From positions 1 to 64,000 of the forward strand of contig JAJCXX010000028.1 of the NCBI GenBank assembly GCA_029263195.1: a DNA stretch of 64,000 bases, read 5' to 3'. The position numbers and the translations under genes were made by a program. Shown in pieces: positions 1 to 64,000 of the stretch; position 1 is the first letter of the stretch, and each line of letters starts with the position of its first letter. The notes under the pieces were generated by a model. The model was not told the origin of the DNA, did not search any database, and saw nothing but the letters and a program-made list of their open reading frames with translations. This DNA comes from Acidimicrobiales bacterium (GTDB taxonomy: Bacteria; Actinomycetota; Acidimicrobiia; Acidimicrobiales; Aldehydirespiratoraceae).

Positions 1-77
<77 letters not shown>

Positions 78-84
78 GCCCAGA

Positions 85-113
85 ACGCTAGCGGCGTGCC
101 CCTGACCTCACAA
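85..113 (-). promoter_or_regulatory. Promoter of the initiator tRNA
   Basis: On the complement, TTGTGA (108-113) and TAGCGT (85-90) are separated by exactly 17 nt. The -10 box ends 7 nt before the tRNA 5' end, so transcription would start at or next to the mature 5' end. Confidence 0.6.
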
Positions 114-271
114 CCCGCACAACACCCGTCACACCGGCCCGCACCGGGTCGCTTCAACTGCCTCGACCGCTGCTGAATGGTCGCCATTGGCACGTTTCTG
201 GCTGACATCGCCTGTCGGTGTGTGTTGACCTTTCAGACACCCGAACGACATCACCTGAGGGGGCGAACATC

Positions 272-1165
272 ATGGCAGCAGCAACGATCGCTCTCAGGAG
301 AGACGAAATCAGACCGCTCTCCTCGGCCGACCAGGGCGTTCCTACCGTCGGAGAGAGCACCCGACGACTCGCTCTCGGTATCGCCAAACAGTTCGCTCTG
401 GTGTTCGCGGCGGCCCTCGCCTACTTCGGCGTGCGGGGTCTCACCGAAGGCAGCAAGGAAGAGGCCGTCGGCAACGCCCAGGGCCTGCTCAGCATGGAGC
501 GCTGGCTCAACATCGACATCGAAGCCGGCCTGCAGAGCCTCGTGCTCGACCAACGAGCAATCGTCACCTTCGCCAACTGGATCTACATCTGGGGCCATTG
601 GCCGGTCATCACACTCACGCTCGTGTGGCTCTACCGCCGACACCGCCCCGACTACTTCCTTCTGCGCAATGCCATGTTCATCTCCGGAGCGATCGGCCTG
701 GCGATATTCGCCTTGCTGCCCGTCGCCCCGCCCCGGCTTATTCCCGGCGGCTTTGTTGACACCGTCACCGAACTCTCGACCTCCTATCGGGTACTGCAGC
801 CCCCGGCCCTCATCAACGAGTTTGCGGCTGTACCAAGCCTGCATGTCGGCTGGAACCTGCTGGTCGGTGTGATGATCTACAGAGCATCACGAACCAGGAA
901 GGCCAAGGCGTTCGCGATCCTCGGGCCGACATTGATGGCCTCAGCGGTCGTGCTTACCGCCAACCACTACGTGGTCGATGTGGTGATCGGTGCCGCCGTT
1001 GCCCTCACCGGGCTCAGCGTGGCTGTCGTCAGCCAGCGGGTCGCCAACTGCATCCGAAATCACCACACGAGCGACGACGAGGTATCGAGTGGGTCGTGCC
1101 TCAACGACGCCGTGTGGGTGCGCCCCGGCTCCGAGTCGGTCGACGAGCTAATACCGGCCGCCTAG
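272..1165 (+). CDS. PAP2-superfamily membrane phosphatase / inositolphosphotransferase-like protein
   Basis: A 297-residue polytopic membrane protein with the PAP2_3 (Aur1/Ipt1-like) signature: SLHVGWN near residue 189 and NHYVVD near residue 231. These supply the conserved histidines and aspartate of the phosphatase/phosphotransferase site. The family transfers or removes phosphate-linked groups on lipids such as phosphatidylinositol or polyprenyl phosphates; the substrate cannot be read here. The start is ATG 272, with a GAGGGGG site 9 nt upstream. The last 18 nt overlap the convergent sulfurtransferase gene. Confidence 0.85.
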   Translation: MAAATIALRRDEIRPLSSADQGVPTVGESTRRLALGIAKQFALVFAAALAYFGVRGLTEGSKEEAVGNAQGLLSMERWLNIDIEAGLQSLVLDQRAIVTFANWIYIWGHWPVITLTLVWLYRRHRPDYFLLRNAMFISGAIGLAIFALLPVAPPRLIPGGFVDTVTELSTSYRVLQPPALINEFAAVPSLHVGWNLLVGVMIYRASRTRKAKAFAILGPTLMASAVVLTANHYVVDVVIGAAVALTGLSVAVVSQRVANCIRNHHTSDDEVSSGSCLNDAVWVRPGSESVDELIPAA

Positions 1166-2050
1166 ATCAGGGTCACCGGTTTCGTCGACCCCGGAGCCGG
1201 GGCCCTTGTCGGGCCCCTCCTCCGCCGGTCGGTCGGTGTCTGCTCCCCAAGCCGACCACGAACCAACGAACAAGCGTCCGTTGCCCAGCCCGGCCCGGCG
1301 CATCGCCAGCAAGTCGTGACACGCCGTCACGCCGCTTCCGCAATAGACCACAACCGGACGGTCGCCCACGCCGAGACTGTCGAACCGCTGGCGCAATTCC
1401 GACTCCGACTTCATGACCCCATCGACCAGGTTCTCGGCGAAAGGGGCGCTGCGAGCGCCTGGCACATGGCCGGGGCGAGGATCAATGGCCGACCCGGCCG
1501 CGAACCGCTCAGCGTCGCGAGCATCGAGCACCAAGGCCTCCCCCTGGCGCAGATCGTCGACCTCATCGATGGAGGCAACCCGATCGGTGGGCCATGGCGT
1601 AGTGCTGAACCATGAACGAACTGGCTCGGCCGGATCGGTCGAGAGATCGCCGGTCCACTTCCCGATTCCGCCGTTGAGAACCGCTGCTTCCAACCCGAGA
1701 GCATCGAGCATCCACCACAGCCGTGACGCAATGGCGGCACCTTCGTCGTCGTAGACCACCACTCTCTGGTTGTCGCCGATGCCTAATAACGACATGGTTC
1801 TGGCGAACTCGTCGGGATGGGGAAGCGGATGGCGCCCGCCGGCGAAAGTCGGCTCAGAGGCCAGGTCGCGGTCGAGGTCAACGAACACGGCTCCGGGGAT
1901 GTGCCCAGAGTCGTAGACATCCTTTGCCGAACGGCCGTCGAGGTACCAGCGGGAGTCGACCACGGTCAGACCGGGGTCGTGCAGATGCTCCAACAACCAG
2001 TCGGCCTCGACCACCGGACCGAACCTTGCTGGTTCGTTTGTTGATGCCAT
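1148..2050 (-). CDS. sseA: Thiosulfate/3-mercaptopyruvate sulfurtransferase (two rhodanese domains)
   Basis: A 300-residue protein with two rhodanese domains. The N-terminal one carries DSRWYLDGRSAKDVYDSGHIPGA. The C-terminal one carries the active-site loop CGSGVTAC with the persulfide cysteine at about residue 237. The loop sequence resembles the CGSGVTA form found in 3-mercaptopyruvate sulfurtransferases. It moves sulfane sulfur from thiosulfate or mercaptopyruvate to cyanide or thiols in the cytoplasm. The gene is convergent with the PAP2 gene and divergent from the acetyltransferase. ATG 2050 is the start; no strong ribosome site is seen. Confidence 0.9.
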   Translation of the reverse strand: MASTNEPARFGPVVEADWLLEHLHDPGLTVVDSRWYLDGRSAKDVYDSGHIPGAVFVDLDRDLASEPTFAGGRHPLPHPDEFARTMSLLGIGDNQRVVVYDDEGAAIASRLWWMLDALGLEAAVLNGGIGKWTGDLSTDPAEPVRSWFSTTPWPTDRVASIDEVDDLRQGEALVLDARDAERFAAGSAIDPRPGHVPGARSAPFAENLVDGVMKSESELRQRFDSLGVGDRPVVVYCGSGVTACHDLLAMRRAGLGNGRLFVGSWSAWGADTDRPAEEGPDKGPGSGVDETGDPDLGGRY

Positions 2051-2122
2051 ATCAGGTTCGTCCCACGCCGATGATCGTCATTCGCGCTCCCCTTTTTCCT
2101 TCCAGAGTGGCACGATCAACAC

Positions 2123-2638
2123 ATGGATGCACCTGCGCTTCGGACCGAGCGGCTCGTGATACTGCCGCTGTCCTCAGCCGACATCGACGAGGTGGCCGCC
2201 CTTTACGGCGACCTCGAAGTCATGCGCCATGTCTCCGGCGGGATCCTGACCAGAGCCCAGACCAACGACGCCCTCGCCACCTCCGAACGGTCGTGGGAAG
2301 TAAACGGCTGGGGCCTGTGGGCCATCCGCGACGCGACAACCGGCGGACTTCTGGGTGAGGGAGGGGTCCGGCCCTTCACCGAGATAGCCGACGTCGCGGC
2401 CAATTTTGGCGTGACTCTCGGGCGACGCAGCTGGGGATCCGGGCTCGCAACCGAGGCCGGGCGGGCGATTCTCGCCGACACTTGGACACGATTCGCCGGG
2501 CCGCTCATCCACGCCGTGGTCCAGCCCGACAACAAGCCAAGCGCGGCTGTGTTGCGCCACCTCGGATTCACCCTCACCGGTGTGCAGAACTCGAGCGGTC
2601 AACCACTCCAGATCTGGGTTATCGGCCGACACGGCTGA
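2123..2638 (+). CDS. GNAT-family N-acetyltransferase (RimJ/RimL type)
   Basis: A 171-residue single GNAT domain. The opening 'LRTERLVILPLSSADIDEVAALYGD' is typical of the RimJ/RimL/Acetyltransf_3 branch, and the acetyl-CoA loop region reads LGRRSWGSGLATEAG. The C-terminal NKPSAAVLRHLGF is the usual end of the fold. It transfers an acetyl group from acetyl-CoA to an unknown amine, possibly a protein N terminus or antibiotic. The gene stands alone between a divergent sulfurtransferase and a lipoprotein. Confidence 0.85.
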   Translation: MDAPALRTERLVILPLSSADIDEVAALYGDLEVMRHVSGGILTRAQTNDALATSERSWEVNGWGLWAIRDATTGGLLGEGGVRPFTEIADVAANFGVTLGRRSWGSGLATEAGRAILADTWTRFAGPLIHAVVQPDNKPSAAVLRHLGFTLTGVQNSSGQPLQIWVIGRHG

Positions 2639-2709
2639 CCGGAAGCGGCTCACAGACTCCTAACAGGTTGCTCGCACTCCCCTCTTGAAGCGCGCCCATC
2701 GTGTGATTC

Positions 2710-3159
2710 ATGAAGAAGCAACCCCGCCAACTCCTTCGCCTTTTCGGCCTCACGGTCGTGATCGCCGCGTCTTCCTTGCTGGTCACCGCCTGTGGAGATC
2801 GCACCGCCTCGGCCGACGACACCACGTTGCCTTCCCAAGGCCTGAGTCTCGCCGGCGAAGATGCCCCAGCCACTACGACCACAACCACAACGCCAGACGT
2901 TGTCGATACCACCACGTCAGCCGCGACCACCGCCGAAACGGTCACAACCACCACAACAGCCGCGACCACCGCCGACACGGTCACGACCACCACGGCCGGC
3001 CTGGCCCTCGCCAACACCGACGATGACCAGCAGGCAGCCGCAACTGCCGCAGCAGCGGCCGCCGCTGAGCTCGACGCCTTGCTGGACTCACTGGTCAGCG
3101 ACATCGACGGCATCACCGCCGACCTCTCAGCCGACGCCGCCGCCCTCGCGGCCGGATGA
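2710..3159 (+). CDS. Threonine-rich lipoprotein, unknown function
   Basis: A 149-residue predicted lipoprotein. A basic start and hydrophobic stretch lead to the lipobox LVTAC with Cys28. A long Thr/Ala-rich linker follows, containing a 13-residue tandem repeat, then an Ala/Asp-rich segment that is probably helical. I recognise no catalytic domain. It lies 38 nt before another exported protein of similar Ala/Asp composition; both carry runs of SDIDGI- or DGVDGV-like residues, so they may act together at the envelope. This pairing is inference. Confidence 0.7.
   Translation: MKKQPRQLLRLFGLTVVIAASSLLVTACGDRTASADDTTLPSQGLSLAGEDAPATTTTTTTPDVVDTTTSAATTAETVTTTTTAATTADTVTTTTAGLALANTDDDQQAAATAAAAAAAELDALLDSLVSDIDGITADLSADAAALAAG
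2917..2994 (+). repeat. 39-bp tandem repeat, two copies, inside a lipoprotein gene
   Basis: Two adjacent 39-bp units (2917-2955, 2956-2994) encode [S/T]AATTA[E/D]TVTTTT. They differ at a few positions only and lie in the linker of the threonine-rich lipoprotein. Confidence 0.8.
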
Positions 3160-3197
3160 CCGCACCCACTCTCACCACCCAACCAGGAGAATCCAAG

Positions 3198-3944
3198 ATG
3201 AAGTCCCGAACACCCCGACTACTCGCAGCCCTGCTGGTGGGCGGTCTCGCTCTCGGAGTAGCCAGTCCGGCTCTCGCCCAGACCGTCTCCACCGACGAGG
3301 CCGACAGCGCCGCCTCTCGAGTCGACGTCGCCGACGTCAAGACCCGCTGCATCCAAGCGATCGACACCCGCCTCGAATCCCTCTCGGAGGCCCAGGCCCG
3401 ACTCGACGCTTCCAGCTTCGTCAACGAAGACCATCTGAGAGAACTCACAGGCATCATCGACTCGACCGAGAGCGGGCTCACCGGTCTCAGGAGCGAGATC
3501 GACGCCGCGACCGATCGTGCAGAGATTCGCCGTCTCTGTCTGTTGATCGGCCCCGAGTATCGGGTCTATCTGGTGGTCATCCCCCAGGTCCATCTCACGG
3601 CTGCCACCGATCGCATCAACGCCGCCGGTGAGAAGGTCGAAGAGCTCGAGGAGCGCTTCTACGATGCCGTAGAGAAGGCACGCGAAGCCGGCATCGACGT
3701 CTCCGAGGCCGTCAACCTCGCCGAGGAAGCCATGGCCCAGTTCGACGCCGCCTCCGACGGAGTCGACGGAGTGGCCGACTCGGTCCTGGCAGTGACCCCC
3801 CACAGCTACGACGAGGGCCCCGGTGCCGCCACCCTCGACAGTGCTCGTGAATCGGTCCGAACCAGCCACGGTCAACTGAAGTCCGGCTGGGAGATCGGCA
3901 AGGCGGCAGTGCAGTCTCTCAAGGACGCCATCGCAGGGGCCTGA
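3198..3944 (+). CDS. Exported helical protein, unknown function
   Basis: A 248-residue protein with a Sec signal peptide (KSRTPRLL, hydrophobic core, probable cleavage after ASPALA near residue 27). The mature part is rich in Glu, Asp, Ala and Arg with heptad-like spacing and is probably a helical bundle. Start ATG 3198 has AGGAG just upstream. I recognise no family. It may share a transcript with the preceding lipoprotein, and a strong hairpin follows its stop. Confidence 0.75.
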   Translation: MKSRTPRLLAALLVGGLALGVASPALAQTVSTDEADSAASRVDVADVKTRCIQAIDTRLESLSEAQARLDASSFVNEDHLRELTGIIDSTESGLTGLRSEIDAATDRAEIRRLCLLIGPEYRVYLVVIPQVHLTAATDRINAAGEKVEELEERFYDAVEKAREAGIDVSEAVNLAEEAMAQFDAASDGVDGVADSVLAVTPHSYDEGPGAATLDSARESVRTSHGQLKSGWEIGKAAVQSLKDAIAGA

Positions 3945-3983
3945 CCCCACAACAATCCTCGGCCCTCCCCGAGGGAACCCCAG

Positions 3984-4027
3984 ACCGAACCGTCGTGACC
4001 TCCCCAGTCCAGTCACGGCGGTTCGGT
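3984..4027 (+). terminator. Hairpin terminator after the exported-protein gene
   Basis: A 16-bp inverted repeat (3984-3999 with 4012-4027, one G-T pair) has a 12-nt loop, 39 nt after the stop codon. No U tract follows, as is common in high-GC actinobacteria. Confidence 0.6.
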
Positions 4028-4076
4028 TGTTGGCGATCGGCCTCCGAAGACTCCCCCAACCATTAGGTTCACGAAC

Positions 4077-5582
4077 ATGACCTGGTGGCTGTGGATCATT
4101 GTCGTAGTCGTGGCGTTCCTCGCGGTGGTCGCGCTCCGCGACATCACCCAGAAACGCCACTCCATCCTGCGTAACTTCCCGATCATCGGGCATCTCAGAT
4201 ACCTGCTCGAATCGGCTGGCCCCGAGCTCCGCCAATACGTCGTGGCCGACAACGACGAAGAGCTTCCGTTCAGTCGCGATCAGCGCCGCTGGATCTACGC
4301 ATCCGCCAAGTCGGAGAACGCCTACTTTGGATTCGGAACCGACAACGACCTCGGCACCGAGGGCTACGTGTTTCTCCGCCACGCCGCGTTCCCGACGATC
4401 GATGAGTCGCCCGACCAGCCGAGTCCCAGCACCAAGATCCTCGGTGGATCACACGATCGAGCCCACGCTTTTCGACCGCGATCGATCGTCAACACCTCGG
4501 CGATGAGCTTCGGATCACTCTCCGGGCCGGCCATCGAAGCGATCAACCGAGGCGCCAACCTGGCTGGGTGCATGCAAAACACCGGAGAAGGCGGCATCAG
4601 CGTCCACCACCGCCAGGGAGGCGACCTGATCTTCCAGCTCGGCACCGGCTACTTCGGCGCTCGCGACGACTCAGGCCGATTCTCCATCGATGCCCTGGTC
4701 GCTTCGGTCGAGTCGGCGCCTGTCAAGGCCATCGAGATCAAGCTCAGCCAAGGCGCCAAGCCCGGACTCGGAGGGGTGCTGCCCGCACCGAAAGTCACCA
4801 ACGAGATCGCCGCCGCCCGTGGTGTTCCCGTCGGAATCACCGTCCGCAGTCCGAGCCGTCACGCCGAGTTCGACGATGTCGCCGGTCTGATCGACTTCGT
4901 CGAACTCCTCGCCGCCGCCACCGGACTTCCCGTCGGTATCAAGTCGGCCATCGGCGAGAGTGAGTTCTGGTCGGAGCTCGCCGCGCAGATGGCCCTCACC
5001 GGCAAGGGCCCCGACTTCGTGACCGTCGACGGTGGAGAGGGCGGCACCGGTGCCGCACCCGGCACGTTCTCCGACCATGTGGCCCTGCCGTTCCGCAGCG
5101 GGTTCCCGATCGTGTATTGGGCCTTCGCCGACCACGATCTCCACGAGAAGATCACGTTCATCGGATCAGGACGCCTCGGGTTCGCCGCCGACGCAACCGC
5201 CGCCATGGCCATGGGAGTCGACATGATAAACGTCGGCCGCGAGGCAATGTTGGCGATCGGATGCATCCAGGCCCAGCGATGCCATACCGGTCACTGCCCC
5301 ACCGGAGTCGCCACCCAGAATCGCTGGCTCACCCGAGGCCTCGACCCCACCGACAAGGGGGTGCGACTGGCGGGCTACGTGGCTGCTCTCCACCACGAAT
5401 TGAGATCCGTCAGCCACGCCATGGGAGCGTCGCATCCGGCATTGATCGACCCAGCTCGAATCGAGATTCGGGGCGCCCACGGAACGCTCACACCGATACT
5501 CGAATCGTTCTACCCGGACCCGAGCCCATTCGATTCATCGCACCACGCCCGTCTCGGCGAGATGCTGAAGGCAGGCGACTAG
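4077..5582 (+). CDS. FMN-binding glutamate synthase-like protein (GltB central/FMN domain)
   Basis: A 501-residue protein with one N-terminal membrane helix (residues 3-20), then the glutamate synthase alpha/beta barrel. Visible are MSFGSLSGPAIEAINRGA, EIKLSQGAKPGLGG, the FMN-phosphate glycine loop GGEGGTGAAPG and a C-x5-C-x4-C iron-sulfur motif near residues 396-407 (CIQAQRCHTGHC). It lacks the glutaminase domain and the C-terminal beta-helix of full GltB, so it is a stand-alone FMN/Fe-S oxidoreductase whose electron donor and substrate are unknown. The start has a leaderless-type TAGGTT (4064-4069) 7 nt upstream of the ATG. Confidence 0.85.
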   Translation: MTWWLWIIVVVVAFLAVVALRDITQKRHSILRNFPIIGHLRYLLESAGPELRQYVVADNDEELPFSRDQRRWIYASAKSENAYFGFGTDNDLGTEGYVFLRHAAFPTIDESPDQPSPSTKILGGSHDRAHAFRPRSIVNTSAMSFGSLSGPAIEAINRGANLAGCMQNTGEGGISVHHRQGGDLIFQLGTGYFGARDDSGRFSIDALVASVESAPVKAIEIKLSQGAKPGLGGVLPAPKVTNEIAAARGVPVGITVRSPSRHAEFDDVAGLIDFVELLAAATGLPVGIKSAIGESEFWSELAAQMALTGKGPDFVTVDGGEGGTGAAPGTFSDHVALPFRSGFPIVYWAFADHDLHEKITFIGSGRLGFAADATAAMAMGVDMINVGREAMLAIGCIQAQRCHTGHCPTGVATQNRWLTRGLDPTDKGVRLAGYVAALHHELRSVSHAMGASHPALIDPARIEIRGAHGTLTPILESFYPDPSPFDSSHHARLGEMLKAGD

Positions 5583-6160
5583 CCCCAGGATTCGGGGTCG
5601 CCTGGCGCGCCACCGAGTTCGATGAAGTCGTCGGGTGCGGAAACCGTTGCACCCTCCGGCCATATCCCGGCCTGTGAAGCGACTTCACCCCGGCCACCGC
5701 CGGTGCCCCAACCCACATAGTCGACGATTGCCGTCGACGAGTCGAAGTCGCGGGACGTGTAGATAGCGGCCTCGCCGCCCGCCGACGACAGTCCGCCGAT
5801 CTCGGAGGCCGGAATGAGAATCACGTCGTCGACCTCGAGCGTGCCCGACAACTCGAAATAGGTCGGGAACTGGCAGAGCCACAGGCCGTCGAGAGAGAGA
5901 TCGGCGTCGCCGTTGTTGGAGATCTGAACGTGGCCCTCGGCCCCGAACACGATCTCATCGATGTGGAGACCCTCGATACTCGAGCCACCAGATGGGATCG
6001 GTGCCGTGGTGGTCGGCCCGGTTGTGGCAGTGGTCGCATCAGTAGAACTCGGCGCCGTCGTGCCTGAGGCCGCTGGGTCTGATGGGTCGTCGGAACCACC
6101 GCAGGCCGCCGCGATCAACGCTACCGCCGCAATCAATGCCCATGCTCGCTTGGATCTCAT
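5579..6160 (-). CDS. Lipoprotein with lamin-tail-like domain
   Basis: A 193-residue predicted lipoprotein with Cys20 in IAAAC and a short Ser/Thr/Pro linker to about residue 55. The rest is beta-rich and reads like an LTD (lamin-tail) fold: LHIDEIVFG, VQISNNGDADLSLDGLWLCQ, then 'VDYVGWGTGGG'. Such domains are extracellular and often bind or attach to surfaces. Start ATG 6160 has GGAGAGG upstream. Its stop overlaps the convergent FMN enzyme by 4 nt. Function unknown. Confidence 0.75.
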   Translation of the reverse strand: MRSKRAWALIAAVALIAAACGGSDDPSDPAASGTTAPSSTDATTATTGPTTTAPIPSGGSSIEGLHIDEIVFGAEGHVQISNNGDADLSLDGLWLCQFPTYFELSGTLEVDDVILIPASEIGGLSSAGGEAAIYTSRDFDSSTAIVDYVGWGTGGGRGEVASQAGIWPEGATVSAPDDFIELGGAPGDPESWG

Positions 6161-6266
6161 GTGAATTACCTCTCCCCGACCGGTCACTGCGGCGAGGTTA
6201 GTTCGACCATGGCCACAAGGTGGTTCAACGACGCAACGGCCGCCCGACCTGAGCCGCCGCCTGCGA

Positions 6267-9239
6267 TCAGGCCTCGACCTCGCCGGCATCGACGGTAGTG
6301 GTGGGCGCATCGGCACCGGCCAACGACCGGGCCTGCGCCAAGAGACGATCGAGTTCTTCCTGGGCATCGGCCCATGCCTGATAGTCGGGTGGGTCGGCCG
6401 ACAGGGCCGCACGTGAAGTCGCCCGCTGGGTCTCGATGTCGTCGAGAATATCGACGATGTCGACAGGGTCCGTCGGATCAGGAACGGTGCCGCCGGGGTC
6501 GTCCGGGGCGTCGGGCTCGTCTGCCGGTGCCACGAACGAGTCGTCGAGCACGTCGCTGAAGTCCGCGCCCGGATAGAGCTGAGCCAGGGCATCGCCCAGG
6601 TTGCTTCCGAGAGCAATCTGTTCGCCCTCGCCAACGGCCGCTATCACAAACTCGAGTGACGGCACGCTCGTGCCTTCCGCGGCCACATAGAGCGGACGAA
6701 TCCAGAGAATCGAATTGTCGATCGGCAGAAGCAACAGATCACCGAACAGAACCGTTGAACCCGAATCGTTGAGAAGAGTCAATTGACTCGAGATCTGCTG
6801 GTTCTGGGCGATCGCCGATGCCACCAGCACCGGACCGGGTGCCTGCGATCCGGTGACCTCATAGGAAACAAGCCGACTGGTGCCGTCGGGGCGCGTCTCA
6901 CCGGCGACGAACGCCTCGAGCTCGCGCCGGTCGTCGTTTTCATCGAACGGCACGAAGGTGCGCAAGGTCACGAACGAGGTCTCGTCCTCGCCCGGTAGCT
7001 CCAGCAGCGTGTAGTACGGATCGATTCTTGCTTCCCGAGTGGTGACAACCCCCGTGTCGGCATCGACGGTGGTCTCGGCGCTGCCGCCCGCCCTCACCGT
7101 GCGGCCCGGGTCCTGGGCAACTGCCCAACGACCGGTACCGATGATGAACGCGGTGGGATCACTGAGCTGGTAGGTCGCCCACATGTTGGTCTGGACCCGG
7201 AACAGGTCCTGCGGATAGCGCAGATGGTTCTTGATCTCATCAGGCATCTCGGCGAAATCGGTGAACAGCTTCGGGAACGCCGACCGCCATGCGTCGATGA
7301 TCGGGTCGTCGACCGGCATTACGTAGAGGGCCACGGTGCCGTCGTAGGCATCAACCACGGCCTTCACCGAATTGCTCACATAGTTGAAGCTTCCCCGGCC
7401 CAGACCATCGCCTCCGATACGGCTGTTCTCGGCGCGCTGGGAGTAGGGATAACGGCTGGAGGTGGTGTAGGCGTCGATCACATAGTGGATCCGGCCGTTG
7501 GCCACCACCGGATAGGTGTCGGCGTCGAACTTCAGGAAAGGAGCAATCTTCTTGACTCGATCGCGGACGTCGCGAACGTAAATCACTCGCGTTTCGCCGT
7601 CGATGAAGTTGGAGATCAGCGGGTCGATCTCTCCGAACCGCAGAGCGAATGCCGCCTTGCGAATGAACGAACCCATCTTCACGCCACTGATGCCGTCGTA
7701 GCTCGTTGGCACGTCGAGGCCGCTGACGCTGTCGACATAGTCGACCTCGTCGACAGTCGTGTTGACCAAGCCGTAGCCGGTCATGCCCTCACCGTGGTAG
7801 ATCTGCGGCTGGTCGAGTGTCAGCTCGATTGTGGGATCGATCTCCGCGGGCAATCCACCCACGAAGAATTCCGGCCGGCCTTCGGCGGTCGACGTATTCG
7901 ATTTCGCCAGCGCCACCCCGTAACCGTGAGTGAGCCTGACGTGTTCGCGTTCCCAGCTCAGATTGTTGAGCTGGAGCTCTCTGGCCGCGAGAACCACCTG
8001 GGTCAGTTGACCGTCGATGACGTAGCGGTCGGTATCGAGGACGCCCGGGAAGTTGTAGAACTCGCGCTCTACTTGGACCCGCTCGAACGTCGGGTCGACC
8101 ACCGTGGGATCGAGCAGCCTGGCATTTCGCACCGTGTTGGCGTTGGCCTGAATCTGACCTGAGGTCAGCTCGCCGGTGTAGTCGAACGCCGGTCTGGTGA
8201 GGTCCTTGCCTGGCACGATGTCGAACGCTTCGCGGGTGGCCTCGATGTTGCGATTGGTGAAGCTGGCCTCACGTGTGGTCTCGTTGGGCTGCACCTGGAA
8301 ACGTTGGACGAAGGCCGGGTAGATCCCACCAACCACGATCGCCACGAAGGCCCAGAGACCAACGGCCAGGGCCGGAAGCACCCATCCTCGACGTCGAATG
8401 TTGATCACGAGCAACACCACGGCAAACAGCGAGATGAGGATCAGCAGGTTGATCGCCGGTAGTTGTGCCTTCACGTCGGTGTAGAGAGCACCGTCGACCA
8501 CGCCCCGACGCGACACCGTGAGCCCGTATCGATCGAGCCAGTAGTCGCCCGCCTTCACCAAGGCCAGAGCAGCGAGTATCGCCGACAAGTGGACCTTGAC
8601 GGCCGGGATCACACGCTCACGGCCCGGCACCTGGATACGAATGCCGCCGTTGAGGTAGTGAGCGATTGCAGTGATGATGAGGATGATCACCAGCGAAGCG
8701 AAGGCCCAACTGACCACGAAACTCAGGAACGGCAAACGGAAGACGTAGAAGCCGAGATCCTTGTGGAACTGGGGGTCTTCGATGCCGAAGTCCTTGCTGT
8801 GGGTGAACAGCAGCCACGACTCCCACTGTCCGCTTACTCCGGCGGCAGCAATGAGAGCAAACAACGCCGACGCAGCGGTGCGGATCGAACGAGAATGGGA
8901 GTCGACCACCTCGTGATATCGCACCAGCAGTTCCTCTTCGGGACCCGGCGCGCGGATCGCCGGCGCGACGCGGTCGGCGATCATCAAGTTGACCCACATC
9001 AACACGAAGAAAATGCCACCGAAGATCAGAGTGAGCACGATCTTCGCGCCGAGAACGCCCTTCCACACCGAGGTGTAGCCGAGGGAATCGAACCAGAGGT
9101 AGTCGGTGTAGAAGCTCGCGATTCCTCGCAGCGATGTCACCAGAACGATGAACGCCACGATGGTGACCACGATGATGACCCGTCCACGATTGCCGAAGCG
9201 GCTCCGTCGACGAGGAGTTGGGTCTGCTACTGAGTGCAT
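6267..9239 (-). CDS. UPF0182 (COG1615) family large membrane protein
   Basis: A 990-residue protein. The first 330 residues contain about seven membrane helices, starting with the RVIIVVTIVAFIVLVTSLRG helix and FYTDYLWF. The extracytoplasmic part carries RNIEATREAFDI, LSWEREHVRLTHGYGVALAKSN and the dense RYPYSQ region typical of UPF0182. The tail is Asp/Pro-rich followed by a helix. The family is widespread in actinobacteria and its function is not established. ATG 9239 is preferred; TTG 9242 is possible because TAGGGT (9249-9254) lies 6 nt before it and 9 nt before the ATG. Confidence 0.92.
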   Translation of the reverse strand: MHSVADPTPRRRSRFGNRGRVIIVVTIVAFIVLVTSLRGIASFYTDYLWFDSLGYTSVWKGVLGAKIVLTLIFGGIFFVLMWVNLMIADRVAPAIRAPGPEEELLVRYHEVVDSHSRSIRTAASALFALIAAAGVSGQWESWLLFTHSKDFGIEDPQFHKDLGFYVFRLPFLSFVVSWAFASLVIILIITAIAHYLNGGIRIQVPGRERVIPAVKVHLSAILAALALVKAGDYWLDRYGLTVSRRGVVDGALYTDVKAQLPAINLLILISLFAVVLLVINIRRRGWVLPALAVGLWAFVAIVVGGIYPAFVQRFQVQPNETTREASFTNRNIEATREAFDIVPGKDLTRPAFDYTGELTSGQIQANANTVRNARLLDPTVVDPTFERVQVEREFYNFPGVLDTDRYVIDGQLTQVVLAARELQLNNLSWEREHVRLTHGYGVALAKSNTSTAEGRPEFFVGGLPAEIDPTIELTLDQPQIYHGEGMTGYGLVNTTVDEVDYVDSVSGLDVPTSYDGISGVKMGSFIRKAAFALRFGEIDPLISNFIDGETRVIYVRDVRDRVKKIAPFLKFDADTYPVVANGRIHYVIDAYTTSSRYPYSQRAENSRIGGDGLGRGSFNYVSNSVKAVVDAYDGTVALYVMPVDDPIIDAWRSAFPKLFTDFAEMPDEIKNHLRYPQDLFRVQTNMWATYQLSDPTAFIIGTGRWAVAQDPGRTVRAGGSAETTVDADTGVVTTREARIDPYYTLLELPGEDETSFVTLRTFVPFDENDDRRELEAFVAGETRPDGTSRLVSYEVTGSQAPGPVLVASAIAQNQQISSQLTLLNDSGSTVLFGDLLLLPIDNSILWIRPLYVAAEGTSVPSLEFVIAAVGEGEQIALGSNLGDALAQLYPGADFSDVLDDSFVAPADEPDAPDDPGGTVPDPTDPVDIVDILDDIETQRATSRAALSADPPDYQAWADAQEELDRLLAQARSLAGADAPTTTVDAGEVEA

Positions 9240-9264
9240 CAACCAATGACCCTATCGGGCGGCC

Positions 9265-11013
9265 CTAGGTTGTGACTGGCACCAGACGGCAGGTGCAGGC
9301 CACATGAAGTGGCGGGTGGGCCTCACCGGTGGGGAACGTTTCTCCAGTCGCCACCGCGCCGGCGAGGGCGTTGTCGGCGCAGTCGGGACCGCACGGTCCG
9401 CTTGGTTCGACGGCCCAGCGAACAGTCGCGGCATCACTTGCCAGCACCACCATGGCGTCGACCGCCACGAGCGCGGCCGATACTGCCTCGGGAACTCGTC
9501 GAGATCTCGACTCCCGATACATGGCTCGCACCGCGTCGATCATCTCGATCTCGTCGGGATCGTCGCCGTTGTCGCTGCGGCGGACGAACTCCGACAGACG
9601 GTGCCGCATCGGCTCGATTGCAATCAAATGCAGGTGCGACAGGGCATCGGTCAAGTCGATGGTGTCGCCGTCGGTCAGACCGGCCACGTACTCCTCGAGA
9701 ACAGGAATGGCGACCTCGTCGTACGCATCGACCTGACCAACCGGGTCGTCGACCAACTCTCTCAAGGTGTCGACTCCGTTGCGTCGAACACCGTCGAGAA
9801 GAACTCCTTGCTCGTCGACGACAACCTTCTTCAGAGCGCGCGCCGCCAAGACCTGAGCCCGCTCACGCACCTCACCTCCGGCCCACAGTTCTGATTCGGG
9901 CTCTGGATTCGTATCCGGCCCGGGCTCCGGTTCGACTCCGAGTTCAGCCTCCGGCTCCGCTTCGGGCTCCGGCTCCGGCTCCGGCTCCGAGGTTCGCAAC
10001 TTGGCGAAAAGGTCATCGACGCCGTCGCCTGAATCCTCGGCTCGGACCTCTTCCCCTGCCTCCTCTTCGACCTCCGACTCCGATTCCGGCTCTGGTTCGG
10101 GCTCCGGCTCCGGCTCCGGCTCCGGTTCCGGTTCCGGAGCTTCGCTCTCGGCCTCCACATCGAACAACTCCGGGCGTTGGCCGACCGAAGGTTCGAACTC
10201 CTCGAGGTCGGCGATCAGATCCACGTCGTCGGCCTCGAACGTGGGCTCCTCACCCGGATCGACGATGTCGGCTACGAGAGGATGGCCGACCATGCGCGCC
10301 GCCTCGATCTCGGCCTCGAGGTGCGCGGCAGTCGGGGCCACCTCCTCCTCGATTCGCAGGCCGGCCCGATCGGCCGCGGCTCGGGCCTCGGGTACCGATT
10401 CAACTAGATCAGTCATCGCGGTATCAAGGCTCTGCTGTACTACAGCCAGAGACTCGAGCAATCGATCTCGGGCCGCTCGGAGCTGCTCGACCTGGGCGCG
10501 ACCCGCCTGCCGCTTGCGCGACAGGTCGTTGAGCATCCTCTCCCTGACCGTCTGAGCCTCGGCCACCATGTGCTGCCCGTGGGCCCGGCCGTCCTCGATG
10601 AGAGCATCAGAGGTCTTACGAGCCGTCTCGATCATTTCGTCGGACTGGGCGCGCGAGGACTCCCGTGTGGCATCGGCGGCTGAGATCGCCTCCTCACGTA
10701 CCGCCATTGCTTCACGTTCGGCTCTTTCGGATCTCTCGACGGCGGCCAGATGCGCCGCCTCGAGAACCTTGGTGGCCTCGGCCCCGAGTGCCTCGGCAAT
10801 TCGATGAGGCTCCAGCTGACCCACAGAGACCGTGTCGAACTCTGCCGCGGCCGCAACAAGCCGATCGCTCTCTACCTGAAGCTCACGAATCGCGGTCGCG
10901 GCGGCCCTGAGGCGAATTCGAACCGCAGCCGGCTCGAAGCCCCGCCTCACCAAAGGAAAAGTGGAGGACTCGAGACTCGCTGGATCCGCTGGATCATTGA
11001 CCGATGTCGACAC
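9265..11013 (-). CDS. DivIVA-like coiled-coil protein with Glu-Pro repeats and a phage-minor-head-like C terminus
   Basis: A 582-residue protein. Residues 10-45 ([17 protein letters not shown]) resemble the DivIVA N terminus. A long Ala/Glu/Arg coiled coil runs to about residue 230, then acidic Glu-Pro repeats (about 290-400), then a helical domain. It ends with CGPDCADN, G-x-F-P-x-G, PPLHVACTC, a layout like the Cys/His end of SPP1 gp7/Mu F minor head proteins. Start GTG 11013 is supported by TACGAT (11020-11025) 6 nt upstream; ATG 11034 has neither signal. It lies 55 nt behind the PDZ-Lon protease gene on the same strand. The role is probably cell envelope or polarity related, by inference. 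Confidence 0.75.
10069..10139 (-). repeat. Glu-Pro coding repeat
   Basis: GGCTCC/GGTTCC hexamers on the plus strand encode alternating Pro-Glu or Ser-Glu dipeptides. A shorter block of the same kind is at about 9961-9989. The repeat is low complexity within the DivIVA-like gene. Confidence 0.85.
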
Positions 11014-11068
11014 CCGACAATCGTAGGAGCGCATCCGGGCGGGTTCTGGTATCCCCTCGTGTCGGGAC

Positions 11069-12241
11069 TCAGTTGGTGGAGTCGACCGCCACACCTGGCA
11101 ACACCAGATCCGAGGTTGCACCACCCAGCTCACTCAGCGCATTCAGGGCGTCCTCGAGAGTCTCGACCCCCACGACCGGCATGTCGCCCGCCCCCTTCTC
11201 GGCGTCGGCGACCTCGCCGACCGGCACGATGAACAACTTTGCGCCCGCCCTTCGGGCCCCTACCGCCTTTTGCTCGGCGCCACCGACATCACCGACGGTC
11301 TCATCGAGCAGGATCGTGCCGGTGACCGCGACCTTCTGCCCTCCGGTGAGTTCGCCGGGAGTGAGCAAATCGATGATCGACAAGGTGAAGGCCAGCCCGG
11401 CCGACGGCCCACCGATCTCGCCGGAGTCGATCGAGACGTCGAACGGGAGGTCGTTCTGCTCGGCGCGCGTTGCCACGTTGCCGACCCCGATGAAAGCCCG
11501 TTCGGGGTCGTCGGGGTGAGGACCGAGAACCAACGTCTCTTCGCGTATCTCCAAGGTGTCGTTGTCTTCCAGAATCAGGACGATTTCATCACCCGGTCCA
11601 CGGGCGTCGAGTGCGTCGCGCAGGGTCGTGAAACTGGTGATCGCCGCATCGTCGATCTGGATGATTATGTCGCCCACCTTGAGTATCCCCGCGGCCGGCC
11701 CGTCGCTGAGCACCTCCTCGAAACCGATACCGGTCTCATCGATCACGTCGACTCCGAAGTACTGGAGCGCGACCAGAACCGCCGTCTCCTTCGAGACCTG
11801 CATCATCTGGAGATTCCTCTGACGGTTCTCCGACGCCGAACGGTCGCCGAACACCACATCGTGGGGAAGAAGCGTCTGATGAGAGTCACTTTCGGCGTCA
11901 AGCCACTCGAGGATCGAAACCTGATCGTCTATCGCCACGGTCGTGAACAGAATCTGGCCTTCCGGCTCAAAGATTCGTGATTGATCGATGGCAACCCGGT
12001 CGGACACACCTCGGGCCTGACCGGGCTTGAGAGCAACCGGAGACCTGTCGATGATGGCCGTTCCCGGAACGACACTGCCGAGCGCTCCGACCGGAATCAC
12101 GCTCGCCAGCCCGAGAATCAGAGCGATACCAGCGGCCGACGCGCCGAGGACCCTCACCCAGCGACGATGATGCCATCGGGGCGGCGCAACCGGCGCCGTC
12201 GACGGCGGTAGCATCGGCGTCGACGTGTCCAACTTGCTCAT
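11069..12241 (-). CDS. Membrane-anchored PDZ domain / Lon-type (S16) serine protease, YlbL-like
   Basis: A 390-residue protein with one membrane helix at residues 25-47, a PDZ domain around 180-255 ('[19 protein letters not shown]') and a C-terminal Lon proteolytic domain. The Ser-Lys dyad is intact: Ser280 in GGPSAGL and Lys325 in [12 protein letters not shown]. The architecture matches actinobacterial YlbL/SdrC-type proteases, with the catalytic domain outside the membrane. Start ATG 12241 has an AGGACG site upstream. The coiled-coil DivIVA-like gene follows directly, and may be a partner or substrate by inference. Confidence 0.88.
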
Positions 12242-12620
12242 CGTGTCTGCACTCGTCCTAGTGGCGGGATACTCAGCCAAGACCGGTCACAGACCGTCAT
12301 GGGCGGTTCAGCCTGCCACGGCCAGCGCCCGAAACGGTCGCGACAGGCGTATCGGATCGAGCGTTCTACTCGCCGCCGCCAATGCCAACCACGACAACGG
12401 CACGAATCCGTTCCTCGAATCGCTTCGGGCCATCGGATTGATACGGCAGCGCGGCCGGCGGCCCGTCGTCGGCCGCAAAGCCTACGTTCGCTGGTGGGAA
12501 CGGCTTCGAGCCATGGTTGCTCTGGGAGCCATCGTCATTGCGCTCGGTATTGCTCTGGCTGCCGTCGTCGGCATCGTGATCCTCGGAGCTGGATTCCTGC
12601 TGGAGCAGGCGATCGCCTGA
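12225..12620 (+). CDS. Possible small membrane protein, start uncertain
   Basis: The open frame runs from GTG 12225. Its C-terminal half reads like a real protein: NPFLESLRAIG, a basic segment, WWERLRAM and a 30-residue hydrophobic helix ending FLLEQAIA. No ATG lies in frame before that part and no ribosome site or TANNNT box marks a start. The first 17 nt also overlap the divergent protease gene. The true start is probably a GTG or TTG inside the frame. Function unknown. Confidence 0.4.
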   Translation: MSNLLIVSALVLVAGYSAKTGHRPSWAVQPATASARNGRDRRIGSSVLLAAANANHDNGTNPFLESLRAIGLIRQRGRRPVVGRKAYVRWWERLRAMVALGAIVIALGIALAAVVGIVILGAGFLLEQAIA

Positions 12621-12644
12621 TCGAGTCGCCGCTCAGCGCTCGAC

Positions 12645-13001
12645 TCAGCGTCCAAACAGGCCCCGGCGCGACTCACCCGACAGCTGAGCTTCGTGGATCA
12701 CGGGCTCCGATTCTGAGGACTCGGTGGCCTCGGGAGGCGACGGATCGGGCACGGGGTCCGAAGTGCCGCCGGAATCAAACACCGACACTGCCGGATCGGG
12801 CTGTGTCGGCGCGGCCGGAATCTCGATTTTGAAGTACTGCTTCACCTCAAACTCAACGGGATCGAGCCGAAACAGTCTCGATCCGGCCGAGCCCGGTCCA
12901 TTGCAGGCATTCTCGAGATGCTCGACCGCGGTATTGATGTCGGCAAACTCCTCGAACGTGGAGTGCCCCGACGAATCAGCATTGATGACGATGTACGACA
13001 C
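12645..13001 (-). CDS. Conserved-looking small hypothetical protein
   Basis: A 118-residue protein from GTG 13001, with AGGAG 7 nt upstream. The N-terminal 65 residues (SYIVINADSSGHSTFEEF, then LENACNGPG, KQYFKIEI) look folded. The remainder is Pro/Ser/Glu-rich and ends in ESRRGLFGR. No known domain recognised. The convergent small membrane protein ends 24 nt away. Confidence 0.6.
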   Translation of the reverse strand: MSYIVINADSSGHSTFEEFADINTAVEHLENACNGPGSAGSRLFRLDPVEFEVKQYFKIEIPAAPTQPDPAVSVFDSGGTSDPVPDPSPPEATESSESEPVIHEAQLSGESRRGLFGR

Positions 13002-13126
13002 GAAACACTCCTGGTCGGGAAAACTCGGGCTCAGTCTCCGATCGGATGATCGGTGCGGAGACTTGAGTGGATCGGAATTCGAGGATGAGCCGATCCGCCC
13101 AGCGCGGCACTCGCTATTGTCGGTTC

Positions 13127-13726
13127 ATGGCCGCCGACGAACCATTCGAACGTCGCCGCCTGGCCGGGCTGGCCGGACACACCGGCAATGCCCAGGCAGC
13201 CCGAAACCATTTCGACGATCAGGCCCCGTCAGTGCGAATATCGGCCCTTCGCTCACTCGAACGCCTCGGTGAACTCACCGAGACCCAACTCGAGACCGCT
13301 CTCGCCGACACCGACCATCGGGTTCGGATCGCCGGTGTCGAAATCGCGGCCACTCGTCTGACACCGTCAATACTTCATCTTCTCGACGACTCCAGTTCCT
13401 CGGTTGCCGAAAGTGTGGCATGGGCACTCGGCGAGCGACTCCCGTGGGCCCCGGGCACGATCGAACGACTGTCGATCATGGCGACCGACCACGACGACCC
13501 TCTCGCCAGAGAGTCCGCGGTGGCCGCGCTCGGAGCCCTCGGAGACGACGCCGGTCTTCCGGCGATCCTCCAAGCAACAACCGACAAACCCGCCGTCAGA
13601 CGTCGCGCCGTGATCTCTCTCAGCGCATTCGAAGGTCCGGAAGTCGACGCGGCATGGCAACGAGCCCGCACCGACCACGACCGTCAGGTGCGCGAAGCAG
13701 TCGAGGAACTCCTCGGACCGGAATGA
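13127..13726 (+). CDS. HEAT-repeat protein
   Basis: A 199-residue all-helical protein built from about five HEAT/PBS-lyase-like repeats (for example 'APSVRISALRSLERLG', 'DPLARESAVAALGALGDDAGLPAI', 'RQVREAVEELLG'). Such repeats scaffold protein-protein contacts. Start ATG 13127 has TATTGT 6 nt upstream and no ribosome site, suggesting a leaderless mRNA. It is convergent with mreB, 1 nt between stops. Confidence 0.8.
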   Translation: MAADEPFERRRLAGLAGHTGNAQAARNHFDDQAPSVRISALRSLERLGELTETQLETALADTDHRVRIAGVEIAATRLTPSILHLLDDSSSSVAESVAWALGERLPWAPGTIERLSIMATDHDDPLARESAVAALGALGDDAGLPAILQATTDKPAVRRRAVISLSAFEGPEVDAAWQRARTDHDRQVREAVEELLGPE

Positions 13727-13727
13727 T

Positions 13728-14735
13728 TCAGCGAGCCCACTCACCCATGAACATCGACTTCCCTGCTTCGAACGACTCGATGCACATGCCTGCGCCGACC
13801 ACCACAGTTTCGAGCGGAGCGTCGACCAGGTGAACCGGCACTGACGTCTCTGCCCGCAAGCGTTCGACCATGCCCCGCAGCATTCCTCCGCCACCGACGA
13901 GATTGATGCCCTCGATGATGAGATCCTGAGCCAATTCCGGAGGGGCCTGAGCGAGACAACTCACGACCGAATCAACCATCGCGCCGACCGGCTCCGCTAT
14001 CGCCGTTCGAATCTCCTCAGGGGTCAAGACCACTGTCTTGGGCAGGCCGCTCATCAGTTCCCGGCCACGAACCTCGGCACACATCTCGCCCTCGGTTGGC
14101 GCGGCCGAGCCGATCACCAGCTTGATCTCCTCAGCCGTTCGCTCACCGACCGCTATACCCCACTCCCGGCGAATATGTGCCTGGATGGCGTTGTCGATGT
14201 CGAACGAACCGACTCTCACCGCTTCGATCGCCACCACGCCGCCGAGCGAGAGGATCGCCGACTCGGTGGTGCCTCCACCAATGTCGACAACCATGTTGCC
14301 GATCGGCTCGCTGATCGGCAGGTCGGCGCCGATGGCGGCAGCCACCGGCTGTTCGATGAGTCGGGCATCGGCCGCTCCGGCTCTTCGAGCCGCCTCGGTG
14401 ACAGCGCGACGCTCCACCGCGGTGATCGCCGACGGCACGCAGATCACGACCCGCGGACGGTTGAACTTGCTGACCCCGACTCGTTGAAGGAGGAGCCTGA
14501 TCATCCGCTGAGTCACGTCGAAATCGGTGATCGCGCCTTTCCGCAAGGGCCGCACCGCAACGATGTAACTCGGCGTGCGTCCAATCATTTCCCAGGCCTC
14601 GCTGCCCATGGCGATGACATCGTTGTTGCGCCGATTCAGCGCGATAACCGACGGTTCGTTGAGGACGATGCCCTCACCCCTCGCGTAGACGAGAGTGTTG
14701 GCGGTGCCAAGGTCGATCGCCAGGTCGCGTGCCAG
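13728..14735 (-). CDS. mreB: Rod shape-determining protein MreB, apparent CTG start
   Basis: A 335-residue actin-like ATPase that forms membrane filaments guiding lateral wall synthesis. Phosphate-1 motif DLGTANT is at residues 8-14, phosphate-2 VDIGGGTTES and the adenosine loop GGGGMLRG are present, and length is normal for MreB. The reading frame is open only from a TGA shared with the upstream gene. No ATG, GTG or TTG precedes DLGTANT; the first ATG (14609) would remove 42 residues and the ATP site. CTG 14735 sits 8 nt after AGGAGA and gives LARDLAIDLGTAN, the expected N terminus. The gene is co-directional with moaE and a small membrane protein. Confidence 0.9.
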   Translation of the reverse strand: MARDLAIDLGTANTLVYARGEGIVLNEPSVIALNRRNNDVIAMGSEAWEMIGRTPSYIVAVRPLRKGAITDFDVTQRMIRLLLQRVGVSKFNRPRVVICVPSAITAVERRAVTEAARRAGAADARLIEQPVAAAIGADLPISEPIGNMVVDIGGGTTESAILSLGGVVAIEAVRVGSFDIDNAIQAHIRREWGIAVGERTAEEIKLVIGSAAPTEGEMCAEVRGRELMSGLPKTVVLTPEEIRTAIAEPVGAMVDSVVSCLAQAPPELAQDLIIEGINLVGGGGMLRGMVERLRAETSVPVHLVDAPLETVVVGAGMCIESFEAGKSMFMGEWAR

Positions 14736-14738
14736 GGC

Positions 14739-14954
14739 TCAGGTCTCCTCGTCGATGGGGTCGAGGGTGACAATACCGCTCGGCTGATCGCGACTCACCC
14801 GACTCGGGTTGAACGCCAAGGCCTGCATCTGCTGATCGAACGGTGTTTCGCGTCGGCGACGACGCTGCGTTATGGCATGAAACACCCACAACACGATCAG
14901 GCCGACGACCGCAGCCACCAGCGCACCGGCCAGAAACAGCGCAGCACTACTCAT
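14739..14954 (-). CDS. Small single-helix membrane protein next to mreB
   Basis: A 71-residue protein with one N-terminal membrane helix (residues 5-28), an RRRRR stop-transfer segment and a soluble tail of about 40 residues. ATG 14954 overlaps the end of moaE by 8 nt, and its TGA lies 3 nt before the mreB CTG, so translation is probably coupled to mreB. No family recognised; an MreB-associated role is inference from position. Confidence 0.65.
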   Translation of the reverse strand: MSSAALFLAGALVAAVVGLIVLWVFHAITQRRRRRETPFDQQMQALAFNPSRVSRDQPSGIVTLDPIDEET

Positions 14955-15435
14955 GCGCGACCTCCGATATGTGCTGAGTCTCCAGACCCCACGACTCCCC
15001 GTCAGCCCAGGTTTCCCGTTTCCAGATCGGAACCGTCGCTTTCAGCGTGTCGATGGCGTATCGGGCTGCTTCGAATGCCGCCGACCGGTGTGGTGACGAG
15101 ACCACGACCACAACCGAGGATTCGCCCACCGGCACCACTCCCACCCGATGCAGAATGGCGATTCGGCCGATGTCGGGCCATGACGCCCGCATCTTGGAAG
15201 CAATCTCGGCCAGCCGGGGCACGACATGCTCCTCGTATGCCTCGTATTCGAGACGCTCCACCGCATCGCGTCCGGGAGCGTGGTCGCGCGCTGTTCCGCT
15301 GAACATCACCAGCGCGCCACAGGAAGGCAGAACCGCCCAGTCGGAAGCGGCACCAACCGGAAGACGCTCACTGCTGAGTCCGAGCCAGGTCGGGTCTTCG
15401 GGTGGTGACAGCACAGCGTCATCGTAGGTCGCCAC
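14947..15435 (-). CDS. moaE: Molybdopterin synthase catalytic subunit MoaE-like protein
   Basis: A 162-residue protein from GTG 15435. MoaE landmarks are visible: CGALVMFSGTARDHAPGR, LEYEAYEEH, 'ILHRVGVVPVGESSVVVVVSSPHR' and KATVPIWKRE with the active-site lysines. With MoaD it inserts two sulfurs into cyclic pyranopterin to form molybdopterin. No other molybdenum cofactor gene is in this window. An upstream ATG at 15594 would overlap the divergent gene and adds residues unlike MoaE, so the GTG is preferred. Confidence 0.85.
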   Translation of the reverse strand: MATYDDAVLSPPEDPTWLGLSSERLPVGAASDWAVLPSCGALVMFSGTARDHAPGRDAVERLEYEAYEEHVVPRLAEIASKMRASWPDIGRIAILHRVGVVPVGESSVVVVVSSPHRSAAFEAARYAIDTLKATVPIWKRETWADGESWGLETQHISEVAHE

Positions 15436-15516
15436 ACGGTTGCGTCCCACACCAACCGTGTCAACCACGCAGGGGCGCGCGCGCCAGCACGACTCCCGAA
15501 TGTAGCCTCGCGTCTC

Positions 15517-16656
15517 GTGGGACCGGAAGAAACCGACGACCAGGACGATGTTCGAGGTTGGCTCTTGCCCGCCGAGGACCGCCTCTGGCGTCACCCGTCC
15601 GAGCTAGGTCAGGGTGCCGGCAAACGGCGCTCGGCGAACCCGACCACCATCGTATTCTCGGCCATGGGCGGGGCCATGCTGGTCGGAGCCATGTGGTTCA
15701 CCTTCGGCGGCATCACCAAGGTCAGAATGGCCACGGAACGCGTCGCGCTCATCCCGATCGAGTCGGTTGCGCCGCGAATCACCCCGGCCGACGAATGGAC
15801 CCGCACCGTCTCCGACGTGGCCCGGCCATCAACGGCCGCCGTCCGACAACTCGACGGATCGAGCATTGTCGCCGGAGCTGTCGCCATCCGCGACGACGGC
15901 TACCTCGTGACTAGCGGCCGGGCCCTCGCCGGCGCCGACACGGTCATGGTCACGACCAGTTCGGGCACCGCACAGGAAGCATCGGTCATCGGCACCGATA
16001 TGGTGACCGACCTCGCGGTCCTTCGAGTCAGTGACGAGATGACCGCGGCGGTGATATCTGAGGCCGGCGCCCCGCTTTCCGGCGAAACCCTTGCTGTGGT
16101 CAACGCCGCCGGAGACGCCCAGAACCGACTCGTCATCTCTGGTGCGGCCACCAGTGCCGCCAGCGACGGATCCCTCTACGTGGGAGTGATCGCTCTCGAC
16201 GGATCGGTCGGCGAAGTTCTCCCCGGCAGCCCCGCCGTCGACACCACGGGCGCGGTCGTCGGGATCATCGCCTCCACCGCCTACGACGCTCCGGCCGCAG
16301 TGGTGCCGATCGACCTCATCCGCGCAATCACTCACGACCTGATCGCCAACGGCTGGGTCGATCACCCAAGGGCCGGCATAACTGCCCGCGACGTCCTGCC
16401 CACCGACGACAACACCCAACACTCCGGGGCGCTCGTTACATCGGTGGAAGCCAACGGACCGGCTGCCGACAGTGGAATGCTGATCGGCGACGTGGTGGTG
16501 AAGGTCGGCGAATCCGGTGTCACGTCGATGGCCGCCATGGTCGCAGAATTGCTGGTTCACCAACCCGGCGAGACCCTCGATTTTCTGGTGATGCGCGACG
16601 GCCACGAAGTTGTCTGTCAAGTCGTTCTCGATGCGTCGATCGAGGACGAATCCTGA
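15517..16656 (+). CDS. HtrA-like membrane protein with degenerate trypsin domain and PDZ domain
   Basis: A 379-residue protein. The cytoplasmic N terminus GWLLPAEDRLWRHPSEL is shared with actinobacterial trypsin-like proteins. It is followed by one membrane helix (about 48-66), a trypsin-like domain and a C-terminal PDZ domain (about 285-375). The catalytic triad is broken: the expected histidine position in 'YLVTSGRAL' is Arg135, Asp165 in TDLAVL is kept, and GNSGG is replaced by PGSPAV (Ser238). It is likely a non-proteolytic sensor or scaffold. GTG 15517 has TAGCCT (15503-15508) 8 nt upstream, pointing to a leaderless start. Confidence 0.8.
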   Translation: MGPEETDDQDDVRGWLLPAEDRLWRHPSELGQGAGKRRSANPTTIVFSAMGGAMLVGAMWFTFGGITKVRMATERVALIPIESVAPRITPADEWTRTVSDVARPSTAAVRQLDGSSIVAGAVAIRDDGYLVTSGRALAGADTVMVTTSSGTAQEASVIGTDMVTDLAVLRVSDEMTAAVISEAGAPLSGETLAVVNAAGDAQNRLVISGAATSAASDGSLYVGVIALDGSVGEVLPGSPAVDTTGAVVGIIASTAYDAPAAVVPIDLIRAITHDLIANGWVDHPRAGITARDVLPTDDNTQHSGALVTSVEANGPAADSGMLIGDVVVKVGESGVTSMAAMVAELLVHQPGETLDFLVMRDGHEVVCQVVLDASIEDES

Positions 16657-17703
16657 TCAGCGATTCCGTCGTCTGATCCTCACGACCGCGATCGCCACTC
16701 CCACGAGCACCGCAGCCAGCGCACCGGCAGCGAGGCCGAGTGCCAACTCTTGCCGGCGCCGAGCCGGCAGACGATCGAGCCGACCTGGTTCGTGGGAAGC
16801 GACCCAGGCTTCCTCGTTGGAGAAGTTCGGATTCCAGCCCAGAGCCCGCAGTCGGTCGTTGGACACGACCCAGGAGTTGGCGGTATAGGGAACAACCCCC
16901 GGAGGCGTCGGTGACCAGCCCATGCGCCATCTGAGAGCCGCCAGCCCGCGAGCGGCCCATTGCGGCACCCTCACACGTGCGGACAAGCCTTCGAGTTCGT
17001 GGAGGGCGTCGGGCGGTATCCAGCCGTCGGGTGCGACATTGGCGACACCATCAAACTTGGCCATCACGACAATTTCGATCGCCGATACCAGATCGTCGAC
17101 ATGCAGATACTGCACCGGCGGGTCGCCTTCGGCCGCCACTCCCCGCCTGGCCGCATGCAGAACCCTCGCCAGTTGACCGAGATCGTCGTTGGACACCACC
17201 GAGGTCGGACGCAGAACCGCCACTCCGGCCCCACGGTTGGTTTGTCTCCACTCCACCGCCAACTTCTCGATCTCGGCCCTCAGGTTGGCCCAGCCGAAAT
17301 CCGGGTTGGGCCTGATCGACGCGTTTTCGGTAATGGGAACGGGATTCGCATGCCACGCCCCGTAGACCATCGCGGTCGACAACACGACTACATGTTCGAC
17401 CCCGACCGACGACGCAGCGTCGAGAACCCGGCGGAAGATCGCCACCTCGAGTTCGCTGGCCAGCGGATCAGGATTGTCGGGGCTCGTCGAAGACGCCAGA
17501 TGAACAACAGTCGTCGCGCCGGCCAGCACGGTGGTGAGATCCTCGGTTGACAAATCCACTCTCTTGAAGCCCACACCGAAGACATCCGAGGGCTGGTTGA
17601 TCCGATCGACCGCCAGCACATCGAGATCGGCATCAATGGCAGCCAACCGCGCCACCACCCGTCGACCTATCGCTCCCGCTGCACCTGTCACAACGATTCT
17701 CAC
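16657..17703 (-). CDS. NAD-dependent epimerase/dehydratase with C-terminal membrane anchor
   Basis: A 348-residue extended SDR. It opens with RIVVTGAAGAIGRRV (Rossmann GxxGxxG), contains VVHLASST, and has the catalytic-type Tyr in VYGAWHANP. A final hydrophobic helix near 320-343 ends in RIRRRNR, a probable membrane anchor. The substrate is unknown; nucleotide sugars or sterol-like substrates are typical. GTG 17703 has GGAG 5 nt upstream. Its stop directly abuts the stop of the HtrA-like gene. Confidence 0.82.
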   Translation of the reverse strand: MRIVVTGAAGAIGRRVVARLAAIDADLDVLAVDRINQPSDVFGVGFKRVDLSTEDLTTVLAGATTVVHLASSTSPDNPDPLASELEVAIFRRVLDAASSVGVEHVVVLSTAMVYGAWHANPVPITENASIRPNPDFGWANLRAEIEKLAVEWRQTNRGAGVAVLRPTSVVSNDDLGQLARVLHAARRGVAAEGDPPVQYLHVDDLVSAIEIVVMAKFDGVANVAPDGWIPPDALHELEGLSARVRVPQWAARGLAALRWRMGWSPTPPGVVPYTANSWVVSNDRLRALGWNPNFSNEEAWVASHEPGRLDRLPARRRQELALGLAAGALAAVLVGVAIAVVRIRRRNR

Positions 17704-17774
17704 GGTTGCTCCAACCTCGACTCACCGGCCCGCACTGCAGAGGAACGGCCCCTGCTCTCATCTACCATGCCGTC

Positions 17775-18962
17775 ATGAGCGACGCCGGTCCACCCGGAGA
17801 AGACCCATTCGACGGAATTCCTTTCATCGGCGAGTTGATGCGCATGATTCAGGGGCAGGGCGCTCCGGGCCAGGACGCTTCCCGACAGATCGCCCACAGC
17901 ATCGCCAACGAGGGCCGCACCGAGGCCAATGTCGACCCGATCGACCGAATGGCGGTCGAGGAGCTCATTCGGGTGGCCCAGCTTCAGGTCAGTGCCAAGA
18001 CGGGTCTTGATCTCGAAAAGAGAGGCCCGATGCGTGTGGAGGTCGTCAATCGTTCGCAGTGGGCCGACCGCACCATCGATGACTACCGCCCGATGTTCGA
18101 GACTCTTTCGAAGTCGATGTCGGCCGGGCTGGAACTACCCGACGATCTCCCGGCCGACGATCCCATGGCGGCGATGATCCAGGGAATGAGCCAGATGATG
18201 GCGCCGATGATGTCGAGCATGACCACCGGAACAATGGTCGGAAACCTCGCCCATCGTTCGATGGGCGGCTACGACCTCCCGGTCCCCAGGCCCGAAGGCA
18301 AGCCACTCCTCATTGCTCTTCCCAACGTCGATCTATTCGGCTCCGAGTGGTCACTCGAGCGCGACGATCTGCGCCTCTGGGTGTGCCTCCACGAGACGAC
18401 GTCCCATGCCGTGCTGGGGATTCCCCACGTCAAGGCCCGCTTGGAAGATCTTCTGCAGCGACATGCCGCCGCCTTCACCTCTGATCCCTCGACTATCGAG
18501 GACAAGCTGGGTGGTTTCGATCTGTCAGCCGGGCCGGAGTCGTTGGCCGACATCCAGTCTCTTCTCGGCGATCCGGACACTGTGCTGGGTGCGGTTCGTT
18601 CACCCGAACAAGAAGCCATCCAGCCTGAACTCACCGCCATAGTTGCCGCGGTCACCGGCTACGTCGACCATGTGATGGACAGCATCGGCCAGACCCTGAT
18701 CGGTTCCTACTCGATGCTCACCGAAGCCCTCCGAAGGCGCCGAGCCACGGCCGACAAGTCCGATCGTTTCGTCGAACGGATCCTCGGGCTCGAACTCGAC
18801 CATTCTCAGTACGACCGAGGCACGGCCTTCGCGGCCGGGGTAGTGGAGCGGGCCGGAGACGACGGGCTGGCAAGACTGTTCGCCGAACCCGAGAACCTGC
18901 CCACTCCCACCGAAGTCGATGCCCCGGGACTCTGGTTGGCGAGGATCGATCTCCCCGACTGA
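17775..18962 (+). CDS. DUF2342 zincin-like protein (putative hydrolase)
   Basis: A 395-residue member of the actinobacterial DUF2342 / zinc-dependent metalloprotease-like group. Typical parts include DPFDGIPFIGEL at the start, MMSSMTTGTMVGNLAHRSMGGYDLP, LFGSEWSLERDDLRLWVCLHE and 'FSGSANSL'-like ends. At the expected HExxH the sequence is HETTSH, so the second histidine is displaced by one residue. Activity is unproven for the family. ATG 17775 follows TACCAT (17763-17768) by 6 nt without a ribosome site, a leaderless pattern. Confidence 0.82.
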   Translation: MSDAGPPGEDPFDGIPFIGELMRMIQGQGAPGQDASRQIAHSIANEGRTEANVDPIDRMAVEELIRVAQLQVSAKTGLDLEKRGPMRVEVVNRSQWADRTIDDYRPMFETLSKSMSAGLELPDDLPADDPMAAMIQGMSQMMAPMMSSMTTGTMVGNLAHRSMGGYDLPVPRPEGKPLLIALPNVDLFGSEWSLERDDLRLWVCLHETTSHAVLGIPHVKARLEDLLQRHAAAFTSDPSTIEDKLGGFDLSAGPESLADIQSLLGDPDTVLGAVRSPEQEAIQPELTAIVAAVTGYVDHVMDSIGQTLIGSYSMLTEALRRRRATADKSDRFVERILGLELDHSQYDRGTAFAAGVVERAGDDGLARLFAEPENLPTPTEVDAPGLWLARIDLPD

Positions 18963-18965
18963 CCT

Positions 18966-20564
18966 CTATTCGAGATCGGTGCGGCCTGCTGGACTCTCGC
19001 CCTGGTCGGGGTGGGGCGTAGCCGGAGGCTGGACGTGGTCGACATCGACCCCCTCAACCGGTGAGACGTAGGGCACAGGAGCCGAGTCCCAGACCGCGTC
19101 GGTGGGGAAGTTGCGAGTGGCCGACGGTGGCTGCGGCTGCGAGGGCCGCAGATCGTCGTCGGTGATTTCGTCGGATTCGGCCTCAACGGGTTCGGAACGC
19201 GACAGATTCGACTTCACGAGCCGACCGCTCTTCACCCCTGACCGAACCCCTGACTTGAGCATGGCCCCAACTGGTCGACCCACGATGTAGGACGCCAATG
19301 CCAGCCCGGCCGCGCTCGCAATCGCGGTGCCGCCGACCTGGGTGTTGAGCGGAATCAGGGCCGGGAAGATGGCACCGAACACCCATGCGATCTGGAACCT
19401 CGCCTCGAACTTCGCGAAGGTACGGCCGTAGTTCGCGTCGGGGGCTTCCCGCTGCAACAGCGACTCAAACGCGAGTTTGCCGGTGGAAGCCGAAATCGCG
19501 ACCGTGAATGAAATCAAGGTGGCGCCCGACAGGCCTCCGGCGAAGGCTGCAAAAACACCACTCACCAGGGTCGCCAGCAAGGCCGCCTGGAGCATCTTCT
19601 CCTCGTTGAAGCGTGATCGGAGGCGAGGAGCGAACCGCGCCCCCATCAGCGCGCCGATGCCGGCCCCGAGAAGCACCACCCCGAAGTGCCAAGCCGGGGC
19701 AGACGGGTCGCCGGTAATGTCGATTCCGCGGACTGAGGCGGTAGCTCCGCCTACGGCCGCGCCATCGGCGCCCACGTCGAGGCCGTCGGTTCCGCCCCGA
19801 AACTCGAACGCCAGAAAGAATGTCACGAAGCCCACAATTCCTCGCAGCATGGCTGTGGCCGAGGCGGCCAGGATCACGGCTGCGTCGCGCAGTTCGGCTC
19901 GTTCGAGCTCTTCGGGTGGGCCGGCCGCCACCACAATTGGCGGAAGCTGGAAGGTGAGGACAGCGGTCACCATGAAGCCGACCATGGCGATGGCCGCCGC
20001 GCCTGCCGGACCGGCGATCAACGAAGCGATTCCTGCCAGGACAGCTCCGGTCATTCCCGAAAGAGCGCTGATGAGCGCCAGCCGGCTGTTGAGGTTGACC
20101 AAGTCGTCGTCGTTGCGCGCCAACTGTGGAACAACGGCGCTCTTGGCCACCGCGTAACCCTTCTGCATGATCAGAAGCCCGAAGGCTTCAGGGAAGAGCA
20201 GAAGCGAATCGAAGTGCTGAATGATCAGGAATGCGATCACGGCCCGACCGATGACGGTGACGATGATCATCAATCGGCGCCCGCCACGCAAACGATCGAT
20301 GGCCGGACCGATCAGCGGCGTGACCACAGCGAACGGAGCCATGGTGACGAGTAGGTAGAGCGCAACCCTCCACCTCGACTCAGCGGGGCTGATGGAAAAG
20401 AAGATGGAGCCGGCGAGTGTCACCGCTATCGCAGCGTCGGACGCCGCAGAGGCGGCATGGACCCGCGTGAGACGAGCGAACGGCGTGATGGCGAAGCCCT
20501 CGGCGCCAACCGTCCGGCGAATCTGATTGGATCGGCGCAGTGGCCGCCATCCTTGGTCGTTCAC
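18966..20564 (-). CDS. MFS transporter with long cytoplasmic C terminus
   Basis: A 532-residue membrane protein with about twelve hydrophobic helices. The loop between helices 2 and 3 contains the MFS-like 'GPAIDRLRGGRRLMI'. The last 110 residues are hydrophilic and Pro/Asp/Glu-rich, unusual for a simple exporter. The substrate is unknown. The start is GTG 20564, with TACGAT (20571-20576) 6 nt upstream and no ribosome site. The gene is convergent with the DUF2342 gene. Confidence 0.85.
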   Translation of the reverse strand: MNDQGWRPLRRSNQIRRTVGAEGFAITPFARLTRVHAASAASDAAIAVTLAGSIFFSISPAESRWRVALYLLVTMAPFAVVTPLIGPAIDRLRGGRRLMIIVTVIGRAVIAFLIIQHFDSLLLFPEAFGLLIMQKGYAVAKSAVVPQLARNDDDLVNLNSRLALISALSGMTGAVLAGIASLIAGPAGAAAIAMVGFMVTAVLTFQLPPIVVAAGPPEELERAELRDAAVILAASATAMLRGIVGFVTFFLAFEFRGGTDGLDVGADGAAVGGATASVRGIDITGDPSAPAWHFGVVLLGAGIGALMGARFAPRLRSRFNEEKMLQAALLATLVSGVFAAFAGGLSGATLISFTVAISASTGKLAFESLLQREAPDANYGRTFAKFEARFQIAWVFGAIFPALIPLNTQVGGTAIASAAGLALASYIVGRPVGAMLKSGVRSGVKSGRLVKSNLSRSEPVEAESDEITDDDLRPSQPQPPSATRNFPTDAVWDSAPVPYVSPVEGVDVDHVQPPATPHPDQGESPAGRTDLE

Positions 20565-20625
20565 GTCGTCATCGTAGGCGTCGGGAGAGACACCATCGGT
20601 AGCGGGATATCGGCCACGCGTTACC

Positions 20626-21072
20626 TCAGAGCCCGGCCAGGATCACTGGCATCGAACTGCGCAACAGTTCTGCATCACGCGAGTAGTCAAGCTTCGCTTC
20701 GGCATCAGTGGGACTGAGCCATCTGACCGAATCGACCTCCTCGTTGCTGCGAAACTTCCCATGGTCGACGGTCATCACCCAGTAGACCACGGCCTTTCTG
20801 CGCTTCTTCGCATCGCGGTAGGTGATCGTCGGGAGCCTCTCTCCGAGTTCGCACGCGAATCCGGTCTCCTCCAGGACCTCCCGAATTGCCGCAGACTCAA
20901 GCGATTCGTTCTCCTCAATCTTTCCCTTCGGGAGCGACCAGTCGTCGTAGCGAGGTCGATGGACCAACAGAATCTCCACCCCTCGTTTCGAGGAGCGTGC
21001 AACGACACCGCCGGCGGCCCAGACCTCGACGTCGGGGTGTTCGGTTCGAAGGCGGCTCAGAAGGTCAGACAC
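20626..21072 (-). CDS. NUDIX hydrolase (MutT/diadenosine-polyphosphatase-like)
   Basis: A 148-residue NUDIX domain. The box GKIEENESLESAAIREVLEETGF contains the complete REVLEE core that binds Mg2+. The preceding RPRYDDWSLPKGK matches mycobacterial MutT1-like enzymes, but without their C-terminal histidine-phosphatase domain. It hydrolyses a nucleoside diphosphate-X substrate. GTG 21072 overlaps the ppk1 stop by 8 nt, suggesting co-translation with polyphosphate kinase; ATG 21132 is a longer alternative. Confidence 0.85.
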   Translation of the reverse strand: MSDLLSRLRTEHPDVEVWAAGGVVARSSKRGVEILLVHRPRYDDWSLPKGKIEENESLESAAIREVLEETGFACELGERLPTITYRDAKKRRKAVVYWVMTVDHGKFRSNEEVDSVRWLSPTDAEAKLDYSRDAELLRSSMPVILAGL

Positions 21073-23173
21073 TTGCTCTGGCGCCGGCCATCTGCTGCAT
21101 TCGCACGTGGGTGTCGATTCCGGCCGGGCCATGACGCTTGGTCCAGGTTCCGTCGCTGGCCAAGGTCCAAGCCAAGCGATCGTCGGTGAGTTCGACCTGG
21201 AGAAACTCGGCCAGGCGACCCTCGAGCGTCGGGTCCTCCACCGGAACCAGCGCCTCGACTCGACGGTCGAGATTGCGACCCATCAGGTCGGCCGAGCCGA
21301 TGAAAGAGCGCCCTTGGCCCATCCCCACGGCGTTGGCGAAGTGGTAGATCCGGGAGTGCTCGAGATATCTGCCCACGATCGAACGCACCTTGATCCGGTC
21401 TGACATCCCCGCGACTCCGGGGCGAAGACAGCAGATCCCCCGCACGATCAGATCGATGTCGACGCCCTGGCAGGACGCCTCGTAGAGCTTCTCGATTATC
21501 GCTTGATCGACAAGACTGTTCATCTTCATGATGATCCGACCGCGGCCCGACTCGACCTCAGTGTCGATCAACTGATACATGGCTTTGCGTAGATGCTCCG
21601 GGGCCACCAGCAGCCGCTGGAACTCGATCGACCGGCCGTAGCCAGTGAGAGAATTGAAGAGGTCGGACAGATCAGATCCGAGTGCCGGCGACGAGGTGAG
21701 AAGCCCCAGATCCTCGTAGACGCGGGCCGTGCGGTTGTTGTAGTTGCCGGTGCCTACGTGGCAGTAGCGGCGCACTCCGTCGGGTTCCTCACGAACCACC
21801 ATCGCCACCTTGGTGTGGATCTTCAGGCCGGCCAACCCGTAGGCGACGTGAACGCCCGCCTGCTCCAGGCGTTTGGCCCAACCAATGTTGGCCGCCTCGT
21901 CGAACCTGGCCTTGAGCTCGACCAGAACGGCCACCTGTTTACCTCTTTCGGCGGCGGCGATTAGAGCGTCGATGATCGGACTGTCGCCACTGGTTCGGTA
22001 GAGCGTGAGCTTGATGGCAAGCACGGACGGATCGAGCGAGGCCTGATGGACAAACTCCACTACCGAACTTCCGAATGACGCGTAGGGATGGTGCGCCAGC
22101 ACGTCGCCCTTGCGCAGGACATCGAAGAAGTTGACGGTGTCGTCTTCGCCATCGAGTGCCGGTTCGGTGATGCTGCGCCACTCCGGCCAACGTAGTGCCG
22201 GGCGGTCGAGCGAGGCGACGGCGAACAACGATTTGGGATCGAGCGGACCCGCGCAGCGGTAGACATCGGAGGCCGCCACGTCGAGTTCGCGCATGAGTAG
22301 GTCGAGCACCTCGTCGGAAATGTCGGAAGCAACTTCGAGCCTGGCGGCACGGCCGAACCGACGGCGGCGAAGCTCCATCTCGACCGCGGCCAACAAGTCG
22401 TCGGCCTCTTCGTCTTCGAGGGTGAGGTCGGCGTTGCGCGTGACCCGAAAGGCGTGGTTCTCGAGGACTTGCGTTCCCGGGAACAGTTGATCGAGATGGG
22501 CCGCTATCACTTGTTCGAGCGGCACGAATCGAGCACGGTCGTCGATCCGCACCCACCGGTCGAGCGTCGGAGGAATCTTCACACGAGCGAAGAGACTGCG
22601 CTCGTCGGAGGAGTCTCGGAGCCTGACCGCGAGATTCAGCGACAGATCGGAGATGTAGGGGAAGGGATGCCCGGGATCGACCGCCAGAGGGGTCAGAACC
22701 GGAAATATGCGCTGGCGAAAGCGAACCGACAGCCCATCGCGTTCGGTCTGTTCGAGGTCGTCCCAATCGAGCAACTCGATGCCGTCGACCGCCAGCTGCG
22801 GCCGGACCTGGTCGAGATAGCAGCGTTCGTGTTGATCCAGCTGTCGCTCGACGACGGATCGAATCTCCGCCAACTGATCAGATGGTGAGCGCTCATCCGG
22901 GGTACGCCTGGTGATTCCGGCCGCGACCTGATCGTGAAGGCCGGCCACACGCACTTGGAAGAACTCGTCGAGATTGCCGGCATGTATCGCCAGGAATCCG
23001 AGTCGTTCGAGCAACGGTGTGGCGGGATCGCCGGCCAATTGCAACACCCGGGCGTTGAAGCTGAGCCAGCTGATCTCACGATTGAAGTAACGGGTTTCGT
23101 TGTCGTCGTGGCCGCTGATCGAAACGGCAATCGGAGCATCCGTTGCATCGGCGAGTCGGTCGGGAACGCTCAC
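21065..23173 (-). CDS. ppk1: Polyphosphate kinase 1
   Basis: A 702-residue PPK1, a normal length. It reversibly transfers the gamma phosphate of ATP to polyphosphate through a phosphohistidine. The four-part structure is visible: N-terminal NREISWLSFNARVLQLA, 'LAIHAGNLDEFFQVRVAGL', and the two catalytic histidines His472 (RRYCHVGTGNYN) and His611 (RIYHFAN). GSADLMGRNLDRRVE lies near the end. GTG 23173 follows a G-rich site; longer starts would run into the upstream gene. The neighbouring NUDIX enzyme fits nucleotide or polyphosphate metabolism. Confidence 0.95.
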   Translation of the reverse strand: MSVPDRLADATDAPIAVSISGHDDNETRYFNREISWLSFNARVLQLAGDPATPLLERLGFLAIHAGNLDEFFQVRVAGLHDQVAAGITRRTPDERSPSDQLAEIRSVVERQLDQHERCYLDQVRPQLAVDGIELLDWDDLEQTERDGLSVRFRQRIFPVLTPLAVDPGHPFPYISDLSLNLAVRLRDSSDERSLFARVKIPPTLDRWVRIDDRARFVPLEQVIAAHLDQLFPGTQVLENHAFRVTRNADLTLEDEEADDLLAAVEMELRRRRFGRAARLEVASDISDEVLDLLMRELDVAASDVYRCAGPLDPKSLFAVASLDRPALRWPEWRSITEPALDGEDDTVNFFDVLRKGDVLAHHPYASFGSSVVEFVHQASLDPSVLAIKLTLYRTSGDSPIIDALIAAAERGKQVAVLVELKARFDEAANIGWAKRLEQAGVHVAYGLAGLKIHTKVAMVVREEPDGVRRYCHVGTGNYNNRTARVYEDLGLLTSSPALGSDLSDLFNSLTGYGRSIEFQRLLVAPEHLRKAMYQLIDTEVESGRGRIIMKMNSLVDQAIIEKLYEASCQGVDIDLIVRGICCLRPGVAGMSDRIKVRSIVGRYLEHSRIYHFANAVGMGQGRSFIGSADLMGRNLDRRVEALVPVEDPTLEGRLAEFLQVELTDDRLAWTLASDGTWTKRHGPAGIDTHVRMQQMAGARASV

Positions 23174-23201
23174 GTTGCGCTGCCCCGCTGCTCGCCGCGG
23201 A

Positions 23202-23480
23202 TCATTGCTGTGGCTCTTCCTCGGGGTAGCCGAGATCCCAGTTGACCTTGATGTTCTCGCGTTCACCGTCGCGGTTGACCCGTTCGCGATTGCGTCGGAA
23301 CTGCGGATCGTGAGGCGGGAGCAGCATCAGCCGTGCGTTGATTCGCGACCGGAACGAGTCGATGACCTCGCGCTCCCCGTAGACACCACGAATCTCCCAG
23401 TGGGGTGCGACCGGCCCCAGATAGGTAATGGTGGCCTCCGCTATTGGGGCTTCGTCTTCAGTTTCGACGGTGTCTGTCAT
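23202..23480 (-). CDS. Small hypothetical protein upstream of ppk1
   Basis: A 92-residue acidic protein with a compact core (ATITYLGPVAPHWEIRGVYGEREVIDSF) and a charged tail. ATG 23480 has GGGAG upstream. It precedes ppk1 by 28 nt on the same strand, so it is probably the first gene of the ppk1-NUDIX operon. No family recognised. Confidence 0.65.
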   Translation of the reverse strand: MTDTVETEDEAPIAEATITYLGPVAPHWEIRGVYGEREVIDSFRSRINARLMLLPPHDPQFRRNRERVNRDGERENIKVNWDLGYPEEEPQQ

Positions 23481-23616
23481 GTGTGCTCCCGGGCGATCCA
23501 GCCGGCAAGGGCCAGTGAGATCAACAGTGTAACGGGCCTGGACCGGCGCCCCGAGAGTGAAACCGATCAGACAATGGACTCGAGTTCGTCGAGAAATGTT
23601 CCGATGCGACCTTTAC

Positions 23617-23658
23617 GGGAACTTTCGACCTCCTGTGAACGTAGTAGTAGTGCACAGG
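23617..23658 (+). promoter_or_regulatory. Possible ECF-sigma promoter and dyad upstream of whiB
   Basis: GGGAAC (23617-23622) and GTAGTAG (23641) are 18 nt apart, similar to ECF sigma (SigR/SigE-type) GGGAAT-N18-GTT promoters. A 6-bp inverted repeat CCTGTG...CACAGG (23632-23658) overlaps the downstream half. Both signals are short. Confidence 0.3.
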
Positions 23659-23698
23659 CGGGCGGTTTGGGCGTGATTTCCCGACCTAGGAGAGGCAA

Positions 23699-23938
23699 AT
23701 GGACACAAAATGGATGGCAACCGGCAACTGTGCCAGCCACCCCCCGACCACATTCTTCCCGTCCGATGGCGTCGGAGTAGAAGTGGCTCGTCGTATCTGC
23801 AACGGTTGTCCCGTGCAGGAAGGGTGCCTTGAGTACGCGCTGCGGAACCGCATCGACCACGGGGTGTGGGGCGGATGCAGCGAACGTCAGCGACGACGGA
23901 TTCTCAAGTCCCGCCGCGAGACAGCAAGAGTGGCCTGA
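23699..23938 (+). CDS. WhiB-family iron-sulfur transcriptional regulator
   Basis: A 79-residue Wbl protein. Four cysteines bind a [4Fe-4S] cluster (NCAS, CNGCPVQEGC), followed by the turn GVWGG and the basic SERQRRRILKSRRE segment that contacts DNA. Wbl proteins act through the principal sigma factor. Start ATG 23699 has TAGGAGAG 7 nt upstream. The upstream 200 nt are otherwise non-coding and carry possible promoter elements. It is convergent with tatA. Confidence 0.93.
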   Translation: MDTKWMATGNCASHPPTTFFPSDGVGVEVARRICNGCPVQEGCLEYALRNRIDHGVWGGCSERQRRRILKSRRETARVA

Positions 23939-23971
23939 TCACGAAAACAGCCGCCGTAGCGACCCTCTGAA

Positions 23972-24154
23972 TCAGGTGTCGCTGTCTTCGGTCTTGCCTT
24001 CGGTCTTGTCGTCGCTCGAGGAGTCCTGGAGTCCGGTCTTGAATTCCTTTTGGGCCTGACCGAGAGATCGGGCAAGCTTCGGCAGCTTGGCTCCGCCGAA
24101 CACCAGAAGGACGATCAACAAGATCACGAGCAGTTCGGGGGTTCCGAGGTTCAT
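23972..24154 (-). CDS. tatA: Sec-independent translocase subunit TatA
   Basis: A 60-residue protein with the TatA plan: short N terminus NLGTPEL, membrane helix LLVILLIVLLVFG, the hinge GAKLPKLARSLGQAQKEFK amphipathic helix and an acidic tail. It forms the twin-arginine pore for folded proteins with TatC, which is not in this window. ATG 24154 has TACCCT (24162-24167) 7 nt upstream, a leaderless arrangement. It sits between two whiB genes. Confidence 0.92.
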   Translation of the reverse strand: MNLGTPELLVILLIVLLVFGGAKLPKLARSLGQAQKEFKTGLQDSSSDDKTEGKTEDSDT

Positions 24155-24225
24155 ACCCAGAAGGGTAACCGCCCCGGGGTGCAGATTGTTTGAGGGGTCC
24201 CGGGGTAGGCAGCAACCGGGGTGGA

Positions 24226-24513
24226 TCAGGCGGTGATGGACGCTTCCTGCGCGGCAGTTCGGGCCAGGGCCCGCTGACGACGGATGCGACGCCGCTCGCG
24301 TTCGCTCATTCCTCCCCAGATACCGAACTTCTCTCCGTTGCCGAGCGCGAACTCGAGGCAATCTTCACGGACCACGCAGCCGCGGCAGACCTCTTTGGCC
24401 TCTCGAGTGGAGGCACCACGTTCGGGGAAGAACAGGTCGGGGTCGACTCCGAGGCAATTGGCCAGATCCTGCCAAGTCTTCTCGGCTGTTTCGATGTCGA
24501 GTTGTAGGGCCAT
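24226..24513 (-). CDS. WhiB-family regulator, WhiB2/WhmD-like
   Basis: A 95-residue Wbl protein. The cysteines are NCLG and CRGCVVREDC; GIWGG and SERERRRIRRQRA follow. DLFFPERG-x-STREAKEVC is typical of the WhmD/WhiB2 branch, which controls septation in mycobacteria; the subfamily call is inference. ATG 24513 follows GGAGG by 8 nt, with a clear sigma-70 promoter and a dyad upstream. Confidence 0.93.
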   Translation of the reverse strand: MALQLDIETAEKTWQDLANCLGVDPDLFFPERGASTREAKEVCRGCVVREDCLEFALGNGEKFGIWGGMSERERRRIRRQRALARTAAQEASITA

Positions 24514-24580
24514 TGTGTAATCCTCCGAGCGGGCACGGCGGGATCCGGTCGGACCCCCTCCGCCAACTGCCACGGCCGTA

Positions 24581-24609
24581 ATTACACCACTGTAATCCCC
24601 TTATGTAAA
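24581..24609 (-). promoter_or_regulatory. Sigma-70 promoter with overlapping dyad, WhiB2-like gene
   Basis: On the complement, TTTACA (24604-24609), 17 nt, TGTAAT (24581-24586), close to the vegetative consensus. A perfect dyad ATTACA-CCAC-TGTAAT (24581-24596) covers the -10 box, so it could be an operator. The leader would be about 60 nt. Confidence 0.65.
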
Positions 24610-24641
24610 GGCCGGGAGGGCATATTTTCGCCTCGGTTCCG

Positions 24642-26690
24642 TCACCGTCGCGCCGACGATCCCCGTCGGAGGAGCTTGCGCTTGTTCTCCACGAAGTCGA
24701 CGAGGACATAGTCGCCGAGATCCTGATTCGTGGTGAAGAACGCCCGACCTCCGTTGAGCCGGGACACTTCCTCGATGAAATGGGTGAGTTCGTGCGTGGC
24801 ATCGAGAACGAACGTGTTGATACGGATGTTGGCCCGAGTGCACTTGATCACCTCCGCGAGAGTGAGGTCGACCGTCTCCTTGGTCGGCGGATAGTTGAAG
24901 ACGGGCTCGCCAAAGCTCGAAATATGGGCCGTGGGTTCTCCGTCGGTGATCATGATGATCTGTTTGGTGCCGACCTTCCCGGCCAGCATCCTTCGGGCCA
25001 GCTGAAAGCCGTGCTGCATGTTGGTGCCGTACACGTAGTCCCAGGACACCTCCGGCAGATGCTCGGGTCGGATCTCACGGGCCACTTCCGAAAACGACAC
25101 GAGCCCGAAGTAGTCACGGGGGTACTTGCTCGTGATGAGGGCGTGGAGCGCCATCGCCACCTTCTTCGCCGGCAGAAAGTTGTCGCGCATGGGCATCGAC
25201 AACGACAGGTCGAGCATCAATACGGTGCTCGACCGAACCTGCTGCTCGGTTCGTTCGATCTCGAAATCGTCGGGATGGAGGCGGATCGGGATTCCCCCGC
25301 CTGTTCTCGTCACCGCATTGCGAAGTGTTCTCTCGATGTTGAGATTGAACGGGTCGCCGAACTCATAGGCCTTGGTCTCGAAATCTCGTTCGTGCCCCAG
25401 ACCCGTGCGCCGCACCTCGTGCTTGCCGAGAGCATCGGCTGACATGCGCTTGAACAACTCCTCGAGAGCGCCGTTACCGATTCGTCGGATGGCCCGGGGA
25501 GTGAGTTCGTAACGACCTTCCCGGTTCTCGATGAGACCGGCCTCCTCGAGTAGCCGCGCCACCTCCGCCATACGTTCGAGACTCTCGGCCGACTCATCAC
25601 CCAACAGATCCCTGGCCCGATCGATGTCGACCTCGGCCAACGCTCCCGGGTTGGTGGCACCTCGCAGCAGGTTGTCGAGCTGATCAATGTCGCCGAGCTC
25701 GCCCATCATGTCGACAGCTTCGGGCAGGTCGAGCGGGTCCATACCTTGGAAGCCATGGCTCTGACCCCAGCCCTCCCCCGGGAACTGGTCGCGAAGATTC
25801 TCCGACAAACGCGTCATCTGCCACTGCAGATCCATGTCGTCCAATAGCTGGTCCGACAATTGCTGCAGCTGGGACCTCTGCTCCGGGGTCATCGAGTTGA
25901 GCATCTGTTGCATGGCGGCCATTCGCTTCGCCATCACCTCGAGGAGCTCGTCGAGGGTCTGAGGATTCTCCGGGAAGAAGTCACCGAAACGCTCCATGAA
26001 CCCGTCGAAGTCGGGATCCTCACCCGCTGCTCTCTGCTCGAGCATGTGATTGAGCTCGGCGAGCATGTCCTTGGTCCGTGCCATGTCGTCGGGCGACATG
26101 TTGTCGACTCCCTCAGCGACCTGATCGAGATACTGCTGCAGCACCTGCTCTCGTAGCTTCTCCAGCAATTGCTCAAACGCTGCTTGGGCCTCGGCGCTCT
26201 CGAAGTCGTAGTTCTGCAATCCCTTCACCTGACCGGCCAGGTCGGGCGGGAGCATGTCGAGTTCCATATTCTTCAATGCAGCCGTGTCGGCAGTCAGTTC
26301 GCTTCGACGCTCGTCGCCTGACTCTTCGGCCTCGGAGACCATGTCGTTGATCGCCGACCGTTCCGACTCCACCACATCACGAAGCTGGTCGGCGATGTCG
26401 TCGAACGCACCGCCCAGGTCGTAACGATCAAGTATCTCCTCGCGCTTCTCCCTGAGCCGCTCGAGCATCTGCCGAATCCCGTCCATCTGACGGCCGTCTC
26501 GGTCGGTCATGCCGCTCTGCATCAGACGTCTCAGGGCGCTGTTGACATCGCCGTGATAGAGCAGATCGTCGGACAGTTGATCGAACACCTCGTCGGCGCC
26601 GACCTCGAACCCGGATTGGGTGCCGTCCCACCGCGAGTACGCGAAATGAGGGGGATCCCTGCGTGATTTTCGTCGGCGACGGAGGCCCAT
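24642..26690 (-). CDS. VWA-domain protein (CoxE/YehP-like MoxR partner)
   Basis: A 682-residue protein. The long N-terminal part is helical and very Asp/Glu/Met/Gln-rich ('MEQRAAGEDPDFDGFMERFG', repeated MxxLLDxM patterns). The C-terminal 190 residues form a von Willebrand A domain with the MIDAS motif DLSLS at Asp494 and a later Thr/Asp (MITDGEP). Such proteins partner MoxR AAA+ ATPases in assembling or inserting cofactors into other proteins; a MoxR ATPase is 2.5 kb away on the same strand. ATG 26690 has TAGGTT (26697-26702) 6 nt upstream, a leaderless pattern. Confidence 0.88.
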   Translation of the reverse strand: MGLRRRRKSRRDPPHFAYSRWDGTQSGFEVGADEVFDQLSDDLLYHGDVNSALRRLMQSGMTDRDGRQMDGIRQMLERLREKREEILDRYDLGGAFDDIADQLRDVVESERSAINDMVSEAEESGDERRSELTADTAALKNMELDMLPPDLAGQVKGLQNYDFESAEAQAAFEQLLEKLREQVLQQYLDQVAEGVDNMSPDDMARTKDMLAELNHMLEQRAAGEDPDFDGFMERFGDFFPENPQTLDELLEVMAKRMAAMQQMLNSMTPEQRSQLQQLSDQLLDDMDLQWQMTRLSENLRDQFPGEGWGQSHGFQGMDPLDLPEAVDMMGELGDIDQLDNLLRGATNPGALAEVDIDRARDLLGDESAESLERMAEVARLLEEAGLIENREGRYELTPRAIRRIGNGALEELFKRMSADALGKHEVRRTGLGHERDFETKAYEFGDPFNLNIERTLRNAVTRTGGGIPIRLHPDDFEIERTEQQVRSSTVLMLDLSLSMPMRDNFLPAKKVAMALHALITSKYPRDYFGLVSFSEVAREIRPEHLPEVSWDYVYGTNMQHGFQLARRMLAGKVGTKQIIMITDGEPTAHISSFGEPVFNYPPTKETVDLTLAEVIKCTRANIRINTFVLDATHELTHFIEEVSRLNGGRAFFTTNQDLGDYVLVDFVENKRKLLRRGSSARR

Positions 26691-26737
26691 CACCGGAACC
26701 TAGCGTTCCGGCGCGACCCAGCGCACCGCCGATTTGT

Positions 26738-26743
26738 TAACGT
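26738..26743 (+). promoter_or_regulatory. -10 box of the TetR gene with possible autoregulatory operator
   Basis: TAACGT ends 8 nt before ATG 26752. It lies inside an imperfect palindrome GTTAACGT-CCGTAAAC (26736-26751) that reaches the start codon, so the repressor could bind its own promoter. Confidence 0.45.
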
Positions 26744-26751
26744 CCGTAAAC

Positions 26752-27363
26752 ATGACTGGTGAAGGGACCGCAAACTCGTCGGCCGACAAGGGAGGACGGC
26801 GTCCCTCCAACCGACGCGAGTTGATACTCGAAGCGGCCATCGATCTCTTCCACCAAAACGGCTATCCCGCCACCGGAGTCGACGACATCGGAAAAGCGGT
26901 CGACGTGAGCGGGCCCGCGATCTACCGCCATTTCTCGTCCAAAGAGGACATCCTGCTCGAGGCCATCCGACACGCCGCCGACCAGGTCCACGACGCCAAC
27001 AACGTTGCGCTCGCGTCGGGAGCGCAGTCCGGCGTGCTTCTGGAGTCGTTCATCAGGGCCTACGCCAGGGTGGCGATCGAACAGTCAGCGCTGATCTCGG
27101 TATGGACCACCGAAGCCCGCCACCTCACCTCAGCGCGCCGCTCCCCCATGACCAAACGTCTCCGGGCCTGGCGCGACGAATGGGTCGAGGTCCTTCAGAT
27201 CGTGAGACCTGAGATCGGAGCCGAGCAGGGGATGGCCCTGGTCACCGGCGCCATCGGCCTGATCACCACGCTTGCCACCTCAAACACCGACGACGACCTG
27301 GTCCGGGTCGAGAATCGCGCCGTGGCAATGGCGCTGGCGACACTGCGAACCGAAATCGAGTAG
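26752..27363 (+). CDS. TetR-family transcriptional regulator
   Basis: A 203-residue repressor. Residues 18-65 form the TetR helix-turn-helix: RRELILEAAIDLFHQNGYPATGVDDIGKAVDVSGPAIYRHFSSKEDILLEAI is split here by the turn at VSGPAIYRHF. The C-terminal half resembles KstR/FadR-like acyl-CoA sensors (AYARVAIEQSALISVW). The MaoC-type hydratase gene 28 nt downstream is a likely target, which suggests control of fatty acid or steroid degradation. No ribosome site; the mRNA looks leaderless. Confidence 0.9.
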   Translation: MTGEGTANSSADKGGRRPSNRRELILEAAIDLFHQNGYPATGVDDIGKAVDVSGPAIYRHFSSKEDILLEAIRHAADQVHDANNVALASGAQSGVLLESFIRAYARVAIEQSALISVWTTEARHLTSARRSPMTKRLRAWRDEWVEVLQIVRPEIGAEQGMALVTGAIGLITTLATSNTDDDLVRVENRAVAMALATLRTEIE

Positions 27364-27391
27364 ACCGCAACAACTGCAGACGGAGATCGAA

Positions 27392-28231
27392 ATGGCAATC
27401 AACCCCGAAGCCGCCGGCACCGTGGGCGAACCCCGGGAGATCAGCTGGACCTCCACCGACAGTCTCCTCTACGCCCTCGGCGTGGGGGCCGGCCAAACCG
27501 ACCCCACCGGTTTTGAACTCGAGTTCACCACCGAGAATTCCCAGGGCATCGACCAGTTGGCGTTCCCGACGCAGGTGGTGGTGATGGGCACCGGAGGCAT
27601 GCCCGACTTCGGCGACTTCAATCTGGCTGCACTGCTCCACGGCGAGCAACACATCCAGCTGCATCAAACCGTGCCGGCGGCAGGCAAGGCCGTCGGGCGG
27701 GGCAACGTCGGCGACATCTACGACAAGGGCAAGGCCGCGCTGGTCTACATCGAGACCGAGGTCACCGATACCGAAGGCAGCCCTCTCTGGACCAGTCGGT
27801 CGGGTCTCTTCATCTCCGGGGAAGGCGGATGGGGCGGAGATCGAGGACCGTCGACCACCTGGCAACTCCCCGATCGGCCGGCCGACGAGATCAGCGGCTA
27901 CGACACGCGAAGCGACCAAGCGTTGCTGTACCGCCTCAACGGCGATCGCAATCCACTCCACTCCGACCCGACCTTCGCGGCAATGGCCGGGTTCGACCGG
28001 CCGATCCTGCACGGCCTCTGCACCTTCGGAGTCACCGGGCGAGCGCTGCTCCACACCCTGTGCGACAGCGATGTCGACCACTTCGGGTCGATGGGTGGGC
28101 GATTCAAGTCCCCGGTCCTGCCCGGTGAGCGTCTCGACGTCCACATGTGGAACGAAGCCGAACAGGTCCTGTTCCAGACCCGAGTAGGCGACCGGGTGGT
28201 ATTCGACACCGGCGTGTTCACCAAACGCTGA
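27392..28231 (+). CDS. MaoC-like acyl dehydratase / enoyl-CoA hydratase 2
   Basis: A 279-residue double-hotdog protein. The C-terminal domain has the hydratase-2 motif with Asp and His: YRLNGDRNPLHSDP then AGFDRPILHGLC. The N-terminal hotdog lacks this motif. It hydrates trans-2-enoyl-CoA to (R)-3-hydroxyacyl-CoA in fatty acid or sterol side-chain breakdown. Start ATG 27392 has GGAG upstream. It shares a transcript with the TetR gene. Confidence 0.9.
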   Translation: MAINPEAAGTVGEPREISWTSTDSLLYALGVGAGQTDPTGFELEFTTENSQGIDQLAFPTQVVVMGTGGMPDFGDFNLAALLHGEQHIQLHQTVPAAGKAVGRGNVGDIYDKGKAALVYIETEVTDTEGSPLWTSRSGLFISGEGGWGGDRGPSTTWQLPDRPADEISGYDTRSDQALLYRLNGDRNPLHSDPTFAAMAGFDRPILHGLCTFGVTGRALLHTLCDSDVDHFGSMGGRFKSPVLPGERLDVHMWNEAEQVLFQTRVGDRVVFDTGVFTKR

Positions 28232-28241
28232 CGGCAACTCC

Positions 28242-29159
28242 GTGAGACGCCTGTCAGCCCGAGCCGGTGTCCGGCGTATCAGAGCGCTTACTCGACGACG
28301 GCTCGATGCCGCCACCGTCGATGAGGCCATGGCTGCCGTCGACACCGCCTACGTGGAAGTCCTCGGTCGCCACATCGACCCCGACGGCGCCGCCACCTAC
28401 CGAGACCTGATCGCCACCCACCAGCTCACAGCCGACGACGTGCCCGGAATTCTGATTGAGAGTCCCGAGTATCTCCTCGGCCGGTCCGGTTTCTATCACC
28501 TACTCCATGCCTCCCGAACCAACTGGTGCTCCCAGCTACCGGCATGGGACAGGATCCTCGACATCGGCGGCTCGAGTCCGACCCACGAACTCGGGGCGCT
28601 CCTCGAACTCGGTTACCCCCACCACCCGTCCGAGCTACACATCCTCGACCGGCCCGAGGACGATCAATTCCACGGCCGGCCCATCTACGACCAGCGCATC
28701 GTACGGAAGCGCGAGTGGGGGACGGTCACGTTCCACCACGGCGACGCCGGGATTCTCGATGCCGTGCCGGACCTCGGCGGACGTCGATTCGACGCTGTGT
28801 TCATGGGCCAAGTCATCGAGCACATTCCGACCCACGAGCTGCCCGGAATGCTGGCTCAGATCAGATCCCACCTCGTCGACCGGGGTGCGTTCGTATTCGA
28901 CACGCCCAACCGCTCTATGACCAAGCTGATCATGGGCGAAGCCTTCCTCAGCGGCGACCACACCCACGAATACGATCCCGAGGAGATGGTCTCGATTGTC
29001 TCCCGACACGGATTCACGGTCGAGAAGGTCGTGGGAATTCATCACATGCCCACAACCCGGTCACTCGGTGTATTCGACCCCAAGGAGTCAGCCCACAGCC
29101 CCGACGGGGCACCGGCCGACGAGTGCTTCTGTTTCGCTGTGCACTGCCGAGCCGACTAA
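28242..29159 (+). CDS. DUF4214-like domain fused to a class I SAM methyltransferase
   Basis: A 305-residue protein. Residues 25-85 ('VDTAYVEVLGRHIDPDGAATYRDLI...ESPEYLLGR') match the DUF4214 pattern often found on cell-surface glycan enzymes. The rest is a methyltransferase with a motif-I-like ILDIGGSSPTHE and FDAVFMGQVIEHIP. It probably methylates a sugar or polyketide during envelope glycan assembly, which is inference. GTG 28242 lies 10 nt after the hydratase stop. Function of the fusion is not known to me. Confidence 0.75.
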   Translation: MRRLSARAGVRRIRALTRRRLDAATVDEAMAAVDTAYVEVLGRHIDPDGAATYRDLIATHQLTADDVPGILIESPEYLLGRSGFYHLLHASRTNWCSQLPAWDRILDIGGSSPTHELGALLELGYPHHPSELHILDRPEDDQFHGRPIYDQRIVRKREWGTVTFHHGDAGILDAVPDLGGRRFDAVFMGQVIEHIPTHELPGMLAQIRSHLVDRGAFVFDTPNRSMTKLIMGEAFLSGDHTHEYDPEEMVSIVSRHGFTVEKVVGIHHMPTTRSLGVFDPKESAHSPDGAPADECFCFAVHCRAD

Positions 29160-29172
29160 GTCCGGCTGGCCC

Positions 29173-30582
29173 TCATCGTCCCCGGAATTGGGCCCTGCCG
29201 CCGGCGGCGTCCTTGTTGAGTCGCTTGCTGAGATGGAGTCCCTCAAGGACGAGTTCGGCAGCGCTGGCGATCATGGCCGGGGACTCGGGTTGGTCCTCGC
29301 CGGCCAACAACGCCTCCACCGGGATTCTCAGGGCTGGCATCGTGTTGAGCAGCAGGGTGTAGGCGGCATCGGTGACGTCCTCACCGGTGTCGACCACAAG
29401 TTCGCTCTCGAATGCTTCAACCACGGCCCGATGCGATTCGGGCGGCACCCGCTGCTTGAACACCGTGAGCACAGCGGAACGGATCAAGTTGCTGAGGATC
29501 TCAGCGTCTCGCCCCTCGTCGAGTGTCTCGATCTCCACCTTGCCTGCGGTCGCCGCGGCGAGGGCCTCGAGATCGATGACCCGCGGCACGGTATGGGATT
29601 CGCCGGAACGAAGCGTCCGGCGCATGGCGTTGGCGACCATGACCTCCTCGTTGGCGATCGAGAGGCGCACCGACACCCCCGAACGCTGAGACACGTGGGC
29701 ACTTGCCCGAGCTGCGAATGTCAGATTCGCCACGATCTCCGTCATGAATGAAGGCACCGAGATCTCGAGATCTTCCGTTTCGGGATGGACTCGTTCCTGC
29801 TCGATGATCGCTATTTCGGTGCTGATATCGAGTGGGTAGTGAGTGCGGATCTGAGAACCGAAGCGGTCCTTCAATGGCGTGATCATCCGGCCCCGGTTCG
29901 TGTAGTCCTCAGGGTTGGCCGAAGCGACCAACAGCACGTCGAGAGGAAGACGCACCTTCTGACCACGGATTTGCACGTCTCGTTCCTCGAGCACGTTGAG
30001 AAGACCAACCTGAATACGTTCGGCGAGATCTGGAAGTTCGTTGATGGCGAAGATTCCACGGTTGGTGCGAGGGACCAGCCCGTAGTGAAGTACCAGTTCG
30101 TCGGCCAGATATCTGCCCTCAGCCACCTTGATCGGATCAACCTCGCCGATCAGATCGGCGATGGACGTGTCGGGCGTGGCGAGTTTCTCGCCGTATCGGT
30201 CGGAGCGATGAACCCAGGCAATCGGGGTGCGGTCGCCGTGATCGGCAACGAGATCCCGCCCGCGACGGGAAATCGGAGCGTAGGGATCGTCGTTGATCTC
30301 CGACCCGGCCACTATCGGCATCCATTCGTCGAGCAGTTCGGTGAGACCACGAATCATCCGGGTCTTGGCTTGTCCCCGCTCGCCCAGGAAGATCACGTCG
30401 TGGCCGGCCAGCAGAGCGTTCTCGATCTGAGGGCCCACGGTATTCTCGTAGCCGAGCACGTTGGGGAACACAGGCTCGCCGGCGCGAATTCGAATGATCG
30501 CGTTGCGGCGCATCTCGTCACGAATCGGTATGGACTCCCATCCGCTCTCGCGCAACGCGCCAAGTGTCTCTGGTTTCGACAT
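29173..30582 (-). CDS. MoxR-type AAA+ ATPase
   Basis: A 469-residue AAA+ protein of the magnesium chelatase/MoxR class. The Walker A region reads FLGERGQAKTRM, Walker B GIFAINELPDL, and sensor 1 'VLLVASANPEDYTNRGRMITPLKDRFGSQI'. The C-terminal lid domain is helical. Such ATPases remodel or load cofactors into partners with VWA proteins; the VWA gene at 24642-26690 is the probable partner. ATG 30582 has TAGCCT (30590-30595) 7 nt upstream, and the divergent GH2 gene starts 37 nt away. Confidence 0.9.
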   Translation of the reverse strand: MSKPETLGALRESGWESIPIRDEMRRNAIIRIRAGEPVFPNVLGYENTVGPQIENALLAGHDVIFLGERGQAKTRMIRGLTELLDEWMPIVAGSEINDDPYAPISRRGRDLVADHGDRTPIAWVHRSDRYGEKLATPDTSIADLIGEVDPIKVAEGRYLADELVLHYGLVPRTNRGIFAINELPDLAERIQVGLLNVLEERDVQIRGQKVRLPLDVLLVASANPEDYTNRGRMITPLKDRFGSQIRTHYPLDISTEIAIIEQERVHPETEDLEISVPSFMTEIVANLTFAARASAHVSQRSGVSVRLSIANEEVMVANAMRRTLRSGESHTVPRVIDLEALAAATAGKVEIETLDEGRDAEILSNLIRSAVLTVFKQRVPPESHRAVVEAFESELVVDTGEDVTDAAYTLLLNTMPALRIPVEALLAGEDQPESPAMIASAAELVLEGLHLSKRLNKDAAGGRAQFRGR

Positions 30583-30589
30583 GGCGGCG

Positions 30590-30612
30590 AGGCTAGCCCG
30601 CCCGGCTACCGT
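30590..30612. promoter_or_regulatory. Divergent leaderless -10 boxes (MoxR and GH2 genes)
   Basis: TAGCCT (complement of 30590-30595) lies 7 nt from the MoxR ATG. TACCGT (30607-30612) lies 7 nt from the GH2 ATG. Only 37 nt separate the two start codons, so the promoters must share space. Confidence 0.6.
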
Positions 30613-30619
30613 GCCTGCA

Positions 30620-32722
30620 ATGGATCTTTCGGGCTCATGGAGGGCGGTTGCCGCCCACGAAGAGCTACGCCGCACGTTTCACGAACCTCAGCTCGACGAC
30701 CGGGCCTGGTGCGACGTGAACGTGCCCGGACACTGGTCCGACGTCGACGGACTCGAAGGGCATCTCAACGTGCTTCATCGAGTGGGATTCTCCACCTCGC
30801 CGCCCGCTGACGGCCGCCGCGTCTGGTTGGAGTTCGCAGGCATCTGCCAGCAGGGTGATGTCTGGCTCGACGGCGCCTATGTCGGCGACACCGAGGGCTA
30901 CTTCGTCCCCCACTCGTTCGAGATCACCAAGCTCGTTCGGGCTCGCAACGAGCACCTCCTGGCCGTCGATGTGTCAACCCCGAAGTTCGGGGATCCCGAC
31001 TCCCGCAGCGACCTACTCGGGGCCTACATTGATCCCGAACTGAGCGGCGCCGCGGGCGCCAACCCGGGCGGGATCTGGAGACCGGTCACGATTCGCGAGA
31101 CTGGAACAGCCGCCATCAAGCACTTCCGTGCGGTTTGCGCCGACGCCAACGACAGCAGAGCGAAGGTCACCGTCAGGTGCGTCTTCGACTCTCCCGAGTC
31201 GGGGCAAGTGACCCTCCGAACAGTAGTCGCGGGCCACGACCACGAACTCAACCATCCAGCGGCCGCCGGCGAGAACCGCGTCGAATGGACCTTCGAGGTG
31301 CCACAGCCCGAACTCTGGTGGCCCCACTCCCTCGGCGACCAACCCCTTCACAGCCTCACATGCAGTCTCGTCATCGACGACCAGACCCACGACTCCCGCA
31401 CCCGGGACATCGGCTTCCGTTCGATACGAATGAACAACTGGACGATGTCGGTCAACGACACCCGAATGTTCGTCAAGGGCGTCTCGACCCTGCCCATCAC
31501 GCCCCGTCCCGCCGACACCACCGTCCAACAGATAGCCAGTGACCTCACCGCTGTTCGCGACGCCGGGCTCGATCTGGTTCGATGCCACACCCATCTGGCC
31601 CGGCCGGAGTTCTACGAGTGCGCCGACCGGTTGGGTCTGCTGGTCTGGCAGGACCTTCCCCTGCGCGGCCTCATGGCCCGCGGTGTGCGCAAGCAGGCGG
31701 TGAGACAGGCACGCGAAGCGGTCGACCTGCTCGGCCATCATCCATCGGTGGCAGTGTGGTGCGGCCACGACGAACCCCACCGCCGACCCGAGCAGCCCCT
31801 CACGACTCCGCCGGTTCTGAGCCAACAGATTCCGTCCTGGAATCGAGCCGTTCTCGACAGTTCCGTCAAGCGGGTGATCGAGCGCACCGACGGATCCCGT
31901 CCCATCGTCGCCCACACCGGCGTCCCACCACACCTCCCGCAGCTCGACGGCACGACGAGCAGCCTGTGGTTCGGCTGGAACGGAGGACGGGTCTCCGACA
32001 TCGCGGCGTGGATGGCCCGGTTGCCACGAATGGCCCGATTCGTGTCGGCATTCGGATCGGCGACAGTCAGCCCCTCTCTGCCTGAACTCGACGACGTCCT
32101 GTGGCCCCACATCGATTGGGATGCCCTCGGAAGGTTGATCGGTGCGGACGCTTCGTCGCTGCAGCATGTGGTTGCGCCACGACACATCAGCAACGGCACC
32201 GACTGGGCTCAGCTCACCGTCGCCGCCCAGGCCGACATCGTTCGTACCACCATCGAACACCTGCGCCGGGTCAAGTTTCGCCCCACCGGAGGGTTCATTC
32301 ACCACTACCTCGCCGACGCAACACCTTCGGGGGGCTTCGGGGTTCTCGATGCGTCACGATCCCAGAAGCCGGCTTGGAACGCTCTTGTCGAGGCGTGTCG
32401 ACCGGTGATAGCGGTGGCCGACTCCCTCCCCGTGATGAGCCACCGCGGCGACCGACATCATCTCTCGATCCACGTGATCTCCGACCTGCACGAGCCGCTC
32501 GAAGATGCCGTCGTGAGCGCCACGGCCACCATCGGAGAATTCACTGTCGACACGATGCGATGGGGTGGCACGATGCCGGCCGACGAGTGCTCGTCGGTGG
32601 GATCGTTCGTGGTGACCGTGCCCGACGAACCGGTGGACGAATCGAAGGAACTCAAAGTGGTTCTGAGGATCGAATCGGGACCGATCGACGTCTCCAACCA
32701 CTACATCTCACAGCTCATCTGA
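30620..32722 (+). CDS. Glycoside hydrolase family 2-like protein lacking its nucleophile
   Basis: A 700-residue protein with the GH2 plan: N-terminal sugar-binding domain (PGHWSDVDG, VWLEFAGICQQGDVWLDGAYVGDTEGYF), immunoglobulin-like sandwich, then the TIM barrel (FRSIRMNNW, CHTHLARPEFYECADRLGLLVWQDLP). It resembles beta-mannosidases and exo-glucosaminidases. The acid/base Glu385 is kept in WCGHDEP, but the nucleophile region, normally RFVSEFG, reads RFVSAFG, with Ala477. Hydrolysis by the usual double-displacement mechanism is therefore not expected. ATG 30620 is chosen from the leaderless TACCGT box. Neighbour genes do not suggest a substrate. Confidence 0.8.
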   Translation: MDLSGSWRAVAAHEELRRTFHEPQLDDRAWCDVNVPGHWSDVDGLEGHLNVLHRVGFSTSPPADGRRVWLEFAGICQQGDVWLDGAYVGDTEGYFVPHSFEITKLVRARNEHLLAVDVSTPKFGDPDSRSDLLGAYIDPELSGAAGANPGGIWRPVTIRETGTAAIKHFRAVCADANDSRAKVTVRCVFDSPESGQVTLRTVVAGHDHELNHPAAAGENRVEWTFEVPQPELWWPHSLGDQPLHSLTCSLVIDDQTHDSRTRDIGFRSIRMNNWTMSVNDTRMFVKGVSTLPITPRPADTTVQQIASDLTAVRDAGLDLVRCHTHLARPEFYECADRLGLLVWQDLPLRGLMARGVRKQAVRQAREAVDLLGHHPSVAVWCGHDEPHRRPEQPLTTPPVLSQQIPSWNRAVLDSSVKRVIERTDGSRPIVAHTGVPPHLPQLDGTTSSLWFGWNGGRVSDIAAWMARLPRMARFVSAFGSATVSPSLPELDDVLWPHIDWDALGRLIGADASSLQHVVAPRHISNGTDWAQLTVAAQADIVRTTIEHLRRVKFRPTGGFIHHYLADATPSGGFGVLDASRSQKPAWNALVEACRPVIAVADSLPVMSHRGDRHHLSIHVISDLHEPLEDAVVSATATIGEFTVDTMRWGGTMPADECSSVGSFVVTVPDEPVDESKELKVVLRIESGPIDVSNHYISQLI

Positions 32723-32749
32723 CCAGCGTTGAGACCGGTCCGGCCGGAC

Positions 32750-32780
32750 TTGCGCCAAGGGTCTCGGACGGCACTACGGT
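32750..32780 (+). promoter_or_regulatory. Promoter of sdhCAB
   Basis: TTGCGC (32750-32755), 19 nt, TACGGT (32775-32780). The same pair with the same spacing, TTGCAT-N19-TACGGT, precedes the Rpf-like gene at 44697-44727. An AAGGAAG ribosome site follows before ATG 32817. Confidence 0.45.
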
Positions 32781-32816
32781 GGCTCCGACAGAGGCAGACG
32801 ACAAGGAAGTTCGGGC

Positions 32817-33656
32817 ATGGCACAAACCATCTCGCGATCCGATTCACGCGGCCGGGTCAAACCACTGCGTAGGCGCACCAGAGAGCTGCCGTGGCCGGCC
32901 AACCTCTACCAGACCGCCGTCGGCAAGAAGTACGTCATGGCCATCACCGGCATCGGGCTTCTCGGCTTCGTAGTGGCTCACATGATCGGCAATCTGCACA
33001 TCTACCAGAGCCCCCTCGAGATCAACGAATACGGCGAGGCCCTACGCGACCTCGGCGGCGATCTCATCCCGCGCACGTTTCTTCTCTGGCTGCTGAGGGT
33101 CGGCCTCGCCGGAATGTTCGTCATTCACATCCACAGCGCCTACTCGCTGGCTCGCATGAGCGAGACCTCCAACGAGCGCTACGAACGCAAGCAGGACTAC
33201 ATCGCTGCCAACTTCGCCAGCCGAACCATGCGCTGGACCGGCCCGATCATCTTGCTCTACCTCTTCTTCCACCTCGCCGACCTCACCTGGGGCTGGTGGC
33301 TGGGCGACACCTACCTACGCGGCGACGTCTACCACAACGTGGTGGAGTCGATGAACTCCGTGCCGATTGCGATCATCTACGTCGTGGCCAACGTGGCTCT
33401 CGCCGTGCACATCTACCACGGCACCTGGTCTCTCTTTCAGTCTCTTGGCATCAACAACCCGCACTACAACGCGGCCAGGCGGGGCTTCGCAGTGGGCATC
33501 AGCGCCATGATTCTGGCCGGCAATCTGAGCTTCCCGATCCTCGTGCAGGTCGGAGTGATCGACGAGGACGACCGCACCACACCGCCGGCCGGTTCGGTCG
33601 AACACGAAGCCATCGCCCCGCTGTCTGCCACCACCGTCTTGGAGGTCCGATCATGA
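32817..33656 (+). CDS. sdhC: Succinate dehydrogenase cytochrome b subunit (single-subunit, di-haem type)
   Basis: A 279-residue membrane protein with five predicted helices: [78 protein letters not shown] and [17 protein letters not shown]. Histidines in these helices would ligate two b haems. This is the class B SdhC in which one subunit replaces SdhC plus SdhD. It passes electrons from SdhB to menaquinone. The stop overlaps the sdhA start by 4 nt (ATGA). Confidence 0.93.
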
Positions 33657-35572
33657 TCAACCTCGACTCAAAGGTCCCGGACGGACCACTGGCCGACAAA
33701 TGGGACAACCATCGGTTCGCGATGAAGCTGATCAATCCCCCCAACAAGCGCAAGTTCAAAGTCATCGTCGTCGGCAGCGGCTTGGCCGGGGCCTCCGCCG
33801 CCGCATCCCTCGGCGAACTCGGGTACAACGTCGACGTCTTCACGTACCACGACTCACCCCGGCGGGCCCACTCCATCTCGGCCCAGGGCGGAATCAACGG
33901 CGCCAAGAACTACCAAAATGACGCTGACTCGATTCATCGTCTCTTCTACGACACGGTGAAGGGCGGCGACTACCGCTCACGCGAAGCCAACGTCTACCGA
34001 CTCTCCCAAGTGTCGGTCGACATCATCGACCAATGCATCGCTCAGGGCGTGCCGTTCGCCCGTGAATACGGAGGCCTTCTGGCCAACCGCTCCTTCGGTG
34101 GAGCCCAGGTCAGCCGGACCTTCTACGCCCGGGGACAAACCGGACAGCAGCTCCTGCTCGGGGCCTACCAGGCCATGGCCGCCCAGATCGCCACCGGAAA
34201 GGTCACTCTCCACAACCGATCCGACGTTCTCGACATCGTCACCAAGGACGGCGAGGCGTGCGGGGTGGTCGTGCGTGATCTCCTCACCGGCCAGGTGAGC
34301 TCTCACAGCGCCCACGCTGTGGTGCTGGCCACCGGCGGCTACGGCAACGTCTACTACCTGTCGACCAACGCTCTGGCCTGCAACGTCACCGCCTCGTGGA
34401 GGGCTCACCGCAAGGGGGCGGCCTTCGCCAACCCGTGCTTCGGTCAGATCCACCCCACGTGCATCCCAGCCGGCGACGAGTTCCAGTCGAAGCTCACCCT
34501 CATGTCGGAGTCGCTGCGAAACGACGGCCGGATCTGGGTGCCACGCGACATCGACGAATCACGCTCCGCCGACCAGATCTCCGAGGCCGAGCGCTACTAC
34601 TACCTCGAGGAGAAGTATCCGACCTTCGGCAATCTCGTGCCGAGAGATGTCGCTTCGCGCAACGCCAAGACCGTGGTCGATCAGGGCCACGGCGTTGGCG
34701 AACTCAAGAACGGCGTGTACCTCGATTTCGCCGACTCGATCGGCCGCGAAGGCATCGACGTGATCCGCGAACGCTACGGGAATCTGTTCGACATGTACGA
34801 ACGCATCACCGGCGAGGATCCCTACCGACAGCCGATGCGGATCTATCCCGCTTCGCACTACTCGATGGGTGGTCTATGGGTCGACTACAACCTCATGACC
34901 ACGGTTCCGGGCCTCTACGCCCTCGGCGAGTGCAACTTCTCCGACCACGGTGCCAACCGTCTCGGAGCGTCAGCGCTCATGCAGGGACTGGCCGATGGAT
35001 ACTTCGTGCTTCCCTACACGATCGGCGACTACCTGGCTCCCAAGCTGGGTAACGCCGCCATTCCGACCGACGACCCGGTGTTCACCGAAGCCGTGGCCGA
35101 GGTCGACACCCGAACTCGCCACTGGCTGTCGAAGTCGGGAACAAAGTCCGCCGATCACTACCACCGCGAACTCGGAACCGTCCTGCGCGACTACTGCGGC
35201 ATGGCCCGAGACAAGACCGGCCTCGAGAAGGCTCTGTCGGAAATCCCGGCCATCCGCGAAGAGTTCCGCAAGGATGTCAAGGTCCTGGGATCGGCCGACG
35301 GTCTCAACCAGTCGCTCGAGAAGGTCAACCGGGTCGACGACTTCATGGAGCTGGCCGAGCTGGTGGTGCGCGATGCCCTCGATCGCGAGGAGTCATGTGG
35401 CGCCCACTTCCGCGACGAAAGCCAGACCGACGAAGGTGAGGCCCTGCGCGACGACGACAACTACTCCTACGTCGCGGCATGGGAATGGAAGGGTCCCAAC
35501 CAACCCCAAGAGCTCCACAAGGAGCACCTCGAATTCGAGAACATCGAGCTGACCCAGCGGAGCTACAAATGA
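33653..35572 (+). CDS. sdhA: Succinate dehydrogenase flavoprotein subunit
   Basis: A 639-residue flavoprotein. The FAD-binding Rossmann motif [19 protein letters not shown] is at residues 38-56. His73 in [11 protein letters not shown] is the covalent FAD attachment residue. Also present are the substrate-site signatures HPTCIP and [19 protein letters not shown]. It oxidises succinate to fumarate in the citric acid cycle on the cytoplasmic face. The start overlaps sdhC and the end overlaps sdhB by 4 nt each, so translation is coupled. Confidence 0.96.
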
Positions 35573-36345
35573 GCAAGAACCTCGACCTCAAGCTGCGAAT
35601 CTGGCGACAGGACGGACCCGATGCGCCGGGCTCGTTCCTCGACATCGAAGCCAAGGGAATCTCGGAGGACGCTTCGTTTCTCGAGATGCTCGACACCGTC
35701 AACGAACGGCTTCTCGACGACGACGTCGAACCCATCAACTTCCCTCACGACTGCCGGGAAGGCATCTGTGGAACTTGCGGGATGATGGTTAACGGCCGGG
35801 CTCACGGGCCGGAGAAGGCCACCGCCACATGTCAACTCCACATGCGCAAGTTCGACGACGGCGACGAGATCACGGTGGAGCCTTGGCGGGCCGCTTCATT
35901 CCCGGTGATCAAGGACCTCGTGGTTGATCGCTCGCCTCTCGACCGCATCGTGGAGGCAGGCGGATTCATCAGCGCCCCCACCGGCACGGCCCCCGACGCC
36001 AACCAGATCCTCATCCCGAAGGAGGCGGCCGAGATGTCGATGGACGCGGCCTCCTGCATCGGCTGTGGTGCGTGCGTGGCGTCGTGTCCCAACTCGGCCG
36101 CCCAGTTGTTCACAGCGGCCAAGCTCACCCATCTCAACGTGCTGCCCCAAGGACAACCCGAGCGGTGGAAGCGCACCGAAGCCATGGTCGAGACCATGGA
36201 AGAGTACTTCGGGGCATGCACCAACCACGGCGAGTGCCACGAGGCCTGCCCGAAGGAAATCCCACTCGATTTCATCGCGTTCATGAACCGCGACTACATC
36301 AAGGCCAAGATCAAGAACCGGAGCCTGGCCAGTCAGATCAGCTGA
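35569..36345 (+). CDS. sdhB: Succinate dehydrogenase iron-sulfur subunit
   Basis: A 258-residue ferredoxin-type protein. The N-terminal [2Fe-2S] cysteines are in [15 protein letters not shown] and ATATC. The C-terminal clusters use [12 protein letters not shown] and [16 protein letters not shown]. It carries electrons from FAD to the cytochrome b. ATG 35569 overlaps the sdhA stop. A G/C hairpin follows the stop codon. Confidence 0.96.
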
Positions 36346-36351
36346 CGATCG

Positions 36352-36373
36352 GGAGTGGCGCCCCACCCACTCC
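36352..36373 (+). terminator. Short hairpin after sdhB
   Basis: GGAGTGG (36352-36358) pairs with CCACTCC (36367-36373) over an 8-nt loop, 6 nt after the sdhB stop. No U tract follows. Confidence 0.45.
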
Positions 36374-36405
36374 GAGAGGGCGATGGTCACGCTGCGAAGT
36401 TCTTC

Positions 36406-36750
36406 TTGACCTCGGGCCGATCCGGCGCGACTCTCGACTCATCACAGACAACGGGTTGGTCAGGAACACCCGCTCGAGACAAAGGTCTCGACTTCCAACC
36501 AACCCGGTGATGAAGGGAGGTTGGAGGCGCACCGACGACGGACCGACCCGGCCAGCGGGGAACGTCGCAACTGGTACGCAAAACTGACGCCGCTTCATCA
36601 CACGATCGGGACCGCTCCCACGAACTTCTCGCACCCCAGTGTTCCGACGAACACCTGGAGAAGCGCCTTGAGAGACGACCCGGATCCGAAGACGACTCGG
36701 CAGACGTCCTCCCTTCGTGGGCGAGGCGCTCCAGCCCCGGGGCGCCTCGT
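36406..36750 (+). ncRNA. Candidate structured RNA between sdhB and a convergent hydrolase
   Basis: This 418-bp gap has no credible gene but several paired elements. A 9-bp helix (36452-36460 with 36498-36506) encloses a perfect 7-bp hairpin with an AAAG loop (36474-36491). An alternative helix (36494-36500 with 36519-36525) competes with the outer stem. An 8-bp long-range helix (36617-36624 with 36714-36721) encloses a 9-bp hairpin with one bulge and a CGAC loop (36636-36658). A final hairpin, CGAGGCGC...GCGCCTCG (36722-36749), could terminate. TTGACC (36406-36411) with GACTCT 17 nt later could be a promoter. I could not match it to RNase P RNA, tmRNA or SRP RNA. The strand is inferred from the promoter and end hairpin. 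Confidence 0.35.
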
Positions 36751-36763
36751 TCCGCGTCAGGAA

Positions 36764-37651
36764 TCAGAGATGGTCGGCAGCCCGTTCACTCTCTGACAGA
36801 TGAAGCCTCAGCACCGCCCAGAGATCGTCGAAGAGGCGATCGGGAAATTCGTGACCGAGCCCTTCGACTTCGATCAGCACCGCACCAGGAATGCCCTCAG
36901 CCAGTACACGGCCGTGCTGGGACGGATACACCGGGTCGGCCGAGCCGTGCACCACCAAGGTCGGTGCCGAAATCGAGTCGAGCACATCGACCCTCGAATC
37001 CGATGAGTGAACCGCCACGCCGTGACCGGTCTCGGGGGCCCAGCCGGTGACAATCTCGGCTCGGGCCAGATCGTTCTGTGCGACATCGTCGAACGGGTAG
37101 AGCGGGCCGCACAAGATCCGTTGGAGATCGACGATCCACTGCTGGCGAACATCGTCTTCCGACGGCGGTCCCTCGAACAGCCGGACCATCATCTGTTCGA
37201 CGAAATCGTCGTCGGGACCCGGAAGGCGTTCGTCTCCGGCTCCGGCGGTGGTGCCCACCAACGTGAGCGAAGCGACTCTGCCCGGGTCGGTCATCGCCAT
37301 CACCTGGGCCACCATTCCTCCCATCGAACGGCCGATGAGATGGGCGCGATCGATGCCGAGTCGGGTCATGAGAGCCAGGGTGTCGGAGGCGAGATCATCG
37401 AGTTTGTAGGCGGAATCCGGTCCGAGATGAGTGGACCGTCCGCAGTCGCGATGGTCGAATCGGACCACCCGGTAGCCCTCCGCCAGAAGCGGTTCGACAA
37501 CCGCCGGGGTCCAGCGGAACCCGGGGCTGTCGGCGCCGGCCAGCAGCACGACCGTTGTTGCATCGTCGGGGCCACACACGTCGGCCCAGATGGTCACCGG
37601 GCCGACATCGACCGGTGTCCCTCGGTCTGCATCGGATGCCGCGTTCAACAT
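36764..37651 (-). CDS. Alpha/beta hydrolase
   Basis: A 295-residue hydrolase with nucleophile Ser in GRSMGGM, acid Asp in HGSADPVYP and His in GLGHEFPD. The oxyanion region reads LLAGADSPGFRW and FDHRDCGRS. The sequence resembles Acinetobacter/actinobacterial esterases related to aclacinomycin methylesterase RdmC and to poly-aromatic hydrolases; substrate unknown. ATG 37651 has TACCGT (37660-37665) 8 nt upstream on its strand, overlapping the -10 of the divergent DUF368 gene. Confidence 0.88.
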   Translation of the reverse strand: MLNAASDADRGTPVDVGPVTIWADVCGPDDATTVVLLAGADSPGFRWTPAVVEPLLAEGYRVVRFDHRDCGRSTHLGPDSAYKLDDLASDTLALMTRLGIDRAHLIGRSMGGMVAQVMAMTDPGRVASLTLVGTTAGAGDERLPGPDDDFVEQMMVRLFEGPPSEDDVRQQWIVDLQRILCGPLYPFDDVAQNDLARAEIVTGWAPETGHGVAVHSSDSRVDVLDSISAPTLVVHGSADPVYPSQHGRVLAEGIPGAVLIEVEGLGHEFPDRLFDDLWAVLRLHLSESERAADHL

Positions 37652-37659
37652 TGGTGTCG

Positions 37660-37669
37660 ACGGTACCCT
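37660..37669. promoter_or_regulatory. Overlapping divergent -10 boxes
   Basis: In ACGGTACCCT, TACCGT on the complement (37660-37665) and TACCCT on the plus strand (37664-37669) share the central TA. Each lies 8 nt from its start codon, ATG 37651 and GTG 37678. Confidence 0.6.
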
Positions 37670-37677
37670 CGGCCCTC

Positions 37678-38607
37678 GTGATCCCCAAGACGGTTTCTCA
37701 GGTCATACGCGGCTTTGCCATGGGTTCGGCTGATGTCGTCCCCGGTGTCTCGGGTGGCACCGTGGCACTGGTTCTGGGAATCTACGAGAAGCTCCTCGAC
37801 ACGATCCGCGATGGCGCCAGGGCCCTCGGAACCCTCCTCCGAGGTGACTTCACCGGGTTCCGTCGACGCCTTGGGGCTCTCGATTTCGGCTTCATCGTGC
37901 CGCTGCTCGCCGGAATCCTGTTGGCGGTGGTGAGCCTCGCTTCGGTGATTCAGACCCAGCTTCACGACAACCCCGAGAACATGGCCGGCTTGTTCTTCGG
38001 GCTCGTTCTCTCATCGGTGGTGGTCGCATTCCGGTTGCTACCCGACCGCAAGCTCACCGACCTCGCCCTCATCGCGGCGGTTGGTGCTGTGGTGTTCGTC
38101 GCCCTCGGCTCGCAGTCGGGCCCAATTGCCAACCCCTCGCCCTTGGCCTTTCTCGGCGCCGGTGCGCTGGCCGTGTGCGCCATGATCCTGCCTGGCATTT
38201 CCGGATCGTTCATCCTTCTCATGCTCGGCATGTATTCGGCGGTGATCGGGGCCGTCGACGATCGGGCGTTGGGAGACGCCGCCCTCGTCGCCATCGGTGC
38301 CGTGATCGGACTCGCTGTTTTCTCGAGCTTTCTGGCGTGGATCCTCGAACGCTCCTTCGGCCCGGTGATGGCCATCCTGATCGGGATCATGGTCGGCTCG
38401 ATGCGGGTGTTGTGGCCCTGGCCCAATGGGGTCGGTGTAATCAGCCGCGACCAGACCGATGTCGTGTCGGGCACCGGTCTCGACTGGCCGGGCTCCGGTG
38501 AGTGGTTCCAGCCCACCGCGCTCGCCGTAGCGGCAGCGGTGGTGGTGCTGGTGTTCGCTCACTTCGCCGAATCGAAGACTCCGGTCGAGTCGGCCGGCAC
38601 GACATGA
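37678..38607 (+). CDS. DUF368 membrane protein (undecaprenyl-phosphate translocase-type)
   Basis: A 309-residue polytopic protein. The two family motifs appear as an inverted pair: GSADVVPGVSGGTVAL near residue 15 and ILPGISGSFILLMLG near residue 175. DUF368 (PopT) members have been reported to recycle undecaprenyl phosphate across the membrane for wall synthesis. About nine helices are predicted. GTG 37678 is chosen because TACCCT lies 8 nt upstream; GTG 37654 is possible. It overlaps the next gene by 4 nt. Confidence 0.88.
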   Translation: MIPKTVSQVIRGFAMGSADVVPGVSGGTVALVLGIYEKLLDTIRDGARALGTLLRGDFTGFRRRLGALDFGFIVPLLAGILLAVVSLASVIQTQLHDNPENMAGLFFGLVLSSVVVAFRLLPDRKLTDLALIAAVGAVVFVALGSQSGPIANPSPLAFLGAGALAVCAMILPGISGSFILLMLGMYSAVIGAVDDRALGDAALVAIGAVIGLAVFSSFLAWILERSFGPVMAILIGIMVGSMRVLWPWPNGVGVISRDQTDVVSGTGLDWPGSGEWFQPTALAVAAAVVVLVFAHFAESKTPVESAGTT

Positions 38608-39410
38608 CGGCGTCGCCGGTCAGCAACACGAGCTTCGATCGCGACACCGCTGTGCAGCCGCTCGGTAGCGGATCTTACGGTGCGATGATCTCGGAGTCCT
38701 GGAACATCGTGGCTGGACCCAACGGCGGCTATGTAGCCGCGATCATCGCGCGTGCCATGGCCGACGAGATCGACGACCCCGACCGCACCCTGCGCTCTCT
38801 CACCGTGCACTACCTTCGCCGCCCGTTGTTCGAACCGGCGACCGTATCGGTTGTGGTGGAGCGCTCCGGCCGCTCGGTGAGCAGCGTCTCCGCCATCATG
38901 AAACAAGGCGACGACCTGCTCTGCACCGCTCTTGCCGCGTTCTCGGTGCCTCTGGATTCTGCTCACGCCTGGAACAAGGATCTTCCTACCGATGCCCACG
39001 AGGCCGGCGTCGAGCGAGCCGGAAACCTCCCCCCGGCGGCCGACAATTGGATAACCGATCTTCGGTTCGACGCTCCGTTCTTCAGCGGGGAAGGCACCGC
39101 CCGGATTGCCGGCTGGATCCGGACCCTCGATCCGCGCCCGATCGACGCCCTGGCTCTGGTCGCCATTTCCGATGCTCTTCCGCCCGCTCCGTTCCCCAAG
39201 GTCAACACCGAAATGATGGTTCCCACCATCGACCTCACGGTTCACATAAGAGCCGATCTACCCCATCTCTCCATGAACGACGACGACAGCGTCTTTGCGG
39301 AGTTCACAACCAGTCACCTCGCCGACGGGTTCAACGACGAGGATGGTTTCATGTGGGCTCCCGATGGCACTCTGCTGGCCCAGTCGCGGCAACTCGCCAT
39401 CGCCCGCTAG
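38604..39410 (+). CDS. Acyl-CoA thioesterase-like protein (TesB/4HBT_3 type)
   Basis: A 268-residue double-hotdog thioesterase. The N-terminal part reads ESWNIVAGPNGGYVAAIIARAM and LTVHYLRRPLFEPATVSVVVERSGRSVSSV, the second WFRTDL-like half 'DLTVHIRADLP', and the C-terminus GFMWAPDGTLLAQSRQL. It would hydrolyse acyl-CoA to free acid. ATG 38604 overlaps the DUF368 stop (ATGA), so the genes are translated together although their functions do not obviously connect. Confidence 0.85.
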   Translation: MTASPVSNTSFDRDTAVQPLGSGSYGAMISESWNIVAGPNGGYVAAIIARAMADEIDDPDRTLRSLTVHYLRRPLFEPATVSVVVERSGRSVSSVSAIMKQGDDLLCTALAAFSVPLDSAHAWNKDLPTDAHEAGVERAGNLPPAADNWITDLRFDAPFFSGEGTARIAGWIRTLDPRPIDALALVAISDALPPAPFPKVNTEMMVPTIDLTVHIRADLPHLSMNDDDSVFAEFTTSHLADGFNDEDGFMWAPDGTLLAQSRQLAIAR

Positions 39411-39417
39411 CGCACAC

Positions 39418-40263
39418 CTATTTCAGGAACTTGCTCGTCGTGTTGTCGGCGAGCTTCCGGCCATCGGTCTGGCATGTCGGGCAGTAGGCGATCGTGTAGC
39501 GGCGGTACTCGATCGACAGGATCGTGTCGCCACACACCGGACAGTCCTCCCCTATTCGGTGGTGTACGTCACTCGGCCGGTCGCGTGATCTTCCGAGATC
39601 ATCGAGAGTCCGCTCATGGTCGAGGCTTGTCGTGACTTTCGATCCGATCGCGGCGTGGAGTCGGTCGATCTCGTCGTCATCGAGTCGGGCTGTGTTGGCG
39701 AATGGTGATAGCCGTGCCGAGTGCAGGATCTCATTGGCCAGCAAGCGTCCCAAGCCCGCCATCCGACGTTGATTTCGGAGAAACCCGTGCAGTCGCTCGG
39801 ACTCACCGGCCAGTATCGCCGCAAGCTGCGTGCGGCCGACAGTGTGAGCATCGGGGCCCAAGTGATCGAGCGGTTCAACGGAATCGGGATCTCCCGCGAC
39901 GAGCCACACGCCTGCTCGGTGTTCGGTGCCGGCCTCGGTGAGCAGAAGGGCGCCACCGTCTTCGAATTCCCAGCGGGCCATGCCGCCACGGGGCCGCTTC
40001 GACTTCTTCGGATCGGGTCGGAGCCGGCCGCCCTGCATGAGGTGGACCACGAAGGTGAGCGGGTCGGGGCCCGAGAGCCTGATCAGGATCAGCTTTCCTC
40101 TATGGCCCACGCTGGTGACAGCCAGACCGTTGGCAACGTCGGGTGATGGATCGAATGACTTGAGGGCCGCTATGTGGAGAGCACGAAATCCGGTGATGAC
40201 CGCGCCGCTGAAACTTGCATCGAGGCGCTCGGCGTGAGCTCTGACCTCGGGCAGTTCCGGCAT
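39418..40263 (-). CDS. Fpg/Nei-family DNA glycosylase
   Basis: A 281-residue glycosylase/AP lyase. The catalytic N terminus is PELPEV (Pro1 and Glu2 after Met removal), the conserved lysine is in GHRGKLILIRL, the H2TH motif reads LHGFLRNQRRMAGLGRLLANEIL, and the zinc finger is CPVCGDTI...YCPTCQ. It removes oxidised bases such as 8-oxoguanine or thymine glycol. Substrate preference cannot be read. It lies 29 nt after mdh on the same strand. Confidence 0.92.
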   Translation of the reverse strand: MPELPEVRAHAERLDASFSGAVITGFRALHIAALKSFDPSPDVANGLAVTSVGHRGKLILIRLSGPDPLTFVVHLMQGGRLRPDPKKSKRPRGGMARWEFEDGGALLLTEAGTEHRAGVWLVAGDPDSVEPLDHLGPDAHTVGRTQLAAILAGESERLHGFLRNQRRMAGLGRLLANEILHSARLSPFANTARLDDDEIDRLHAAIGSKVTTSLDHERTLDDLGRSRDRPSDVHHRIGEDCPVCGDTILSIEYRRYTIAYCPTCQTDGRKLADNTTSKFLK

Positions 40264-40292
40264 GGGTCAGCGCCTGACCGGAAGAGCTGCGA

Positions 40293-41279
40293 TCAGATCA
40301 GCCCGAGTTCGGCGACCGTGGAACGCTCGGAATCGAGCTCGGCAACCGAGGCATCGATTCGGGCCCGGGAGAATTCGTCGAGTTCGAGACCTTGCACGAT
40401 GGAGTACTCGCCCCCGGCACAAGTAACCGGGAACGACGACATGAGGCCGGGGGCCACGCCGTAGCTCCCGTCGGAGGTGATGGCCATCGAGACCCAGTCG
40501 CCCTCAGGCGTGCCGTGGACCCACGTGCGGACGTGATCGACAGCAGCGCTGGCCGCCGACGCTGCCGACGAAAGACCGCGGGCCTCAATGATCGCAGCGC
40601 CGCGCTTCTGCACGGTGGGGATGAAGGTGCTTTCGATCCAGTCCTGGTCGCCGACCAGGGCGGCGGCGTTGGAGCCGTTGACCTCACAGCGGAACAGGTC
40701 GGGGTACTGGGTAGCCGAGTGGTTGCCCCAGATCGTCATGTTGGTGATGTCGTTGACGGTGACGCCGACCTTGGTCGCCAGTTGGGCCATGGCCCGATTG
40801 TGGTCGAGCCTGGTCATGGCGGTGAAACGGTGATCAGGAATGTCGGGGGCGTTTTCCCGCGCAATCAGCGAGTTGGTGTTGGCCGGGTTGCCGACCACGA
40901 GAATCTTGATGTCGTCGGCGGCGTTGTCGTTGAGTGCCTTGCCTTGAACGGTGAAGATTGCCCCGTTGGCCTCGAGAAGATCCTTCCGCTCCATGCCCTT
41001 GGATCGGGGCCGCGATCCGACCAACAACGCGATGTTGGCGCCGGAGAAGGCCGCGTTGGGATCGTCCGACGTGGTGATGTCGGCGAGCAGTGGGAAAGCT
41101 CCGTCGTTGAGCTCCATCACCACACCCTCGAGAGCGCCCATCGCCGGCGGAATCTCGAGTAGTTGCAGAATCACCGGCTGATCGGGGCCGAGCATCGAGC
41201 CACTGGCGATTCGGAAGAGAAGGCTGTAACCGATCTGGCCGGCTGCACCGGTGACGGCTACGCGAACAGGGTCGTTCAT
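40293..41279 (-). CDS. mdh: Malate dehydrogenase (NAD-dependent)
   Basis: A 328-residue enzyme of the cytosolic-type MDH branch. Visible are the NAD fold [21 protein letters not shown], the mobile loop [15 protein letters not shown] (catalytic Arg residues), [23 protein letters not shown] (catalytic Asp) and [12 protein letters not shown] (catalytic His). It interconverts malate and oxaloacetate in the citric acid cycle, like the nearby sdh genes. ATG 41279 has TGGAGAC upstream. Confidence 0.96.
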
Positions 41280-41375
41280 GATTGTCTCCAGAGACGATTG
41301 ATGGTCGAACCGTGATGAACAGTACCAGCGGATTCGCCCGGCTCCAGCAGCGGAAGTCGACCCGATATCGACAAC

Positions 41376-42161
41376 TCAGCAACCCCCTCCAGCGGAGGGT
41401 CGATTGGGTATCGACGGGTCGATCACCTCGATGTGGACATGGGGCCAGGAGGGGTTGGCGGTGAGGTCGTCGACCTGTGAATCGAAGGGCAGGAAGGCGG
41501 GGTTTGTTCCCAGAATGGTGACGCCGGCCTCGACTCGATCACCCGGGCCGACGGCGAGCCCCTCGAAGTGAAACATCTTGACTTCCCAGCCGGGATGACC
41601 GTCGGGATCTATCACCACGAAGTCGTCGGTGTACTCGCAGTAGAGGATGTAGGTGCCCGCCCGGATAACTGTGCCCGTGACCGGCGATCGCAGCTCGGAG
41701 TCCGGATCGACGACGATGTCGGCGGCGGTGCTCGAACCGGTGCCACGTTCACGCGTCTCGAGAATGATCGGCCTGGCCGCGTCGACCAGGAATTCCATCT
41801 GACGGGCGCCATCGCGGCCGGCCTCGTGAAATCCAATTCGTTCGATTGTGGTTGCCGGGTAGAAGATGGTGAGGTCGACGGCAGTGGCGAACGCCGTGCC
41901 CCAAGGGTGTTCGGAGACGAGACGCTCCCTGGACTTGGTGGTGGTGGAGGGAGCAATCACCGAGGCGACCGTCGTCGTGGTCGTGGCCACGGAAGCTGTC
42001 GTCGTGACAACAGTCGTTGTGCTGGAGGTCGAGTTGACGGGGACCGGCGACGAGGACTCGGGTGGTGCGGAATCCGTCTGGTCCGAAGATGCGTCAGCGC
42101 CCACCCCCGAACATGCCGTCGACGCAACCGCCACGGCCAACAGCAGCCACCAAACTCTCAC
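41376..42161 (-). CDS. Lipoprotein with degenerate M23-like (LysM-peptidase fold) domain
   Basis: A 261-residue predicted lipoprotein from GTG 42161 (Cys in VASTACSG near residue 17), then a Ser/Thr-rich linker to about residue 75. The domain contains [46 protein letters not shown] and [10 protein letters not shown], matching the M23 endopeptidase end motif PHLHFEV. The first zinc-ligand pair (HxxxD) is not evident, so zinc binding is doubtful. TACCGT (42169-42174) is 7 nt upstream of the GTG, so this start is preferred over GTG 42167. Confidence 0.72.
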
Positions 42162-42243
42162 GACCACGACGGTACAACATGCGGTTGCCGCCTCCGGCTC
42201 GGCTCAACCCCGTTCCGGCCAGACCGTGGCTAGCGTTGGCCGG

Positions 42244-43302
42244 GTGAGCCCATCCAGCGCAATCGACGATTCCAACTTCATTCGAGCGTGCCGGGCGCTG
42301 CCCCATGACCGCGTTCCGGTCTGGTTCATGCGGCAGGCCGGACGTTCTCTTCCCGAATATCGGGCCATCCGCGGGGAGGGAACGATCCTCCAAGCAATCG
42401 AGAATGTCGACCTTTCGACAGAACTGTCACTTCAGCCGGTGCGGCGCTACGGCGTCGACGCTGCGATCCTCTACTCCGACATCGTCGTGCCGGCCTATGC
42501 CGTGGGGTTCGGTCTCACGGTCACCCCGGGCGTGGGCCCCGAGGTCGAGTATCCCTTTCGATCACGCGACGACCTGGCCCGTCTCCGGCCGCTCGACCCC
42601 GAAGCCGACACTCCCTATGTCATCGAGACCGTGCGCCAACTCGTTGCCGAGCTCGATGTGCCGCTGATCGGGTTCGCCGGAGCGCCGTTCACGGTGGCGT
42701 CCTACCTGATCGAGGGTCGACCCTCGAAGGACCATGCCAGAGCAAAGGCCCTCATGTTGTCCGAGGAGTCGCTGTGGCACGATCTGCTCGATCGGCTCGC
42801 CGATCTCGCCATCGCCTCGCTCACCTCCCAGATCGATGCCGGTGCGTCGGCCGTACAACTATTCGACTCCTGGGCGGGATCTCTCAGCCCCGCTCAGTAT
42901 CGACGCTATGTCCTGCCTCACTCTCAGAAGGTTCTGACCGCCATCGAGCCGAGCGGAGTGCCCCGCATCCACTTCGGTGTCGCCACCGGCGAACTCCTCG
43001 ACCAGATCGCTGAGGCCGGGGCCGATGTCGTCGGCGTCGACTGGCGGGTGCCGCTGCGCGACGCACGCACGCGTGTGGGCTCGGCGAAAGCATTGCAGGG
43101 CAACCTCGATCCCACGGTCGCGCTCGCCGGAGTCGACGCTGCCCTGGCATCGACTCGCGACGTCCTGGCCGACAACGACGGCCACCCCGGTCACGTCTTC
43201 AACCTCGGACACGGTGTGATTCCCAACACCGATCCCGACGTACTCGCAGAGGTCGTGCGCACCGTCCATGCTGAGGGGCGAACCGACGGCCCCACCGCGT
43301 GA
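42244..43302 (+). CDS. hemE: Uroporphyrinogen decarboxylase
   Basis: A 352-residue enzyme. The substrate arginines are in [16 protein letters not shown], with [16 protein letters not shown] and [26 protein letters not shown] is at the end. It removes four carboxyl groups from uroporphyrinogen III to form coproporphyrinogen III. GTG 42244 has TAGCGT (42231-42236) 7 nt upstream. Longer frames upstream cross the divergent lipoprotein and are not real. It overlaps hemG by 4 nt. Confidence 0.95.
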
Positions 43303-44645
43303 GCAAGCCGGTAGTGGTGGTGGGCGGGGGGATCACCGGCCTTTCGGCCGCTCATGAACTCCATCAGGCCGGTCGCGAGTTCGTGTTGCTCGAATCGACC
43401 GATCGGATCGGCGGGAAGATCGACGGAGGGCCGATCGGCCCGCTCGACGTTGATTCGGCCGCCGATGGTTTCCTGGCCCGCCAGCCAGAAATGGCCGAGC
43501 TCTGCGTCGAGATCGGCCTGGGCGACGACCTGGTTAGGCCCTCGGGAGGGCAGGCATTCATATGGGCCGATGGCCGACTACGTCCGATCCCGAAACCATC
43601 TGTGCTCGGAGTGCCGCTCGACGCCGACGCCGTCGAATCGTCGGGGATCATCTCCGAGAGTGGCCTGCACGATCTTCGTGAAGGCCTCGATGGCGAGCAA
43701 GCCCCTCTGACCGGGGATGCCACCGTCGGAGAGGTGATGCGTCCCGTGGTGGGATCAGAGGCCTTCGAACGGCTCGTCGACCCCCTGCTCGGCGGCATCA
43801 ACGCCGGCTCGGCCGACCACATGAGCATTTTGGCCGGCGCAACGCAGTTGGCGACAGCCGCTCGACTCGGAGGAAGCATCCGCGACAATCTGCTCGTGCA
43901 AGCGGGTGAGTCGGCGAAGACTCCGGGACCTGTCTTCATGGGTGTGAACGGCGGGACCCGACGCATCGTCGATCGTCTGACGGAACGCATGGGGGATTCC
44001 ATACGGACCGGGACCCGTGTCGAGGCGATCGACCGCGACGGCGGCGCTTGGGTCGTGCGCACCTCCGTTGGCTCCGAGCCGGCACAACAGGTGATTCTCA
44101 CCACACCCGCTGCGGCGACCGCCCGACTCATCGAGCCCTACTGCCCCGACGGCGCCGCGACGCTCGACGACCTCAACTACTCGAGCGCGGTGCTGGTCAC
44201 ATTCGTGATCGATCGCGAGCGAATCGAACACCCTCTCGACGGATCAGGCTTTCTGGTGCCCAGAGACCAGGGGCTATTGATGACCGCCTGTTCCTGGTCG
44301 TCGTCGAAGTGGGCTCATTACGACGACGGAACTCACGCCGTTGTCAGGGTCTCGGCCGGTCGAACCGACGACCTGCGGTGGCTGTCGCTCGATCGAGAGT
44401 CCGTCGTCGCCGCTCTCGCCTCAGAACTCGAAACCACAATCGGCCTCACCGGTAATCCGACGGTGCGGGTCACTGAATGGCGCGACTCACTTCCGCAATA
44501 CTTCCCCGGTCATCTCGATCGCGTCGACGCCATTGATGCCGAACTGGCCAAAACAGCGCCGGGACTGGTCGCCACGGGAGCGGCGTTTCGAGGGCTCGGT
44601 TTGCCAGCGTGCGTACGGCAGGGGCGGTCCGCGGCAAGACGCTGA
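43299..44645 (+). CDS. hemY: Protoporphyrinogen/coproporphyrinogen III oxidase (HemY type)
   Basis: A 448-residue FAD oxidase. Rossmann motif [17 protein letters not shown] and the second glycine-rich IGGKIDGG are at the start, and '[17 protein letters not shown]' is the family's conserved middle motif. The C-terminal FAD segment is [13 protein letters not shown]. In actinobacteria this family oxidises coproporphyrinogen III in the coproporphyrin-dependent haem pathway. GTG 43299 overlaps hemE (GTGA), so the pair is one unit. Confidence 0.92.
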
Positions 44646-44696
44646 CCACGACTACGCACAGCGCTGAAGCCCCCACATGTGACACCTGTCTCAATA

Positions 44697-44727
44697 TTGC
44701 ATTTGTGTTGCGAAACAGAGCTACGGT
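44697..44727 (+). promoter_or_regulatory. Promoter of the Rpf-like gene
   Basis: TTGCAT (44697-44702), 19 nt, TACGGT (44722-44727) in an AT-richer stretch. A start near 44734 would give a leader of about 115 nt. Confidence 0.45.
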
Positions 44728-44742
44728 ACGCCCGCTGAATAG

Positions 44743-44816
44743 AGACGTGGGTCGATCACCCTGCCAATCTGCCCTGCGAACAGAGCTTCGCCTGAAAGAT
44801 CGACCCATCAACGTCT
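44743..44816 (+). promoter_or_regulatory. Folded 5' leader of the Rpf-like gene
   Basis: A 15-bp helix with one 4-nt bulge (44743-44757 with 44798-44806 and 44811-44816) closes a 40-nt loop that contains a small GCGAA/TTCGC hairpin. It lies between the promoter and the ribosome site. The sequence does not match the ydaO (c-di-AMP) riboswitch consensus I know from rpf leaders. Confidence 0.45.
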
Positions 44817-44849
44817 GACACGGACATCGTCCGAGGAGGCAGCAATTCC

Positions 44850-45224
44850 ATGCGTACACACCTACGCGTAATCGCACTGGTGATAGCAACCCTTGTGGGG
44901 GCATCCGCCTGCACCCCCGGAGAGATCGTTCTATTCCTCGAGACCACCGCACCAACCCGCGACGTACTCAGCGCCGACCAACTTCTGCGGCTCCGTAGTT
45001 GCGAGTCGACCGACAACTACGAAGCAGTCAACCCGTCGGGCACGTACCGCGGTGCTTACCAGTTCGACCAGACCACTTGGAACGGCGTCGCCAGTCGGCA
45101 CTACCCGTTCCTCGCCAACCGTGATCCGGCAACGGTCGAGCCGTGGTGGCAGGACGCCATGACCCGTGCCCTCTGGTCTGAGCGTGGCTCACAGCCATGG
45201 CCGATCTGCGGCCAGAAGGTCTGA
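44850..45224 (+). CDS. Rpf-like (resuscitation-promoting factor/transglycosylase) lipoprotein
   Basis: A 124-residue protein: signal peptide and lipobox GASAC (Cys21), short linker, then a small Rpf-type domain. The catalytic Glu is in LRSCESTDNYEAVNPSGTYRGAYQFDQTTWNGVA, matching the CESGGNW...YYGGLQFSQSTW pattern. Rpf enzymes cleave peptidoglycan glycan strands and restart growth of dormant cells. ATG 44850 has GAGGAGG upstream. A structured leader precedes it. Confidence 0.85.
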   Translation: MRTHLRVIALVIATLVGASACTPGEIVLFLETTAPTRDVLSADQLLRLRSCESTDNYEAVNPSGTYRGAYQFDQTTWNGVASRHYPFLANRDPATVEPWWQDAMTRALWSERGSQPWPICGQKV

Positions 45225-45298
45225 ACAGGCCCTCCAACGGCCGGCCCCGCGCGACCTGACCGAGGTCAGGGTCGGGGCACGGCGTAGCATCGCCCGCC

Positions 45299-46789
45299 GT
45301 GAGACGCTTTGCGCCACCGATACTTTCCGGTCTGCTCATCGCGGCCGCTCTTCCCCCATGGGGATGGTGGCCCGCGGCGCTCGTCGGTGTCGCTATCTGG
45401 TTCCACCGGATCGACGATCCATCTCCGCGAGCCCGCTTCATCGAGTCGCTGATCGTCGGACTCTCCTGGTCGATCCCATCAACGTTGTGGATGTTCGATC
45501 TCACTGCGGCCGGATGGCCGGTAGCAGTCCTCGTCTTCTCGATCTTCGTCGGGCTGGTCGGAGTCGTGACCCCGGCCGAACGGCCGATACGCCGCGCGGT
45601 CTTCCCGGCCGGCGTCGTGCTGGCCGAACTGGCCCGTTGGTCGTGGCCCTTCGGTGGTGTCCCCTTGGCCACTCTCGCCATGGCCGAGGTCGCTTCTCCC
45701 CTGGCGCCGGTCACACGACTGTTCGGATCCCCATTCTTGGTGATGATCACCGCCGTCACCGCAGTGACATTGGCCGATATCGCCAAGCGCCAACGAGCCG
45801 GGCTACCGGGCGCCGCCGTGGTGCTCGTCGCCGTCGTCGCCGGAATGATCGCCGTGGCCAACGGATCCAACTCGGCCGACCGAATCGACGTCGCTGTCGT
45901 GCAGGGCGGGGGCCCTCAGAACACTCGGGCCAATCTGTGTGAGAACCGAACCGTCTTCGAACGGCACATGGCGGCCAGCCAACTGATCGATCAGCCCGTC
46001 GACCTGGTGTTGTGGCCGGAGAACGTGGTCAACCCGGTGCCCGACGGCGAATCGAGCTCGCTGTGCAGTGAACCGCTGTTGTGGCATTCCGAGGCAGCAG
46101 ATCGTCTCACCGAGCTGGCTGCCGACCTCGATGCGGTGCTCGTGTCGGGCTGGTTCGAGCGCTCCGCCGACAACCTCTACAACGAGAACTACTCAATCGC
46201 GACCTCCCCCGACGGAACCGTGACCGGACGGTACGACAAGGTCAGACTCGTCCCCTTCGGGGAGTACGTGCCGTTCCGATCTCTGATCGAGTCGTTCAGC
46301 GGTGAGCTTCCGGCGCGCGACACCCGCCCTGGAACCGGGCCGGCCGTGATCGACTCGGCGGTCGGGCGCCTGGGCGTGGCGATCTCGTGGGAGGTCTTCT
46401 TCGACGGTCGAGCTCGCGACGCCATCGGAAACGGCGGCCAGGTTCTGCTCAATCCGACCAATGGCTCCAGCTATTGGCTGACGATCCTCCAGAGCCAGCA
46501 GACCGCGTCGAGCCGACTGAGAGCCCTCGAGACCGACCGGTGGGTGTTGCAGGCCGCCCCGACGGGTTTCTCCGCCATCGTCTCGCCCGAAGGCGACGTG
46601 ATCAACCGCACCGCCATCAGCGAACAGAACGTGCTCTACGCGACCATCGATCTTCGCGACAGCCGCACCCTCGCGGTGAGATGGGGGGCGTGGCCTACTC
46701 TTCTCGCCAGCCTCGCCGTGATCGCCTGGGTTTGGGTGCCGGTGCTCGAGGCGGGTCGTTTGGGTCGATGGGTCAGATCTCGACGCTGA
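45299..46789 (+). CDS. lnt: Apolipoprotein N-acyltransferase-like protein with Cys-to-Ser active site
   Basis: A 496-residue protein with six N-terminal membrane helices and a nitrilase-type domain outside the membrane. The catalytic Glu241 (WPENV) and Lys314 ([12 protein letters not shown]) are present. The nucleophile region, usually ICYE, reads AISWEVFF with Ser363 instead of Cys. The enzyme class adds a third acyl chain to lipoproteins; several lipoproteins are encoded here. GTG 45299 has TAGCAT (45285-45290) 8 nt upstream. The end overlaps dtd by 17 nt. Confidence 0.82.
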
Positions 46790-47210
46790 CGGTCACCGGC
46801 CCGTCGTTCACCAGTTCGACCAGCATCTCGGATTGGAACGAACCCGTGGCGACCTTCGCTCCGAGTTCGGACAGATCGGTGACAAGGGCCTCGATCAGCG
46901 GTCGGGCCACCTCGGGCCGAGCCGCAGCCGACCAGCCCGGGCGCCGACCGCTCGACGTGTCGCCGTAGAGCGTGAATTGACTCACCACGAGAATCTCGCC
47001 CGTGGTGTCGGCCAGCGAGAGATTGATCAGCCCGTCGGTGTCATCGAAGAGTCGGATGTGCCACAGCTTTTCGGCGAGCTTGCGGGCTTTCGTCTCCGTG
47101 TCGTCGTGGGTGATCCCGACGAGAGCCAGCAGGCCCGGGCCGATCTCGCCGACGACCTCGCCATCGACGGCAACCGAAGCCCGGGTGACTCTTTGAACCA
47201 GTGCTCGCAC
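46773..47210 (-). CDS. dtd: D-aminoacyl-tRNA deacylase
   Basis: A 145-residue DTD. The catalytic motifs SQFTLYGD and NDGPVTV are intact, and the start [20 protein letters not shown] is typical. It removes D-amino acids wrongly loaded on tRNA. GTG 47210 has TAGCGT (47217-47222) 6 nt upstream; the TAG of that box is the lacZ stop. So it can be expressed alone as well as from lacZ read-through. It is convergent with lnt. Confidence 0.95.
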
Positions 47211-47219
47211 AGCCCGACG

Positions 47220-50390
<3,171 letters not shown>

Positions 50391-50490
50391 TTAAGCCAGT
50401 CGGAGCGACTCGCGTCACGCCTGGTGGGGTTGGGGATATCTCGCGGCATTATTTGACGTCCGATCTATTGCGGGTGAAGCCTTGTCGTTC

Positions 50491-51750
50491 ATGTCTGATC
50501 AGCGCACGCTGCGCATAGCTCTACTCACCTACCGTGGCAAGCCCCACGTCGGCGGTCAGGGGGTCTACGTGCGGCACCTCTCCAAGGCCCTCGTCGATCT
50601 CGGGCACTCGGTGACGGTGATCGCCGGCCCGCCCTACCCGAACCTCGACCCGTCGGTCTCCATCGTCGAACTTCCTAGCCTCGACATCTGGTCGGAGCCC
50701 CATCCCATGCGCAAGCCGCGTTTCTGGGAATGGAAGGACTGGACCGACGCCCTCGAACACCTCTCGTTCGACACCGGCAACTTCTCCGAACCAATGGCTT
50801 TCAGCATGCGGGCGTGGCGTTACCTTCGCACCCGCCGCCACGAATTCGATGTCATCCACGACAATCAGACGCTCGGCTGGGGAATTCTCAAGCTTCACCA
50901 AGAAGGCTGGCCGATTCTCGAGACCATTCATCATCCGATCACGGTCGATCGCCGTCTCGAACTCGAGCATGCCCGTTCACTCTGGGAGCAGTTCGGGAAG
51001 CGGCGCTGGTACGCGTTCACCAAGATGCAGACCCAGGTGGCGAAGCGACTGCCGAGAGTGCAGACCGTGTCCGAGTCGTCCAAGGGCGACATCCATCGCG
51101 ACCACAGAGTGCCGCTCGATCGTCTGCACGTCGTTCCGGTGGGAGTCGATCCCGACCTCTTCAAGCCGGTTCCCGGAGTCGAACGCATCCCGGGCCATCT
51201 CGTCACCACGGCCAGCGCCGACGTGGCCATGAAGGGACTCCGGTTCCTGCTGGAGGCCATCGCCAAGCTCCGAACCGAACGGCACATTCAGCTCACGATC
51301 ATCGGAAAGCCGAACCCCGAAAGCGAATCAAGCCGCACCATGACCAAGCTGGGTCTCGACGACTGCGTCACGTTCGTGTCGGGAGTTCCTGACCAACGGA
51401 TCGTTGAGCTCTACAGCGAGGCCGAGCTCGCCGTGGTTCCCTCTCTCTACGAGGGCTTCTCGCTTCCCGCGATCGAAGCCATGGGATCCGGCGTTCCTCT
51501 GGTGGCCACCACCGGCGGCGCCCTACCCGAAGTGGCGGGGACCGACGGAGAAACCTGTTTTCTCACCGAACCGGGCGACAGCGAGGGTCTGGCGTCGACC
51601 ATCCGCTTCGCTCTCGACAATCCCGAACTTCGCGCCAAAGTCGGCGAGGCCGGACGCAAGAGAGTCATCGAGCACTGGTCCTGGCGACACACCGCAGTTC
51701 GAACCGTCGAGCAGTACAACGCCATCCTCGACCTCGACGACGGTCGCTGA
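50491..51750 (+). CDS. Glycosyltransferase family 4 protein
   Basis: A 419-residue GT-B enzyme. The acceptor-side start RIALLTYRGKPHVGGQGVYVRHLSKAL and the donor-side EGFSLPAIEAMGSGVPLVATTGGALPEV (GT4 E-x7-E pattern) are visible. It adds a sugar from a nucleotide donor to a lipid, glycan or small molecule. ATG 50491 is preferred over TTG 50482. It begins a three-gene cluster with a methyltransferase (1-nt overlap) and an alpha-barrel protein. Confidence 0.88.
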   Translation: MSDQRTLRIALLTYRGKPHVGGQGVYVRHLSKALVDLGHSVTVIAGPPYPNLDPSVSIVELPSLDIWSEPHPMRKPRFWEWKDWTDALEHLSFDTGNFSEPMAFSMRAWRYLRTRRHEFDVIHDNQTLGWGILKLHQEGWPILETIHHPITVDRRLELEHARSLWEQFGKRRWYAFTKMQTQVAKRLPRVQTVSESSKGDIHRDHRVPLDRLHVVPVGVDPDLFKPVPGVERIPGHLVTTASADVAMKGLRFLLEAIAKLRTERHIQLTIIGKPNPESESSRTMTKLGLDDCVTFVSGVPDQRIVELYSEAELAVVPSLYEGFSLPAIEAMGSGVPLVATTGGALPEVAGTDGETCFLTEPGDSEGLASTIRFALDNPELRAKVGEAGRKRVIEHWSWRHTAVRTVEQYNAILDLDDGR

Positions 51751-52514
51751 TGCTCACCGTCGACTACGACCGTCTCGACCTGAGGGCCGGCGATCTGCTG
51801 CTCGACCTCGGTTGCGGATTCGGCCGTCACACCTACGAAGCACTGGTGCGGGGAGCCGATGTCGTGCAATGCGACATGGCGATGCCCGAACTCGCCAACA
51901 TCCGAGACACCTCAGCACTGCTCGCAAAAGAGGGAATGTTCGACGGGAAGCTGTTGGTCGCTCCAGCCCAAGGCGACGCCACACGACTGCCCTTCGCCGA
52001 CCACAGCTTCGACCGGATCATCGCCTCGGAGGTCTTCGAGCACATCCCAGACGACCTCGCGGCCTACGACGAACTGGTCAGGCTTCTCAAGCCCGGCGGC
52101 ACCGTCGCGGTCACCATCCCTTCGTGGCTGCCCGAAAAAATATGCTGGAAACTCAGCGACGACTACCATGCGCCGGCGGTCGAAGGGGGCCACGTGCGCA
52201 TCTACACCGAGAAAGAAGTCCGTTCGAAGATGTTCGACGCCGGACTCGAGCCCGGTCAGTCGCACCACGCCCATGCGCTGCATTCTCCCTATTGGTGGCT
52301 GCGCTGCGCTGTCGGCCCCAACCAAGAGATCGCCAACAACCGTCTTGTCAAGACCTATCACCGGCTGCTGGAGTGGGACATCGTGAAGAAGCCATTCATC
52401 ACGCGGGCCGCCGACCGAATCCTCAATCCCGTGATCGGCAAGTCGCTTGTCGTTTACGCAACCAAGCCCTCCGTTATTCCCGCCGATTCAGTTCGGAGCG
52501 CCAATGCAGCCTGA
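51750..52514 (+). CDS. Class I SAM-dependent methyltransferase (glycan cluster)
   Basis: A 254-residue methyltransferase. Motif I is LLLDLGCGFGRHTYEAL, followed by ATRLPFADHSFDRIIASEVFEHIPDDLAAYDEL, the Methyltransf_11 pattern. ATG 51750 shares one base with the stop of the glycosyltransferase gene, and the next gene starts 11 nt before its own stop. Methylation of the product of the neighbouring glycosyltransferase is a reasonable inference. Confidence 0.88.
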   Translation: MLTVDYDRLDLRAGDLLLDLGCGFGRHTYEALVRGADVVQCDMAMPELANIRDTSALLAKEGMFDGKLLVAPAQGDATRLPFADHSFDRIIASEVFEHIPDDLAAYDELVRLLKPGGTVAVTIPSWLPEKICWKLSDDYHAPAVEGGHVRIYTEKEVRSKMFDAGLEPGQSHHAHALHSPYWWLRCAVGPNQEIANNRLVKTYHRLLEWDIVKKPFITRAADRILNPVIGKSLVVYATKPSVIPADSVRSANAA

Positions 52515-53568
52515 GATCACCGGCCTGCTCACCCCCGAGCAGATCACGGCAACCTCCGAATCGATAGCGGCCTGTCAGAACCCCTCAGGGATGATCCCGT
52601 GGGTCGTGGGCGGCCATGCCGACCCGTGGAACCACATCGAGGCCGCCATGGCGCTCGACATCGGTGGTCACCGCACCGAAGCCGAAGCCGCCTACGCATG
52701 GCTGGCCGGTATCCAGAGGCCCGACGGGTCGTGGTTCCAGTACTACATCGGCGACGAAGTCGAGCAGGACAAGCTCGACGCCAACGTGATCGCCTACGTG
52801 GCCACCGGCACCCTGCATCATTTCCTGACCCATCGCGACACCGGGTTCCTTGAAGAGATGTGGCCGGTGGTCGAGAAGGCGATCGACTTCGTTCTCGAAC
52901 TGCAGCAGCCCCGCGGTGAGATCCTCTGGGCCCGCCATCCCGACGGCACGCCGTGGCCTTTCGCATTGCTCACCGGTTCATCGTCAATTGCCCACAGCAT
53001 CCGCTGCGCCATCGCAATCGCAATCGAGCTCGGCCATGAGCGTCCCGACTGGGAGCTTTCCCTGGCCCAACTGGCCGATGCCATTCGCAACCACCGCGCC
53101 GAGGCTTTCTCACCCAAGCACCGCTGGGCCATGGACTGGTACTACCCCGTGTTGGGGGGTGTGCTCAGCGGCGAGGTCGGCCGAGCTCATCTCGACGAAC
53201 GGTTCGATGCCTTCCTCCTCGAGGGTGAAGGAATCCGGTGCGTCAACGACCGTCCGTGGGTCACCGCCGCCGAGACCTGCGAATGCGCCCTCGCCTACCT
53301 GGGAGTCGGCGACACCGCCCGGGCCGTGCAACTGTTCACGCTGGCTCAGCGGCTTCGTGAGCCCGACGGCCGCTACATCACCGGAATGGTGCACCCCGAA
53401 CGAAATCTGTTTCCACGAGACGAACGTTCGACCTACTCAGCGGCCGCGGTGTTGCTCGCCGCCGAGGCACTCGAAGGCACCAGCGCTGCGGCCGGCCTGT
53501 TCGCCGACCACAACTTCCTGCCGGCGATCATCGACATCAACGTCGCCGACGAACCCGCCCGCGACTGA
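52504..53568 (+). CDS. Prenyltransferase/terpenoid-cyclase-like alpha-barrel protein
   Basis: A 354-residue all-helical protein with repeats of the squalene-cyclase/prenyltransferase toroid type ('YAWLAGIQRPDGSWFQYYIGDE', 'ALAYLGVGDTARAVQLFTLAQRLREPDGRYITGMV'). The DxDD motif of cyclases is absent, so it is not an ordinary terpene cyclase; it could bind or hydrolyse a polyprenyl-linked or glycan substrate. ATG 52504 overlaps the methyltransferase end. Function unknown; the three genes should be viewed together. Confidence 0.72.
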   Translation: MQPEITGLLTPEQITATSESIAACQNPSGMIPWVVGGHADPWNHIEAAMALDIGGHRTEAEAAYAWLAGIQRPDGSWFQYYIGDEVEQDKLDANVIAYVATGTLHHFLTHRDTGFLEEMWPVVEKAIDFVLELQQPRGEILWARHPDGTPWPFALLTGSSSIAHSIRCAIAIAIELGHERPDWELSLAQLADAIRNHRAEAFSPKHRWAMDWYYPVLGGVLSGEVGRAHLDERFDAFLLEGEGIRCVNDRPWVTAAETCECALAYLGVGDTARAVQLFTLAQRLREPDGRYITGMVHPERNLFPRDERSTYSAAAVLLAAEALEGTSAAAGLFADHNFLPAIIDINVADEPARD

Positions 53569-53632
53569 ACGACGACGGCGTGGCCCGAAGGGTCCGCGGC
53601 TGGTGGCTTCGATCTGACCGGTCCGATCCGGC

Positions 53633-53663
53633 TACGCTCTCGGTCATGATGTGCTCCATCTGA
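53633..53663 (+). other. Leaderless-type promoter followed by a 5-codon ORF
   Basis: TACGCT (53633-53638) lies 7 nt before ATG 53646, the geometry seen at real genes here, but the frame reads MMCSI and stops at once (53661-53663). It may be a leader peptide or the remains of a lost gene. The rest of the 218-nt gap up to the methyltransferase shows no other feature. Confidence 0.4.
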
Positions 53664-53786
53664 TCCTCACCCCCGGCGCAGGCCTATGGCGGTCTCGCGC
53701 CAACCCATGAAGATCAGTCGGCCTCCACAGGCTGGCTCTGACAACAGCGCTAGTCCACGTTCCCCATGGCGTGTGGGCACCCGCAG

Positions 53787-54638
53787 ATGGAGTTTCAAGT
53801 GTTCAATCAACTCGAGAAAATTGGCGCGCGCCCGGATGTCTTCGGCGCCTACACGGCCGCGGATCTCTGGACCGACCCCCATATCTCAGAGCAAATGCTC
53901 GGCTACCACCTCAACGGCGACGTCGCCTCGGCATCCAGGACAACTGCATTCATCGGCGACTCTCTGAATTGGCTTGCTGCCTACCTCGATATTGGCCCTC
54001 GAACGGGAGTGCTCGATCTCGGTTGCGGCCCAGGGCTCTACACCAACCCACTCGCGATGCTGGGCGCCCAGGTAGTCGGAGTCGATTTCTCGAAACGGTC
54101 ACTTCACCACGCACGCTCCGCCGCACCCAAGGAAGGCGCGCCACCGACGTACATCCACGGCAACTACCTCGACGTTGACATACCCGGCACATTCGACCTA
54201 GTGCTCATGGCAATGTGCGACTACTGCGCGCTGAGCCCATCGCAACGACGAACATTGCTGGACCGCGTCAGTTCGTTGCTGCGACCCGACGGACGATTCG
54301 TGTTCGACGTCTATGGGTTGGCCTCGATGCGAGGGCGAGAGGAGACGGTGATCTACGCACCAGAATTGATGGACGGCTTCTGGTCGGCCGAGCTTTACCA
54401 CGGCTTCCATCACACGTTCGTGTACGAACGTGAGCGCGTCATTCTCGACAGGTACGAGATCGTCGAGGCGACTCGATCACGAACGATCTACAACTGGCTC
54501 CAACACTTCGATTCTTCGTCGATCGAGCAGGAGCTCAACGCATCCGATTTCGAGGTCATCGCGCTCTTTGGTGACTTGACCGGAGCCAATCTCATTCCAG
54601 ATCCCTCCGAATTTTGCGTTGTTGCTGGGCCGATGTGA
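53787..54638 (+). CDS. SAM-dependent methyltransferase, possibly acquired
   Basis: A 283-residue methyltransferase. 'AADLWTDPHISEQMLGYHLN' opens the fold, motif I is VLDLGCGPGLYTNPLAMLG, then VDFSKRSLHHARS and DLVLMAMCDYCALS. Codon use looks less GC-biased than in neighbours (for example tta/ttg, att and aca codons are common). The first in-frame ATG is 53766; 53787 gives the more typical start. No promoter recognised. Confidence 0.8.
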   Translation: MEFQVFNQLEKIGARPDVFGAYTAADLWTDPHISEQMLGYHLNGDVASASRTTAFIGDSLNWLAAYLDIGPRTGVLDLGCGPGLYTNPLAMLGAQVVGVDFSKRSLHHARSAAPKEGAPPTYIHGNYLDVDIPGTFDLVLMAMCDYCALSPSQRRTLLDRVSSLLRPDGRFVFDVYGLASMRGREETVIYAPELMDGFWSAELYHGFHHTFVYERERVILDRYEIVEATRSRTIYNWLQHFDSSSIEQELNASDFEVIALFGDLTGANLIPDPSEFCVVAGPM

Positions 54639-54660
54639 GGAGATGAGAGTGGAGTAGTTC

Positions 54661-55284
54661 TCATTCCCCGACGCGCTCGAGTACCCGCAGGGAACCGACG
54701 GCTTCGATCTCCGCGAACGAACCCGATTCCATGGCACGCGTGTAGATCTCGAACGGCGGTCGGCCTCCGTCGGCCGGGTCGGGAAACACGTCGTGGATCA
54801 GTAGGCGGCCCCCGATGACCACGTTCGGCACCCAACCCTCGTAGTCGAGGTGGGCCGGCTCCGAGCCGTGGCCGCCGTCGATGAACAGCAGAGCCAGCGG
54901 TGTCTTCCATGCCGCGGCCACTGCCGGCGAATCGCCGACAAGAGCTACGACGGTTCCTTCGAGGCCGGCATCGTGGATGGTGCGTCGAAACGTCGGGAGG
55001 GTGTCGATGCTGCCGATCTCAGAGTCGACGAGATCGGGCTCGTGCCATTCCCACCCTTCCTGGTTCTCCTCCGATCCCCGGTGATGATCCAGCGCGAAGA
55101 GAAGACGACCGGTCTGCTTGGCAGCGGCACCCAGATAGATCGACGACTTGCCGCAGTAGCTGCCAACTTCGAGCATCGGACCGTCGACTTCGAGGTCAAC
55201 GGCTGACCGGTGAAGTGCCAGACCTTCGTCGTCCGGCATGAAACCTCGTGCTGCTTCGGCCTTTGACCGAAGAGTCGGGTCCAT
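54661..55284 (-). CDS. Class I SAM methyltransferase (Methyltransf_24 type)
   Basis: A 207-residue protein with MLEVGSYCGKSSIYLGAAA (motif I), FALDHHRGSEE and LLFIDGGHGSEPAHLDYEGW, all typical of the cephalosporin-hydroxylase/Methyltransf_24 group found in sugar and cell-wall clusters. The substrate is unknown. Its ATG immediately follows the stop of the GtrA gene, so they form a pair. Confidence 0.82.
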   Translation of the reverse strand: MDPTLRSKAEAARGFMPDDEGLALHRSAVDLEVDGPMLEVGSYCGKSSIYLGAAAKQTGRLLFALDHHRGSEENQEGWEWHEPDLVDSEIGSIDTLPTFRRTIHDAGLEGTVVALVGDSPAVAAAWKTPLALLFIDGGHGSEPAHLDYEGWVPNVVIGGRLLIHDVFPDPADGGRPPFEIYTRAMESGSFAEIEAVGSLRVLERVGE

Positions 55285-55752
55285 TCAGATCGCTTCGGCG
55301 GGTTCGGACGCCCCATCGGCCCTGTCGCGGCTCCACATGAGATTGTCGATCACGAGGTACTTGACCACCCAGACGACCCCGTAGGCGCCGAGATTGCCCA
55401 GCAGGATCGCAACCGTGCTGTCGGTGATGCTGGCAACTATCACCACGACCAACGTCGAGAACGCCAAGCCGGCCAGCGCCAGCATCCAGAACGGCAATAT
55501 CTCGGCCGAAACGCTGTGGCTTCCGGTCTTCTGCCAGACCCAGTATCGGCTGAGCAGATAGGCCGGACCGGTGCTCACCACCCACGCGCTCACGCTCGAT
55601 GCGACCGCTGACCAGCCGAGTACGGCATGGCAGAACGCGAGCGTGGTCATGCCAATCGCCACGTTGACGACCGACACACCGCAGTACCGGAGCAGGCGAA
55701 ATCCATGCTCTTCGACTATCCGCAGGAGTGCCGTCGGGGCCGGTTTCGACAT
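55285..55752 (-). CDS. GtrA-family membrane protein
   Basis: A 155-residue protein with four membrane helices and the family's NVAIGMTTLAFCHAVLG and YLLSRYWVWQ. GtrA proteins are thought to flip polyprenyl-phosphate-linked sugars for surface glycans. ATG 55752 has TAACAT (55761-55766) 8 nt upstream and no ribosome site. A methyltransferase gene follows with no gap, consistent with a surface glycan role. Confidence 0.85.
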   Translation of the reverse strand: MSKPAPTALLRIVEEHGFRLLRYCGVSVVNVAIGMTTLAFCHAVLGWSAVASSVSAWVVSTGPAYLLSRYWVWQKTGSHSVSAEILPFWMLALAGLAFSTLVVVIVASITDSTVAILLGNLGAYGVVWVVKYLVIDNLMWSRDRADGASEPAEAI

Positions 55753-55858
55753 GGGAGAAGATGTTACCGTCATCCCTCTAGTTGTCGGTCGGCACCTCGA
55801 ATACTTGAAATCGAGGCGCCTCGACACGCTGAGCGGCCTTCCGCGGCATCATGTGCTG

Positions 55859-56707
55859 ATGCAGCAAGACGTCGCCGATCTCGTACGCCTTCTCGATCTC
55901 GAAGCGATCGAGGTCAACATGTTCCGTGGTGTCTCACCCGACGAAGACCGGCAGCGCATATTCGGTGGTCAGGTGGCAGGGCAGGCCCTCGTTGCCGCGG
56001 CCCGCACCGTGGAGCCCGAACGGTCAGTTCATTCCCTGCACGCCTACTTCCTCCGGCCCGGTGATCCCAACTGCCCCGTCCTCTACGACGTGGACCGGAT
56101 TCGAGACGGCCGATCATTCACCACGAGACGAGTCGTGGGGATCCAGCACGGCCGGGCCATCTTCAATCTCGCGGCGTCGTTCCAGATCCACGAGGAAGGG
56201 TTCCAGCATCTCGACGAGATGCCCGACGTGCCCGCCCCCGAGAGTCTCATCAGCCGCAAGCAGGACTGGGCCGATGCCGGACTCGAGGAGGAATGGGCGA
56301 AGCGCCCCCATCCGATCGACTTCCGCTACGTGACGGCCAGCCCCTTCAATCGCAACGAGCCGCTGCCTCCCGTGCAACAGGTGTGGTTTCGCACCGACGG
56401 CGAGCTCCCCGATGATCCCGTTCTCCACGCCTGCCTGCTCACCTACGCCTCCGATATGACCCTGCTCGACACCACTCTCCTCCCCCACGGCACCAGCTCG
56501 ATGGACGGGTCGATACTGATGGCCAGCCTCGATCACGCCATGTGGTTCCACGGTCCGTTCCGTGCCGATGAGTGGCTGCTCTACGACCAGCGCACACCGG
56601 CGGCTCTCAACGGTCGGGGTCTTGCCACGGGGCGTGTCTTCACGCAGGACGGCTGCCTGATCGCCTCGGTGGTGCAGGAAGGGCTCATTCGGCGAGCCAA
56701 GCCGTGA
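55859..56707 (+). CDS. tesB: Acyl-CoA thioesterase II
   Basis: A 282-residue TesB. Landmarks are LVRLLDLEAIEVNMFRGVSPDEDRQRIFGGQVAGQAL, SLHAYFLRPGD, TRRVVGIQHGRAIF and SLDHAMWFHGPFRADEWLLYD, with the catalytic Asp/Gln/Thr set in the C-terminal hotdog. It hydrolyses medium- and long-chain acyl-CoA. The start at ATG 55859 fits the family's usual N terminus, but no ribosome or promoter signal confirms it. It overlaps the next gene by 4 nt. Confidence 0.93.
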   Translation: MQQDVADLVRLLDLEAIEVNMFRGVSPDEDRQRIFGGQVAGQALVAAARTVEPERSVHSLHAYFLRPGDPNCPVLYDVDRIRDGRSFTTRRVVGIQHGRAIFNLAASFQIHEEGFQHLDEMPDVPAPESLISRKQDWADAGLEEEWAKRPHPIDFRYVTASPFNRNEPLPPVQQVWFRTDGELPDDPVLHACLLTYASDMTLLDTTLLPHGTSSMDGSILMASLDHAMWFHGPFRADEWLLYDQRTPAALNGRGLATGRVFTQDGCLIASVVQEGLIRRAKP

Positions 56708-57978
56708 GGTCGACCGCAGCTGTCGCAATCGCAGCTCTCGGCCTGGTAGCTGCGGCGTGTTCCGATGTGCCGAGTTCTACCCCCGCCGGCACCACGACGA
56801 CCGCGACCGTGCCGTCGACCACAGCGGACACCGCCACGGTCCCGGATGCAGCCACGACTCTGCCCCCGTTGCCCGAGTCATCTACCGCGCCCGCCACGAC
56901 ATCGCTTCCGCCCGGTGACCCCTCACAGGCCTCCGTCACCGCGACCGTGATCGCCACACTCGACGAGCCGATCGCCACCGCTATCGCCCCCGATGGCGGG
57001 GTCTGGCTGGCCCAACGAGACGGGCGAGTCGTCGAGTTCGACCCGACCACAGGTGAATCCGGAGCGACGATCCTCGACATCTCAAGTCTCACAACGGCCG
57101 GAGGCGAGCGAGGGCTCCTGTCGATCGCAGTCGACGCCGACCACCTCTACGTCGACTACACCGACCAATCAGGCAACTCCAACATCGATGTCTACGCCCT
57201 CGACCCCGACGGGACACCCGGCGAACGACGACCGTTGCTCCAGCTGGATCAACCTTTCGCCAACCACAACGGCGGAGGCATGGCGGTCGGACCGGACGGA
57301 ATGCTCTACGTGGGATTCGGCGACGGAGGAAGCGGCGGCGATCCCCTCGGGTCGGGTCAGGACCCGACATCGCTGCTGGGATCCGTGATCCGTATCGACC
57401 CGACACCCGACGGCGATTCGGCCTATTCGATACCGCCCGACAACCCGTTCGCCGATGGAGCCGAGGGACGACCCGAGATCTTCATCACGGGCCTTCGCAA
57501 CCCGTGGCGGTTCGCCTTCGACCCCGTCACCGACGATCTCTGGCTGGCCGACGTCGGGCAGGACCGTTTCGAAGAGGTCGACTTGATGCTCGGGTCTGAC
57601 GGTTGGGGCCGCGGCGAGAACCTCGGCTGGAACGATCGTGAGGGCTTCCACGATTTCGCCGGCGGTGACTCCGAGGGCTTCATCGAGCCGGTGTTCGAAT
57701 ACCCCCACGACGGAAACCCCGGAGGATGCAGTGTCACCGGAGGGCTCGTCTACCGAGGGGGACAGATCCCCGAACTCCACGGTGCCTACCTCTTCGGCGA
57801 CTTCTGTACCGCGCGGCTTTGGGCACTATCGGCCTCCGACGACGGCTTCGCCTTTACCGACCTCGATCTCGAGGTTCCGGGTGGGGCGCTCACCTCGTTC
57901 GGGGTCGACTCGAACGGTGAGGTCATGCTCCTCTCGCTCACCGGACAGATCTCACGACTGGAGCCGACCGACAGCTAG
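56704..57978 (+). CDS. PQQ-dependent sugar dehydrogenase-like lipoprotein
   Basis: A 424-residue protein. GTG 56704 overlaps the tesB stop. A lipobox LVAAACSD near residue 19 is followed by a Thr/Ser/Pro linker to about residue 75. The six-bladed propeller has GLLSIAVDADHLYVDYT, NHNGGGMAVGPDGMLYVGFGDGG, TGLRNPWRFAFD, LWLADVGQDRFEEVDLM and GYLFGDFC-like 'GAYLFGDFCTARLW', all hallmarks of soluble aldose sugar dehydrogenases. It probably oxidises aldoses outside the membrane using PQQ and calcium. No PQQ genes are in view. Confidence 0.88.
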   Translation: MRSTAAVAIAALGLVAAACSDVPSSTPAGTTTTATVPSTTADTATVPDAATTLPPLPESSTAPATTSLPPGDPSQASVTATVIATLDEPIATAIAPDGGVWLAQRDGRVVEFDPTTGESGATILDISSLTTAGGERGLLSIAVDADHLYVDYTDQSGNSNIDVYALDPDGTPGERRPLLQLDQPFANHNGGGMAVGPDGMLYVGFGDGGSGGDPLGSGQDPTSLLGSVIRIDPTPDGDSAYSIPPDNPFADGAEGRPEIFITGLRNPWRFAFDPVTDDLWLADVGQDRFEEVDLMLGSDGWGRGENLGWNDREGFHDFAGGDSEGFIEPVFEYPHDGNPGGCSVTGGLVYRGGQIPELHGAYLFGDFCTARLWALSASDDGFAFTDLDLEVPGGALTSFGVDSNGEVMLLSLTGQISRLEPTDS

Positions 57979-58097
57979 AGCTGGCCCGGCACCAAAGCCG
58001 GCTTCGCTCCTTCATCGACGAGCGAAGAGACCAGTGGCCCGTTTTGGCGTTGAGCGCAGTCGATAAATATCGTCTCGCAACGGCTGGAGGGCGTGCG

Positions 58098-59906
58098 ATG
58101 GATTCAGAGACGGGGGAGCCTCAGGGCATCGAGGAGCAACGCGACTCGGATCAGCCGACGAAGCCACCCAAGTCCGTTCCGGCATGGGCCGCGCCGTCAT
58201 CATCGGTTCCCCTGCCACCCCCTCCTCCGATCGCCGCCCGCACCGAGCCTCCGGGCAATGTCGAATACGTTCGACCGCCTACTGGGATTGAGCTTTTTCG
58301 TTCGCCGTTGAGAGTTGCACGCGTCCTTCAGTTCTTGCTGGGCGCCTTCACGATCATCTCGGGGATCGCATTGGCCTCCAGTCTGCGGCAGGTGTCAGCC
58401 ATCTCGAGCGTCGTGGACGATCCACTCTCGGTCGGGTTCACCGAGCTGGTGTCGGCCCGCGATCGACAAGCAGCCATGGACCTCGTCCAAATCATCGCCT
58501 ACCTGGTGGTGGGTGTGGTGTTCATACTTTGGACCAGACGCCTCTACCGGAATCTCCAACCGATCGGAGCCACTCCTCTCCGCTTCTCGGAGGGATGGGC
58601 TGTAGGGGCCTGGCTCGTGCCGTTCCTGAACTTGGTTCGACCGAAGCAGATTCTCGACGACATCTGGAAGGCGAGTGAACCCAGCCACGAATCTGTCTTT
58701 GGTCCCTCGTGGAGGTTCGGCCGGGTCTCGCCACTTCTCCACTGGTGGTGGGCAGCGTTTCTGGCGAACGTAGCGATCGGCATTATCGGCTCAAGTCAGG
58801 ATGTGCTGGTTGAATCCACAATCGAAGATTCGCTCACCGCAGCGAACTGGTTCGCCATCCAAGACGCAGCGGTTGCCGTGTTGGGAGTTGTTGCCTTCAT
58901 CGTGGTTGGGCGAACGACCGATCGCCAGGTTGCCCGAGCAGACCAGATCCGCAGGATTTCTACGCAGCAACCCGAGCCACAGGACCACCAGGCCAGCCGC
59001 GGAGCGCGTTCGTTGGCGGTCTTGGCCGGCATTGTTGCCACAACCTTCGTTGGCGTCGTAGCGGCGTCCCTGGTCTTCGAGAGTCAGGACGGAACCAATG
59101 ACGCCAGCACCGAAATCGCCAGCAGCAATCCCGGAGCCGGAGTGCTACTCGACGATCTCACCATCGGGGATTGCGTGGATCTTCCCAGTGATCTCGAACC
59201 CAGCAGCGACTCAGCTCCGCCTCTACTGGCGATGAGGCAATTCGGATGCGATGTCGGTCATCATCTGGAGGTGATCGCGATCGTCCAACACCCCGCAGAG
59301 ATGGCTGCCGAGTTCCCCGGAGAACTGGAATTGGCCAGCTTTGGCGACGCCGCCTGCATCGGCGAAGTGGGCGACTACGTGGGGGCACCTTGGCCCGGCA
59401 CCGGTCTCGACGTGCAGGCAATCCGACCCATACCTGAAGGATGGATCATTGGTGACCGTCGATTCATATGCTTGGCCTCGTCGATGGACGGTGAGGCCAT
59501 GACCACCACGATCAAGGGCTCTGGTGGGATCATCGGCCCCAGCCAGAGGACGCCTTGGAGCCTCGAGAATGGAGACTGCTTCAACGATCCGCCATCGGTG
59601 GAGAAGATTCTGATGACTGTCGTTTCCTGCGACGTTCGCCACAACTACGAGACCTTCGCCGTCGTCGACCATCCAGGTCTTCCCGCAGACGGTTACCCCG
59701 GCGATGACGCGATGACTGAATTCGTCGACCAGGTGTGCAGCGAGGAGTTCGAGGCTCGAGTCGACGAGTCGGCAAGGGATCAGCTCGACTTCGGCTTCTA
59801 CGGCAGCCCGTTCCCCGGTTCGTGGAGCTCGGGGCATCGATCGGTTTCTTGCGTCGTGTGGGATGTCGACTTCCCTCAGATCATCGGCACCGTGTTGATC
59901 GACTAG
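58098..59906 (+). CDS. DUF4328 membrane protein with two septum-formation-like domains
   Basis: A 602-residue protein. The Pro-rich N terminus (to about residue 70) is followed by a four-helix DUF4328 domain ('LLGAFTIISGIALASSLRQ', 'LRFSEGWAVGAWLVPFLNLVRPKQILDDIWKAS', 'HWWWAAFLAN'). One more membrane helix comes near residue 315, then two exported Cys-containing repeats, LTIGDCVD...FGCDVGHHLEVIA and LENGDCFND...SCDVRHNYETFAVVDHPG, like the septum formation domain PF13845. Codons are less GC-rich than usual here. ATG 58098 has GGAGG upstream. An envelope or division role is inference. Confidence 0.78.
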   Translation: MDSETGEPQGIEEQRDSDQPTKPPKSVPAWAAPSSSVPLPPPPPIAARTEPPGNVEYVRPPTGIELFRSPLRVARVLQFLLGAFTIISGIALASSLRQVSAISSVVDDPLSVGFTELVSARDRQAAMDLVQIIAYLVVGVVFILWTRRLYRNLQPIGATPLRFSEGWAVGAWLVPFLNLVRPKQILDDIWKASEPSHESVFGPSWRFGRVSPLLHWWWAAFLANVAIGIIGSSQDVLVESTIEDSLTAANWFAIQDAAVAVLGVVAFIVVGRTTDRQVARADQIRRISTQQPEPQDHQASRGARSLAVLAGIVATTFVGVVAASLVFESQDGTNDASTEIASSNPGAGVLLDDLTIGDCVDLPSDLEPSSDSAPPLLAMRQFGCDVGHHLEVIAIVQHPAEMAAEFPGELELASFGDAACIGEVGDYVGAPWPGTGLDVQAIRPIPEGWIIGDRRFICLASSMDGEAMTTTIKGSGGIIGPSQRTPWSLENGDCFNDPPSVEKILMTVVSCDVRHNYETFAVVDHPGLPADGYPGDDAMTEFVDQVCSEEFEARVDESARDQLDFGFYGSPFPGSWSSGHRSVSCVVWDVDFPQIIGTVLID

Positions 59907-59961
59907 GTGTGGCTCTGCGCTGATTAGCCTCGGGACACTGCAACCGACGTAGGAGCGCTCC

Positions 59962-60390
59962 ATGGTCGACATCTCCATCGCAACCGAGGTGACCGACGAG
60001 CTCGTCGACGCGTTCGATCGGCTGGTGCCGCAGCTCTCGAACTCCAACCCCCCTCCCTCGCGCGAGATGCTCCAGCAGATCGTCGACAGCGAAGCATCCA
60101 CACTCCTGATAGCGCACCATGAGTCGATGATCGTCGGCACTCTCACCCTGGCCACGTTTCAAATCCCCACGGGTGTTCGTGCTTGGATCGAGGACGTGAT
60201 CGTCGACGGCGCTGTACGCGGGCGCGGAGTGGGACAATCGCTCAACCTGGCCGCTCTCGAGCACGCCCGCACCTTGGGGGCCATCACGGTTGATCTCACG
60301 TCTCGGCCATCGCGGGAGGCCGCGAACCGGCTCTACGCGCGACTCGGATTCGTGCAGCGTGAGACCAACGTCTACCGGTACCAGCTCTGA
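59962..60390 (+). CDS. GNAT-family N-acetyltransferase
   Basis: A 142-residue single-domain acetyltransferase. The acetyl-CoA loop is VRGRGVGQSLN after WIEDVIVDGA, with REAANRLYARLGFVQRETNVYRY at the end. It is close to small bacterial GNATs of unknown substrate. ATG 59962 has TAGGAG 9 nt upstream. Confidence 0.88.
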   Translation: MVDISIATEVTDELVDAFDRLVPQLSNSNPPPSREMLQQIVDSEASTLLIAHHESMIVGTLTLATFQIPTGVRAWIEDVIVDGAVRGRGVGQSLNLAALEHARTLGAITVDLTSRPSREAANRLYARLGFVQRETNVYRYQL

Positions 60391-60513
60391 CCAGTTGGTC
60401 CGACAAAGGTCCGGACAATTACGTCCGTTGTAGAGCAGACAACCGATTTTTCGCAATCTATGCTGGACGAGCGGACGAGTCGCATTTCGGGGCGACTACG
60501 ACAGGAGACAAGG

Positions 60514-60657
60514 GTGAGTTCCGAGCTTCACACTGGCGGATATGTGGTTGCGAATCGGGTTGATCGCGAAGAAGCCGACCGGCTTCGAGCCGAACTCGAT
60601 GGTGCTGTGGTGAGCAGAAATGCCGACGGCACATACCGAGTGACCCGTACCCGCTGA
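60514..60657 (+). CDS. 47-residue small protein before the PAC2 gene
   Basis: Starts at GTG 60514 behind AGGAGA. The sequence, SSELHTGGYVVANRVDREE then VSRNADGTYRV, ends 20 nt before the PAC2 start. It looks like a compact soluble protein. No family recognised. The strong ribosome site supports it. Confidence 0.55.
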   Translation: MSSELHTGGYVVANRVDREEADRLRAELDGAVVSRNADGTYRVTRTR

Positions 60658-60677
60658 CCGCCGATAGCGTTCCGGTC

Positions 60678-61562
60678 GTGTCGTCGCGGCCCGATCACCA
60701 AAGCCATGTCGAGTGGCTCGATTCCACGCCAGCCCTGCGCGATCCGATTCTGATCGCGGCGTTCGAGGGATGGAACGACGCCGGCGATGCTGCCACCATG
60801 GCCTTGCGCCATCTCGCCGACGGGTGGAGGGCCCAGCCTCTGGCCGAGATCAAGTCCGAGGTCTTCTACGACTTCAGCACCGCCCGTCCGCTGGTGACTC
60901 TCGACGAACTCAATGCCCGTAGCCTCACCTGGCCGAGCAACCTTTTCACGACCGCCCACGTCCCCGACGCCCCTCACGACGTGCTGCTCCTGCTCGGTCT
61001 CGAGCCACAACTTCAATGGCGGACATTTTGCGAGGAGGTCATCTCGGTCGCCCAGACGCTCGGCGTCGAGCGTGTGATCACGCTGGGCGCGCTACTCGCC
61101 GACGTTCCCCACACCCGCCCGGTCGAGATTTACGGCGCCACCGACGACCCCCAGCTCATCGAGAAGCTCGGCCTGTCGCCATCCACCTACGAGGGACCAA
61201 CCGGTATCACGGGCGTACTCACCACGATGTGCACCGATGCCGGACTCTCCACCACCTCGTTCTGGTCGGCCATCCCCTCCTACGTCCCGGGCTCACCGTC
61301 GCCGAAGGCCGCTCTCTCACTGGTCCACAAGGTGTGCGAGGTGGTGGGCGCCTCCATCTACGACACCGATCTCGAAATCGCTTCGGTCACCTACGAACGA
61401 CAGGTCGACGAACTTCTCACCGAGGACGAAGAGACGGCGGCCTATGTGGCCGATCTCGAAGAGGCCTGGGACAGCGAAGACCCGGCTGAAGACGTCGATC
61501 TCGAAGCCGACCCAGCTGAACTCGTCGCCGAAGTCGAGAAGTTTCTACGCGACAACGAGTGA
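60678..61562 (+). CDS. PAC2-family protein (COG2047)
   Basis: A 294-residue member of the PAC2 group, related to proteasome assembly chaperones and common in actinobacteria. Typical parts are ILIAAFEGWNDAGDAATMALRHL, LLLGLEPQLQWRTFCEEVI, ERVITLGALLADVPHTRP and ALSLVHKVCEVVG. The tail is very acidic. Role in bacteria not proven. GTG 60678 has TAGCGT (60665-60670) 7 nt upstream, without a ribosome site. Confidence 0.88.
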   Translation: MSSRPDHQSHVEWLDSTPALRDPILIAAFEGWNDAGDAATMALRHLADGWRAQPLAEIKSEVFYDFSTARPLVTLDELNARSLTWPSNLFTTAHVPDAPHDVLLLLGLEPQLQWRTFCEEVISVAQTLGVERVITLGALLADVPHTRPVEIYGATDDPQLIEKLGLSPSTYEGPTGITGVLTTMCTDAGLSTTSFWSAIPSYVPGSPSPKAALSLVHKVCEVVGASIYDTDLEIASVTYERQVDELLTEDEETAAYVADLEEAWDSEDPAEDVDLEADPAELVAEVEKFLRDNE

Positions 61563-61572
61563 TATCGGCGGC

Positions 61573-62394
61573 CTAGAGCTGAACCAGTTGCTCGTCCATC
61601 CATTCGATCGACGTAGCGACAATCTCCGGACCCGAAGGCTCATTGAATATCTCGTGGCGCAGACCCGGGTAGACGATCCGCTTCACATCGGGCAGGCCCT
61701 CCAGCAACTGTGACGCCGACTCGGGTACCAGACCGTCGTCGCCGCCGTGCATGACCAAGGTCGGGATTGACAGCCGGTCGATTCTGGCTCGGGTCGTGTC
61801 GATCGCCCCGAGAAGAGCCCGGCCCAGTGATGCAGTGGGATAGGGAACTCTCAGAGGGTCGGCGTAGAACTCCTCGCCGATCTTCGGGTCGGTGGACAAC
61901 AGCGCCGGGTCGCCGTCCTCCTTGATCTCCATGCGGGGGAAGAACCGGCCGAGCACTGGCGCCACCAACCGCAGGAACGGGCTGATGTCAGCACCCAGAG
62001 CGGGACCTGAGAGCACCAACAGGTCGGGAAGAGGGCGGTCGTCCACGCAGTAGCTCGTGGCGATCAGTCCGCCCATGGAATGCCCGAGCATGATCGTGGG
62101 CAACTCGAGGGAACGAATCTGGAGGAGTTGATCCTCGACATCATCGAGATATTGCGCCCAGTTGTCGACATGGCCGCGGCGCCCACCGGTCTGCCCATAG
62201 CCCCGATGGTCGATTCCGACCACCTCGAACCCGGCCGCGGCCAGCTGGTCACCTACCGCCTCGTAGCGTCCGGAATGCTCGGCAATGCCGTGGAGCAGGA
62301 GCACAGCCGCCCGAGCCGGGCCGGCGGGCTCCCAACGTCGTCGTAGCTGAACGAGGCCGTCGCGCGTGGTCCCGTGATCAATGATTGCTGTCAC
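61573..62394 (-). CDS. Monoacylglycerol lipase-like alpha/beta hydrolase
   Basis: A 273-residue hydrolase of the lysophospholipase/MGL type: LLLHGIAEHSGRY (HG-x oxyanion loop), nucleophile Ser in GHSMGGLIA, Asp in MHGGDDGLVP and His in GLRHEIFNEPSG. It cleaves monoacylglycerols or similar esters. It starts 4 nt before the end of the NUDIX gene, so it is translated after it. Confidence 0.9.
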   Translation of the reverse strand: MTAIIDHGTTRDGLVQLRRRWEPAGPARAAVLLLHGIAEHSGRYEAVGDQLAAAGFEVVGIDHRGYGQTGGRRGHVDNWAQYLDDVEDQLLQIRSLELPTIMLGHSMGGLIATSYCVDDRPLPDLLVLSGPALGADISPFLRLVAPVLGRFFPRMEIKEDGDPALLSTDPKIGEEFYADPLRVPYPTASLGRALLGAIDTTRARIDRLSIPTLVMHGGDDGLVPESASQLLEGLPDVKRIVYPGLRHEIFNEPSGPEIVATSIEWMDEQLVQL

Positions 62395-63092
62395 TGCAGC
62401 TCCGTATCTGTCTGGGGATCACCGCGCCAAGGGGGAGAACGCGGATGGTCGAAATCAACCTCGACATCCTCGCCGCGGATCGCACGAAAAGCATGATCGG
62501 CCCACGACTCCGCTCCCGCCACGGCATCGGGAAGACCGTGCTGGGGAAAGAAACCGACGTCGTCGCACTCGAGAGGGTGGGGCCGAAGCGAGCCTCCCGT
62601 CATTTGACACTGAAACACCAGCGACACCAACGGGATGCGGGTGAACCCGCGGCGAATGCCGTCGACCACAGCAATCAGTCGAACCACCTCGCACTCGATG
62701 CCTGTCTCCTCGGCCACTTCCTTCACCACCACCTCGGCCGGCGAATAGCCGACATCGGCCCAGCCGGTCGGAAAGAGCCAGATCCCCGTATCGGCCCGCT
62801 TCACAAGGAGGATCTCGTGGTCGTCGTTTCCGACCACAGCGCCGACCGTGACCTTCGGCGTCACGTATCCGGGTACACCGTGTCCGACCGATTCGAGCCA
62901 GGCCTCGACCTGCTGGTCGGGGTCGATCCCACCTTGCACATGGGATCGGATGTCGGCGGCAATCTGGAGCACCTCTTCGAACCGTTCGCGCTCGTAGAGA
63001 TTCTCGGTGAATCCCATGCCCGTCCGCGCTGTGGCGGACAATGCCTCGGCCCAACGGATGAGGTTGCTTTCGTTGGCCGGCTCGGTCGTCAC
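62391..63092 (-). CDS. NUDIX hydrolase with N-terminal NUDIX_4/hydrolase-N domain
   Basis: A 233-residue protein. A helical N-terminal domain ('RWAEALSATARTGMGFTENLYERERFEEVLQIAADI') of the type found in ADP-ribose or NAD-linked NUDIX enzymes is followed by VGAVVGNDDHEILLVKRADTG and the NUDIX box GWADVGYSPAEVVVKEVAEETGI. GTG 63092 has TAGGGT (63099-63104) 6 nt upstream; this box overlaps the glnD stop TAG. The lipase gene overlaps by 4 nt. Confidence 0.88.
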   Translation of the reverse strand: MTTEPANESNLIRWAEALSATARTGMGFTENLYERERFEEVLQIAADIRSHVQGGIDPDQQVEAWLESVGHGVPGYVTPKVTVGAVVGNDDHEILLVKRADTGIWLFPTGWADVGYSPAEVVVKEVAEETGIECEVVRLIAVVDGIRRGFTRIPLVSLVFQCQMTGGSLRPHPLECDDVGFFPQHGLPDAVAGAESWADHAFRAIRGEDVEVDFDHPRSPPWRGDPQTDTELQ

Positions 63093-63101
63093 TTGGGCAC
63101 C

Positions 63102-64000
63102 CTACGCGTCGGCAACGATGGCCGTCAGAATCGCCAGCTCGATTTCAGTCATGTAGGTGTCGCCGCTCATCTTCGTTCCGTTTGGTGGGTTCACGTAGAA
63201 CGTGTCGACGACATCGTGGCCGAGGGTCTGGACCTTGGCTTGTTTGATGTCGATGTCGAGATCGGCCAACGCCCTCGTGATGCGGTAGAGAAGCCCGATC
63301 GAGTCGGGGCCACGAACTTCGATCACGGTCGCGACCGCCGAGGTCTCGTTGTCGAACACGACCTGCGGGTCCGATGGTCGGGCAGTCGTGACGCGCTGGA
63401 ATCGGTAGGTACGAGACCGCTGCAACAACCGCGCCCGAAGGGCGATTCGGCCGGCTATGGCATCCTCGACGTCGCTGATGACCTTCTCGGGTCGTTCCTC
63501 CAACCCGACTCCCCTACCCAGTCGCATCAGATGGAGCGACATGCCGTCGGCGGTCTCGACATTGGCTTTGAGGATCTCGACACCATTGAGGGCCAATGCC
63601 CCCGAAACCCTGGAGAACATCCCCGGGCGATCGAAGGTCACCACAGTCAGCTCGTGTCCGTCGATGGCGACCACCACTTCGCCGGAAGTAAGCAACTCGA
63701 TGTGTCGGTCGGTGGGGAACGTCTCGGGGGGTTCGCCGGGATCGCCCTCTCGAAGGAACCGGCAGCTGCGTTCGGCGAGCTCGTCAACCAAACCGGCCTT
63801 CCAAGATCCCCAAGCGGCCGGCCCGGTTGCGATCGAATCGGCCTCAGTGAGAGCTGCCAGCAGCTCGATCGTGTTGATCGAGCCGGCCTGATCGACGACG
63901 AATCGGATGGTGCCGGGATCGTCGAGATCACGACGCGAGGCAACGTCGGGCAAAAGCAGATGGTGGCGCACCAGCGCGGCGAGGACTTCCACGTCGGATG
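63102..64000 (-). CDS. glnD: Protein-PII uridylyltransferase, C-terminal part (cut by window edge)
   Basis: The C-terminal 300 residues of GlnD. It begins in the end of the HD domain (ALVRHHLLLPDVASRRDLDDPGTI) and continues with two ACT domains (VTFDRPGMFSRVSGALALNGVEILKANVETADG; VRGPDSIGLLYRITRALADLDIDIKQAKVQTLGHDVVDTFYV). ACT domains sense glutamine and control uridylylation of PII. The nucleotidyltransferase half lies beyond position 64000. Confidence 0.92.
   Translation of the reverse strand, partial: SDVEVLAALVRHHLLLPDVASRRDLDDPGTIRFVVDQAGSINTIELLAALTEADSIATGPAAWGSWKAGLVDELAERSCRFLREGDPGEPPETFPTDRHIELLTSGEVVVAIDGHELTVVTFDRPGMFSRVSGALALNGVEILKANVETADGMSLHLMRLGRGVGLEERPEKVISDVEDAIAGRIALRARLLQRSRTYRFQRVTTARPSDPQVVFDNETSAVATVIEVRGPDSIGLLYRITRALADLDIDIKQAKVQTLGHDVVDTFYVNPPNGTKMSGDTYMTEIELAILTAIVADA

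Follow-up and report, generated by a model that had tools for sequence, protein, structure and literature searches.

HtrA proteins with and without an active site

Proteases of the HtrA type (S1C) combine a chymotrypsin-like fold, with its His-Asp-Ser triad and oxyanion-hole Gly193, with a PDZ domain that follows it. DegS, which like AlgW is a membrane-anchored HtrA stress sensor, has an N-terminal membrane anchor, is activated when its PDZ binds C-terminal peptides, and cuts an anti-sigma factor, and the actinobacterial HtrA-PDZ proteins of mycobacteria, HtrA (Rv1223) and PepD (Rv0983), have an active site. The only bacterial case found in the available excerpts of the literature on HtrA pseudoproteases is MamO of magnetotactic bacteria; a literature search for catalytically inactive HtrA pseudoenzymes matched PRSS23, and inactive HtrAs were not found in the excerpts on acidophile proteostasis (Acidimicrobiia together with HtrA). 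According to the excerpted text, MamO, itself a pseudoprotease, activates its partner protease, and a residue other than glycine at position 193 is argued to prevent the loop there from adopting its active form (PMC4794232). MamO carries a bulky Trp at position 192 in loop L1, and a di-histidine metal site and the magnetosome island are further marks of the type (PMC4794232, same excerpts).

We analysed an HtrA-like gene within a 64,000-nucleotide stretch of DNA from an Acidimicrobiales bacterium (the window). By analogy, MamO would be the closest known counterpart of its product. Like MamO and the inactive copies of MamE, as far as the excerpts describe them, the window protein is an HtrA/trypsin-2 pseudoprotease with a degenerate triad and a non-glycine residue at 193, and in both settings active and inactive proteases are found together. 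It differs in having Glu233 rather than Trp at position 192, in a W-x-H-P motif of its family that goes unmentioned in the excerpted text of PMC4794232, and, by the same excerpts, in that intact and inactivated versions here share one orthologous locus across an order. The protease domain with one PDZ, the predicted N-terminal membrane anchor and the structural matches recall DegS and AlgW. Unlike DegS, however, the window protein is without the His, the Ser and the oxyanion glycine, and DegS-type cleavage is unlikely because the triad is absent. It also resembles the mycobacterial HtrA and PepD, with structural Z scores of 29.1 and 29.7, respectively.

Product and active site of the gene

The 379-residue protein runs from an acidic N-terminal tail through a predicted membrane helix to a trypsin/HtrA fold and a single PDZ domain, with the following features in window coordinates:

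15517..16656, plus strand: gene of an HtrA-like pseudoprotease; 379 aa from a GTG start, open frame with 0 internal stops
15577..15603, plus strand: motif DRLWRHPSE, residues 21-29; probably cytoplasmic, hallmark of the family
15640..15702, plus strand: transmembrane helix, residues 42-62; AlphaFold2 helix with basic residues on its N-terminal side
15829..16341, plus strand: catalytically degenerate trypsin/HtrA-fold domain, about residues 105-275; Pfam, AlphaFold2 and structural matches
15919..15921 (CGG), plus strand: Arg135 in the catalytic His column, within VTSGRAL; translation and alignments
16009..16011 (GAC), plus strand: Asp165, the catalytic Asp, kept within TDLAVL; translation and alignments
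16216..16218, plus strand: Val234 in the column of the oxyanion-hole Gly193 (chymotrypsin 193); family alignment
16222..16224 (CCC), plus strand: Pro236 in the catalytic Ser column, within LPGSPAV; translation and alignments
16363..16632, plus strand: PDZ domain, about residues 283-372; Pfam and AlphaFold2

In the Pfam search Trypsin_2 and PDZ_2 each scored above the cut-off, and the N-terminal part matched no listed domain. The AlphaFold2 model is that of an HtrA-PDZ protein (mean pLDDT 84.8), with the chymotrypsin-like fold followed by PDZ as in S1C proteases. Structural alignment of its residues 88-379 with DegP gave a Z of 30.4 and an rmsd of 2.8 over 287 residues, and DegQ and the mycobacterial PepD and HtrA fitted about equally well.

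An earlier reading made from the sequence alone (the sequence-only reading) had described a His replaced by Arg135, GNSGG replaced by PGSPAV, and the Asp in TDLAVL kept. Translation and alignments bear this out: R135 and P236 fall in the His and Ser columns in both the PDB alignments and the family alignments, so that the S1C triad here reads R135, D165 and P236. That reading had missed both the Val234 in place of Gly193 and the W-x-H-P-[S/A/T]-E motif. It had proposed aligning orthologues to see whether the losses are fixed, and both His and Ser are indeed missing from 10/10 copies in the window's taxonomic family (one, G017, is cut at its N-terminus by a contig end); because all ten lack them, the loss of these two residues is not a matter of chance. 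Judged by its sequence, the window protein would be a pseudoprotease with a dead active site, and its earlier description as a membrane-anchored one is supported at the same level. The PDZ domain, called intact in the sequence-only reading, is kept as a domain (Pfam PDZ_2), but the stretch that we take to be the carboxylate-binding loop position of HtrA PDZs reads R-A-G-I in the window protein as against W-L-G-V/I in most of the family.

Inactivation extends well beyond these copies. The comparison took in 122 distinct proteins that bear the motif and still measure at least 300 residues after trimming; most had been fetched by the motif. The full triad is present in 23 of them, and 99 have lost one or more of its three residues, with many different residues standing in at the lost positions. 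Gly193 is retained in 22/23 of the intact members versus 14/99 of the inactivated ones. The same alignment contains 31 HtrAs without the motif, and every one is intact. Among them is L215, which groups with the family and whose contig ends before the motif would be reached. Exact duplicates from two collections were merged for these 122 and for the 125 genes considered below. Left out of the counts were 9 short ORFs (including the frame-broken HtrA part of L179), two pattern matches without a family ORF (L067 and L110), one gene cut by a contig end (L124), and L087 and L117, which were missed at the E cut-off of 1e-10 and are described separately. The named loci used are the best 80 of 190, and the names of class and order follow record titles, a few of which name Bifidobacterium or Acidobacteria.

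Chromosomal slot and N-terminal motif

The gene lies in a slot between moaE and the SDR and zincin genes, with these neighbours:

13728..14735, minus strand: mreB, a conserved neighbour that probably starts at CTG
14947..15594, minus strand: moaE, divergent conserved neighbour; ORF as listed
16657..17703, minus strand: NAD-dependent epimerase/SDR, conserved neighbour
17706..18962, plus strand: zincin-like protein (TIGR03624/DUF2342), conserved neighbour

Since the listed moaE ORF overlaps the pseudoprotease gene, the true start of moaE is probably inside that ORF. The best matches in other families have the N-terminal motif and the neighbourhood in common with the window gene, in the order (Lon-PDZ) HEAT, mreB, moaE, gene, SDR, zincin, MFS. 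Among 125 distinct genes in fetched regions, 118 have mreB or moaE plus SDR or zincin within the same region. Intact and inactivated versions occupy this one orthologous slot, the inactivated ones in more lineages, and intact orthologues were found only in other families, at about 24-32% identity to the window protein. These genes form an orthologous family of Acidimicrobiia (the taxon being taken from record titles) at a single chromosomal position.

Some further observations concern the surrounding DNA. The mreB gene beside the pseudoprotease gene probably starts at CTG; the codon immediately before ARD[L/I]AIDLGTANT in 118 distinct mreB copies from the fetched loci is CTG in 60, ATG in 29, GTG in 24, TTG in 4 and ATA in 1. 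Between moaE and mreB, at about 14738-14950 on the minus strand, a small ORF encodes a hydrophobic segment (MSSAALFLAGALVAAVVGLIVLWVF...), and at 9265-11133 (minus strand) there is a long protein with glutamate/proline repeat stretches in which no Pfam domain scored above the cut-off.

The best-kept hallmark of the family is not the PDZ domain but DR-x-W-x-H-P-[S/A/T]-E ahead of the membrane helix, where the window protein also has it. The possibility that this motif is common to many proteins found no support: the pattern LWRHP[S..]E matched once in the window's own genome, in the window gene itself, and of the 209 stretches that matched the pattern across the genome collection, 190 code for relatives of the window protein. 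WRHPSE was not found in the literature searched. Motif codons vary among the matched sequences, which argues that the constraint acts on the protein.

Because most sequences had been fetched by way of the motif, and its conservation among them thus holds by construction, we also made a motif-blind search of 33 genomes of the order without a WRHPSE match, using a profile that begins after the membrane helix and excludes the N-terminus. The resulting set comprised 52 distinct ORFs, which belong to 30 loci and 19 regions and come from a list of about 94 matches (counted by eye); the choice of the 19 regions rested in part on a place or a low score that hinted at family membership, with their N-termini unseen. 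Variant forms of the motif (WVHPSE, WIHPSE, WLHPSE, WMHPSE or WRHPAE) were present in 8/8 inactivated versus 0/44 intact HtrAs, an association of motif with inactivation that gives a Fisher p of 1e-9 when kinship is ignored. Other orders of the class yielded 11 genes with W-[R/V/I/F]-H-P-[S/A/T]-E, picked since their profile match reached the N-terminus, and 10 of the 11 are inactivated.

A DNA search for the WRHPSE pattern in 149 genomes of the phylum gave at least 7 with a match, five of them within this order, including the window's own genome. Outside the order, L303 carries WRHPSE within a short ORF that gave no match to the family profile, and in L304 neither a WRHPSE frame nor a family ORF was found. 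When 119 genomes of the phylum were searched with the profile, most listed matches outside the class started after the motif columns. Unlike the window's family, the ten out-of-class HtrAs that matched from column 30 or earlier, among the matches listed, are without W-x-H-P-x-E, and in each of the ten the residues H, D and S are present. One intact HtrA from outside the class (L323, genome G240), aligned from column 14, has LQRHPADAGAL in a long N-terminal tail near the motif columns; this may be a distant form of the motif or chance, and a looser form may be older than the family.

A median of 29 residues separates the motif from the hydrophobic segment. Lys and Arg are in excess on the motif side of that segment in 89 of the 122 members, equal in 22 and fewer in 11, and because of this excess in most members we infer that the motif lies inside the cell. 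Natural deletions drop the protease or the PDZ domain yet keep motif and helix. L085, in the same slot, has the motif, helix and PDZ but is without the protease domain; L117 and L087, also in this slot, have the motif, helix and a degenerate protease without a PDZ match; and L302, in which PDZ is absent, has little that is recognisable besides motif and helix. These findings suggest that the part of the protein that stays constant and does the work is the N-terminal end, which is probably cytoplasmic.

History of the gene and its possible roles

In trees from which the motif and triad columns had been left out, motif-bearing rows fell on one side of a branch and other HtrAs on the opposite side, with support of only 87-88 (not starred). 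The window row lay inside a starred set of 9-10 rows of its family, and intact members were nested within groups of inactivated members. Under irreversible loss the 81-row tree requires 4 losses of the triad, the single residues H, D and S disappearing 10, 8 and 13 times, respectively; a single triad loss has an AU p of 0.104 and is hence compatible with the data, and repeated loss is likely, short of proven. Three loci (L157, L161 and L145) keep the Ser and have lost the His, which suggests that the active site decayed stepwise. Many inactivated lineages have longer branches.

Within the genus the gene is maintained under purifying selection and is not decaying, because dN/dS against its nearest relative (G002, 91% identity) is 0.14 at a dS of 0.35. 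By part, the same comparison gave 0.14 for the N-terminus, 0.08 for helix and linker, 0.12 for the protease and 0.26 for PDZ, and against more distant congeners values of 0.27 and 0.30 were obtained at dS > 1. Seven neighbour genes ranged from 0.016 (mreB) to 0.15 (HEAT), which places the window gene among the looser ones and above most; a value of 1.6 for the zincin of L125 was left out because it looks like a framing artefact. The sequence-only reading had taken the lack of a frameshift as a sign that the gene is maintained, and the open frame together with the values of 0.14 for the gene and 0.12 for the protease region agrees. It had also held that close relatives with an intact triad, combined with relaxed selection, would count against it; intact orthologues do exist, though those found belong to other families, and selection is not relaxed.

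The gene can nonetheless be done without. Copies were found in 10 of the 25 genomes searched of the window's taxonomic family, with a fragment at a contig end in G018 and a remnant in G022. Sixteen regions come from relatives that have no whole copy. In 10 of them just 66-233 bp separate the moaE match from the SDR match; the remaining six comprise two that stop short of the slot, two without SDR, one with the remnant and one with the contig-end fragment. In L179 the frame of the gene is broken (one contig). The empty slots, the remnant and the broken frame argue that the gene is dispensable. The G022 remnant itself (L315, about 2305-2695) lies decayed between moaE and SDR, with the motif readable and then a stop, and with a PDZ-like piece in a different frame.

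We consider it about evenly balanced whether the window protein is a membrane-anchored HtrA pseudoprotease that serves as a receptor or adaptor and not as an enzyme. The outside part, a dead protease fold with PDZ, would bind peptides that are exposed, or proteins of the envelope, and leave them uncut, and inside the cell DR-x-W-x-H-P-[S/A/T]-E, ahead of the helix, would dock a putative cytoplasmic partner; the topology, the binding of ligands outside and the docking inside are all things that we infer. Favouring this reading are the loss of triad and oxyanion glycine, purifying selection, the order-wide slot, the motif tests and the deletions that keep the motif. Against it stand the dispensability of the gene, the PDZ dN/dS of 0.26, a whole-gene dN/dS above that of most neighbours, motif conservation that in most sequences holds by construction, and the looser form in L323. 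The sequence-only reading had proposed a sensor or adaptor acting through its PDZ; the adaptor idea stands, but the PDZ is not the best-kept part, being absent in L117 and L087, and the emphasis shifts to the N-terminal motif. MreB as partner of the motif was unsupported by co-occurrence, mreB being present in all 41 genomes searched whether the gene was present or absent.

It is rather unlikely, though worth weighing, that the dead protein is instead a regulatory pseudo-subunit, forming a pair with an active HtrA in its own cell and switching that HtrA, as in the pairing of active and inactive proteases reported for MamO and MamE in the excerpts of PMC4794232. The window's own genome does hold an intact HtrA (C23), in other genomes 10 of 66 fetched regions contain an HtrA without the motif, and at least 22 genomes have a second HtrA-like match on the opposite strand of the same contig, no more than about 25 kb away (counted by eye from the listed matches). 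However, the intact HtrA of the own genome is on a different contig from the pseudoprotease gene, L143 has an intact HtrA next to a family member that is itself intact, and such pairing leaves unexplained both the N-terminal motif, which is the best-kept part, and the protease-less L085. The suggestion that the motif serves as a signal to target or insert this single membrane protein, whose outside part would be a chaperone or holdase, we regard as improbable. HtrA folds can have chaperone activity, and the motif's position a median of 29 residues before the hydrophobic segment would suit such a signal, but one match in the own genome and 190/209 stretches that are relatives are unlike a general sorting signal. 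It is also quite improbable that the gene, its activity gone, is slowly decaying while a stable neighbourhood carries it along: the empty slot in 10/16 regions, the L315 remnant, the broken frame in L179, the domain losses and the longer branches of many inactivated lineages fit it, whereas a dN/dS of 0.14 over 379 codons with 0 stops, persistence across families and orders, and retention of motif and helix do not.

Returning to the receptor or adaptor, we propose tentatively, and at somewhat less than even confidence, that in Acidimicrobiia an ancestral membrane HtrA became a transmembrane receptor in which the cytoplasmic docking peptide D-R-x-W-x-H-P-[S/A/T]-E would be the essential element, binding a dedicated putative partner, and the protease fold would be an optional sensor head, repeatedly inactivated and sometimes deleted. 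HtrA-type pseudoproteases have been described from few systems, and here a single orthologous locus exists in intact, partly inactivated and dead versions, and in others from which the protease or the PDZ is deleted, with one short motif constant. A non-cutting role of HtrA thereby becomes directly testable, and the motif is a concrete bait sequence for a partner search.

Follow-up and report, generated by a model that had tools for sequence, protein, structure and literature searches.

Nearly all 6S RNAs have a length of 150–210 nt (PMC4191392). Ms1, found in mycobacteria and streptomycetes, is about 300 nt long and folds into a long hairpin that has a bubble at its center; the bubble and its flanks are the most conserved parts, and Ms1 adjoins a HAD hydrolase (PMC4191392, PMC9130861). 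RAPP is a ribosome-arrest motif (PMC10951233), and ApdA and ApdP are arrest peptides (PMC10951233, PMC7897499). Almost nothing was found in the literature on regulatory RNAs of Acidimicrobiia. Spot 42 is a CRP-repressed sRNA of enterobacteria.

The RNA described here is an undescribed RNA of about 310 letters that is present in some Acidimicrobiia beside sdhB, which encodes part of succinate dehydrogenase, an enzyme of energy metabolism. Judged from sequence comparisons, it is almost certainly a real structured RNA gene, and it probably is a regulatory RNA. The analysis started from a 64,000-nucleotide stretch of DNA (termed the window) from an Acidimicrobiales bacterium whose genome is a 3.63-Mb draft with 94.6% completeness.

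Searches of Rfam at curated and loose thresholds, using the window and distant relatives, gave chance-level matches only, in agreement with the initial annotation, which had found no match to known RNAs. RF00013 (6S RNA) has no match in the whole genome; thus the 6S role may be open in this organism. The RNA is similar to 6S RNA in having a rod with an internal loop, but differs in its length of about 310 nt. In addition, 6S RNA consists of a single long hairpin whose ends are paired and whose center carries a bubble, whereas the RNA here has several domains, i.e. a separate 5′ domain, and a hairpin and a rod inside a closing helix.

The likeness to Ms1 is in a stand-alone RNA of ~300 nt in Actinomycetota, a conserved internal bubble with conserved double-strand flanks, and small hairpins besides the rod. 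However, the RNA here adjoins sdhB, the genome carries its HAD hydrolase homologues on other contigs, and a separate large 5′ hairpin domain is not enclosed by the closing helix. Compared with the published description of the Ms1 hairpin, the bulged core and the length fit and the overall shape differs. By analogy, the RNA may work like Ms1. With Spot 42 it shares a CRP-like site over the transcript start in relatives and a possible link to succinate dehydrogenase, but the site is missing in the genus of the window.

The sdhB locus and its neighbors

The gap at positions 36346-36763 lies between sdhB (35569..36345, + strand; Pfam 2Fe-2S and 4Fe-4S domains) on one side and a convergent alpha/beta hydrolase gene (36764..37651, − strand; assigned by Pfam Abhydrolase_1 and synteny) on the other. 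All RNA features given below are on the + strand. The RNA is single-copy, as a 418-base query matches the genome once. Beyond the hydrolase at positions 37660-38604 (+ strand) there is a VCA0040-like gene (PF04018, undecaprenyl phosphate translocase-like), and in some genomes of genus g2 such a gene appears to lie directly 3′ of the RNA on the same strand.

Among 100 relatives, similarity to the gap DNA is found 3′ of sdhB, with 95, 82 and 81% identity within the same genus; many further genomes of the family show a weaker similarity after sdhB. In the first 20 loci of relatives, 17 of the 20 adjoin sdhB and the other three adjoin the hydrolase. The nearest relative displays an identity of 96.8% in the RNA, 93.9% in sdhB and 90.0% in the hydrolase; in two more distant relatives of the genus these values are about 80–82%, 83% and 70–72%. 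The conservation of the RNA is thus close to that of a core enzyme gene and exceeds that of the neighboring hydrolase.

The gap could also be a functionless 3′-UTR or a bidirectional terminator region of the sdhB and hydrolase genes. The gene ends are convergent and the terminator hairpin in the window has few T's, as this would predict, but the sequence has its own promoter with invariant spacing and most of its helices covary. Moreover, the nearest relative conserves the RNA more than sdhB, and the RNA is retained at genus g2 loci, where the hydrolase was not found. A functionless region is therefore considered very improbable.

Predicted promoter, transcript ends and start-site palindrome

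A TTGACC box, noted in the initial annotation, is present at positions 36406-36411 and represents a predicted −35 box. It is followed, after a 17-base spacer, by a predicted −10 box, GACTCT (consensus NANNNT), at positions 36429-36434, which was assigned from conservation. The arrangement TTGAC, 17-base spacer and NANNNT is found in 20/20 sequences of the family of the window (termed the first family), and GCGCGA precedes the −10 box in most of them. In a second family of the same order, TTGAC is present in nearly all of the 17 sequences and the spacer is likewise 17 bases long wherever the promoter could be aligned.

The start was set 7 bases downstream of the −10 box, and the predicted transcript then encompasses positions 36441-36750, about 310 nt, as delimited by the promoter, helix P1 and the terminator. 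The terminator in the window has a short T run only; several relatives end in TTTT. A promoter and terminator of its own with conserved spacing characterize the locus as a predicted stand-alone sRNA gene. Synteny, covariation and the invariant promoter spacer give good support to two initial proposals, that of a structured RNA in the gap after sdhB and that of a promoter-body-terminator layout for a stand-alone RNA about 310 nt long.

A palindrome, GTGA-N6-TCAC, overlies the likely start, always at the same position, in 14/20 first-family sequences (L013-L019, L021-L027) and in 2/17 second-family sequences (L146, L147); it is missing in the genus of the window. The palindrome resembles a CRP/FNR site, which suggests control by a regulator of the CRP/FNR type.

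Predicted fold

The 5′ hairpin domain (positions 36441-36511) consists of P1, P2 and P2b, and a similar hairpin is predicted in most relatives. P1 pairs 36441-36445 with 36507-36511. P2, CGGGTTGGT/ACCAACCCG, is a 9-bp helix (36452-36460/36498-36506) that shows covariation: 59/63 cells are paired with 15 double changes, as compared to 49.8 and 4.1 after shuffling. P2b, TCGAGAC/GTCTCGA, has 7 bp and an AAAG loop (36474-36480/36485-36491), with 95% of cells paired in relatives. Thus both the 9-bp outer stem and the AAAG hairpin of the initial annotation are present. The domain is reduced to P1 and a short loop in L019 and is shortened in L020, with P1 kept. Genus g8 sequences (L022, L023, L027) have extra sequence between P1 and P2, which can form a small hairpin.

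An alternative stem had also been proposed, in which positions 36498-36506 would switch to pairing with 36519-36525. The partner sequence, GGTTGGA, is present at 36519-36525, but only the window and its closest relative show a strong switch stem; it weakens in the other members of the genus and outside it. Similarly, a helix between GUGAUGAAG (36507-36515) and CUUCAUCAC (36593-36601), which we take to be the long-range helix meant initially, is present in the minimum-energy fold but is lost outside the genus. It was rejected because it competes with P1 and P3, both of which covary.

The long-range helix adopted here, P3 (GAAGGGAGG/CCUCCCUUC), closes a body that contains a bulged rod. Its 5′ arm, GAAGGGAGG, at positions 36512-36520 is also Shine-Dalgarno-like and pairs with the 3′ arm, CCTCCCTTC, at 36708-36716; 94% of cells are paired and 3/5 pairs show double changes. 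Within the body, the P4 hairpin around CCGGCCAGCGG (approximately 36533-36567) has conserved pairing, with 96.5% of cells paired and A-U/G-C exchanges in 2/3 pairs.

The core rod (positions 36608-36681), common to both families, is made up of P5 (36608-36610/36679-36681), a conserved internal loop, P6 (36625-36630/36658-36665, with mismatches at its base in the window) and P7 (36639-36644/36649-36654). The internal loop, ACCGCUCCCAC / AGAGAGACGA, is flanked by a nearly invariant UUCUC/GAGAA helix. By eye, a further helix (P8) that seems to close the rod can be discerned in many relatives, but it was not counted as shown since it is only about 4 bp and weak in the window and has a small margin over swapped partners (6.6 vs 5.9).

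The terminator hairpin (approximately 36719-36751) shows covariation, with 99.6% of cells paired and double changes in 9/12 pairs. The initial annotation was right about a strong terminal hairpin, but its length is 12 + 2 bp and not 8 bp. Of the chain of compatible helices described initially, P2, P2b and the terminator stand; the switch and the long-range helix to 36593-36601 do not.

A helix and an internal loop, and not an open seed, contain the most conserved sequence, and this bears on a further explanation, that of a trans-acting base-pairing sRNA. Its C-rich unpaired segments, ACACCCGCU in the 5′ domain and CCGCUCCCACG in the core, would pair with G-rich ribosome-binding sites, possibly those of mRNAs for energy metabolism, by analogy with Spot 42. 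In favor of this, these segments are conserved, a CRP-like palindrome overlies the start site of relatives, and the RNA adjoins sdhB. The near absence of the 5′ domain in L019 and its shortening in L020 speak against such pairing, as does the fact that the most strongly conserved part is helical. Action by base pairing is thus regarded as possible, at well below an even chance.

Covariation and controls

Twenty relatives were aligned from promoter to terminator. RNAalifold yielded 39 pairs with this alignment, 22 of which show changes on both sides in one or more sequences. With the 5′ helices included there are 49 pairs in 9 helices, and 96.0% of cells are paired with 103 double-change cells; a shuffled control gave 88.5% and 32.8. 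When partners were slid by 1–3 columns pairing was only 38–49%. This last control is inflated because the structure was derived from the same sequences, and independent support was therefore sought.

Taken singly, the 5′ domains of most relatives are predicted to adopt similar hairpins. The double changes in P2 add to this support, as does the retention of P1 in L019 and L020, where nearly all and much of the inner 5′ hairpin, respectively, is gone. Across both families, 84% of the core is paired vs 32–53% when slid, with 63 double-change cells vs 22.9 in shuffled sequences. A core model gave scores of 43–80 bits with 11 sequences not used to build it, ten of these from the second family. In G011, a genome outside the alignments, the promoter, P1, P2, P3, P4, the core and the terminator are recognizable by eye. 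The window stretch also folds better than its shuffled versions (z = −3.13; 0/100 as good), although this minimum-energy fold draws in promoter bases from before the likely start. Absence of covariation in relatives, against which the initial proposal was to be checked, is excluded, and the comparison shows a predicted fold under selection for structure.

Distribution among genomes

With the core model, 21/40 genomes of the window's family score at least 67 bits and the remainder 26 bits or less. The RNA is present in genera g1, g2, g7, g8, g9 and g10. In genera g3, g4, g5 and g6 a more permissive family search found nothing above 22 bits, so that a relocated copy in these genera is improbable, although it could exist. 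In genus g6, some of the genomes lacking the RNA have repeated units with AATCTCGGG...CCCGAGAT just after sdhB (L056-L058).

In the second family, 18/41 genomes score about 43 bits or more, and several copies were confirmed to be in the sdhB gap. When 395 genomes sampled from the class and 396 from the phylum were searched, nothing else convincing emerged, although this is a weak test in view of its strict filters and its ten candidates per genome. Weak model matches in other families and orders (L161-L165, L170) are all at 31 bits or below. L161-L165 were read as chance matches, as L161 overlaps long open reading frames and several alignments drop or break the core hairpin.

A pattern scan of named genomes gave 15 acidimicrobial or actinobacterial records and three that are chance-like (two haloarchaea and one Dehalococcoidia). 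The matching records of relatives carry the names Acidimicrobiaceae, Acidimicrobiia and Acidimicrobiales, and one is named as an Actinomycetes bacterium.

A small open reading frame in the second family

A coding gene in the window was rejected: the RNA differs by frameshifting indels of 1 and 2 bases between members of the genus, and two open reading frames tested across it have no Pfam match. In the second family, on the other hand, all 17 sequences (L133-L149) display an open reading frame that starts with GTG or ATG and has 16 codons, or 32 in two cases. It ends 21–25 bases before the core region, in most cases with RAPPxx. The start lies at ribosome-binding spacing behind a purine-rich stretch, the counterpart of which forms P3 in the window. 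(It should be noted that the frames of L134 and L135 were read by eye, since the script picked another frame.) In the first family, L025 has a 15-codon version, also read by eye as MPTAVEPDERAPPAT; the window has no small open reading frame ending in RAPP.

The RAPP motif in the second family and in L025 is a likeness to ApdA and ApdP; the window differs from these systems in having neither such a frame nor a regulated same-strand gene directly 3′ of the RNA. These observations raise the question of whether the RNA is a relative or remnant of a small-ORF RNA. Its ancestor would have encoded a 15–16 codon RAPP arrest peptide behind a Shine-Dalgarno sequence partly complementary to a 3′ CCUCCC, and the window would have kept the RNA and the long-range helix and lost the open reading frame. 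The occurrence of the frame throughout the second-family sequences and the alternation of its start codon between GTG and ATG fit this ancestry. However, substitutions are nearly even over the codon positions (277, 263 and 325), the bases of the RAPP stretch can also form an RNA hairpin, and the window is without the frame and without a same-strand gene immediately 3′ of the RNA to regulate. Descent from a small-ORF RNA is thus considered unlikely, and the small open reading frame is treated as a lead.

Proposed mode of action

In the proposed model a single-copy, independently transcribed structured RNA gene would act in trans as a regulator. The rod core, with its internal loop and UUCUC/GAGAA helix, would be presented to a protein, much as with 6S RNA or Ms1, and in most first-family relatives outside the genus of the window the start-site palindrome would place the RNA under the control of a CRP/FNR-type regulator. 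As a whole, the statement of a stand-alone, trans-acting structured RNA gene whose core is presented to a protein is offered tentatively, at just short of an even chance. The short T run of the terminator and the lack of the palindrome in the window's genus count against it. Protein binding as the main mode of action is plausible at somewhat less than even confidence; the C-rich unpaired stretches fit pairing with mRNA equally well.

A broader proposal is that the RNA is the founding member of a new Acidimicrobiia RNA family that fills the place of 6S RNA and Ms1, with second-family relatives that double as messengers for a RAPP arrest peptide and couple ribosome stalling to RNA folding. This is speculative and quite unlikely to hold in full. 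An RNA with this much covariation is nevertheless a sound starting point, as it offers a defined gene, a structure, and two lineages, one with and one without the small open reading frame. If the RNA binds RNA polymerase, it would bear on how bacteria with no recognizable 6S RNA accomplish the task of that RNA. If the small open reading frame is translated, the locus would be a further dual-function RNA, one that carries a ribosome-arrest motif.
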